Source: Pseudomonadota bacterium (GTDB lineage Bacteria > Pseudomonadota > Gammaproteobacteria > Acidiferrobacterales > Acidiferrobacteraceae). Taken from it: a stretch of DNA of 40,656 bases. The notes under the pieces were generated by a model. The model was given only the letters and a program-made list of their open reading frames with translations. It did no database searches and was not told where the DNA came from. The DNA lies in the NCBI GenBank assembly GCA_021816625.1, contig JAKAXM010000020.1, positions 1 to 40,656 of the forward strand, read 5' to 3'. Position 1 is the first letter of the stretch. Each line of letters opens with the position of its first letter. Shown here in pieces: positions 1-40,656 of this stretch. The translations under genes were made by a program, and so were the position numbers.

Positions 1-10
1 CTTGATTTTA

Positions 11-85
11 TGGTGGGCGATAGTGGGATCGAACCACTGACCCCTGCCGTGTGAAGGCAGTGCTCTACCGCTGAGCTAATCGCCC
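11..85 (-). tRNA. tRNA-Val (anticodon CAC)
   Basis: Read on the minus strand this is a complete cloverleaf with a 7-bp acceptor stem (GGGCGAT with ATCGCCC), a D-arm AGCTCAGCGGTAGAGC, an anticodon stem CTGCC/GGCAG and a T-arm containing GGTTCGATCC. The anticodon loop is TTCACAC, so the anticodon is CAC, decoding the valine codon GTG. The terminal CCA is encoded in the DNA, which matches gammaproteobacterial practice. It is a single tRNA at the window edge; whether more tRNAs follow downstream on the minus strand cannot be seen. Confidence 0.96.
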
Positions 86-348
86 GTCATGATGGCCAAA
101 AGGCCTTGTTGGCACCGTTCCTTGCTGCCAAGGATGAATCCGTGCTGGTCCGACGGAGTTTATCACAGGCGTGTCGGTTTGGGATCTTTTGTTCCCACGG
201 GCGGATCCTTGCTGTGCCGCTCCCAAGCCCCCAATCGCGGCTCGGTGCCAGCGCGGCATTATAGGCCCACTTCCTTAGGGCTTGCCAGTCTCCCCGCGAA
301 AGGTCTAGGTGTGCGGATCGCCCCGCTAGGTCTATTTTGGGTCCCGTT

Positions 349-357
349 TGTTACAAT
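349..357 (+). promoter_or_regulatory. Extended -10 promoter for the HugZ-like gene
   Basis: TGTTACAAT matches the extended -10 form TGn-TATAAT with one difference. No convincing -35 lies upstream, which extended -10 promoters do not need. The predicted start point is near position 364, one base before the chosen ATG at 365, so the transcript may be leaderless. The rest of the 279-bp gap between the tRNA and this gene shows nothing else I can support. Confidence 0.5.
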
Positions 358-364
358 GGCGCCC

Positions 365-1117
365 ATGAGCAATTATCAGAAGGCGGTGCACGACGCGCGG
401 CGGTTGATGCGGACCCATACGAATGCGGTCCTGTCGACCTTGTCTGTGGAAATGGAGGGCTGGCCCTTTGGATCGGTTGCTCCCTATATTTTGGATTTTG
501 AGGGGCGGCCGATTCTACTTTTGTCGGACCTTGCTCAGCATAGTCGCAATATTCAACGCGATGGCCGCGTGAGCCTCCTGGTCTGGGAGAACGAGAAGAG
601 CGATATACAGCAGGCCGGGCGTGTGACGATCCTGGGACAGGCGAGTCGGATCGACGGCGACGATGCCCTGCGCGATCGCTATCTGCGCTATTTGCCGCAG
701 GCCGTCGATTATTTCGCGATCCACGATTTCCGTTTCTATCGCCTTTCGGTGGAACGGGTGCGCTTTATCGGCGGCTTCGGGGACATACACTGGATCCGCG
801 GCGGCGATTACCAGATCGATCCGGCAACCTTTGAGCCCGCGCTGGTGGCAGCGGAAAGCGGGGCGGTGGCGCACATGAATGGTGACCACAAGGACGCCCT
901 GATCCGCTATTGCGCCACTCGCGGCGTGGACGAGCCGGAGCCCCGACTCCTCGGCATCGATAGCGAAGGCTTCGATATCGCCACCCGCGCTGGCCGCCTG
1001 CGCATCGATTTTGATACGCCGGTCCGTGACCCCCAGGGCTTACGAGAGGCCTTCGTACGCCTGTCGCGCTCCTCAGGCCCCGCTGGGGAGCACCTGCCAG
1101 GCCCCGTCGCCCATTAG
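365..1117 (+). CDS. HugZ-like haem/FMN-fold protein (PNPOx-like domain + DUF2470)
   Basis: The 250-residue protein has an N-terminal split-barrel of the pyridoxamine-phosphate-oxidase type (about residues 5-150, with LLLSDLAQHSRNI and SLLVWE). A C-terminal DUF2470 domain begins near AVAHMNGDHKDALIRYC. This is the architecture of HugZ-type haem-utilisation and haem-degradation proteins and of related flavin/haem-binding oxidoreductases; the true substrate cannot be told. The frame stays open upstream to position 89, but the first convincing start is ATG 365, because ATG 356 overlaps the predicted -10 element. No Shine-Dalgarno sequence is visible, consistent with leaderless translation. Its last 45 bp overlap the end of the convergent ABC transporter gene. 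The family call is firm and the physiological role is open. Confidence 0.8.
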   Translation: MSNYQKAVHDARRLMRTHTNAVLSTLSVEMEGWPFGSVAPYILDFEGRPILLLSDLAQHSRNIQRDGRVSLLVWENEKSDIQQAGRVTILGQASRIDGDDALRDRYLRYLPQAVDYFAIHDFRFYRLSVERVRFIGGFGDIHWIRGGDYQIDPATFEPALVAAESGAVAHMNGDHKDALIRYCATRGVDEPEPRLLGIDSEGFDIATRAGRLRIDFDTPVRDPQGLREAFVRLSRSSGPAGEHLPGPVAH

Positions 1118-2797
1118 TTGCACGCGTGTGTCGTGGTAGGCGTTGAGCGCGGAGCGGTGGCCTACGCTCACGACAGTGCTGTGCGGTAGTCGCCGGCGCA
1201 GCAGGGTGTAGAGTTCGGCCTCGGCCGCCTCATCGAGGGCGGAGGTGGCCTCGTCCATGTAGATCCAGGCGGGCTTTTGCAGCAGGATGCGCGCAAACGC
1301 GATGCGCTGCTGCTCGCCGAGGGACAGGATCATGGGCCAGGGTTTTTGTTGATCAATCTCCGGTATGAGCCGCGCGAGGCCCACGGCGGTCAAAGCCTCC
1401 GTCAGGTCGGTGTCCGGTGTATCCGCCGCGCCGTGTGGGTAGAGCAGGACATCGCGGAGGCTTCCGAGCGGCAGATAGGGTTTTTGGGGTAGAAAGAGCG
1501 ACTGGGTCTTGGGCGGCGTGGCGATCAGCCCGGTGCCAAACGGCCAGATGCCGGCGAGCGCGCGTATGAGTGTGCTCTTGCCGCTCCCGGAGGGTCCCGT
1601 CAGGAGGACCCGTTCACCGGGACCTACCGTAAGCGAGAGCCCCGACAGCAAGGGGCGCCCGTTGGGGACATGGAGGCTCACTTCCTGGAGGCGCAGGGCC
1701 GCAGCCGTCTCTTGATTTATGGCACTGACCTCGTCTACCCGCCCCTGTATTTTCCGCATGTGGTCGCTAAAGCCCGTCAGTCGGTCGACGACGGCGTGCC
1801 AGGCGGCCAGATCGGGGTAGATCGTCACTATATAAGAGAGTCCCCCCTGTACCTGCTGGAAGGCCGAGGAGATCTGCATGACGAGGCCTAGCTGGATCTG
1901 TTTTGCAAAAAAACTGGGCGCGGCTACCAGGAAGGGGAATATGATCGCGGCCTGCCCGTATCCCGCCGAAAACCAATTGATGATCTTCTGCCGCCGCATG
2001 ATGGCCCAGTAGTTCTTGAATATGAACGCAAATCTTGCCCCCAGACCCTCGCGCTCCTGGGGTTCGCCGCCATAGAGGGCGATACTCTCCGTATTTTCCC
2101 GGACCCGTACCAGGTTGAAACGAAAATCGGCATCGAAGCGCTGTTGGTTGAAACTGAGGCCAATGAGCGGGCGTCCGAGCTTCAGCATGAGCCAGGTCCC
2201 CGCGATGGAGTAGATCAGAGCCGCCCAGACGAGGTATCCCGGGATGTCCCATTTCTGGCCAGCGATCGGGATCGTAAGCCGTGCCGATAGCACCCACAGC
2301 ATGGTGACAAAGGAGGCGATGGTCACGATCGAACTCAGTAGGCCCAGTCCCAGCTTCAATGTGCCTCTGATGAAGGCGCTGATGTCGTCGGCGATACGTT
2401 GGTCAGGGTTGTCCGTGCCATCGCTCAGAAGCTGCATGCGATAGTAGGTACGGTTACTCATCCAATCCTTCAAGTAGCTATGGGTCATCCACCGTCGCCA
2501 GCGGATCTGCAGCATCTCCCCGAGATAGAGTTGGTAGACGTAGCCCGCGATATAGAGACCAGCGAGCCAGGAAAAGCGCAGCATGTCGGCCCAAAATGCC
2601 TTTTCGTCGTAATGTTGCAGCGCGTCGTAGAAGCCGTTATACCACTCCGTTATGAGGACATTGATATAGACAAGGCCCAGACTCAAGCCGACGACAACGG
2701 CCAGTAGTCCGTAGGCCGACCAACGCTCCTCGGATTTCCAGTAGGGCGCAGTAATGCGCCATGCACCGCGAAAGAATGCAAGATTGAACCTTTCCAT
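1073..2797 (-). CDS. SbmA/BacA/YddA-type ABC transporter, fused permease-ATPase
   Basis: The 574-residue protein has an N-terminal transmembrane domain of the ABC_membrane_2 type (about residues 1-330, several hydrophobic helices, with YNGFYDALQ and WRRWMTHSYLKDW typical of the family). A C-terminal ATPase domain follows. Visible motifs are Walker A GPSGSGKST, the signature LSLGEQQR (S-L-G-E-Q replacing the commoner SGGQ), Walker B WIYMDEATSALDE and an H-loop VVSVGHRS. Relatives are annotated as vitamin B12, bleomycin or antimicrobial-peptide transporters, and E. coli YddA is the closest architecture I recall. It likely works as a homodimer in the inner membrane; the substrate is unknown. The gene converges on and overlaps the HugZ-like gene by 45 bp. 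The region upstream of the ATG at 2797 shows only a poor ribosome-binding site. Confidence 0.88.
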   Translation of the reverse strand: MERFNLAFFRGAWRITAPYWKSEERWSAYGLLAVVVGLSLGLVYINVLITEWYNGFYDALQHYDEKAFWADMLRFSWLAGLYIAGYVYQLYLGEMLQIRWRRWMTHSYLKDWMSNRTYYRMQLLSDGTDNPDQRIADDISAFIRGTLKLGLGLLSSIVTIASFVTMLWVLSARLTIPIAGQKWDIPGYLVWAALIYSIAGTWLMLKLGRPLIGLSFNQQRFDADFRFNLVRVRENTESIALYGGEPQEREGLGARFAFIFKNYWAIMRRQKIINWFSAGYGQAAIIFPFLVAAPSFFAKQIQLGLVMQISSAFQQVQGGLSYIVTIYPDLAAWHAVVDRLTGFSDHMRKIQGRVDEVSAINQETAAALRLQEVSLHVPNGRPLLSGLSLTVGPGERVLLTGPSGSGKSTLIRALAGIWPFGTGLIATPPKTQSLFLPQKPYLPLGSLRDVLLYPHGAADTPDTDLTEALTAVGLARLIPEIDQQKPWPMILSLGEQQRIAFARILLQKPAWIYMDEATSALDEAAEAELYTLLRRRLPHSTVVSVGHRSALNAYHDTRVQLMGDGAWQVLPSGA

Positions 2798-2925
2798 TGG
2801 TGAGAGGAGCCCCCAGGCGCTGCTGTAGCGTTGTCCTTAGGCCCTCGGACCGCGCCGGGGCCGTTTTCGTTCCCGGCATCATAGCATGGCCGTGCGCCGG
2901 CGCGGGGGAAGCGGCGGCTGCCCTA

Positions 2926-2955
2926 TTGACCATCCGGTCCGTTTCCCGATAGGGT
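2926..2955 (+). promoter_or_regulatory. Possible sigma70 promoter for the PQQ-repeat lipoprotein
   Basis: TTGACC at 2926-2931 and TAGGGT at 2950-2955 are separated by 18 bp, about 50 bp before the ATG at 3006. The -35 is good and the -10 weak. The 208-bp divergent gap between this gene and the ABC transporter shows no other clear signal. Confidence 0.3.
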
Positions 2956-3005
2956 GCAAGGCGGTCCAGGAAGCCCATACAAGAGTTTCGGGAGGAACTA
3001 GGGAT

Positions 3006-4430
3006 ATGGAAACACCGTCGATAAAGCGTTTGTCCGTGGTCGCAAGTGGCGTGCTGCTCGCTCTGCTATCGGGATGCAGTCATAAATCCGCGCAGGGTAA
3101 GGCCGGGGAGAGCAAGACGGCCTGGGTATCGCCGCATGCCTGGCCCTTGTATGGGTTGAACGCGGCGCATGACGCCCGCTATGTGGGTGCGCAGGGGGAG
3201 TCTAAGCAGGGCGTGCAGTGGGTCTTCCAAGTGCCGAGCGCCGTGCCAGCCGACATGAAGAAACAGGCCATCAAGAAGACTTACGTGAGCATTACTGCGG
3301 TTCGCGACCTAGTCGGTATCCCCATCGGGGTCGGGGTGGCAGACGGCCTCGTCTACGTGCCCGACGATAACGGTTACGTCTACGCCTTGGACGGCGCCAA
3401 CGGGCATCTCAAGTGGAAGTTCAATGCCCGCAACGAGATCATGACCACGCCGCTCGTGGCCGGGCAGGGCAAGAATAAGCTCGTGTATGTAGGGGGCGGC
3501 AATTCCAATTTTAGTTACACGCAGGCCGTAAAGTTTGCGCACAAGGGGAGTCAGGTCGTGCGCGGCACCGATATCAGCGGCATCTACGCCCTGCATGCGC
3601 GCACTGGCAAACTCGCGTGGGCATACCATACGAAGGGCGAGGACATGCCGACGCCAGCGATCGTCGATGGGACCTTGGTGTTCGGGAACGGGGACGGCCA
3701 TATTTACGGTCTCGATGCTGCGACGGGGATCTTCAAGTGGCGGGTTCCCATTCATTCGTTTGTCAGTATGTCGTCGGCCACCGTCTACCGGCACTGGGTC
3801 ATCATGGCCGGCACCCACCCCAATGCCCTTTACGCCGTCGACGTAAAGACCGGCAAGCTTGCCTGGCGCACGGCGCCGACCCAGGTTTTTTCAAGCAGCA
3901 TGGGTGACTGCGCGCCGGCCCAGTCGCAAGGCATCGTAGTCACGCAGTTTGAGCGCAAGGCCCCCGGCAAGCACCGTGCCCAGAGCGTGGAGATGGCCCT
4001 CAACGCCAAGAGCGGCCGGATCCTCTGGCAGACCATATTGGGCGTGGGCAAGATCCCGCCGCGCAACAAGGACGCCGTGCCCATGATCCACGGGGGCACG
4101 ATCTATACAGGCAGCCCGGTGACGGCCTCGGCCTATGCGGTAAAGCTAAAGACCGGCCAGGTCCTCTGGCACACCCCCTTGAAGGTCAAGATGAAGGCGG
4201 CGCCGAGCTTTGTGAACGGGGACGTTATTTATCCCCTCGGGAACGGCGCCCTTGACGTGCTTGACCATAAGACCGGTAAGGTTCTGTCCCGCTACATGAC
4301 CCACCACGGCGGCTTTGGGCCGCAAAATGGCGTCGTGATCGGACACACCTTCCTGATCGGGAGCAATTTTGGCTGGATGTACGCCCTACCGATAAAGACG
4401 CTGTTGGGATCCCAGGCGGCGTCTCAGTAA
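3006..4430 (+). CDS. PQQ-like beta-propeller repeat lipoprotein
   Basis: The 474-residue product starts with a lipoprotein signal peptide ending in LLALLSGC, with the lipidated Cys at residue 24. Most of the rest is built of PQQ/beta-propeller blades recognisable as repeated G-x-V-Y-A-L-D-A-x-T-G-x-x-x-W units, for example YVYALDGANGHLKWKF, IYALHARTGKLAWAY, IYGLDAATGIFKWRV and LYAVDVKTGKLAWRT. The start at 3006 is preceded by GGGAGG and gives a clean signal peptide; the frame is open further upstream but without one. The fold resembles BamB, yet a proper bamB lies at 32.6 kb inside its usual operon, so this is a second, different propeller protein. It could be a periplasmic scaffold or a quinoprotein-like enzyme; I see no way to choose. 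The DUF1345 gene follows after 7 bp and is probably co-transcribed. Confidence 0.8.
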   Translation: METPSIKRLSVVASGVLLALLSGCSHKSAQGKAGESKTAWVSPHAWPLYGLNAAHDARYVGAQGESKQGVQWVFQVPSAVPADMKKQAIKKTYVSITAVRDLVGIPIGVGVADGLVYVPDDNGYVYALDGANGHLKWKFNARNEIMTTPLVAGQGKNKLVYVGGGNSNFSYTQAVKFAHKGSQVVRGTDISGIYALHARTGKLAWAYHTKGEDMPTPAIVDGTLVFGNGDGHIYGLDAATGIFKWRVPIHSFVSMSSATVYRHWVIMAGTHPNALYAVDVKTGKLAWRTAPTQVFSSSMGDCAPAQSQGIVVTQFERKAPGKHRAQSVEMALNAKSGRILWQTILGVGKIPPRNKDAVPMIHGGTIYTGSPVTASAYAVKLKTGQVLWHTPLKVKMKAAPSFVNGDVIYPLGNGALDVLDHKTGKVLSRYMTHHGGFGPQNGVVIGHTFLIGSNFGWMYALPIKTLLGSQAASQ

Positions 4431-4437
4431 GCCTTGC

Positions 4438-5115
4438 ATGTTGCGCCCTCTGGCGCGCGCTGTCCGGGCCTTTGGGGCCCGGCGGCGCCTACTTTTGTCT
4501 TTGCTCGCGGGGCTCGTGGTCTTGTTTGGGCTCCCGCGCGCCTATCTCCTCGATGTGCGTATGCTCTTGGCATGGGACGGGGCTTGTATCGCATTTTTGA
4601 CGATGGCCTGGGCTGTGATGGGATTTGCCGATGCCAAGGAGACGCGCCGCAGTACCGTAGATCAAGATCAGAGCGGTCTTGCGTTACTGGGGGTGGCGTT
4701 GCTGGCTGCCGCGGCCAGCCTCTTTGCGATCCTCTTTCTTTTAGGCCATGTGAAAGGGGTATCCTACCCGCATAAGCTTGCGTATCTGGCGCTTGCGGTC
4801 TCAGCGGTGGCCGGTTCGTGGTTCGTGGTCCACACCGTATTCGCGTTTCATTATGCACATGGTTATTACCGCGGGCGAGCCGTGATCGATGGTGTCCGCG
4901 ACGACGGCGGGATCCGCTTTCCCGGGACGGCGGCGCCTAATTACGCGGATTTCCTGTACTTCTCGTTTGTGATCGGCATGACCTCGCAGGTATCGGACGT
5001 GGCGGTCAGTTCCCACAGCATGCGCCGGGTCGCGCTCGGGCATGGCATCATCTCCTTTGCCTTTAATACCCTGATTCTCGCGCTCACGATCAATATCGTC
5101 GCCAGTCTGATCTAG
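4438..5115 (+). CDS. DUF1345 family integral membrane protein
   Basis: The 225-residue hydrophobic protein has about five membrane segments (near residues 18-38, 45-62, 80-102, 115-135 and 200-222). The region PNYADFLYFSFVIGMTSQVS followed by DVAVSS and MRRVALGHGIISF is characteristic of DUF1345. The function of the family is unknown; a related motif occurs in putative ion-channel-like membrane proteins. The ATG at 4438 is 7 bp after the stop of the PQQ-repeat lipoprotein, so the two are likely one transcription unit. Confidence 0.8.
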   Translation: MLRPLARAVRAFGARRRLLLSLLAGLVVLFGLPRAYLLDVRMLLAWDGACIAFLTMAWAVMGFADAKETRRSTVDQDQSGLALLGVALLAAAASLFAILFLLGHVKGVSYPHKLAYLALAVSAVAGSWFVVHTVFAFHYAHGYYRGRAVIDGVRDDGGIRFPGTAAPNYADFLYFSFVIGMTSQVSDVAVSSHSMRRVALGHGIISFAFNTLILALTINIVASLI

Positions 5116-5176
5116 CGGAAGCGCCCCGTGCGAGGCGGCAGGCCATCCCTTCCTTATCTCAGCGAAGAATGGCCCA

Positions 5177-5194
5177 CCCGTACGGCCGTACGGG
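5177..5194. terminator. 18-bp perfect palindrome between convergent genes, possible bidirectional terminator
   Basis: CCCGTACGGCCGTACGGG is a perfect inverted repeat that can form a 7-bp stem with a GGCC loop on either strand. It lies between the stop codons of the DUF1345 gene (5115) and the aldo-keto reductase (5197), where a shared terminator would be expected. No T-tract follows on either strand, so rho-independent activity is doubtful. A protein-binding palindrome is the alternative. Confidence 0.35.
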
Positions 5195-5196
5195 CC

Positions 5197-6237
5197 TTAG
5201 GGTGCCGGATTGGGCGAGCGCAGATGGATCTCCTCCACGGCCGCCAGGATCTCGGGCGACAAAACGATGGCAGCGTAGGCCAAATCGTCTTTGAGTTGCG
5301 CCAGGGTACGCGCGCCGATCAGCGTGGAGGCCGTGAAGAAGCGCGAGCGGACGAAGGCGAGCGCCAGCGCCGCCAGGGGCAGACCGAAGGTCTCCGCGAT
5401 GTGCGCGTAGGCCTCGAGGGCCGGACGGATCGCGGCCTTTTGATAGCGCTCGCCAAATTGCGGGAAGCGGTTTAGGCGCGCCTCAGGGTCCGAGGGCGCC
5501 AAGTATTTGCCGGTAAGCAGGCCAAAGGCCAGTGGGCTGTAGGCGAGTAGTCCCAGTTGCTCGCGATGGCAGATCTCGGCTAAGCCCGACTCAAAGTTGC
5601 GATTGAGGAGATTGTAGGCGTTCTGGATGGTCGCCACGCGCGGGAGATTCAGGCGCTCGGCGGCGCGCAAAAACTGCATGACCCCCCAGGGGGTCTCATT
5701 ACTGAGACCGATGTAGCGCACCTTGCCCGCGCGCACCAGTGCCCCCAAGGCGTCGAGCGTCCGGTCGATGGCCGCGTGCTCGTCCCCCGTCGTGCGCGGA
5801 TCGTACTGGGTCGCGCCAAAGAGGGGCAGCGGCCGGCCCGGCCAGTGAATCTGATAGAGGTCCACATAGTCGGTCCGCAATCGTTTCAGGCTCGCGTCGA
5901 TGGCCGCATTGATGTTGGCGGCATCCAGGGCAAGCGGTCCGCCTCGGATCCAGGTAAAGCCCCGCGAAGGGCCCGCCACTTTGGTGGCGATCACGACCTG
6001 ATCGCGTGGCTGCCGCGCAAGCCAGCTACCTACGATCTCTTCGGTCGCGCCCTGGGTCTCGGCCCGCCCGGGCACGGGATACATCTCGGCCATGTCAAAC
6101 AGCGTGATGCCCTGTTCACGGGCGTAGTCGAGTTGGGCGTGGGCCGAGGCCTTGTCGGTTTGTTCTCCGAAGGTCATGGTGCCAAGCCCGATGTCGGAGA
6201 TCGCGAGATCGGTGCCGGGGATGTGGTGGATGCGCAT
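5197..6237 (-). CDS. tas: Aldo-keto reductase, Tas-type
   Basis: The 346-residue TIM-barrel oxidoreductase shows the family order: GLGTMTFGEQ near the start, FDMAEMYPVP containing the catalytic D and Y, the Lys in VIATKVAG, the YVDLYQIHWPGR motif, YIGLSNETPWG, and NADPH-binding segments near the end (TLIGARTLAQL). The long insert and overall length match the E. coli Tas/YghZ group, which are NADP(H)-dependent reductases of uncertain natural substrate. It is transcribed alone towards the DUF1345 gene. A TTGACA box upstream gives a possible leaderless transcript starting at its ATG. Confidence 0.88.
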   Translation of the reverse strand: MRIHHIPGTDLAISDIGLGTMTFGEQTDKASAHAQLDYAREQGITLFDMAEMYPVPGRAETQGATEEIVGSWLARQPRDQVVIATKVAGPSRGFTWIRGGPLALDAANINAAIDASLKRLRTDYVDLYQIHWPGRPLPLFGATQYDPRTTGDEHAAIDRTLDALGALVRAGKVRYIGLSNETPWGVMQFLRAAERLNLPRVATIQNAYNLLNRNFESGLAEICHREQLGLLAYSPLAFGLLTGKYLAPSDPEARLNRFPQFGERYQKAAIRPALEAYAHIAETFGLPLAALALAFVRSRFFTASTLIGARTLAQLKDDLAYAAIVLSPEILAAVEEIHLRSPNPAP

Positions 6238-6243
6238 GGCGCG

Positions 6244-6272
6244 ACTTTGCCAAGCAGGGCGCTGCCTGTCAA
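6244..6272 (-). promoter_or_regulatory. Putative promoter of the aldo-keto reductase, placed for a leaderless transcript
   Basis: On the minus strand a consensus -35 TTGACA (6272-6267) is followed after 17 bp by CAAAGT (6249-6244), a poor -10. The ATG begins 6 bp after it, at the predicted start point. The -35 is strong and the -10 weak. Confidence 0.4.
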
Positions 6273-6297
6273 ATGGCTGCGCCGCGCACGCCTTTGG

Positions 6298-6303
6298 TAT
6301 ACT
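6298..6303 (+). promoter_or_regulatory. -10 element TATACT before the structured RNA
   Basis: TATACT differs from TATAAT at one base. It would start transcription near 6310, exactly at the 5' edge of the base-paired element that follows. No good -35 was found at 16-18 bp. Confidence 0.4.
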
Positions 6304-6308
6304 GTCGG

Positions 6309-6396
6309 CTTACGCGAGCGGATCGCGCTTGCCCCAAGCGGCATCCGCAGGCCCCGCACAGCACAGCCCGCGGGGCCGCGTAAGACGCGTTTTTTT
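6309..6396 (+). ncRNA. Structured leader or small RNA with U-tract, upstream of tsaB
   Basis: The segment can fold by eye into a compact three-way junction. P1 is CTTACGCG (6309-6316) with CGCGTAAG (6377-6384). P2 is GCGGAT (6318-6323) with ATCCGC (6343-6348), continuing across a 2x2 internal loop as CGCTTG (6326-6331) with CAAGCG (6335-6340). P3 is GGCCCCGC (6350-6357) with GCGGGGCC (6370-6377). Directly after, CGCGT-AAG-ACGCG (6377-6389) forms a 5-bp hairpin followed by seven Ts (6390-6396), which resembles a rho-independent terminator. That hairpin and P1 use the same bases and exclude each other, as in an attenuator. It could regulate tsaB or be a free small RNA about 85 nt long. I know no family with this structure. 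Confidence 0.45.
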
Positions 6397-6411
6397 AAAT
6401 GGTAGGTGGCC

Positions 6412-7071
6412 GTGGTCAACATCGTAGCGATAGAAACGGCGACCGCCGCGGTCTCGGTGGCGGCGCGGCACGACGGCGCGATCGTGATGCGCGGCGTACG
6501 GGACGCTACCGCGCGCGCCGAGACCGTCCTCGAGCTCTTGCGGGCCTTGTGCACCGAGACGGGCATGCCCTGGCCCGCGGTCGATGCCATCGCCTTCGGA
6601 CGCGGTCCGGGTTCGTTTACGGGATTGCGGGTCGCGGCCGCGGTCGCCCAGGGGCTGGCCTATGCCCATCGCCGGCCCGTGGTACCGGTCTCGTCGCTCG
6701 CGGCCTTGGCGCAGGAGGCACCCGGGCAGCGCATCCTCGCGGCCATCGATGCCCGCCGCGACGAGGTGTATTACGGTCTGTTTCGGCGCCTGCCGACCGG
6801 CCTCGTGGTGGCAGATGGCCCCGAACATCTAGCCGCACCGGACGCGATTGGCGTGCCCGCGGACACGGACACGGGGGTAGGTAGCGGTTTCGATCACTAT
6901 CGCGAGCGCTGGCAGTTCCATGGCGGGCTAAGACATGTGCCTGACCTCCTGCCGAGTGCCGCGGGCGTATTGCGGCTGGCCGAGGCGGCCTATGGACGCG
7001 GGGATATCGTAGATGCGCGGCTCGCGGCCCCGGTGTATCTGCGCGACGAGGTCGCCATCGTTCGCTCGTGA
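6412..7071 (+). CDS. tsaB: tRNA t6A37 threonylcarbamoyladenosine protein TsaB
   Basis: TsaB is the non-catalytic partner that bridges TsaD and TsaE when threonylcarbamoyl is transferred to A37 of ANN-decoding tRNAs. The 219-residue protein shows the ASKHA-fold N-terminus IVAIETATAAVSVAA, the hallmark GRGPGSFTGLRVA and the AAIDARRDEVYYGLF strand, and has normal length. I chose GTG 6412 because GGTAGG lies 5 bp before it and because the product then begins close to the usual M-x-I-L-A-I-D-T; GTG 6406 is the alternative. The gene follows directly on the structured RNA at 6309-6396 and precedes the MutS2-like gene by about 30 bp. Confidence 0.9.
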   Translation: MVNIVAIETATAAVSVAARHDGAIVMRGVRDATARAETVLELLRALCTETGMPWPAVDAIAFGRGPGSFTGLRVAAAVAQGLAYAHRRPVVPVSSLAALAQEAPGQRILAAIDARRDEVYYGLFRRLPTGLVVADGPEHLAAPDAIGVPADTDTGVGSGFDHYRERWQFHGGLRHVPDLLPSAAGVLRLAEAAYGRGDIVDARLAAPVYLRDEVAIVRS

Positions 7072-7104
7072 CCACCCCCGCGGGCGTGAGGTCTGCGGGC
7101 CATT

Positions 7105-8682
7105 GTGAAGAGGGAGGAGAGCCTGGACACCGATCTTGATGCCCTCGAATTTGGCGGTATTCAGCGCCTGCTGGAGCGTTTGACTGTCACCCCTTATGGG
7201 GCCGATGCGGCCCGCACCTTGCGGCCGGCCCCCGACCAAGGGCAGGCGCAGGCCATGCAGGCTGCGGTGAGTGCGGCCCGGCGCGCCGTCGAGGGCGGTG
7301 CCGCGGGCCCCGCGCGGCTGCCTGATATCAGGGCGGCCTTACGCCAGGCGGCGCAGGCGCAGGCGGCGCTGCCGGGGACGGCATTGGCCCATATCGCGCA
7401 GGTGCTGCAGGCCGGCGCGGTGCTCGGCGACGTTCAGGCTCATGACCACGATCTCTATCCCGATGCGCAGGATCTGGTGCCAGCCCCCGCCCTTGAAGCG
7501 CAACTGCGTGCCGCGGTCCTGCCGACCGGCCGGCTCCGTGATACGGCAAGTCCCGGTCTGCAGCAAGCGGCGGCGCGGCTTGCGGCGGAACGGCAGGCGG
7601 TGGAGGCCATCCTTAAGGAGCGACTGGCGGCTTTGGGACTCCGGGACCAAGACGAGGCCTTGGCCACGGCCGGGGCCCGGCTGCTGTTGAGCCTCCCGGC
7701 GGCGCTTGCCGACACGGTCAAAGGGGTGCGCTGCGGGCCGGCTGCCCAGGGCCGGCGCTACCTAGTGGAGCCCTTGGAGGCGGTCGCGGCCAATAACCGT
7801 CTGGAGGCGCGCGCCGGCGAGCGTGATCGCGAGGAACTATGGGCACGGCGGGAACTCACGGCCCTGGTGCGGGAGGCGGCCGCGGGGCTTGACCGTCTGC
7901 TCGGGGCCATTGCGTGGATCGACCTTGCGTTTGCGGCAGCCCAGATCAGTATCCACATGAATGCGGTGCCTCCTCGGTTCGATGAACGTCCGCTCTTGCA
8001 CATGGAGGCGGTCTACCATCCGGCCATGCTGCTTGCCTTCGCCGACCGCCGCGGCCAAAAGCCCGTGCCGCTTTCGATCACGCTCGATGCCGAGCGTCCG
8101 ATGTTGCTCGTGACCGGGCCCAACACCGGAGGTAAGACGGTCGTCTTGAAGACCGTGGGCCTGCTGGTCGCCATGGCCTATTGCGGTCTGCATCTACCAA
8201 GCGAGGGGGAGGTCGTGATCGGGCGCTTTACGCGACTTATCGTCGACATCGGCGACCGCCAGAACATCCTCCATCAATTATCGACATTCGCGGCCCATGT
8301 CGAGATCTTGAAGCGGCTCCTGAGCGAGGCGGATGGCGAGACCTTGGTGCTGATGGATGAACTGGGGACCGGGACCGATCCCGAGGAGGGCGCGGCGCTC
8401 GCCATGGCGGTACTCGATGAGCTCGCCCGCCGCGGGGTCCGTGGCCTCATCACGACCCACTTGAGCCCCCTTAAGGGCTATGCGGATCGGCACGCCCATC
8501 TCACCAATGCGACCATGCGCTTTGATGCCGAGCGCCTCGCGCCGACCTATGAACTCGAGATCGGCGCGAGCGGATCTTCCCATGGACTTACCATTGCCGA
8601 ACGCCGCGGGCTCTCGCCCGAGCTCTTGCAGGCCGCGCGTCACCACCTTACGCGGTTATTGGCCTCGCGCCCAGCGCCTTGA
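7105..8682 (+). CDS. MutS2-like ATPase lacking the C-terminal Smr nuclease domain
   Basis: The protein of about 525 residues has a MutS2-type N-terminal core beginning LDALEFGGIQRLLERL, a helical lever/clamp region and the MutS ATPase. Walker A is TGPNTGGKTVVLK, Walker B is LVLMDELGTGTDPEEGAAL, and ITTHLSPLKGYA follows. Usual MutS2 is about 770-800 residues and carries a long coiled coil, a KOW-like part and an Smr endonuclease domain; here the protein ends just after the ATPase (LSPELLQAARHHL), so these are absent. MutS2 acts on branched DNA or on collided ribosomes; without Smr this one can at most bind and move. The only standard start is GTG 7105, without a ribosome-binding site. An in-frame CTG at 7123 sits 5 bp behind AGGGAGG and would fit the family start better. 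Confidence 0.82.
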   Translation: MKREESLDTDLDALEFGGIQRLLERLTVTPYGADAARTLRPAPDQGQAQAMQAAVSAARRAVEGGAAGPARLPDIRAALRQAAQAQAALPGTALAHIAQVLQAGAVLGDVQAHDHDLYPDAQDLVPAPALEAQLRAAVLPTGRLRDTASPGLQQAAARLAAERQAVEAILKERLAALGLRDQDEALATAGARLLLSLPAALADTVKGVRCGPAAQGRRYLVEPLEAVAANNRLEARAGERDREELWARRELTALVREAAAGLDRLLGAIAWIDLAFAAAQISIHMNAVPPRFDERPLLHMEAVYHPAMLLAFADRRGQKPVPLSITLDAERPMLLVTGPNTGGKTVVLKTVGLLVAMAYCGLHLPSEGEVVIGRFTRLIVDIGDRQNILHQLSTFAAHVEILKRLLSEADGETLVLMDELGTGTDPEEGAALAMAVLDELARRGVRGLITTHLSPLKGYADRHAHLTNATMRFDAERLAPTYELEIGASGSSHGLTIAERRGLSPELLQAARHHLTRLLASRPAP

Positions 8683-8701
8683 ACCGGCGCGCCACGGCGC
8701 T

Positions 8702-9991
8702 CTACGCTTCCTCGTCGCTTTGCGTAACGGGCACCACGGCGTGCGGTTTGAGACGCGCGACCTGGATCGCGGTGCCGCGCGTGCGCACGATGTCGACGAG
8801 ATAGCCGTTCATGAGCAGGCTCGTGCCGGGGGCCGGTATATCCTCCAGATATTCGGTTATGAGCCCATTGAGGGTCTTGGGCCCATCGAGCGGCAGTTGC
8901 CAGCCCAGAGTGCGGTTGATGTCGCGTATGCTGGTGCTGCCATTTATCAAAAAACCACCGTCAGCCTGCGGAAAGATGTCGTCCGGCGTTCCGGGGGCCT
9001 GGGTCGTGAATTCGCCCACGATCTCTTCAAGGATCTCTTCGAGCGTAACGAGGCCCATCAGGTCGCCATACTCGTCTACGACCAGGCCTATGTGCCGGCG
9101 CATGGCCTTGAAGTTCAAAAGCTGGGTGGCAAGCGGCGTGCTTTGCGGAATGTAATAAGGTTCGAGCACCGCCGTTTGCAGGGTCTCGCGGGTCAGGCGG
9201 CCGGCGAGCGCCAGATGCAGGGCGCGGCGCACGTGCAGCATGCCGATGATATTGTCGAGGCTGCCCCGGTACACCGGCAGTCTCGTGTAGTGGCTACGGC
9301 CGAGCAGTTCGATGATCTCATCCCAATCGGCCTCGAGATCGAGGCCTTCCACCTCGCGGCGCGGAACCATGACGTCTTCCACCGTGCTTTTCTCGAGGTC
9401 TAGAATGGCGAGCAGCATGGAGCGGTGGGTCTTTGGGATCAGGCTGCCGGCCTCCAGCACTACGGCGCGCAACTCCTCGGTGTTCAGCTGGTCCGGGGTG
9501 CGCGGCTTGACGGCCACGCCGAAGGCCCGCAAGAGCTGGTTGGCGAGGAAATTGACGGCGGCCACGAGCGGGTAGAGGACACGCAGAAGCGGCGTCAGCA
9601 CGTAGGCGGCGCCGAACGCCACGGGCTCGGGGTAGAGCGCCGCCAAAGTCTTGGGGGCGACCTCGGATACGATCAGGATCACGAGCGTCAGGATGCCTGT
9701 CACAAGCGCCAGTACACCGGCCCCATAGAGGCGCACGGCCATCAGGGTCGCCACGGACGAGGCGGCGATGTTACCGAAGTTGTTGCCGAGGAGCACCACG
9801 CCAAGCACCCGATCCGGCCGTCGCAACAAGCGGCGGGCGAGGCGCGCCCCCCGATGCCCGGACTCGGCAAGATGCCGAAGCCGATAGCGGTTGATGGTCA
9901 TGAGGCTGATCTCGGCCGCCGAAAAGAATCCGGACAGGAAAATCAGAAACAGCAATACGCCGGCTAGCGTACCGACGGGGACGTGGTCCAA
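8702..9991 (-). CDS. corB: CNNM/CorB-type membrane protein with CBS pair
   Basis: The 429-residue protein begins with a DUF21/CNNM transmembrane domain (about residues 1-190, with FFSAAEISLMTINRYRLRHL and LIVSEVAPKTLAALYPE). Two CBS domains follow (about 205-330, with VEDVMVPRREVEGL and IGLVVDEYGDLMGLVTLEEILEEIVGE), then a CorC_HlyC domain. CorB/YfjD proteins take part in magnesium and divalent-cation transport or resistance. The start at 9991 is a TTG with GGGAG about 10 bp upstream. The pairing with ypjD upstream and ffh beyond is the same as in many Gammaproteobacteria. Confidence 0.88.
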   Translation of the reverse strand: MDHVPVGTLAGVLLFLIFLSGFFSAAEISLMTINRYRLRHLAESGHRGARLARRLLRRPDRVLGVVLLGNNFGNIAASSVATLMAVRLYGAGVLALVTGILTLVILIVSEVAPKTLAALYPEPVAFGAAYVLTPLLRVLYPLVAAVNFLANQLLRAFGVAVKPRTPDQLNTEELRAVVLEAGSLIPKTHRSMLLAILDLEKSTVEDVMVPRREVEGLDLEADWDEIIELLGRSHYTRLPVYRGSLDNIIGMLHVRRALHLALAGRLTRETLQTAVLEPYYIPQSTPLATQLLNFKAMRRHIGLVVDEYGDLMGLVTLEEILEEIVGEFTTQAPGTPDDIFPQADGGFLINGSTSIRDINRTLGWQLPLDGPKTLNGLITEYLEDIPAPGTSLLMNGYLVDIVRTRGTAIQVARLKPHAVVPVTQSDEEA

Positions 9992-10086
9992 GGGTTGAGC
10001 GAGCTCCCGAGAATGAAGCGAAGAACCCTACCATAGAGTAAGGGAATTTTCGAGGTCGGACCGCGCGTTGCGATCCGGGGCGGGTC

Positions 10087-10929
10087 CTAGCCTGGCAATA
10101 CGAGCTTAAACAGGAATTCGGCGCTCAGATAGGCAAAGACCAGGAGCACGAAGCCGCCGATCGTCCAGCGAATCGCATAGAGGCCACGCCAACCGAACTG
10201 GCGCCGACCGATCAGAAGGATGGCAAAGGACAGCCAGGCCACGAGCGACAGGATGCTGTGATGGGTGAAGGGCAGGGGCGTACCAAAGATCTGTTCGGAA
10301 AAAAAGAAGCCGCTTATGAGCGTCAGGGTGAGGAGCACGAAGCCGACCTGGATCATCTCGAACATGAGGGTCTCCATGGTCTCCATCGGCGGGATGCTGC
10401 GCAGCAACTGCGTCGGATGCCGCTGGCGCAGGCGCGTCTCCTGTATCCACAAGAGCAGGCTTTGCACGACCGCGATGCTCAGCAGGCTATAGGCCAGGAT
10501 CGAGATGACGATATGGGCGACAAGCCAGGGGTCGTGGACCGGCGTGCCGGCGCTGCTTGCCGGCAGGAATATCTGGCCGATGGCCGCGACCGCGGCGCTC
10601 GGCATGATAAAGGCCCCCAAGCTCATGATGGGCTTGCGCAGCGAGGCGACCAGAAAGATCGCGGCGACCGCCCAGGCATCCAGGGACAGGATGACCCCCA
10701 CGCCGAGCATCAGATGGCCGTCATGGTCCACGTCGCCCACGAGCAGCCCGGCCTGCAAGAGGACGGCGACGCCCCCGATGGCGGTGGCCCAAACCCGGTC
10801 ACGGGGGTTGGCGACGGCCGGTTCGAGCATGCGCCAATAGTACACCCCGGCAAGTCCGTAGAGGGCGATGGCCACGACATGGAAGATGAGTTGTATCATA
10901 GGGGGCAACAGGTATCCTGACCCGATCAT
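10087..10929 (-). CDS. ypjD: YpjD/CcsA-type inner-membrane protein
   Basis: The protein of 270-280 residues has about eight membrane helices and belongs to the cytochrome-c-assembly (CcsA/HemX-like) fold. Segments such as HDPWLVAHIVISILAYSLLSI and the late THHSILSLVAWLSF resemble the family, but no WWD haem-handling motif is visible, as in YpjD. YpjD has been linked to the neighbouring CorB/CorC cation system, and the order ypjD-corB supports that here. The start may be ATG 10929 or, giving a more usual hydrophobic N-terminus (MIQLIFHVVAIALYG), ATG 10899. Neither has a good ribosome-binding site. Confidence 0.85.
   Translation of the reverse strand: MIGSGYLLPPMIQLIFHVVAIALYGLAGVYYWRMLEPAVANPRDRVWATAIGGVAVLLQAGLLVGDVDHDGHLMLGVGVILSLDAWAVAAIFLVASLRKPIMSLGAFIMPSAAVAAIGQIFLPASSAGTPVHDPWLVAHIVISILAYSLLSIAVVQSLLLWIQETRLRQRHPTQLLRSIPPMETMETLMFEMIQVGFVLLTLTLISGFFFSEQIFGTPLPFTHHSILSLVAWLSFAILLIGRRQFGWRGLYAIRWTIGGFVLLVFAYLSAEFLFKLVLPG
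10891..10918 (+). promoter_or_regulatory. Putative ffh promoter
   Basis: TTGTAT (10891-10896) and TATCCT (10913-10918) lie 16 bp apart and would start an ffh transcript near 10925 with a 70-nt leader. The elements overlap the 5' end of the divergent ypjD. Confidence 0.4.
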
Positions 10930-10996
10930 GGCACACCCCGGGTTCCCCGGGAAGGCCTAGGCCCCGGCGCTGCCGGGCCGCGACGAGGAGATAAGT

Positions 10997-12352
10997 ATGT
11001 TTGAAACCCTGAGCAATCGCCTACAAGGGGCCATGCGCAGCCTCCGGGGCGAGACGCGGCTCACCGAAAAGAACATAGGCGACACCTTACGCGAGGTCCG
11101 GGTGGCCCTGCTGGAGGCCGACGTGGCCCTGGCCACCACGAAATCGCTGATCGAGACCATCCGCGAGCGCGCCCTGGGTCAGGAGGTGCTGGCTACCCTG
11201 AACCCGAGCCAGGCCGTGGTGAAGATCGTCTATGACACCCTCGTCGAGACCATGGGGGTGGCCTGCGACCGGCTGAATCTCGCCACGCGCCCGCCGGCCG
11301 TCGTGTTGCTGGCCGGCCTGCAGGGGTCGGGCAAGACCACGAGCGCTGCCAAACTCGCCCGGCTGCTCCGGGAACGCGAGCGTAAGAAGGTGGCGCTCGT
11401 GAGTGTCGACGTCTACCGCCCGGCCGCCATGGATCAGCTCGAGCGTCTGGCCGAGGAGGTGGGCGTCGGCTTCTATAAGGGCGATCGTGCCGAGCGGCCG
11501 GAGACCATCGCGCGCCGCGCCCTCGATGAGGCACGCCGCGAAGGGATAGAGGTTCTGATCGTCGATACCGCCGGGCGTCTGCACGTCGATCAGGAGATGA
11601 TGGCCGAGGTCAAGGGCCTACACGCCGCCGTACAGCCGATCGAGACCCTGTTTGTCGTAGACAGCATGACCGGCCAGGACGCCGTCAATACCGCGCAGGC
11701 CTTCAATGAGGCCTTGCCGATCACCGGCGTCATACTCACCAAGACCGACGGCGATGCCCGAGGTGGTGCGGCCTTGTCCCTGCGCTCGGTCATCGGGAAG
11801 CCGATCAAGTTCTTAGGCACCGGCGAAAAGACCGACGGCCTCGAACCGTTCCACCCGGAACGCCTGGCATCGCGCATCCTCGGTATGGGCGATGTGCTTA
11901 CCCTGATCGAGGAGGCCGAGCGCAAGGTCGATCGCGATAGCGCGCAACGCCTCGCGGAAAAATTCAAGAAGGGCAAGGGTTTCGATCTCGAAGATTTCCG
12001 GGAACAGATGCTGCAGATGGAGCGTATGGGCGGGATGGCGAACCTGCTCGACAAGCTGCCCGGCATGAGTGAGGTCCCGGCCGCGGCGCGCGCGCAGCTC
12101 AACAATCATGACACGCGCCGGCTCGTGGCGATCATTAATTCCATGACCCCCGCCGAGCGCCGCCATCCCGATACCATACGCGGGTCGCGCAAGCGGCGGA
12201 TCGCGCTGGGGTCGGGCACCGGGGTGCCCGAGGTCAATCGCCTGCTAAAGCAGTTTGCGCAGGCCCAGCGCCTCATGAAGCAGATGGGTAAGGGGGGCTT
12301 GAAGCGGCTCATGGCGGGCATGAAAGGCCGCATGCCGGGTTTACCCTTTTAG
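10997..12352 (+). CDS. ffh: Signal recognition particle GTPase Ffh
   Basis: The 451-residue SRP54 protein delivers nascent inner-membrane proteins to FtsY and the translocon together with 4.5S RNA. An N domain (1-90) is followed by the G domain with P-loop GLQGSGKTTSAAKLA, VDVYRPAAMDQL, the DTAGR motif in VDTAGRLH, and TKTDGDARGGAAL. A Met-rich M domain follows (about 300-451), with MLQMERMGGM, the RNA-binding GSRKRRIALGSG and a Met/Gly-rich tail. GAGGAG lies 7-9 bp before ATG 10997. Length and domains are normal. Confidence 0.97.
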   Translation: MFETLSNRLQGAMRSLRGETRLTEKNIGDTLREVRVALLEADVALATTKSLIETIRERALGQEVLATLNPSQAVVKIVYDTLVETMGVACDRLNLATRPPAVVLLAGLQGSGKTTSAAKLARLLRERERKKVALVSVDVYRPAAMDQLERLAEEVGVGFYKGDRAERPETIARRALDEARREGIEVLIVDTAGRLHVDQEMMAEVKGLHAAVQPIETLFVVDSMTGQDAVNTAQAFNEALPITGVILTKTDGDARGGAALSLRSVIGKPIKFLGTGEKTDGLEPFHPERLASRILGMGDVLTLIEEAERKVDRDSAQRLAEKFKKGKGFDLEDFREQMLQMERMGGMANLLDKLPGMSEVPAAARAQLNNHDTRRLVAIINSMTPAERRHPDTIRGSRKRRIALGSGTGVPEVNRLLKQFAQAQRLMKQMGKGGLKRLMAGMKGRMPGLPF

Positions 12353-12409
12353 AAGTCGAACGGGGGCTTGCCCGCGAATCGTGCACCCGCCATCTGGTCC
12401 GGGTGGGGC

Positions 12410-13204
12410 CTAGAGGCGCAGGCGGGCACGCAGCGCGAGCCAGTATATCCGGGGACCAGGCAGGAACAGTTGGTGGTCGAGGAGGGCACCCGGATCGGTG
12501 GTGATTTCGGCCTCGAGCTCTGCCAATAGCCGGCGGCCGAGGGCCGCGAGGACCCGGGTCGAGGGTGTCGCATCGGCCGTCGCGGATTGCGCCTCGCGAT
12601 AGGCCTCACGGGCCAGGCCACGCAAGACCGCCGTCGCGGCCGGGACATCCCCCTGGGTCGCGGCGGCCGGGTCGAGGGCGGCGAGCGAGGCGAGCTCCCA
12701 GGGGCGGTGACGGTAGCTCGCCCCGAGCGTCTGCAGGCGACACGTAAACGCATAGGCCGCCCCGGCGGCGCGGCCATGGGCCGTGCCCGGGCGCGGGTGG
12801 GGATGCTCGCAGGCGCCCCCCAGTGCGACGATCTCGCCCACCGTCCCCGCCACCCACGATGGCCAGGAGACGGCCGGAAACGGACCGTCAAGGGCCGCCT
12901 CGCACGCCGCATCGGCCAAGGCGCGGTCGATGGCCGGATCATGGAGCGTGGGCGCCGGTACGACGGCGGCCAGGGTGCGGGCCAGGGGGTGTTGGGCCCT
13001 CCCGCGGCGCGCCTGGGCGATCTCCTCCTGCCAGAACGCAATCTTCAGGCGCCGTATCGCCGGGGTTCCGGCCGTAATCAGGATGGTCTGGAGTTCGTCG
13101 GCGAGCGCATAAAGCGCGCGGACCGCTGCACGCGCCGATCGCCGGCTATAGCGCGCGCCCCAAGCAAGCAGCGTGGGCCCGCCGGGCATGGCCTGGGGGC
13201 CCAC
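12410..13204 (-). CDS. Squalene/phytoene-synthase-fold protein, catalytic Asp motifs missing
   Basis: The 264-residue protein has the alpha-helical trans-isoprenyl-diphosphate-synthase fold. YSRRSARAAVRALYALADEL matches the usual 'lyaFcR-x-x-DD' helix, and FWQEEIAQARRGRAQHPLAR matches the 'WReel...HPv' segment. The first DxxxD magnesium motif reads ADELQTI here, and I see no intact second one, so diphosphate chemistry is unlikely. Such degenerate members resemble the NDUFAF6 group of respiratory complex I assembly factors; that role is only an analogy. Start GTG 13204, or ATG 13189. The gene is 35 bp behind fdxA on the same strand and probably co-transcribed with it. Confidence 0.7.
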   Translation of the reverse strand: MGPQAMPGGPTLLAWGARYSRRSARAAVRALYALADELQTILITAGTPAIRRLKIAFWQEEIAQARRGRAQHPLARTLAAVVPAPTLHDPAIDRALADAACEAALDGPFPAVSWPSWVAGTVGEIVALGGACEHPHPRPGTAHGRAAGAAYAFTCRLQTLGASYRHRPWELASLAALDPAAATQGDVPAATAVLRGLAREAYREAQSATADATPSTRVLAALGRRLLAELEAEITTDPGALLDHQLFLPGPRIYWLALRARLRL

Positions 13205-13239
13205 GGCGCGGCCCTAGGCCCGGATCGGGCGGGTGGCGG

Positions 13240-13563
13240 TCATTTCTCGAGGTGGGCGCGTTTGCCCTTGACGCCATCCCATTGCGCGGCGTCGGCGGGC
13301 GGGTCTTTCTTTTCGAGGATGGGGGGCCATTGGCGCGAGAGTTCGGCATTTATCGTCAAGAAGGCGCGCTGGTCTTCCGGAAGCTCATCTTCCGAGAAGA
13401 TCGCCCCCACCGGGCATTCCGGGACGCACAGGGTGCAATCGATGCATTCATCGGGGTCGATCACAAGAAAATTCGGGCCTTCCCGAAAGCAATCAACCGG
13501 ACAGACCTCCACGCAGTCGGTGTATTTGCACTTGATGCAGTTTTCGGTGACCACGTAGGTCAT
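13240..13563 (-). CDS. fdxA: 7Fe ferredoxin (FdxA type)
   Basis: The 107-residue ferredoxin carries one [3Fe-4S] and one [4Fe-4S] cluster. The Cys pattern is C9, C12, C17 and C21-P in [17 protein letters not shown], then [12 protein letters not shown] with C40, C43, C46 and C50. The long C-terminal helix ([20 protein letters not shown]) is typical of the FdxA family of soluble electron carriers. The ATG at 13563 has GGGAGGAG upstream; a longer open frame to 13722 lacks support. Confidence 0.95.
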
Positions 13564-13624
13564 TGACGCGCTCCTCCCAAAAGCCGTCATCTTAGGCGAA
13601 GGCGGGCTCCTAGGAAACCGTGCC

Positions 13625-13654
13625 TTGCAGTTTCGTGCGCGCTGCGCGTACCAT
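13625..13654 (+). promoter_or_regulatory. Putative promoter of the PilZ-like gene
   Basis: TTGCAG (13625-13630) and TACCAT (13649-13654) are 18 bp apart and predict a start near 13661, 25 nt before ATG 13686. The in-frame ATG at 13653 falls inside the -10, which argues against using it. Confidence 0.35.
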
Positions 13655-13685
13655 GGACGGGGCTGCTTTACAAGGATATCCTGAA

Positions 13686-14984
13686 ATGGAAGCGATTGCG
13701 GCGTGGCAGGGGCGACGGACATCGTGGCGGGAGCGACGCCTTCGCGACTGGATACAGACCTTGCCGACGGCCGAACCGGTGCGGGCCCTGGGGTTCCTCG
13801 CCCAGTCCGTGCGCGCGCTCAATGCCGCCGTTCTCGATCCCGTCACGCGCGCCGCCCTATTGGACCTCTACGAAGAGCCGGCCCTGAATCTGGCCGCCGC
13901 CCTGGAGCGCCCGGGGGCCTCGGGCGCGGCCTTTGGTCTCATCACCACCATCCATTCCGAGCGCGCCCAAGGTCTGCAGATGGCGTTGACGCCAGACCTG
14001 CCGCCCGATATCCGTCCGTTGGTCGTGGCCGGGAGCGTGCGGGCGCTGGGGGAGGTGCTGCGCGTGGCCTACCGCACCTACGTGCCGGCCCCTCCGGGGC
14101 TCTGGCGACGCCTGCACGGCTTAATGGCAAGCGTGCCCGAGCCCTCCTGGGGGCTCGAGCGTGACTATGTGCGCGTCGTGCTCCTCGGGCTGTCCGACCC
14201 CTACGCCCTGCCGGTCGGGGGCGTGGACGCGGTGCGCGCGATCATAGGCGAGGTCGGGGACCGGGCCGTCTTGAATACGGGTGGGGTGGGTTTTGCGATC
14301 CATCCCGACCGGGACCGGGTCGCCGAACCCGTCGGAGAGAAGGCGCCGCTTTCCCTCGATACGAGCGCCGTCCTCGCGGAGCTCGCGCGATTGCGCGAGG
14401 ATGTGCGGATAGGCGCGCGCCTGCCGCCGCGGCTTGCAGCCCGCATCCTGCCGGATTTGGCCGTGCGGCTCTTGGCCACATTGGGTGAGGCCTGGCGGCC
14501 GGGTCCGCGCCGGCGTTCCCTGCGCGTGCGGCTCGGTGGCGAGCGCCTGGTCTGCCAGGGGCTGGCGGCCTTGCAGCGCCTGCGGGCCGGGGACGCGTCG
14601 GCATGCCGTTACGTGGATCTGGAAGGGCCGCTCCTGGCGACCGATCCGCCGCTCGGTGTCGGCGGCCCGCGGCCCCGAGTCACGATCTGGACGATACGGG
14701 ATGCCGGTCGTTCCGGACTATGGCTAAGCTGCCAGGGCCTCGACGGCCCACCGCCGGCCCCGGGGAGCTGGATCGGCGTCAAAGACCCGGAAAGTGAGGG
14801 CTCGTGGCGGGCAGCCACGGTCCGCTGGCTCAAGCGGGCCCGCCCCCGCGAATACGCGATGGGTGTCGAAGTGCTGGGCGAGGCCCAGACCGAGAGCCTC
14901 TTGCGTATCGATCCGCGGCGGGCGGCCTTTATGGCCTCGCCGGTCACGGTGCCGGTCCCCTACGCGGCGCGCAGCGCCCGCTAG
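13686..14984 (+). CDS. Unknown protein with a C-terminal PilZ-like beta-barrel region
   Basis: I do not recognise the 432-residue protein as a named family. Residues 1-330 are mostly helical and rich in Arg, Ala and Leu. The C-terminal 100 residues contain [20 protein letters not shown], then [20 protein letters not shown] and VEVLG. This resembles the last strands of a PilZ-like domain as found in proteobacterial c-di-GMP effectors of similar build. The RxxxR and D/NxSxxG ligand motifs of a true PilZ are not evident, so binding is doubtful. Start ATG 13686 follows AAGGAT. The gene ends in CTAG, sharing bases with the stop of convergent suhB. Confidence 0.55.
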
Positions 14985-15775
14985 ATGGGCCCGACGCCCG
15001 GGACCTCGGCAAAGGCCGTACGCAATAGGCGGTAGACCCGGGGATTGCCGGCCAGGATGTTGCCGCTTTCCAAGGGGTCGCCTTCGGTAAAGAGGTCACT
15101 CGCAAGCCCCCCGGCCTCGCGCACGAGCAGCGAGCCGCCCGCTATGTCCCAGGGCTTGAGTCCCGTCTCCCAGAAACCATCCAGACGCCCACACGCGACA
15201 TAGGCGAGATCGAGTGCCGCCGACCCCGCGCGCCGGATCCCGCTCGTGCTCTGTGCCACCCGTTCGAACAGGGCGACCCATTGACGCACCGAGTCGCTTT
15301 GCCGAAAGGGGAAACCCGTGCCGAGCAGGGCCGAGTCGAGGTCGGCCACCCGGCTCACCCGGATGCGCCGGTCGTTCAGCTGCGCCCCCTCGCCGCGGGT
15401 CGCGGTGAAGAGTTCATCGCGTAGGGGATCGAAGACGACGGCCTGCTCGAGACGTCCCCGGCGGCGCAACGCCAGAGAGACGGCAAACTGCGGAAAACCG
15501 TGGAGAAAATTGGTGGTCCCGTCGAGCGGGTCTATGACCCATTCCCACTCGTTGCCCGCGGCAAGACCGCTTTCCTCGGCCAGGATACCATGATCGGGGT
15601 AGGCCCCCTTCAGGGTCTCGATGATGAGCTCCTCGGCCCGCCGATCGACCTCGCTTACGAAGTCATGGCGGCCCTTGGTCTCGACCTGCAGGCGATCGAT
15701 ATCGGGGAGGGCGCGCACGATGAGCGCCCCGGCCCGGCGGGCGGCCTTGATGGCGGTATTGAGCATGGGATGCAT
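14981..15775 (-). CDS. suhB: Inositol-1-monophosphatase family protein SuhB
   Basis: The 264-residue Mg2+-dependent phosphatase shows metal-binding residues in ILAEESG and WVIDPLDGTTNFLHGFP (DPLDGTT motif), and the C-terminal LKPWDIAGGSLLVREAGG. In E. coli, SuhB also joins the rRNA antitermination complex. ATG 15775 is chosen because GGAGG lies 4-5 bp upstream; the upstream ATG 15799 is inside the leader. The stop overlaps that of the neighbouring PilZ-like gene. Confidence 0.93.
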   Translation of the reverse strand: MHPMLNTAIKAARRAGALIVRALPDIDRLQVETKGRHDFVSEVDRRAEELIIETLKGAYPDHGILAEESGLAAGNEWEWVIDPLDGTTNFLHGFPQFAVSLALRRRGRLEQAVVFDPLRDELFTATRGEGAQLNDRRIRVSRVADLDSALLGTGFPFRQSDSVRQWVALFERVAQSTSGIRRAGSAALDLAYVACGRLDGFWETGLKPWDIAGGSLLVREAGGLASDLFTEGDPLESGNILAGNPRVYRLLRTAFAEVPGVGPI

Positions 15776-15797
15776 AGGGCCTCCGCAAAAGCGTTGC

Positions 15798-15825
15798 ATT
15801 GTAGCGGGCTACAGGGGCTCGTGAA
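15798..15825 (-). promoter_or_regulatory. Putative suhB promoter
   Basis: On the minus strand TTCACG (15825-15820) and TACAAT (15803-15798) are 16 bp apart. Transcription would begin about 16 nt before ATG 15775, leaving room for its GGAGG site. Confidence 0.5.
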
Positions 15826-15886
15826 AGGCTCGTGCTATCCTCCCGCCCGCGCGTCACCCCTTACGCGTTTTCGAGGAAGCCAGTCG

Positions 15887-16633
15887 ATGGATATGCCTGA
15901 CATTCGCGTGATTTTGGTGCGTCCGCAACACCCCGGTAACATCGGGGCCTGCGCCCGCGCCATGAAAAACATGGGCCTGCGCCACCTGGTTTTAGTCGCG
16001 CCGCAGCGGTTTCCGGACGACGAGGCCACGGCCCGCGCCGCGGGCGCCGATGACATCCTGACCCATGCGCAGATCGTCGCTGACGTGCGCGCGGCGGTGG
16101 CGGAGTGTGTCTATGTGGTGGCCACGAGCGCGCGCGAGCGCAGTATCGCCTGGCCGCGTCTGGGTCCGCGCGAGGCCGCCTCGGTCTTGTGTGAGCAGGC
16201 CGCCGGCGGACCGGTCGGCTTGCTCTTTGGTGCCGAGCGCACGGGGCTTACCAACGAGGAAGTCGATTTTGCCCAGGCCCTTGTGCAGATCCCAGTCGAT
16301 CCGGCGTTCCCGTCGCTCAATCTCGCCGCGGCCGTCCAGATCCTCTGTTACGAGATCCGCTGCGCCTATACCGGGGCCGCCGTGCCGCCGAGCGCGCATG
16401 TGCCGGCGCCCGGGGAGGCCATCAATCGCTTTCTCGCGCACCTGGAGCAGACCCTGATCGCGATCGGCTTTCTGGATGAACGTCACCCCCGCAAACTGAT
16501 GCGCCGGCTGACGCGCTTGTTTCGGCGCGCGAATCCCGATGTTAACGAGGTCCTGATCCTACGGGGGATATTGAGCGCGATCGATAAGCCGCAGCCGCCG
16601 CGCCGGGACGATTCGGACCCGCCGAATACTTGA
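15887..16633 (+). CDS. trmJ: tRNA (cytidine/uridine-32-2'-O)-methyltransferase TrmJ
   Basis: The 248-residue SPOUT methyltransferase methylates the 2'-OH of position 32 in tRNA anticodon loops. Visible are the N-terminal [20 protein letters not shown] and MKNMG, the middle [18 protein letters not shown], and the knot segment [20 protein letters not shown] helical C-terminal extension follows ([20 protein letters not shown]). ATG 15887 lies 10 bp behind GAGGA. trmJ next to the isc operon is the usual gammaproteobacterial arrangement; here cysE lies between them. Confidence 0.94.
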
Positions 16634-16650
16634 CAAAATTAGTCAGGAAA
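16626..16650 (+). promoter_or_regulatory. Putative IscR type-1 operator/promoter before cysE
   Basis: The segment starts ATACTTGAC and ends TTAGTCAGGAAA, agreeing with most positions of the type-1 (Fe-S holo-IscR) consensus recalled from E. coli, whose core half-sites are YYGACT and AGTCRR. It contains a consensus -35 TTGACA (16630-16635), followed after 17 bp by CCTAAT (16653-16658). IscR binding would therefore cover the promoter. The site overlaps the trmJ stop region. Confidence 0.5.
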
Positions 16651-16656
16651 GGCCTA

Positions 16657-17472
16657 ATGGTGCGCATGGGCAAGACAGGGGACGGAACGCCGAACGCGCC
16701 CGACAAAGGGTATTTTGCCAGCATCTTCGCCCGCGATCCAGCGGCGCGTTCGCGATTCGACATTATAACGCTGTATCCGGGCGTCCACGCGGTCGCCCTG
16801 CACCGGGTAGCGCATTTCTTGTGGCGGCACCGGTGGCGCTGGCTCGCTCAGGCAACGGCGCGGCTGGCGCGGTTTCTGACCGGCATCGAAATCCACCCCG
16901 GGGCGCGTCTGGGCCGGCGGTTTTTCATTGATCATGGCCACGGCGTGGTGATCGGGGAGACCGCCGAGGTTGGGGATGATTGCACCTTGTATCAGGGCGT
17001 GACCCTGGGGGGCACGAGCTGGCAACCGAACAAGCGTCACCCCACGCTTGGCAACAATGTCGTAGTCGGCGCCGGGGCCAAGGTGCTCGGGCCGATCACC
17101 GTGGGCGACGGGGTGCGTATCGGTTCGAATTCGGTAGTGGTGAAGGATGTACCGGCCGGCGCCACGGTCGTGGGTATCCCGGGGCAGGTGGTTGTCAAGC
17201 GCAGCGAGCGCGAACGGTCGCGGGCAGCCCTGGCTCGCCGGATCGGTTTCGAGGCCTACGGGCAGGCCGCCCAGATGCCGGACCCGGTCGCCCAGGCCAT
17301 CGACCGGGTACTGGACCATCTGGAAGGGGTAGACCGGCGCCTTGAGACGCTGTGCGCGGAGTTGCGCGCGGCGGGGATCCCTATCGGAGAATCCGCGCGG
17401 CCGGGGGCGGTGGACGGTAAGCCGGCGGCGCGGCGCGAGCACCGTCCCGAAGACAAGCCAATAGTTGACTAA
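16657..17472 (+). CDS. cysE: Serine O-acetyltransferase CysE
   Basis: CysE makes O-acetylserine from serine and acetyl-CoA, the carbon skeleton of cysteine. The 271-residue protein shows a short N-terminal helical domain ([29 protein letters not shown]) and then the left-handed hexapeptide beta-helix with the catalytic [18 protein letters not shown] and [12 protein letters not shown]. The tail past residue 185 is longer than usual and helical. ATG 16657 has AGGAAAGG 6 bp upstream; ATG 16666 would be a leaderless start from the promoter at 16630-16658. The open frame's TTG 16630 lies inside the operator and is rejected. Its place just before iscR links cysteine supply with IscS, which consumes cysteine. 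Confidence 0.92.
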
Positions 17473-17485
17473 AATTGTCGGATAT
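17461..17485 (+). promoter_or_regulatory. IscR type-1 operator at the isc promoter
   Basis: The 25 bp begin ATAGTTGACT and end TTGTCGGATAT, matching the recalled E. coli type-1 IscR consensus at all but about two positions. The -35 TTGACT (17465-17470) lies inside it; the best-spaced -10 is CACGAT (17488-17493), a weak match, giving a start near 17500. The site overlaps the last codons of cysE. Autorepression of iscR by its [2Fe-2S] form, as in E. coli, is the expected behaviour. Confidence 0.72.
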
Positions 17486-17499
17486 GGCACGATAGGGGT

Positions 17500-17538
17500 A
17501 TGAAGCAACGCACGCGGGAGGCGCTAGGGCCCCTATGA
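17500..17538 (+). CDS. Possible 12-codon leader ORF ahead of iscR
   Basis: An ATG falls exactly at the predicted isc transcription start and opens 12 codons ([12 protein letters not shown]) whose TGA overlaps the iscR ATG as ATGA. It has no room for a ribosome-binding site and would be translated as a leaderless message. Translation could couple to iscR. It may equally be chance; no recognised peptide family. Confidence 0.25.
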
Positions 17539-18032
17539 AGTTGACCACAAAGGGACGGTATGCGGTGACGGCCATGCTGGACCTGGCCGTGCACCAGCAC
17601 CACACGACGGTGGCCTTGGCCGATATCGCGGCACGACAGGGTATCTCGCTGTCCTATCTCGAGCAGCTGTTTGCCAAATTGCGGCGCAAGGGTCTGGTCG
17701 CCAGTGTGCGCGGGCCCGGTGGCGGTTATAGCCTGGCCTTGCCGGCGGCGCGCATCTCGGTGGCGCAAATCGTCATGGCCATCAATGAGAATATCGATGC
17801 GACGCGCTGCGGGGGCGAGGAGAACTGCCATGGCGAGGAGCGTTGTCTTACACACCAGCTCTGGACCGAGTTGAGCCGCCGGATTTATGAGTTCCTAGAC
17901 GGCATCACACTCGCCAACCTTGTAAACGAGCCAGAGGTGCAGGAGGTGGTGTTGCGGCAAGCGCGACGGCCGGCCGTGACACGCAACGAAGGGGCGAATG
18001 GGAGCAGGTATGAGAAAGCCGATTTATCTTGA
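17535..18032 (+). CDS. iscR: Iron-sulfur cluster regulator IscR
   Basis: This 165-residue Rrf2-family transcription factor has an N-terminal winged helix ([46 protein letters not shown]). The [2Fe-2S] ligands are C92, C98, C104 and H107 in [17 protein letters not shown], the same numbering as E. coli IscR. It should sense cluster status and control the isc genes through the operator at 17461-17485, and possibly cysE through 16626-16650. The 3' end overlaps iscS by 23 bp. Confidence 0.96.
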
Positions 18033-19224
18033 TTATTCGGCGACGACGCCGGTCGATCCGCGCGTCGCCGAGGTCATGTGCCGTTATTTGACGATGGAAG
18101 GCGAGTTCGGCAATCCCGCCTCGCGCTCCCATGCCTTTGGTTGGCAGGCGGAGAAGGCCGTCGAGCAGGCGCGTGCCGACGTAGCCGCCCTCATCCATGC
18201 CGATCCCAAGGAGATCGTTTGGACGTCGGGGGCCACCGAGTCGGACAATTTGGCGTTGAAAGGGGTGGCCCACTTCTATCAGAACAAGGGCCGCCATATC
18301 GTGACGGTAAAGACCGAGCACAAGGCCATCCTCGACACCGCCCGGCAGTTGGAGCGGGAAGGGTTCACGGTGACCTATCTCGATCCCGAGCCCAGCGGGC
18401 TTCTCGATCTCGGCAAGCTCGAGGCGGCTTTGCGCCCCGACACCATCCTCGTCTCGGTCATGCATGTGAATAACGAGATCGGGGTCATACAGGATCTGGC
18501 GGCGATCAGCCGCATCGTGAAGCCCCGGGGGATAATCTTTCATTCTGACGCGGCGCAAAGCGCCGGCAAGATACCGGTCGATGTGGCGGAACTCGGGGTG
18601 GATCTGTTGTCCTTGAGCGCGCACAAGGTCTATGGACCCAAGGGCATAGGCGCGCTCTACGTACGGCGCAAGCCGCGCGTGCGGCTCGAGGCGCAGATGC
18701 ACGGCGGCGGTCACGAGCGGGGCATGCGTTCGGGTACGCTTCCGACCCATCAGATCGTGGGCATGGGCGAGGCCTTCCGGATCGCCCGCGAGGAGATGGC
18801 AGAAGAGGCTGCGCGCCTTAAAGGTCTGCGTGCGCGGCTCTTGAACGGGCTCTCGGATATCGAAGAGGTCTATGTGAACGGCGACCTCGACCGGCGTATA
18901 CCAGGCAACCTCAACATCAGTTTCAATTTCGTGGAGGGCGAGTCCCTCATCATGGCGCTTAAGGAGCTTGCAGTGTCGTCGGGCTCGGCGTGCACCTCGG
19001 CAAGCCTCGAGCCGTCTTACGTGCTGCGCGCGCTCGGGCGCAATGACGAGCTTGCCCATAGTTCGATCCGTTTCACCATGGGCCGGTTTACTACCGAAGC
19101 CGATGTGGATTACACGATCCGCCTCTTGCACGACAAGATTGGCCGTCTGCGTGAACTGTCGCCCTTGTGGGAGATGTATAAAGACGGCGTTGATCTCAAC
19201 TCGGTCAAGTGGGCGGCGCATTAG
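18010..19224 (+). CDS. iscS: Cysteine desulfurase IscS
   Basis: This PLP enzyme turns cysteine into alanine and passes the sulfane sulfur to IscU and other acceptors. The 404-residue length equals E. coli IscS. Seen are [28 protein letters not shown], the [10 protein letters not shown] strand, the PLP lysine in [15 protein letters not shown], and the mobile active-site loop [17 protein letters not shown] with the catalytic Cys. ATG 18010 follows GGGAGCAGG and lies within the end of iscR; ATG 17998 in the same frame is less likely. Confidence 0.97.
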
Positions 19225-19256
19225 TGTTCCCCGATCGTTAAGGGAAGGAGAGTGAT

Positions 19257-19661
19257 ATGGCGTATGGCACGAAGGTATTGGATCATTACGAGAACCCGCG
19301 CAATGTGGGGTCATTTGACAAGACCGACCCGTCGGTGGGTACCGGTATGGTGGGCGCCCCGGCGTGCGGGGATGTGATGAAGTTGCAGATCCGCGTGAAC
19401 GACGCGGGTGTGATCGAGGAGGCGCGCTTTAAGACCTACGGTTGCGGGAGCGCCATTGCCTCGAGCTCTTTGTTGACCGAGTGGGTCAAGGGCAAGACCT
19501 TGGAAGAGGCCGGCAAGATCAAGAATACCGACATCGCCGAAGAGCTGGCCTTACCGCCCGTGAAGATCCATTGCTCGGTGCTGGCCGAGGATGCGATCAA
19601 GGCGGCGATCGCCGACTATCGCAAGAAGACCGGCAAGGACGAGAACGTCAACGCAGCATAA
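19257..19661 (+). CDS. iscU: Fe-S cluster scaffold IscU
   Basis: On this 134-residue scaffold the [2Fe-2S] cluster is first built. Conserved residues are C37 and D39 in APACGDV, C63 in TYGCGSA, and H105 and C106 in KIHCSVLAED. The HscA-recognised motif LPPVK is at residues 99-103. It has a strong AAGGAGAG-type site 6 bp upstream and lies 32 bp behind iscS. Confidence 0.97.
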   Translation: MAYGTKVLDHYENPRNVGSFDKTDPSVGTGMVGAPACGDVMKLQIRVNDAGVIEEARFKTYGCGSAIASSSLLTEWVKGKTLEEAGKIKNTDIAEELALPPVKIHCSVLAEDAIKAAIADYRKKTGKDENVNAA

Positions 19662-19673
19662 AGGGGGCAGGGC

Positions 19674-19997
19674 ATGGCGGTGACATTGACGGAAAGCGCC
19701 GCACGCCACGTGCAGCGGTCCCTGGAAAAGCGCGGGCATGGAGAAGGCCTGCGCTTGGGCGTACGCACGAGCGGATGCTCGGGGATGGCCTATGTGCTCG
19801 AGTATGCCGATCAAGCCGCGCCTGAAGACACCGTGTTCGAGAGTCACGGCGTGAAGGTCCTGGTCGACAAAAAAAGCCTCGTTTATTTGGACGGTACGGT
19901 CCTGGATTACACGCGTGAGGGCCTAAACGAGGGGTTCCGGTTCAAGAACCCCAACGAGAAGGAGACCTGCGGCTGCGGCGAAAGCTTCAGTGTTTAG
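19674..19997 (+). CDS. iscA: A-type Fe-S carrier IscA
   Basis: The 107-residue A-type carrier moves clusters or iron from the scaffold to target proteins. It has the three invariant cysteines C35 (TSGCSGMAY) and C99/C101 (ETCGCGESF) at the E. coli positions. GGGGGCAGG lies just before the ATG; the gap to iscU is 12 bp. Confidence 0.96.
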
Positions 19998-20006
19998 GGT
20001 CAGCCC

Positions 20007-20525
20007 ATGACGCAGAATTATTTTGCCTTGTTTGGCTTACCCGAACGATTCGACATCGACGTAACCGATCTCGCCCGTCGGCATCGGGAGCGCATCCGGG
20101 TCGCGCATCCGGATCGTTTCGCGCAGGGCACGGCTTTGGAACGCCAGCACGCCGCGGCGCTGAGCGCCGATCTCAATGATGGACTAAAGACCTTGCGTGA
20201 CGTTGTGTCGCGGGCCCGCCACCTCTTGGCCTTGCGCGGGGTGTCGACCGATGAGGAGACGGATACGGCCATGGATTCGGATTTCCTCATGACACAGATG
20301 ACATGGCGGGAACGCCTCGAGGAATCGGCCGGCAACAGCACGGATGTCGAGGCGTTGCAGGGCGAGGTGAGTGAGTTACGTGCGGAAAAAGAAAGAGCCC
20401 TGGCGCAGGCCTTCACACAGGGCGGGGCCGACGGCCTGCGCCACGCCCGCACGCTCGTACGTGAGCTGCAATTCCTGGAGCGCTTCGCGCGGGAACTGGA
20501 TGACGTCTTGACCGAGGCCTGTTGA
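20007..20525 (+). CDS. hscB: Fe-S co-chaperone HscB
   Basis: The 172-residue J-domain co-chaperone brings IscU to HscA and stimulates its ATPase. The J domain occupies about 1-75 with HPD at 34-36 (RVAHPDRF). The C-terminal helical bundle that binds IscU follows, with the family's DSDFLMTQMTWRERLEE segment. It lies 9 bp behind iscA and ends directly before the hscA ATG. Confidence 0.95.
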   Translation: MTQNYFALFGLPERFDIDVTDLARRHRERIRVAHPDRFAQGTALERQHAAALSADLNDGLKTLRDVVSRARHLLALRGVSTDEETDTAMDSDFLMTQMTWRERLEESAGNSTDVEALQGEVSELRAEKERALAQAFTQGGADGLRHARTLVRELQFLERFARELDDVLTEAC

Positions 20526-22367
20526 ATGGCACTCTGGCAGATCAGTGAGCCCGGTCAATCCCCTCTTCCTCATGCCCCTCGGCTGGCCGCCGGCATCGAC
20601 CTCGGCACGACCAATTCCTTAATCGCTACGGTGCGGGGCGGGGCCGTTACGGTCTTGCCTGACGCCGCAGGCGCCGTCCTGCTGCCGTCGGTCGTGCGGT
20701 TTGAGGCCACGGGGCGCGTCACGGTAGGACGAGCCGCCCAGGAGGCGGAGATCAAAGACCCCCTGAATACCATTGCCTCGGTCAAGCGGCTCATGGGTCG
20801 TGGCCGGGCCGATGTCCACAACAGTCCCTACCGGCTGGCCGCCGGTGACGCAGGAACGGTAAGGATTATCACAGACGGGGGCGTAAAGACGCCGGCCGAG
20901 GTGTCCGCGGAGGTCTTGAAGGTCCTGAAGGCCCGTGCTGAGGAGACGCTCGGGGGTGCCCTCACGGGCGTCGTCATTACGGTTCCTGCTTATTTCGACG
21001 AGGCCCAGCGCCAGGCCACCAAGGATGCCGCGCGGCTTGCGGGTCTGCCCGTGCTGCGGCTCTTAAACGAGCCGACAGCCGCCGCGGTAGCCTACGGGCT
21101 CGACCGTAATCCGGAGGGCCTGTACTGCGTGTACGATCTGGGCGGGGGCACCTTCGATGTGTCGCTGCTGCGGCTCTCGCAGGGGGTCTTCGAGGTGCTG
21201 GCGACGGGCGGGGACGCCTTGCTCGGCGGCGATGACATGGATGCCGCGGTGGTGGCCTTGTGGGAGGCGCGTGGGGCGCATGCGGAGAGCCCGGAAGACA
21301 CCCGCGCCCTGTTGCGTAAGGCGCGCACGGCCCGCGAGGCGCTTACCACGGCTACGCGCGTCACCGTCGATTTGGCGCCCCTCTATCAGGGCGAACTGAG
21401 CCGCGCGGACCTCGATCAAGCCATCGATCCTCTGATCGACCGGACGCTCGCGGCCTGCCGGCGGGTCTTGAAGGACGCGCAGGCCAAGGTCGCAGACATC
21501 GGTGCGGTGGTGCTCGTAGGCGGGGCCACCCGCACCCCGCGGGTGCGTGAACGGGTGGCCGCCTTCTTTCGTCGCGAGCCGTTGCATGACATCGATCCCG
21601 ACCAGGTGGTTGCGGTGGGAGCGGCCCGCCAGGCCGATCTACTCGTCGGCAACACCGGTGCGGCCGACATGCTGCTTCTCGATGTCCTGCCGTTGTCGCT
21701 CGGCATCGAGATCATGGGGGGGCTGGTCGAGAAGATTATCCCGCGCAATTCTCCCATCCCGGCATCGCGGGCACAGGAGTTTACGACCTACAAGGATGGG
21801 CAGACGGCGCTCGCCATTCATGTGGTCCAGGGGGAGCGCGATCTGGTAGCCGATTGCCGGTCGCTCGCTCGGTTCGAGCTGCGCGGCATACCGCCCATGG
21901 TGGCCGGGGCGGCCCGTATACGCGTCACCTTTCAAGTGGACGCCGACGGCCTTTTGAATGTAACGGCGCGCGAGACGACGTCCGGGGTCGCGAGCGAGGT
22001 GACGGTAAAGCCATCATTCGGTCTTTCGGAGAGCGATATTGAACGCATGCTGGCGGAGTCGGTTGCAAGCGCCGGCGCCGATGCCGCCGCGCGGACCTTG
22101 CGCGAACAGCAGGTCGAGGCGGACCGCATGGTGGAGGCCGTGCAGGCCGCCCTCAAGACGGATCCGCAGCTGCTTGCACCCGGCGAGGGCGAGATGATCG
22201 CCGCCCATATCGCATCGGTCCAGGCGGCGCGGGCCGGCACCGATCCCCAGGCGATCCGCAGTGCGGTCGGGGCCCTTGATCGCGCCAGCGCCGCGTTCGC
22301 CGCCCGGCGCATGGATGCAGGGCTTGCGAAGGCCATGAAGGGTCGCGCCGTCACGGAGTTTCGCTGA
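20526..22367 (+). CDS. hscA: Hsp70-type Fe-S chaperone HscA
   Basis: The 613-residue HscA drives cluster release from IscU. The ATPase domain (about 20-385) shows [60 protein letters not shown] and [14 protein letters not shown]. The substrate-binding domain begins near [17 protein letters not shown], and a helical lid ends the protein. It is specific for the LPPVK motif present in the neighbouring IscU. The stop overlaps the fdx start as ATGA-type TGATG. Confidence 0.96.
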
Positions 22368-22705
22368 TGGCGCGGATCCAGGTGCTGCCGCACCCCACCG
22401 CGTGCCCGGAGGGGGCGGATATCGAGGCCCCCGAGGGCATGAGTGTTTGCGATGCCTTGCTGCGCGCCGGGATCCCTATCGAGCATGCCTGTGAAAAGGC
22501 CTGTGCCTGCACGACCTGCCATGTACTGGTGCGCGCGGGGTTCGACTCCTTGCCGCCGGCCGAGGAAAAGGAGGAGGATCTGCTCGACAAGGCCTGGGGG
22601 CTCGAGCCCGATTCGCGTCTCAGTTGCCAGGCCAAGATCCAGAAGGACGATCTCGTGATCGAGATCCCCAAATATACGATCAATATGGTGTCCGAGGGTC
22701 ACTGA
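22367..22705 (+). CDS. fdx: Isc-type [2Fe-2S] ferredoxin Fdx
   Basis: The 112-residue adrenodoxin-like ferredoxin supplies electrons during cluster assembly. Ligands are C42, C48, C51 and C87 (HACEKACACTTCHV, LSCQAKI), with the extra C46 also found in E. coli Fdx. It is translationally coupled to hscA by a 1-bp overlap. Confidence 0.96.
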   Translation: MARIQVLPHPTACPEGADIEAPEGMSVCDALLRAGIPIEHACEKACACTTCHVLVRAGFDSLPPAEEKEEDLLDKAWGLEPDSRLSCQAKIQKDDLVIEIPKYTINMVSEGH

Positions 22706-22743
22706 ACAGTGTCGGTGGTCGGGAGGGACAGGGGGTAGGAGGC

Positions 22744-22950
22744 ATGGGACTTAAGTGGAGCGATGCGGAGGAGATTGCGGTGGCCTTGCACGAGGCGCAC
22801 CCAGATGTCGACCCGCGTTACGTCCGCTATACCGATCTCCATGGCTGGGTGCTTGCCATTCCGGAGTTCGATGATCGACCGGAGCGCTCCGGCGAGCGCT
22901 TGCTGGAGGCCATTCAGATGGCCTGGATACAGGAAGCGGACGTCGATTAG
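22744..22950 (+). CDS. iscX: Iron-binding regulator IscX
   Basis: The 68-residue acidic protein binds IscS at the same face as frataxin and tunes cluster assembly. Visible are LKWSDAEEIAVAL, PDVDPRYVRYTDLHGW and the C-terminal ERLLEAIQMAWIQEADVD, all typical. ATG 22744 follows GGGGGTAGG. It closes the isc operon; the next gene starts in a different frame after less than 80 bp. Confidence 0.95.
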   Translation: MGLKWSDAEEIAVALHEAHPDVDPRYVRYTDLHGWVLAIPEFDDRPERSGERLLEAIQMAWIQEADVD

Positions 22951-23029
22951 CGATACCGATGAAGCCGACCCCGGGGGGCCGGATGCCGCGCTTATCTTCG
23001 GGCTACTTATCCTCGGGGAGGCCGACCTC

Positions 23030-23884
23030 GTGCGATTGGCGGGACTTTGCCTGGACGCGGTCCGGCTGTGTCATGGCGATGCGTTTGCCGCCGCCGATCG
23101 CCTGGCGGCCGCGCTTCCGGTGTGGCGCACGCTGCGCGCCGAGGCGGGCGGCCTTCTAGAGGTCCGTGTCGTCGTCCGGCAAGGGCGCCTGGTGGTGGTC
23201 GCCGGGGGGCGGTGCGTCACCCTGTCGCCGGTGCGGGTCGCGCCGCCCGAATGGCAGGAGATCGGGGCCCGGCTCCGGGCCGAAAGCGAGAGCCAGGACG
23301 GCGCGCTTTTGGCGGCCCGCAATCGCGAGATGGCGCGGATCGCCGCAGAGCAGGCACGGGCCCTCGAGGACCTGCAGGCCGGGCTCGCGGAAAAACGCGC
23401 GGCGCTCGCCGCCGCGACGCAGGCCGCCGATACCGATCCCTTGACGGGCCTTGGCAATCGCCGGGCCTATGAGACGGCGCTGCGGCAAGCCCTCGAGGCC
23501 GCGCATGATCAGGGCGCCCCTTTCGCCTTGTTGTTCCTCGATCTCGACCATTTCAAGGCCATCAATGATACCGAAGGGCATGCCGGCGGTGACCGCCACT
23601 TGCGGGGCGTGGCCGATGTCCTGCGCACGGTGCTTTCCGCGGGCGGCACCGGGAGCGGCTTTGCCTACCGCACGGGCGGCGATGAGTTTGCCGTTATCCT
23701 GAACGCCTTGCCGGGGCCGGCATGGGACGTGGCCCAGATGATCATAGAGGGACTTGCGGGCGCGGTCAGCCTGGGGCTTACCGTTTACCGTAAGGGTGAT
23801 GATGCGCAGAGCCTAGCCTTGCGGGCCGACCAAGCACTCTATGAGGCCAAGCGCGCCGGGCGCGGCCGAACCGAACGGGCATGA
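23030..23884 (+). CDS. Diguanylate cyclase (GGDEF) of the stressosome-like module
   Basis: The protein should make c-di-GMP from two GTP. An N-terminal region of about 95 residues without a recognised fold is followed by a coiled coil ([20 protein letters not shown] onwards) and a GGDEF domain. The domain has [35 protein letters not shown] and an intact [11 protein letters not shown]. The usual inhibitory I-site RxxD before GGDEF reads GTGS, so product feedback is likely absent. No ATG is available between the iscX stop and the domain; GTG 23030 behind GGGGAGG is the best standard start, while a longer form overlapping iscX (ATG 22871) is possible. The next gene starts about 5 bp after its stop, so it is tied to the RsbTX-like protein. 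Confidence 0.82.
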
Positions 23885-23888
23885 GGTC

Positions 23889-24920
23889 GTGACCCGCCTG
23901 CTCGGCTACGACGTGCGCCTGTTGTTTGAGCAGGCGCTATTGGCGGAAAGTGACCTGATACGGCTGCAGGCGCGGCTCTTTGCCGTGGCGAGTCGGCTTG
24001 GTTTTCGGGAGGATCGGATCGAGCGGCTGCGGCTCGTGGCAGCCGAGCTTGCGACCAATCAGAGCAAGTACGGTGGCGGTCGCGGACTCTTGCAGGCCTG
24101 GGAGGTGCGGCTCGGCGCGCGTATGGCGATCGACCTCTTTGCCATCGATTATGGGGTCGGCATAGCCAACCTGGGGATGGCCTTGCGGGATGGATATAGC
24201 AGTGGCGGGACGCTCGGCAAGGGCCTGGGCGCGGCCACCCGCTTGGCGAGCCGTTTTGCGGTACTGACCCGCACGGCAAGCAGCGCGCAGGTGCCGTGGC
24301 ACGGCACGGCCGCCTGGGCGCGCTTTGAGGCCGACGCAGGCGCCGGTGCGGATGACCTCTGGGACCTCGGGCTCTATCGGCGCAGTTACCAGGATGCCCG
24401 GGAAAACGGTGACGGTTTCGCGCTCTGTGTCGGTACCGGCATACAAACCGTGCATTTGGACGCCCTGGGTCACGGCCGCGAGGCCGCCGCCCTCACGGAT
24501 GCGGCACGCGGGACCTTTTCCTGCGCCCGGTCGCTTGCCGAGAACCTCGCGGCCATCGAGCGTTTGGCGGCGCTGCGGCGCGGGGCCGCGGTCTGCGCCT
24601 ACGCCTGCGATGCCAGCGGGGCGCTTACCTGGAGTGGGGCCGGTGACATGCAGGCATGCCTTTTGCAGAATAATACCCGAGTGAGTTTGGGTCTGGGACG
24701 CGGGGTGTACGGCCACGTCCACGGCCATCTGCCGACTAAAGGCCTAGAGTGGGTCTCTGGAGGGCTTTTGGTCACGGCCTCCGACGGTCTGCGCAGCAGC
24801 TGGCCGCAGGGGCTCGCGGAGCTCGCCGGGCATCCACCGCAGCTCCTGGCCTATTTTTTAGGGCAGGTATGGGGACGGACTAATGATGACCGGTCGTGCC
24901 TCGTGGTGCGCCGGGTGTGA
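23889..24920 (+). CDS. Fused RsbT-like kinase / RsbX-SpoIIE-like phosphatase
   Basis: The protein of about 343 residues joins two activities usually split between RsbT and RsbX. Residues 1-120 are a GHKL/HATPase switch-kinase domain: N-box VAAELATNQSKYGGG, G1 box IDYGVGIANL and G2 region GGTLGKGLGAATRLA. Residues 170-343 are a PP2C/SpoIIE-type phosphatase: ENGDGFAL, HLDALGHGREAA with the first metal Asp, LLVTASDGLRSSW with the second, and RTNDDRSCLVV at the end. The kinase half should phosphorylate the STAS partners encoded next to it and the phosphatase half should reverse this. The start may be GTG 23889 or, overlapping the cyclase, ATG 23841. Confidence 0.82.
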   Translation: MTRLLGYDVRLLFEQALLAESDLIRLQARLFAVASRLGFREDRIERLRLVAAELATNQSKYGGGRGLLQAWEVRLGARMAIDLFAIDYGVGIANLGMALRDGYSSGGTLGKGLGAATRLASRFAVLTRTASSAQVPWHGTAAWARFEADAGAGADDLWDLGLYRRSYQDARENGDGFALCVGTGIQTVHLDALGHGREAAALTDAARGTFSCARSLAENLAAIERLAALRRGAAVCAYACDASGALTWSGAGDMQACLLQNNTRVSLGLGRGVYGHVHGHLPTKGLEWVSGGLLVTASDGLRSSWPQGLAELAGHPPQLLAYFLGQVWGRTNDDRSCLVVRRV

Positions 24921-24934
24921 GGAGGGGAGAGGTT

Positions 24935-25801
24935 ATGGGACAGGATGCGTCGGTGCAGGCGGATCTGATCGCGCAGTTGCAGGTCAAGATCGGCAGCCTC
25001 ACAGAGACCATAGAGAAGCGGGGGCGGGACATCTTCGGCGATAAGAATCTGATGTCGCTGGAGGAGATCACCGACGCGAGCGTCGAGTTCCTCGAGCTTT
25101 TGGTGGTCGTTCTGGGGTCACCCGACCCGTTGGCCCATGATAATCCCGCGTTCACGGCCTTGACGCGTTTTATCGGCGAGATCGCGCAGCAGATCCTCGT
25201 GCGGGGCGGCGATATGGACGAATTCTTGCGCTACATCCTGTTCCTCCAACGCCTCTTCCTCGAATCGATCGAGGAGCACGCCGACATGTCGTTTGGCCGC
25301 GCCCGGGCCCTACTGACCTTTCTGGCCGACCTCTTCAATGAGCTCATGCTGGCAGTCTTTCATATCTATTTGGGCGAGCGCGAGCAAACGATACGCGCCC
25401 AGCAAGACGAGCTCGCCCAGGCCTCCACGCCGATCACGACCATATGGGACGGAGTGCTTACTTTGCCCATCATAGGAAGTCTCGATTCGCAGCGGACCAT
25501 GATCGTTATGGAGCGGCTCTTGACCAAGATCGAGACCGACCGGGCGCGTGCCGTGGTGATGGATCTGACCGGCGTGCGCGCCGTGGACTCGCAGATCGCC
25601 CATCACTTGATTCAGATGATGCGGGCCGTGCGCCTCATGGGGGCCACGGCGATCGTGACCGGGATCAGACCCGACATCGCCCGTGCCCTCACGAGTCTCG
25701 ATATCGAACTCACGGACATGGTCACCCGCGCCACACTGGCCGACGGCTTGAAGGAGGCCTTTCGGCGCATGAACATCGAGGTCCGCGAGCGTCCGGCATG
25801 A
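24935..25801 (+). CDS. RsbR-like stressosome STAS protein
   Basis: The 288-residue protein has a variable N-terminal helical sensor-like domain (1-165, ending in the linker helix QQDELAQASTPITTIWDGVL) and a STAS domain (about 170-285). The linker and the entry LPIIGSLDSQRTMIVME are the signature of RsbR/RsbRA proteins. The two phosphorylated Thr of Bacillus RsbRA align by eye with Ser in GSLDSQRT and RAVDSQIA, so both sites remain phosphorylatable. What the N-terminal domain senses is not visible. A strong GGAGGGGAGAGG precedes ATG 24935. The stop overlaps the next ATG. Confidence 0.86.
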   Translation: MGQDASVQADLIAQLQVKIGSLTETIEKRGRDIFGDKNLMSLEEITDASVEFLELLVVVLGSPDPLAHDNPAFTALTRFIGEIAQQILVRGGDMDEFLRYILFLQRLFLESIEEHADMSFGRARALLTFLADLFNELMLAVFHIYLGEREQTIRAQQDELAQASTPITTIWDGVLTLPIIGSLDSQRTMIVMERLLTKIETDRARAVVMDLTGVRAVDSQIAHHLIQMMRAVRLMGATAIVTGIRPDIARALTSLDIELTDMVTRATLADGLKEAFRRMNIEVRERPA

Positions 25802-26139
25802 AGCGCCCCTGGCACCTCACGCGGCTGGGGGCCGGCCTATGGCTTTTTGAGCCCGGTGAGGGCCTCGATCCGGGCGCGGCGGGGGACACTATCGAGGCCG
25901 TGAGCGCAGCTCTCTTGCAGGATCGCGCGACTTGCCTCTATTACGATGCCCGCGCGGTCGCGGTGATCGATCCCCTCTATTGGGCCTGGCTGCGGCAATT
26001 GGCCCGCGCCTGCGCCTTGCTGGGGGCAAGCTTCGTGCTCGTCCACGTCCGACCCGAGACCGCCTATGCCCTGAGCCGGCACTGCCCGCCCCCGCCGTTT
26101 GCCTGCGCGGGTAGCGTTCCCGGCAGTGCCCCGCGCTAG
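25798..26139 (+). CDS. RsbS-like single STAS protein lacking the phosphoacceptor Ser
   Basis: The 113-residue protein is coupled to the RsbR-like gene by ATGA. Its core CLYYDARAVAVIDPLYWAWL, followed by LACALLGA-like and VHVRPETAYAL segments, matches the RsbS pattern of a strand, 'xxVDS', a helix and 'G-x-P'. At the place of the phosphorylated Ser (Bacillus RsbS S59) stands Pro in VIDP. It is therefore probably a constitutively unphosphorylated, kinase-holding partner or a purely structural subunit. The C-terminal end is short and Pro-rich. No similarity to other families was recognised, so the assignment rests on the STAS pattern and on the neighbours. Confidence 0.6.
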   Translation: MKRPWHLTRLGAGLWLFEPGEGLDPGAAGDTIEAVSAALLQDRATCLYYDARAVAVIDPLYWAWLRQLARACALLGASFVLVHVRPETAYALSRHCPPPPFACAGSVPGSAPR

Positions 26140-26189
26140 GGGCTTACGGTCGCGCCTGGACGTAAAGGGCGACACCGTCTGGGCGGAAA

Positions 26190-26218
26190 TTGCCGTGCCG
26201 CGACGGAGGCGCTAGAAT
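26190..26218 (+). promoter_or_regulatory. Sigma70 promoter of the ndk operon
   Basis: TTGCCG (26190-26195) and TAGAAT (26213-26218) are separated by exactly 17 bp, 45 bp before the ndk ATG. This is one of the best sigma70 matches in the window and is expected to drive ndk and the genes behind it. Confidence 0.6.
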
Positions 26219-26262
26219 GCGCGGATTTCGGCAAAGACCGTCACCCTTTTTAAGGAATAGGC

Positions 26263-26694
26263 ATGGCCATTGAACGTACGCTTTCCATCGTAAAGCCCGA
26301 CGCGGTCGGCAAGAATGTCATCGGCGCCATCTATGATCGCTTCGAAAAGGCGGGTCTTAGGATAATCGCGGCGCGTATGATGCACCTCACCCGTGCGCAG
26401 GCCGAGGGCTTTTACGCCGTCCATCGGGAGCGGCCCTTCTTCAAGGATCTGGTGGCCTTCATGAGCTCGGGCCCGGTGATGGTTCAGGTCCTGGAGGGGG
26501 AGGGCGCCATTGCCAAGCACCGCGAGGTCATGGGGGCCACTAACCCGGCGGCTGCGGCCCCGGGTACGATACGGGCCGATTTTGCAGCCAGCATCGACGA
26601 GAACGCAGTCCACGGGTCTGATGGTGCCGATACGGCCCGGGCCGAGATCGCCTATTTCTTCGGCGACATCGATCTCTGTCCGCGGACGCGCTAG
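26263..26694 (+). CDS. ndk: Nucleoside diphosphate kinase
   Basis: Ndk balances NTP and dNTP pools by transferring a phosphate through a phospho-His. The 143-residue protein shows [17 protein letters not shown], the RPFFKDLV loop, [14 protein letters not shown] and the active-site H117 in NAVHGSDG. Length is normal. It is followed by AGGAGG and rlmN. Confidence 0.97.
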
Positions 26695-26703
26695 GAGGAT
26701 GAT

Positions 26704-27795
26704 CTGAGCACGCAGGCCCCCGTCAATCTTCTCGGTCTGGACCGCGCTGCCCTGGGCGGTTTTCTGACCGAACTTGGCGAGCGCCCGTTTCGGGCGCAAC
26801 AGGTCTTTCCGTGGCTCCATCAGCGCGGCGTCGCCGATTTCAGGATGATGACGAATATCGGCAAGGCGCTCGCCACGCGGCTCGCCGCCCATGCGGTGGT
26901 GGCGGCTCCCGAACTTGTAAGCGAGCACGTATCGGCGGACGACACCCGTAAATGGGTCCTGCGGCTGGCCGATGGCAACGCCATAGAGACGGTCTTTATC
27001 CCGGAGACGGACCGCAATACCCTCTGCATCTCCTCACAGGTCGGTTGTGCCCTGGACTGCGCGTTTTGCGCAACGGCAAAGCAGGGCTTCAACCGTAATC
27101 TCACGGCCGCCGAGATCGTAGGCCAGGTCTGGTTCGCCGAGCATAGGCTGCGCGCCGCCGCGGCGCGTCCGGAACGTGTCATCTCCAATATCGTTTTCAT
27201 GGGGATGGGGGAGCCGCTCTTGAACCTGAAAGAGGTGGGACCGGCCATCCATGTCCTACTGGATGATCTCGGTTATGGCTTGTCGCGGCGGCGGGTCACC
27301 GTCAGCACGGCAGGTGTGGTACCGGCGATCGATCGTTTGCAGGAGGTGGCGCCGGTCAGTCTCGCGGTGTCGCTCCATGCCCCGGATGATGCCCTACGGG
27401 ACTCCTTGGTGCCCCTCAACAAGAAGTACCCTATCGCCACGCTCCTCGAGGCGTGTCGGCGTTATGTGGCCCAGGACTCGCGCCGGCGCATTACGTTCGA
27501 ATACGCGATGCTCGCGGGCGTGAATGATAGCCCGGCGCAGGCGCGCGCGCTGGCGCGGCTTTTGAAGACGGTGCCGGCCAAGGTCAACCTGATACCCTTC
27601 AATCCGTTCCCCGGAGCGGCCTTTGCCCGGTCCGCGGATGGGGCGATCAGTGCCTTTCGTGACGTGCTCTTGCAGGCCGGACTCGTTACCGTGACCCGGC
27701 GCACGCGGGGTGACAGCATTCAGGCCGCCTGCGGGCAACTGGCAGGCGTCGTCAAAGAGCGTCCCCGGCGGGTGGTACCCATACATGCGTCTTAA
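26704..27795 (+). CDS. rlmN: 23S rRNA/tRNA adenine-C2 methyltransferase RlmN, probable CTG start
   Basis: RlmN is a radical-SAM enzyme methylating C2 of A2503 in 23S rRNA and A37 in tRNA. The family N-terminus [20 protein letters not shown] and [16 protein letters not shown] lies before the first ATG (26845), so the real start must be upstream. After the ndk stop the frame has no ATG, GTG or TTG, but a CTG at 26704 stands 5 bp behind AGGAGG. With that start the [4Fe-4S] cysteines are C115, C119 and C122 (CALDCAFC) and the methyl-carrying Cys is 343 (ACGQLAG), close to the E. coli positions. The gene overlaps pilW by 11 bp. Confidence 0.9.
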
Positions 27796-28549
27796 GGTCA
27801 TCGGGATGGTCGTGTTGGCCGGTGCGCTCGCCGCATGCGCCACCACGCCGCGGCTCTCGCCGCGGACCCGCAAGCTCATCGAGCTGCGCACCGCCCTGGG
27901 CGTGGGCTATATGCGCCAAGGGCAGTTGGGGCTTGCCCGCAACGAACTCGCCCAGGCGCTGGCGATCGATAGGACCGACGCCGCGGCCAATAGCGCCATG
28001 GCGATAGTCGAGGAGCGCTTGGGTGAGCCTGCGAAGGCGCGCCGCTATTTTCAGCGGGGCCTGGCGCATCACCCCCATGACGGGGCCCTGCAGAACAACT
28101 ATGGGGCGTTCCTGTGTCAGACCGGCCATATCCAGGATGGCCTCAAGCATTTTCGAGCGGCCTTGCATGCGCCACTCTATCCGACGCCGCAATTGGCCGA
28201 TCTCAATATGGCGGTGTGCTTGCTGAAGATCCCGAATCGCAAGGCCGCCATCCATTACTTTCATCGCGCGCAGGCCCTCGCCCCAGCGCTCGCAGACCCG
28301 TATTACTACCTGGCCCGCATCCGTTTCACGGATCATGAATATGCGCGGGCCAAGGGTGATCTCAGTGATTATCTAAAACGCGCCCGCAGCGCGCGCGCCC
28401 TGTTTCTCGGTGTGCAGATCGGTCAGGCCCTGAAGGACGGCCGTTTCGTGCATTACTGCGCGACCCGGTTGCTCGAGGGCTATCCGCACACGAGTCAGGC
28501 GCGCGCGGTGCTGGCCTGGCAACGCGAAGGCCGTCTGCTTGGAGAATGA
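27785..28549 (+). CDS. pilW: Type IV pilus biogenesis lipoprotein PilW/PilF
   Basis: This outer-membrane pilotin helps the PilQ secretin assemble. The 254-residue product has a lipobox ending LAAC with Cys 18 and then a tetratricopeptide array: [20 protein letters not shown], then [40 protein letters not shown] and further repeats. Its position between rlmN and rodZ is the standard gammaproteobacterial one. No other pilus genes lie in the window. Confidence 0.9.
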
Positions 28550-29555
28550 GGAAGGAGCCCGCAGCGAAGCCCCGGTCCGGCCCGGGGAGCGGCTGCGCGC
28601 GGCCCGTGAGCAGGCGGGCCTGACGATCGCCCAGGTCGCCCTCCGGCTGCATCTGTCGGTCGCGCAGATTACGGCCTTGGAGGAGGGTCGGCGAGACAGT
28701 TTGCCGCCGGCCGCTTATGTCCGGGGCTATCTGCGCAGTTATGCCCAGATGCTCGGCCTTGACCCCCAGGAATTCGCGAAGACCCAGAGTACCCTCGAGG
28801 GTGCGCCGGTGCCCCCCCGGCAGGCGCGGGCGCACCCGGGGGGGCGCCAGGCACCCCGTCTGGGGGCGCTCCTTTACGGCGTGCTGCTCGCTGGTATCGT
28901 CGGTGCCGCGGTGGTCTGGCATGGCCACAGTGCCCACAGGCATTCCCGGCGCACGGCGGCTATGAAGGTAGCCCCGCAACCGAGTGGGGTGTTACCGCCG
29001 CGTCTGCAGCCGCTTGCCGCCGCCGGGGTACGCGGCGGACAGATACGCACCTTCCCGCTGACCGCCCCACGCCCGGCGCGGCTTACGCGAGGTGCGCTAC
29101 CGCCTCCCCCGCGGCGCGTCCGGCCGCATCCGGCCGCCGCGCCCTCCGCCCCGGTCCGCCATCCCGCCCCGGCGGCCATACCGCGGACGCGCACGCTCGT
29201 GGCGTCCCGGCCGTCAGCGCAGCACGCCGTGGTGAGCCCGCCAGCTGCGGCTCCGTCATCCATTGCTGTACCGAGCCCCGGAGGATTGGTAAGCTTGCCC
29301 CAAGGCCATCACTATGTGGGTCTGCGCATCACGGCGAGCTCGCGGGCAGTGCGGGTGGTGGTGCATGATGCGCGGGGCGTGCGGCTGCTCGCCACCCGGA
29401 TCGCCGGGGGGCGGAGTGTGCGTCTCGTGGGGCGCGCGCCGTTTCGCGTGACCCTGAGCGCAAGTCAGGGGGTCGGGATCCGGGTGGCCGGGCATGCGGT
29501 GCCCGTGCCCGTGGCGCCCAAGGGACAGAATGTGCGGGTCACAGTCGACCCATAG
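28539..29555 (+). CDS. rodZ: Cytoskeletal protein RodZ
   Basis: The 338-residue bitopic protein links MreB to the cell-wall machinery. A cytoplasmic helix-turn-helix occupies about 14-80 ([38 protein letters not shown]). A membrane helix lies near 106-126 ([17 protein letters not shown]), then a long Pro/Arg/Ala-rich periplasmic linker and a C-terminal DUF4115 beta domain ([19 protein letters not shown]). TTG 28539 is the likely start and overlaps the end of pilW by 11 bp. Confidence 0.88.
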
Positions 29556-29569
29556 CCGGGACCAAACGT

Positions 29570-30685
29570 ATGCATGAGACAACGGATATACAGCGTCGCA
29601 AGAGCCGCATGATACAGGTGGGGCGCGTGGCAGTCGGTGGCGACGCCCCGATCAGCGTGCAGAGCATGACCAACACCGAGACCTGCGATGTGGCCGCGAC
29701 GGTCGCTCAGATCCAGAGGCTCGCCGCCGCCGGCGCCGATATCGTGCGGGTCTCCATCCCCACCATGGAAGCGGCCCAGGCCTTTGCTGAGATCCGCAAG
29801 GCGGTGGACACCCCACTGGTGACGGATATCCACTTCGACTACCGCATTGCCCTCGAGGTGGCGCGGCTGGGCGCCGATTGCCTGCGGATCAACCCCGGCA
29901 ACATCGGGCGCGAGGACCGGGTCCGCCAGGTCGTGGAAGCAGCCCGCGACCGGGGGATCAGCATACGAATCGGCGTCAACGCGGGCTCCCTCGAAAAGGA
30001 CCTGCAAAAGAAATATGGCGAGCCCAATGCCGATGCCCTGGTGGAATCGGCGCTGCGCCATATGGAGATCCTGGAGCGCCTGAATTTCCGCGAATACAAG
30101 GTAAGCCTCAAGGCCTCTAACGTGGCTATGGCGGTGGCCGCCTACCGGAAGATGGCCACCTTGACCGAACAGCCCCTGCACCTGGGCATCACCGAGGCCG
30201 GGGCGCTGCGCGGAGGCACGGTGAAGTCGGCCATCGGGCTTGGCATGCTGCTTGCCGAGGGCATAGGCGATACCCTGCGCGTCTCTTTGGCGGCCGATCC
30301 GGTGGAAGAGGTGAAGGTAGGTTTTGAGATCCTAAAAAGCCTCAAACTGCGCAAAAAAGGGGTGAATCTGATCGCCTGCCCCTCGTGTTCGCGGCAGAAC
30401 TTTGATGTGATCGCGACCGTTAACGCCCTCGAGATGCGCCTGGAGGACGTCCAGGAGTCCATCGATGTCGCCGTCATCGGCTGTGTCGTCAATGGGCCTG
30501 GGGAAGCGAAGGAGGTCCAGGTCGGACTGGCCGGGGGTTCCCCGAATCTCTTGTATAAAGACGGCCGGCCGTATAGCAAGGTCGCAAACGAGGACCTCGT
30601 GGATACCCTGGAGAAGGCGGTGCGCGAGGAACTCAAGCGCCGCGCGACGGCGGCGCCGGTCATACCGATCAAGGCCATTTCTTGA
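29570..30685 (+). CDS. ispG: HMBPP synthase IspG (GcpE)
   Basis: IspG converts MEcPP to HMBPP in the MEP isoprenoid pathway with a [4Fe-4S] cluster. The 371-residue protein shows [60 protein letters not shown] and the cluster ligands in ACPSCSR and [13 protein letters not shown]. Its need for a cluster ties it to the isc genes upstream. Normal length. Confidence 0.97.
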
Positions 30686-30692
30686 GGTTCGC

Positions 30693-31952
30693 TTGAGTCA
30701 GCAGATCGCCGGGGTCCGCGGCGTATCCCCGCTATGGCCCCCGGAGGCGGGGCGCTGGGCCGCGGTCGAGGCCCATATGCGCGGGCTCATGGCGGCCTAT
30801 GGCTTCGCGGAGATCCGTCTCCCGGTGCTCGAGCGTACGGAGCTATATGCGCGCGCGGTGGGCGCGGTCACGGATATCGTCGAGAAGGAGATGTATACCT
30901 TCGAGGACCGCAATGGCGAGAGCCTGAGCCTGCGCCCCGAAGGCACCGCCGGGTGCGTGCGCGCCGGGATCGAGGGTGGGCTTTTTCATAATCAAGCGCA
31001 CAGGCTATGGTACCAGGGGCCGATGTTCCGTCATGAGCGCCCGCAAAAGGGGCGCTATCGGCAATTCCACCAGTGGGGGGTGGAGGCCTACGGCATGGCG
31101 GGGCCGGCGATTGAGGCCGAGGTGATCGTGCTGGGCACGCGCCTCATGCGCGAGCTGGGCGTAGAGGTGCGGCTGCTCATCAATTCACTCGGCACGGCGG
31201 CGTGTCGGGCCCGTTATCGCGACGCGCTCGTGGGTTATCTGGAGCGACGGCAGGCCGACCTCGATGAGGAGAGCCGCCAGCGACTGGTGCGCAATCCCTT
31301 GCGCGTGCTGGACAGCAAGAACCCGACGATGGCGGAGGTCTTGCGGGACGCCCCTCAGATCGCCGATCACTGGAGCGCCGAGTCGCGCGCGCATTTTGAG
31401 GGCCTCAAGGGGCATCTGACCGCCTTGGGCGTGGATTTCGAGGAGACACCGCGGCTCGTGCGGGGTCTCGATTATTACACCCATACGGTCTTTGAGTGGG
31501 TGGCCGACAGCGGGGCGGCCCAGGCCGCGGTCGGGGCGGGCGGTCGCTACGACGGTCTCGTCTCCGAACTCGGGGGCGCGCCGACGCCGGCCGTCGGTTT
31601 CGCGATCGGCATGGAGCGGCTCATGAGCCTCGTGACGCGCCTGCCTCCGACAGCGCCTACGGACGTGTATGTGCTCACCGCGGCCGCGTGGCAGGGGCAG
31701 GCCTTGCGCTTGGCCGAGGGGCTGCGCGACGCAGGCCTCAAGGTCGAGGTCCATCTGGCGGGGGCCAGTTTTAAGAGCCAGATGAAGCGGGCGCGGGACA
31801 GCGGTGCGCGCTGTCTCGTCCAAGCCCGGGACAGGCAGGGGGCGACATTTACGGTGGGCGCCGGTGGACCGGGGGAGGAGGCGCCTTGGGACGACCTGGT
31901 GTTGCGAATTTCACAGGCCTTGGGGGCAGAAGCGGACAGTCATGATGAGTGA
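30693..31952 (+). CDS. hisS: Histidyl-tRNA synthetase
   Basis: This class II synthetase of 419 residues has motif 1 around LPVLERTELYARAVG, the LRPEGTAGCVRAGIE and YQGPMFRHERPQKGRYRQFH motif 2, the His-specific RGLDYYTHTVFEW and GGRYDGLVSELGG, motif 3 GFAIGMERL, and an anticodon-binding domain (about 325-419). The start is TTG 30693, 5 bp behind GAGG and 8 bp after ispG; the frame is open further upstream within ispG but without family similarity. Confidence 0.96.
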   Translation: MSQQIAGVRGVSPLWPPEAGRWAAVEAHMRGLMAAYGFAEIRLPVLERTELYARAVGAVTDIVEKEMYTFEDRNGESLSLRPEGTAGCVRAGIEGGLFHNQAHRLWYQGPMFRHERPQKGRYRQFHQWGVEAYGMAGPAIEAEVIVLGTRLMRELGVEVRLLINSLGTAACRARYRDALVGYLERRQADLDEESRQRLVRNPLRVLDSKNPTMAEVLRDAPQIADHWSAESRAHFEGLKGHLTALGVDFEETPRLVRGLDYYTHTVFEWVADSGAAQAAVGAGGRYDGLVSELGGAPTPAVGFAIGMERLMSLVTRLPPTAPTDVYVLTAAAWQGQALRLAEGLRDAGLKVEVHLAGASFKSQMKRARDSGARCLVQARDRQGATFTVGAGGPGEEAPWDDLVLRISQALGAEADSHDE

Positions 31953-32571
31953 TGCGGCAGACGATGAATGGGGCGACCTGAAGGCGTTTTTTCAAAAATA
32001 CGGGCGCCTGATGTTCTATACGATCCTGGCCGCGGCGATCGCGATCGGGGGCGTCTTCTATTATCGCCACTATAAAGAGCGCCAGGGCCTATTGGCCGCC
32101 GCTTTGTATCAGGAGGCCCTGAATGCCGCAAGCCAGAATCGCTTGAATCTGGCGCAGGCCGCCGCCCACCGGCTCGAGCGGGAGTTCACCGCCACCCCTT
32201 ATGCCGATCAAGGGGCGCTGCTGCTCGCCCGCATCGCCTATCAACAAAACCATGTGCCGGCGGCGATCGATGCGCTTACGTTTGCCGCGCACCACGGCGA
32301 CTGGATGCTGCGCACGGTGGCGCGGCTGCGGCTCAGCGATCTTTTGCTCGCGACCGGCCATCCGCATCAGGCCTGGCACTACGCCCAGATCGCGAAGCCC
32401 TACGGATTCAAGACCCTAGTCCTCGGCCTGCAGGCCCAGATCCTGATGCGTGAAGGGCATACCCAAAAGGCCCGTGCGCGCCTCGTAGAAGCCTTGAAGG
32501 ACGCGCCCCCCAAATCGGCGCTGACCACTCTCTGGCGGCGCGAGCTCGCCCAACTGCAGGGCGTCTCATGA
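31942..32571 (+). CDS. yfgM: YfgM-type membrane-anchored TPR protein
   Basis: The 209-residue protein has a short cytoplasmic acidic start, one membrane helix (about 23-42, LMFYTILAAAIAIGGVFYY) and a periplasmic helical TPR-like domain (AASQNRLNLAQAAAHRLERE, LLLARIAYQQNHVPAAIDAL). YfgM in E. coli associates with SecYEG and periplasmic chaperones. The start overlaps hisS by 11 bp, with ATG 31942 or ATG 31945. Confidence 0.9.
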   Translation: MMSDAADDEWGDLKAFFQKYGRLMFYTILAAAIAIGGVFYYRHYKERQGLLAAALYQEALNAASQNRLNLAQAAAHRLEREFTATPYADQGALLLARIAYQQNHVPAAIDALTFAAHHGDWMLRTVARLRLSDLLLATGHPHQAWHYAQIAKPYGFKTLVLGLQAQILMREGHTQKARARLVEALKDAPPKSALTTLWRRELAQLQGVS

Positions 32572-33740
32572 GAAACCTCATCGCAGCCCTTCTCGCACTC
32601 GGACTTCTGGGTGGCTGTGGACTTTTTGGCAGCCATAGCAACGTCGCGCCGCCGACCAAGCTCAAGCCCTTTAAGGCCCGTCTGGCGATCCGTCGCGTCT
32701 GGTCGCGCGCCACGGGTAATGGCACAGGTGGTTACGATCTGAGCCTGCGTCCGGCGCTGGCGGCCGGAACGATTTATGTGGCCAATGAGGGCGGTAAGGT
32801 GGCGGCCTATAAGGCCGCTACCGGGCGCAGGCTCTGGCACCGGTCCCTAAAGGCACAGGTCACGGCCGGCGTGGGTCTGGGCCAAGGCCTGGTGGTGGTC
32901 GCCACCCGGCGTGGACGGGTGATCGCCTTGCATGCAGCGACCGGTACTCCCGCCTGGACCGCCCAGGCCCCGAGCGAGGTCCTGGCGGCCCCGGTCGTGG
33001 GACGTCATGGGGTCTACGTGGCCTCGTTGGATGGCCACGTGGCCGCCTATGGCTTGCGCCATGGGCGCCGACTGTGGTTGGCGGCGCACACCAACCCGGC
33101 CCTCAAGCTCTTTGTGACGGCACGGCCGACGCGCGGCGGCGGACTCTTGTATGAAGGTTACGCCAACGGCGAGGTCGTGGCCTTGCGGACCGAGAACGGC
33201 CAACGGGTGTGGACGAGCGTTGTCACCCAGCCCCGCGGCGGGGATGCGGTCGAGCGCCTGATCGATCTCGCACACCCCGTGTACGCGCAGAATCTGCTGT
33301 ATGTCGATGGCTATCACGGGGCGGTGGCGGCGCTGGCTGCGCACTCCGGGCGCATCCTCTGGGCCCACCCCCTGTCTTCGGACCGTAGCATGGCGCTGGG
33401 CGGCCAGTCGATTTACGCCGTCACGGTGCATGGCCGGGTCGTGGCGCTCGCCAGTGCGACAGGGGCAAGCCTGTGGACTCAAAAGGCCTTTCTGAACCGC
33501 CGCCTGAGCAGTCCGGCGCTGGCCGGCCCGGCGGTGGTGGTGGGCGACCTCGCGGGTTATGTCCAGTGGATAGCACGTCGTACCGGTGCGCTATGGGGCC
33601 GGGCGCGGGCCGGGTCCGGGGCCATCCGGGTCGCGCCCCTCGTGGCTACGGTCGCAGCGGGCGAGGCCCGCCCCTATGTCTTTGTGCTGACCACGACCGG
33701 GCGTTTGTCCGCGTTTACGTTCAAACCCAAGGGATCATGA
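32568..33740 (+). CDS. bamB: Outer-membrane assembly lipoprotein BamB
   Basis: The 390-residue lipoprotein of the BAM complex has a lipobox LLGGC (Cys 17) and an eight-bladed propeller with repeats such as VAAYKAATGRRLWHRSL, VIALHAATGTPAWTA and VVALRTENGQRVWTSV. It is coupled to yfgM and der by ATGA overlaps on both sides, as in other Gammaproteobacteria. Confidence 0.95.
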   Translation: MRNLIAALLALGLLGGCGLFGSHSNVAPPTKLKPFKARLAIRRVWSRATGNGTGGYDLSLRPALAAGTIYVANEGGKVAAYKAATGRRLWHRSLKAQVTAGVGLGQGLVVVATRRGRVIALHAATGTPAWTAQAPSEVLAAPVVGRHGVYVASLDGHVAAYGLRHGRRLWLAAHTNPALKLFVTARPTRGGGLLYEGYANGEVVALRTENGQRVWTSVVTQPRGGDAVERLIDLAHPVYAQNLLYVDGYHGAVAALAAHSGRILWAHPLSSDRSMALGGQSIYAVTVHGRVVALASATGASLWTQKAFLNRRLSSPALAGPAVVVGDLAGYVQWIARRTGALWGRARAGSGAIRVAPLVATVAAGEARPYVFVLTTTGRLSAFTFKPKGS

Positions 33741-35131
33741 AACCGGTCGTGGTCCTTGTCGGACGGCCCAACGTCGGCAAGTCCACGCTCTTCAATGCCT
33801 TGACCCGATCCCGGCAGGCGCTGGTCGCCGATCTGCCGGGGCTCACCCGTGATCGCCAATACGGGGACGGGCGGGTCGGGGGCCGCTCCTACATCGTCGT
33901 GGATACTGGGGGCATGGTGCGCGAGCACGATCCCCTGGCGGCCTTGGTCGCCACGCAGACGCGCTTGGCCTTGGCGGAGGCCGATGTCGTGGTCTTTGTC
34001 GTGGATGGCCGCGCCGGTCCCAATAGCGACGATCTTGCCATCGCCGAGCACCTGCGCAGTCTCAATCGCCGGATCTGTCTTGCGGTCAACAAGACCGAGG
34101 GCATGGATGCCGCCCTGGCGGTGGCCGAGTTCCATGCTCTGGGTCTTGGGCCCCCGTATGCGATTGCCGCTACCCACAATCGCGGTCTCGAGGAGCTCAT
34201 GGGCGCGGCCCTCGCGGGTTTCCCGGCGGATGATGGCCCCCCCGAAGGCGGGGCCGGGATGCGCATCGCCATCGCCGGCCGTCCCAACGTCGGCAAGAGC
34301 ACGCTCGTGAACGCCTTGTTGGGCGAGGAGCGGGTCGTGGTTTCCGATCTCCCGGGCACGACGCGCGACAGCGTCTACGTCCCGTTCGAGCGGGAGGGCC
34401 GCGCCTATGTGCTGATCGATACCGCCGGGGTCCGTCGCCGCAGTCATGTTACCGACCCCCTGGAGCGTCATAGCGTCGCAAAGAGTCTGCAGGCGGTGGA
34501 TGCCGCGCATGTGGTCTTGCTCGTCTTCGATGCCCGCGAGGAGGTAAGCGAGCAGGACGTGACGCTGGCCGGACATATCCTTGCGCAAGGTCGGTCGCTC
34601 GTCTTGGTCGTAAACAAGTGGGAGGGTCTCGATCCCGCGCGGCGTGAGTGGATCCGCCGCGAACTCGCCCGCCGCCTCCCGTTTTTGTCGTTTGCGCGCC
34701 CGCACTTTATTTCCGCGCTCGCCGGCTTGCACATCGGTCCGTTATTCCCGGCGATGGAGCGCGCCTATCGCTCGGGGGGCCGGGTCTTGCCGACCCCCGA
34801 GCTGAACCGGCTCTTGCGGGATGCGATAGCGGCAACCGCGCCGCCCCTTGTGCGGGGCCGGCGCATCAAGCCCAAGTTCGCCCATCAGGGGGGCAAATAC
34901 CCCCCGCGCGTCATCGTACACGGCAATCTGGTGGCCGAGACACCCGACGCCTGGCGGCGCTATTTTGCGCAGCGGGTACGGGAGCATTTTCGTCTGGAGG
35001 GGACCCCGGTCGAGGTCGAGTTTCGCGAAGGGGATAACCCCTTTGCCGGGCGCGAGGGTAAGCCGCCGAGCGCGCGCGACGAGGCCAAGAGGCGGCGGCT
35101 GAAGCGTTTTCGCAAGGCCCACTACGGCTGA
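33737..35131 (+). CDS. der: Ribosome biogenesis GTPase Der (EngA)
   Basis: This 464-residue double-GTPase acts in 50S subunit maturation. G domain 1 begins VLVGRPNVGKSTLFNALTRS with DTGGM and NKTEG. G domain 2 begins AIAGRPNVGKSTLVNALLGE with DTAGVRR and VNKWEGL. The C-terminal KH-like domain carries PLVRGRRIKPKFAHQGGKYP and ends in a basic tail. The second-domain NKTE in place of NKxD in G1 is a small variation. The 3' end overlaps convergent xseA by 10 bp. Confidence 0.96.
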   Translation: MKPVVVLVGRPNVGKSTLFNALTRSRQALVADLPGLTRDRQYGDGRVGGRSYIVVDTGGMVREHDPLAALVATQTRLALAEADVVVFVVDGRAGPNSDDLAIAEHLRSLNRRICLAVNKTEGMDAALAVAEFHALGLGPPYAIAATHNRGLEELMGAALAGFPADDGPPEGGAGMRIAIAGRPNVGKSTLVNALLGEERVVVSDLPGTTRDSVYVPFEREGRAYVLIDTAGVRRRSHVTDPLERHSVAKSLQAVDAAHVVLLVFDAREEVSEQDVTLAGHILAQGRSLVLVVNKWEGLDPARREWIRRELARRLPFLSFARPHFISALAGLHIGPLFPAMERAYRSGGRVLPTPELNRLLRDAIAATAPPLVRGRRIKPKFAHQGGKYPPRVIVHGNLVAETPDAWRRYFAQRVREHFRLEGTPVEVEFREGDNPFAGREGKPPSARDEAKRRRLKRFRKAHYG

Positions 35132-36609
35132 CGTCCCCGCACCTCGACTGTGAGCTCGCCATCGGCCAAGCGGATGGTGAGGATATCCCCGACCGCGCAG
35201 TCCCGGCTCGCGCGCACGACCTGACCGTCGGCGTCGCTCACGATGGCATAACCCCGCTGTAAGACCGCAGGGGGGCCTACAAGCATAAGGGCTTGGGTAA
35301 GCCTTGCGTGGCGGTCGCGGTGAGTCTTGACGGCCGCGCGGGCGGCACGCGTCAAGTCCTCAGCGAGCCGCTCGTGCCGGGCCCGTAGGCGCAGATAGGC
35401 GGTACCGGGGTGCTGTGCCCGCAGCCGCTCGCGAAGGCCCGCTAGCCGCCGGGTGCGCGCGTTCAAACGGTCGCGAAAGGCCCCCGCCAGACGCGTCCCG
35501 AGAGGGGCGAGACGCAGCTTGTGGGCGTGGATCTGCGCCTGCGGGGAGCGGCGCTCGAGTCTTTGGGTAAGGGCAAGTACCCGTGCCGTGAGGCGGGCGG
35601 GGTAGAGGGGCAGGGCGCGCGCCAGCCGGTCACGCAATTGCGCAAGGGCCAGGCGCCGTTGCGGCAGGCCGCGCAGGGGTTCTACGAGCAGCCGGCGCCG
35701 CAACTCATCGAGGCGCTGGATGCGTTCCCGCAAGGCGCGGTCCAGGAGCCGTTGCAGCCGTCGCGTGGCGTCCCGGTGGCGTTCGTGCCAGAGCGCCTGA
35801 TCGGGGCTCAGCAGCTCGGCGGCCGCCGTGGGTGTCGGGGCGCGCAGGTCTGCGACCCAGTCGGCGATGGTCGTGTCGGTCTCGTGTCCGATGCCGGTCA
35901 CTACCGGCAATGCGGACCGAAAGATCGCGCGGGCCACGACCTCTTCGTTGAACGACCACAGGTCTTCGAGGGAGCCACCCCCGCGGGCGAGCAGCAAGAC
36001 GTCGCACTCCCGCCGGGCATTGGCGAGGTCGAGGGCCGCTGCGATGCGCCCAGGCGCCTCTTTACCCTGGACGGGCACGGGATAGAGGAGGAGCGCTATG
36101 GCGGGGAACCGCCGCTTCAGGGTGGTGACGATGTCATGCCAGACCGCCCCGTCGGGGGAGGTGATCACGCCGATGCGCCGGATCGAGCGCGGCAGGGGTT
36201 TCTTATGGCGTGTCTCGAACAGACCTTCGGCGCCGAGGCGCGCCTTCAGGGCCTCGAAGGCCCGGCGCAAGGCCCCTTCCCCGGCATCTTCCATCTGTTC
36301 GACGATGAGCTGGAAGTCGCCGCGTCCTTCATAGAGGCTCACGCGGCCGCCTACGAGCACCTGCATGCCGTTGGCCGCCGGACAGCACAAGGCGCGCGCC
36401 CCCCGGAACAAGGCGCAGCGCACCTGGGCACGGGCATCTTTGAGCGTGAAATAAATATGGCCCGAGGCGGGCTCCGACAGGTTGCCGATCTCGCCTTCCA
36501 CCCACACCCGGCCCAGCCGGGCCTCCAGCAGGCCGCGCGCGGCCTGATTCAGTTGCGAGACCGTATAGACGGTCGTGGCGGGGCGGCTATCTGGCGTGAC
36601 GATCTCCAT
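35122..36609 (-). CDS. xseA: Exodeoxyribonuclease VII large subunit
   Basis: XseA with XseB degrades single-stranded DNA into oligonucleotides. The 495-residue protein has an N-terminal OB fold (VSQLNQAARGLLE, VEGEIGNLSEPASGHIYFTL), the catalytic core (RIGVITSPDGAVWHDIVTTL, LLLARGGGSLEDLWSFNEE, VVTGIGHETDTTIADWVADL), a long Arg-rich coiled coil (about 270-420) and a short C-terminal domain. xseB is not in this window. Confidence 0.96.
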   Translation of the reverse strand: MEIVTPDSRPATTVYTVSQLNQAARGLLEARLGRVWVEGEIGNLSEPASGHIYFTLKDARAQVRCALFRGARALCCPAANGMQVLVGGRVSLYEGRGDFQLIVEQMEDAGEGALRRAFEALKARLGAEGLFETRHKKPLPRSIRRIGVITSPDGAVWHDIVTTLKRRFPAIALLLYPVPVQGKEAPGRIAAALDLANARRECDVLLLARGGGSLEDLWSFNEEVVARAIFRSALPVVTGIGHETDTTIADWVADLRAPTPTAAAELLSPDQALWHERHRDATRRLQRLLDRALRERIQRLDELRRRLLVEPLRGLPQRRLALAQLRDRLARALPLYPARLTARVLALTQRLERRSPQAQIHAHKLRLAPLGTRLAGAFRDRLNARTRRLAGLRERLRAQHPGTAYLRLRARHERLAEDLTRAARAAVKTHRDRHARLTQALMLVGPPAVLQRGYAIVSDADGQVVRASRDCAVGDILTIRLADGELTVEVRGRQP

Positions 36610-36647
36610 GCCGCCACCATACCGGGAACGCCCCGCACGGAAAACCC

Positions 36648-36663
36648 CGGGGACCTAGCCCCG
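36648..36663 (-). terminator. Weak terminator-like hairpin behind the SoxK-like gene
   Basis: On the minus strand CGGGGCTAGGTCCCCG forms a 5- to 6-bp stem, followed by GGGTTTT. It lies between the SoxK-like stop (36668) and the xseA start (36609). The U-run is short, so termination would be partial. Confidence 0.3.
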
Positions 36664-36667
36664 TCCG

Positions 36668-36982
36668 TCAGTGGGGATAAAATGGCCGGGCGTGGGCGTT
36701 GGCGGCCGCCTGTTTTTGGGCGGTCTCACACTGCAGGATCACCATATTGGCGGCCTTGATGGCCTGTCCATAATGGCCCTGGGCGTCGGCCTTACGGGCG
36801 GTCGCGAGCAGATGTGGCGTGGCCAGCCACAAGGCGCCCTGGGCGCGGGTCTGCTTTACCGCACGATCTGCCTGCTGTAGGCGCTGCTGGGCCAGCGCGC
36901 TTTGCGGGACGTGGTGGCCGCCCATGTGGGCGCACCCGCCCAGTGCCAGGGCCCAAACGGCCGCCAATGCTATTTTTTTCAT
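36668..36982 (-). CDS. SoxK-like (SoxXA-binding type) small lipoprotein
   Basis: The 104-residue product has a lipoprotein signal (lipobox ALGGC, Cys 17) and then a helical hairpin QADRAVKQTRAQGALWLATP, HLLATARKADAQGHYGQAIK, AANMVILQCETAQKQA. The order 'A-x-G-x-x-W ... L-x-x-A-x-x-A-x-x-x-G-x-Y-x-x-A-I-x-x-A-N' and the aromatic C-terminal end resemble the SoxK/SAXB proteins that bind SoxXA in thiosulfate oxidisers. No sox genes are beside it. DUF4398-type lipoproteins are a possible alternative. ATG 36982 has GAGGAG upstream; a longer frame to 37039 loses the signal peptide. Confidence 0.5.
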   Translation of the reverse strand: MKKIALAAVWALALGGCAHMGGHHVPQSALAQQRLQQADRAVKQTRAQGALWLATPHLLATARKADAQGHYGQAIKAANMVILQCETAQKQAAANAHARPFYPH

Positions 36983-37011
36983 CGCAAGCTCCTCTCTTGG
37001 TATGACTTTAG

Positions 37012-37017
37012 TGTATA
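37012..37017 (-). promoter_or_regulatory. -10 element of the SoxK-like gene
   Basis: TATACA on the minus strand predicts a start near 37005, 23 nt before ATG 36982, with GAGGAG inside that leader. No strong -35 was found. Confidence 0.35.
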
Positions 37018-37082
37018 GACATTCCCAAGCAAAACACAAAGTCCGGGCGCGGGGTGGCCCAAGCGCAGGGCACGCCCAGGCG

Positions 37083-37111
37083 TTTACGCCCGGACGGGCT
37101 TTCCGTATAAT
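37083..37111 (+). promoter_or_regulatory. guaB promoter with consensus -10, adjacent to the ATG
   Basis: TTTACG (37083-37088) and a perfect TATAAT (37106-37111) are 17 bp apart. The ATG of guaB is at 37117, so transcription should begin at or within one base of it and the mRNA would be leaderless. Confidence 0.65.
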
Positions 37112-37116
37112 GGCGC

Positions 37117-38574
37117 ATGCGTATCGTCCAAGAAGCCCTCACGTTCGATGATGTCCTTCTGTTGCCGGCCCATTCGCAGGTCTTGCCTCGCGATGTCGAT
37201 CTGAAGGCCCCGCTCACCCGCCATATCCAGCTCAATATCCCCCTCCTGTCGGCAGCCATGGATACCGTGACCGAGGCCCGGGCCGCGATCTGTCTTGCCC
37301 AGGAAGGGGGGCTTGGCATCATTCATAAGAACCTCGATCCGGCGCGACAGGCCGATGAGGTGCGGCGCGTCAAGAAATTCGAAAGCGGGATCATAAGCGA
37401 CCCGGTTACGGCGCGGCCGGACATGACGGTGCGCGAGGTCCTCGGTCTCATGCGCAGCCACCATGTCTCGGGCGTGCCCGTCATCCGGGATGGCGAGCTC
37501 GTCGGCATCGTGACGAGCCGCGATCTGCGCTTCGAGACCCGCAACGACGAAGTGATAGCGCATATCATGACACCCAAGGATCGGCTCGTGACGGTAAGGG
37601 AAGGGGCGGCGCGCGATGAGATCGTCGCCTTGTTGCACCAGCATCGCATAGAGAAGGTCTTGCTCGTCGACGAAGGGTTTCGGCTCAAGGGTCTTGTGAC
37701 CGTCAAGGATATCCAGAAGGCCACCGAAAAGCCGCTGGCGGTGAAGGACGACCAGGGGCGCCTGCGCGTGGGGGCTGCGGTGGGCGTCGGGGCCGGGACC
37801 GAGGAGCGGGTCGAGCGGCTGCTCGAGGCGGGGGTCGATGTCTTGGTCGTCGATACGGCGCACGGCCATTCCGAGGGTGTGCTGGCACGGGTGCGCTGGA
37901 TCAGGAAACACTACCCCCAGGCCGAGATCATCGGCGGTAATATCGCGACCGGAGATGCGGCCCGGGCCTTGCGGGATGCGGGTGTCGACGCGGTCAAGGT
38001 CGGGATCGGCCCGGGCTCGATCTGTACGACGCGTATCGTAGCCGGCGTGGGCGTGCCGCAGATCACGGCCATCGATAACGTCGCGCAAGCCCTGGCCGGC
38101 AGCGATATCCCCCTGATCAGCGATGGCGGCATCCGGTACTCCGGCGATGTGGCCAAGGCGCTGGCGGCGGGTGCCCATACGGTCATGATCGGTAGCCTCT
38201 TTGCCGGCACTGACGAGGCCCCGGGCACGGTCGAACTCTATCAGGGCCGCTCGTACAAGACCTATCGTGGCATGGGATCTTTGGGGGCCATGCAGGATGG
38301 TTCCAGCGATCGGTATTTTCAGGAGGACGGGGCCCCCGAAAAGCTCGTGCCGGAAGGGATCGAGGGGCGGGTGCCCTATCGGGGCTCGCTTGTGAGCATC
38401 GTCTATCAGCTCATAGGGGGGCTGCGGTCGAGCATGGGCTATACGGGTAGCGTGGATCTCGCGGCTTTGCGCAGTCGTGCGCAATTCGTCCGTATCACGA
38501 ATGCCGGCATGCGCGAAAGCCATGTGCATGACGTTACGATCACCAAAGAACCACCCAACTATCAGCGTGGCTAG
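37117..38574 (+). CDS. guaB: IMP dehydrogenase
   Basis: GuaB oxidises IMP to XMP, the committed step to GMP. The 485-residue TIM barrel carries [13 protein letters not shown], a CBS pair inserted at about 95-205, the catalytic C303 in [34 protein letters not shown] and the flap region [10 protein letters not shown]. No ribosome-binding site precedes the ATG, which fits the leaderless promoter. guaA follows after 7 bp. Confidence 0.97.
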
Positions 38575-38581
38575 ACAGACC

Positions 38582-40159
38582 ATGACGGGGACGTCTGCCG
38601 GGCGGGATACGGGCGATGAACGCGTCCTCATCGTCGATTTCGGGTCCCAATACACGCAATTGATCGCCCGCCGGGTACGGGAGGCCGGGGTCTATTGCGA
38701 GATCCTGCCTTGCGATGTGGCCGACCGAGAGGTCGTGGCATTCGGCGCGCGCGGGGTGATCCTCTCCGGTAGCCCCGAGTCGGTCCATGCCGCGGATACC
38801 CCGCGAGTCCCGGAGGCGGTCTTTGCGCTTGGGGTACCGGTGCTCGGTATCTGCTATGGGATGCAGGCGATGGCCGCCCAGCTGGGCGGCCATGTGGCGG
38901 CGGCCCCGCACCGGGAGTATGGCTATGCGCGGCTGCGTACGGTCGCAGACAGCGCATTGCTCACGGGTCTCGGCGACGAAGCGGGTGGGCTCGATGTCTG
39001 GATGAGTCATGGGGATCGCGTGGAGTCCTGCCCGGCAGGCTTCGTCGCGATCGCGGCCACCGATAATGCGCCGCTTGCCGCCATTGCCGACGAGGGGCGA
39101 CGTTATTACGGTCTCCAGTTCCATCCCGAAGTGACCCACACCAAGCAAGGCCAGGCCATCATCGAGCGTTTCGTGCACGAGATATGCGGTTGCGCCCGTG
39201 CGTGGACGGAGAGCGCCATCATCGAGACCATCCTCGATGACGTACGCGCCCAAGTGGGCTCGGAAGAGGTCGTGTTGGCCCTGTCGGGTGGGGTCGATTC
39301 GTCGGTGGTGGCGGTCTTGCTCCACCGGGCGATCGGTTCACGCCTGACCTGCGTATTCGTCGACAATGGTCTGTTGCGCCGGAACGAAGGCGATGAGGTG
39401 ATGGCGACCTTTGCCGATCACCTCGGAGTGCGGGTGATCCGGGTCGACGCCGCCAGACGTTTTCTGGGGGCGCTCAAGGGCGTCGCCGACCCGGAACGCA
39501 AGCGCAAGATCATAGGCGAGACATTTATCCAGGTCTTTGAGGAAGAGGCGCAGCGCCTGCCGGGCGTCCAATGGCTCGCGCAAGGGACGATCTATCCGGA
39601 CGTCATCGAGTCGGCGGGTGCCAAGGGCGGCAAGGCGCGCGTCATCAAGTCCCATCACAATGTCGGCGGCTTGCCCGAGCGCATGAAATTGAAACTGCTC
39701 GAGCCCTTGCGCCTTCTGTTTAAAGACGAGGTACGGCGTATCGGATTGGCCCTGGGTTTGCCGCCGGCCATGATCCACCGCCATCCCTTCCCCGGGCCTG
39801 GGCTCGGGGTGCGCATCCTCGGGGCGATCGAGGAGCGTTACGCCGATATCCTGCGGGAGGCCGACGCTATTTTCATCGAGGAGCTGCGTGCGAGCGGCTA
39901 CTACGACAAGGTGAGTCAGGCCTTTGCGGTGTTCTTGCCCGTGCGCTCAGTGGGCGTGGTCGGGGACGGCCGTGCCTACGATTTCGTGATCGCGTTGCGT
40001 GCCGTGCAAACGGTGGATTTCATGACCGCCAACTGGGCGGAGCTCCCCTACGGCCTCCTTGGCCGCGTATCCAACCGCATCATAAACGAGGTGCGCGGGG
40101 TAAGCCGTGTTGTCTACGACGTGTCCGGCAAGCCGCCGGCTACGATCGAGTGGGAGTGA
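38582..40159 (+). CDS. guaA: GMP synthase (glutamine-hydrolysing)
   Basis: GuaA aminates XMP to GMP. The 525-residue protein has a class I amidotransferase ([20 protein letters not shown], Cys in LGICYGMQ, His in FHPEVTH), the ATP-pyrophosphatase domain ([23 protein letters not shown]) and the dimerisation domain ending KPPATIEWE, the normal family end. ATG 38582 gives a short extra N-terminus before the domain. The intact 3' end is the probable attachment site for the element that begins behind it. Confidence 0.97.
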
Positions 40160-40170
40160 TACGAGGTCCT

Positions 40171-40186
40171 TCGGGGGCTATCGCCG
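40171..40186 (+). repeat. 16-bp direct repeat, copy 1, behind guaA
   Basis: TCGGGGGCTATCGCCG is repeated with one mismatch 73 bp further on. It starts 11 bp after the guaA stop, where recombination or accessory sites of an integrated element are expected. A related GTTATCG follows at once. Confidence 0.5.
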
Positions 40187-40243
40187 GTTATCGAAAAACT
40201 GACGTAACGTGTTGATTTAGTATGAAATAGGTCACGGCGTCTA

Positions 40244-40259
40244 TCGGTGGCTATCGCCG
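40244..40259 (+). repeat. 16-bp direct repeat, copy 2
   Basis: TCGGTGGCTATCGCCG, the partner of the copy at 40171-40186, differs only at the fifth base. It is preceded by another CTATCGG, so the ATCG-rich unit is partly triplicated. Confidence 0.5.
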
Positions 40260-40274
40260 ACCAGCGGATCAGGT

Positions 40275-40429
40275 TGACGGTAGAACTGACGGTAGGAACC
40301 GGAGGTCGGATTAAGACCCTCCCGTTTACTATCCAGACCAAACCGGTCTTTGACGGTAAAAGTCTCCTCGGGAAAGCGGGTTTTATGCGGCTTTCCCGGC
40401 ATCAGCAGGTCTCCTGGCCCCTGACGGTA
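40275..40429 (+). repeat. Four direct TGACGGTA repeats before the integrase
   Basis: TGACGGTA occurs at 40275-40282, 40287-40294, 40351-40358 and 40422-40429, all in the same orientation. The last two extend to TGACGGTAAAAG. A forward copy (40540-40547) and an inverted one (40559-40566) lie inside the integrase remnant. Such spaced repeats between an attachment site and an integrase gene are typical of arm-type integrase or excisionase sites. The 300-bp gap from guaA to the integrase holds no credible gene. Confidence 0.55.
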
Positions 40430-40460
40430 AAAGCCGTCACGAACAGGAGGAAAAGCCTCG

Positions 40461-40656
40461 ATGCTTACCGACACCGCACTGCGCAATCTGAGTCCTACAT
40501 CATTGATTTATGAGGTGTCTGACCGGGATGGGATGTACGTGACGGTATCGGCCGCCGGTACCGTCACCTTTCGCTCCGATTACCCTCTCAACGGCCGCCG
40601 CGAGACGCTGACCATCGGCCACTGAGGTCCTGGCGGCGTCTCGGGCGCTGGCTCGC
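40461..40656 (+). pseudogene. P4-type tyrosine integrase, 5' fragment, disrupted
   Basis: ATG 40461 behind AGGAGG opens the N-terminal arm-binding domain (DUF4102-like) of a site-specific integrase: MLTDTALRNLSP, then YEVSDRDGMYVTVSAAGTVT and LNGRRETLTIGH. Relatives continue with Y-G-P-G-G-x-S-L-A-x-A-R. Here a TGA (40623-40625) stands at the Tyr position. The following GPGGVS codons are still readable, after which the frame slips: the sequence fits a loss of two bases before GCGCTGGCTCGC. The gene is therefore decayed, or at least interrupted, and runs out of the window. Confidence 0.7.

Follow-up and report, generated by a model that had tools for sequence, protein, structure and literature searches.

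The window, by which we mean the whole analysed stretch of 40,656 nt, is contig C32 of a 2.19-Mb genome that is 99% complete, and has a G+C content of 65%. Within it, 174 bases (6238-6411) separate an aldo/keto reductase gene from the divergent tsaB, a gene of t6A tRNA modification that is followed downstream by a MutS2-like gene (TIGR01069). The spacer holds, in this order, an extended -10 box, a predicted three-way junction, a hairpin with seven Ts and a likely ribosome-binding sequence (Table 1). The predicted start codon of tsaB is the GTG at 6412, with an in-frame GTG at 6406 as an alternative. A tblastn search of plasmids with TsaB returned 60 records, every one below 60% identity.

Table 1. 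Coordinates of the genes and predicted elements around the reductase-tsaB spacer.
Feature	Position	Strand	Remarks
Aldo/keto reductase gene	5197..6237	-	Pfam PF00248; start at 6237; divergent, conserved neighbour of the locus
Promoter block TGTCAAAT...TTTGGTATACT	6267..6303	+	Motif shared by 10 of 14 genus genomes; holds extended -10 TGG-TATACT at 6295-6303
Three-way-junction fold	6309..6384	+	Minimum-energy structure (predicted)
P1	6309-6315/6378-6384	+	7 bp in the minimum-energy fold
P2a	6318-6323/6343-6348	+	Minimum-energy fold
P2b	6326-6331/6335-6340	+	Minimum-energy fold; 2x2 internal loop between P2a and P2b
P3	6350-6357/6370-6377	+	8 bp, minimum-energy fold
Weak terminator-like hairpin CGCGT-AAG-ACGCG + T7	6377..6396	+	Stem 6377-6389, 5 bp; T7 6390-6396; overlaps P1/P3 at 6377-6384
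Likely ribosome-binding sequence GGTAGGTGG of tsaB	6401..6409	+	Inferred by reading the sequence; directly 3' of the U-rich stretch
tsaB (TsaB/YeaZ, t6A tRNA modification)	6412..7071	+	NCBIfam TIGR03725, E 4.5e-46, above cut-off

The 99 nt from 6298 to 6396 fold with -48.7 kcal/mol (z -3.7), and none of 200 dinucleotide shuffles was equally stable. When both strands of the window were tiled with 1354 segments of 90 nt, energies as low as that of the element occurred in 35 segments and an equally low z in three, one of them the element itself, these z values being noisy with 24 shuffles per segment. By these calculations the fold lies moderately beyond chance. The first-pass annotation had described three perfect helices of 8, 6+6 and 8 bp within 76 nt. 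The compact junction at 6309-6384 stands, but the count of eight for both outer helices uses C6377 twice: P1 and P3 of that length share this base, and 15 of the 16 pairs can coexist. According to the prediction, a complete P1 requires a transcription start no later than about 6309, and one at 6310-6312 would shorten it. The discriminator behind a -10 box usually measures 6-8 bases, which would place the start at 6310-6312 and trim P1. If A6312 is the first base, the prediction moves the closing helix to 6312-6316/6386-6390, directly before the Ts, and termination would be most readily conceivable in this form.

The same annotation had noticed that a hairpin with seven Ts competes with the closing helix, and the predicted structures agree: the 5-bp stem overlaps the 3' strand of P1, giving mutually exclusive helices of the antiterminator and terminator kind. 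The hairpin is weak (-4.5 kcal/mol; d-score 4.1, by a formula of the literature). By this score the window holds two sites, the second lying on the strand opposite a GGDEF-domain gene; 40 shuffled windows averaged 1.3. Between 5000 and 7500, two terminator-like sites were observed and 1.2 expected, and a T7 is not rare in itself, as the window has five runs of seven Ts when both strands are counted. For the spacer only, 30 of 1000 shuffles contained a terminator-like site, a proportion that speaks somewhat against an accidental hairpin. Overall, its excess over chance is marginal. With two sites in 40.7 kb, intrinsic terminators of the d-score type seem scarce in the window.

For transcription starts between 6305 and 6315 the minimum-energy fold lies 1.8-6.9 kcal/mol below the terminator state (structures checked at 6308 and 6312), with a gap of 2.7 kcal/mol for a start at A6312. 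If transcription starts at 6308, P1 is already formed in the minimum-energy structure once the transcript reaches 6384, before bases 6385-6389 exist. Because P1 would form first, and because the terminator state is less stable than the minimum-energy fold, read-through is to be expected as the default.

The best-supported part of the earlier observation is the -10 box. The TATACT that had been placed directly before the folded RNA is present as an extended -10, and in a plus-strand scan for extended -10 elements (at least 5 of 6 positions) the only matches were at 6295 and 349, the former being the sole one near tsaB. A consensus promoter scan that requires a -35 box gave nothing in 5000-7500 and missed this promoter as well. 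We searched 14 genomes of the genus for TGTCAAAT-N(10-30)-TTTGnTATAMT, with the reversed pattern as a control. In 10 of the 14 the pattern, with a spacing of 16 or 18, matched exactly once per genome and always at the tsaB locus; the reversed pattern matched in none of the 14. The four genomes in which this search did not find the pattern are G001, G010, G003 and G008. Alignment of the block 6238-6304 with each of 11 relatives beat 100 of 100 shuffles; the -10 is missing from G001 and G010, where the aligned part is the reductase side of the block.

Comparison of the orthologous loci puts this promoter into context. The aldo/keto reductase occurs in 12 of the 14 genus genomes, that of the window included, and tsaB in 11 genomes besides that of the window (a contig end truncates the G012 copy); each of these 11 relatives has the two genes as divergent neighbours on one contig. 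Neither gene was found in G003 and G008, the latter pair including a genome that is 85% complete (G008). Nine of the 11 relatives carry the same promoter upstream of rmlD-tsaB, with rmlD (TIGR01214, E 8.1e-92 for the G009 copy) filling a reductase-tsaB gap of 1047-1430 bases and abutting or nearly abutting tsaB. The gaps of G001 and G010 measure 320 and 331 bases and are without rmlD; their spacers (L042 and L041) resemble each other and are unlike that of the window beyond the reductase side. A search of the genome of the window for rmlD at E 1e-10 gave no match, which makes tsaB the first gene after the conserved promoter. The reductase of the window is 77-81% identical to those of the rmlD-bearing relatives versus 70-71% to those of G001 and G010, and this closer relationship favours a loss of rmlD from the species of the window over its never having been present.

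For the leader itself no such conservation was seen. The first 90 nt of the leaders of the 11 relatives fold with z between -2.16 and +1.55, compared with -4.05 for the leader of the window (6308-6397), the lowest among the 12 folded; a TATGAT chosen by eye served as the -10 of G001 and G010, and the 90 nt of G005 extend into the start of rmlD. A run of at least five Ts was absent from up to 300 bases after the -10 in these 11 relatives, and the plus strand of their gaps contains no terminator-like site in any of the 11. The proposal that tsaB has a conserved class of riboswitch or attenuator finds no support in these 11 orthologous leaders, none of which has a comparable fold, T run or terminator-like site. 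Such absence is evidence against a class of riboswitches at tsaB but does not speak against a young control confined to this species.

Local alignments of the leader with 10 of the 11 relatives scored inside the spread of 100 shuffles, the G004 score being reached by 4 of 100, whereas that with G002 exceeded 100 of 100. A 22-nt stretch, 6341-6362, is similar to one position within rmlD that is the same in G002 and G004, and part of it also to G012. Of mononucleotide shuffles, 0 of 100 in one set and 9 of 3000 in another reached the G002 score, as did 42 of 500 dinucleotide shuffles when the best of 11 was taken, so that the likeness is weak on closer testing; the stretch may be a remnant of rmlD, but we did not accept it as one. 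A profile of nine rmlD loci aligns with the promoter side and misses 6341-6362.

Searches for relatives elsewhere agree with the earlier remark that no known class at tsaB comes to mind. Rfam at gathering scores yields one tRNA in the window and leaves the element unmatched by any riboswitch aptamer; over 6200-6500 with E up to 10, six matches to unrelated families all fell far under their gathering scores. A comparison of the element with plasmids by distant blastn gave no match. In 60 genomes, including its own, a DNA search (14 candidates scored per genome in many of them) found, besides the window, stretches of 15-46 nt with a best E of 9.4e-4 among the matches listed, and a test for repeat elements found one full copy in its own genome at E 0.001. 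Among the papers listed on tsaB, yeaZ or threonylcarbamoyl leaders, no title or abstract opening describes a leader of tsaB.

The covariance search of relatives that the first-pass annotation had called for brought up no credible relative in 57 genomes of the order (14 of the genus), among the matches listed. The model was built from one sequence, that of the window entered twice; such a model has little sensitivity for distant relatives, and one that is rearranged or diverged may have escaped it. The search took the first 150 candidates in 12 of the 14 genus genomes, and that of the order used stricter filters with at most 75 candidates each. Their position in coding sequence and the missing T run led us to judge the four best other matches to be chance. 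One, in the same genome (contig C7, L071 1501-1580, minus strand; E 4.8e-5), covers the 3' end of a MerR-like frame and 10 further bases; one in G008 (E 0.0057) lies in sense inside a 726-aa frame; and those in G040 (E 6.2e-5) and G026 (E 4.4e-4) lie antisense to a DHBP synthase/GTP cyclohydrolase II gene. The C7 match, where two convergent reading frames meet, is a G+C-rich hairpin; the MerR assignment was read by eye. The other 12 genus matches had E values of 0.10-0.97, about the level of the element's own minus strand (18.9 bits). A conserved aptamer, as expected of a new riboswitch, was accordingly not seen at the 11 orthologous loci or, among the matches listed, in the 57 genomes.

We consider the element to be, more probably than not, a structured 5' untranslated leader of the tsaB mRNA in one species, which is read through by default. 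Transcription would begin at the extended -10 promoter that is conserved in the genus and precedes rmlD-tsaB in most relatives. Without rmlD, tsaB would stand directly behind this promoter, and the leader of about 100 nt would fold as a three-way junction. The junction would form first and hold the 5' strand of the terminator-like stem, so that the polymerase reads through. The structure may then serve as a stable 5' end of the mRNA, and the U-rich stretch before the ribosome-binding sequence may be a loading site for ribosomes. Transcription, read-through, mRNA stabilisation and ribosome loading are steps that we infer. On this account the element is a structured mRNA leader of ordinary kind, unusually compact and restricted to one species in the material searched. 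A known example of a structured 5' leader that protects the mRNA end is that of ompA. Leaders of this type likewise have stable hairpins near the 5' end and then a U-rich stretch before the ribosome-binding sequence, but they form separate hairpins rather than a three-way junction. If it is only a leader, it matters little beyond the observation of a promoter that is fixed across the genus while the sequence between promoter and gene is replaced. Against a plain leader, the combination of a z near -4 with a hairpin and T7 could have been selected as an attenuator or a small RNA, because it is more than chance usually gives, as the spacer shuffles indicate.

A species-specific transcription attenuator of tsaB, with P1 as the antiterminator and a ligand, a protein or a change of start site opening P1 so that the hairpin and U7 terminate, seems unlikely to us, though less so than the other alternatives. 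In attenuators and riboswitches the terminator and antiterminator helices compete, and in the tsaB leader, too, the closing helix and the U-followed hairpin draw on the same bases. The gap falls to 2.7 kcal/mol with a start at A6312, the site is one of two in the window by the d-score, and few spacer shuffles hold such a site. However, the terminator is weak, with its 5-bp stem, and the density of such sites in the window is near that of shuffles. Moreover, unlike known attenuators and riboswitches, the tsaB leader showed no conserved aptamer, Rfam match, leader peptide or relative; by eye, we saw one TTG-started frame, which has no ribosome-binding sequence and no threonine-rich run. Apart from the matches judged to be chance, the 57 genomes gave no RNA relative among the matches listed. 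T-box RNAs resemble the element in being leaders upstream of a tRNA-related gene, but no T-box model matched at its gathering score in the window or up to E 10 over 6200-6500. If the element were regulatory, RNA control of t6A synthesis would have evolved here recently, and sister species would show the same locus lacking it.

An independent small RNA of about 85 nt, running from the conserved promoter to U7 and leaving tsaB to leaky read-through, is a distinctly unlikely reading, even if promoter, compact fold and T7 come in the right order. A conserved promoter sequence does precede it, though one common to tsaB. The RNA would separate tsaB from its only observed promoter, 6295 being the only extended -10 match nearby, and t6A synthesis is generally important. 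The terminator is weak, and no second copy or relative was found among the matches listed. As for the attenuator, P1 would form before the 3' strand of the terminator, and the minimum-energy fold beats the terminator state.

Quite improbable, in our estimate, is that the element has no function and is a drifting G+C-rich spacer, perhaps left by the loss of rmlD, that folds well by chance. The G+C content of the window, the 35 segments of equally low energy and the unremarkable z values of the 11 other leaders, none of which resembles that of the window beyond shuffles on close testing, speak for it, but a z near -4 was reached in just the three segments that include the element. Very improbable is a species-specific ON-type switch, arisen perhaps after the loss of rmlD, in which the junction would be an aptamer or start-site sensor and the closing helix would block the U7 terminator, linking t6A tRNA modification to a signal.

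Besides the structured tsaB leader that we favour, the spacer carries a conserved arrangement on the minus strand of 6244-6272. Here, ACTTTGCCAA and TGTCAAAT are kept at all 12 loci aligned (ACTCTGCCAA in G013). On that strand they read TTGACA, 17 bases and CAAAGT, and end 6 bases before the ATG of the reductase, a layout that points to an operator or to a leaderless mRNA of the aldo/keto reductase.
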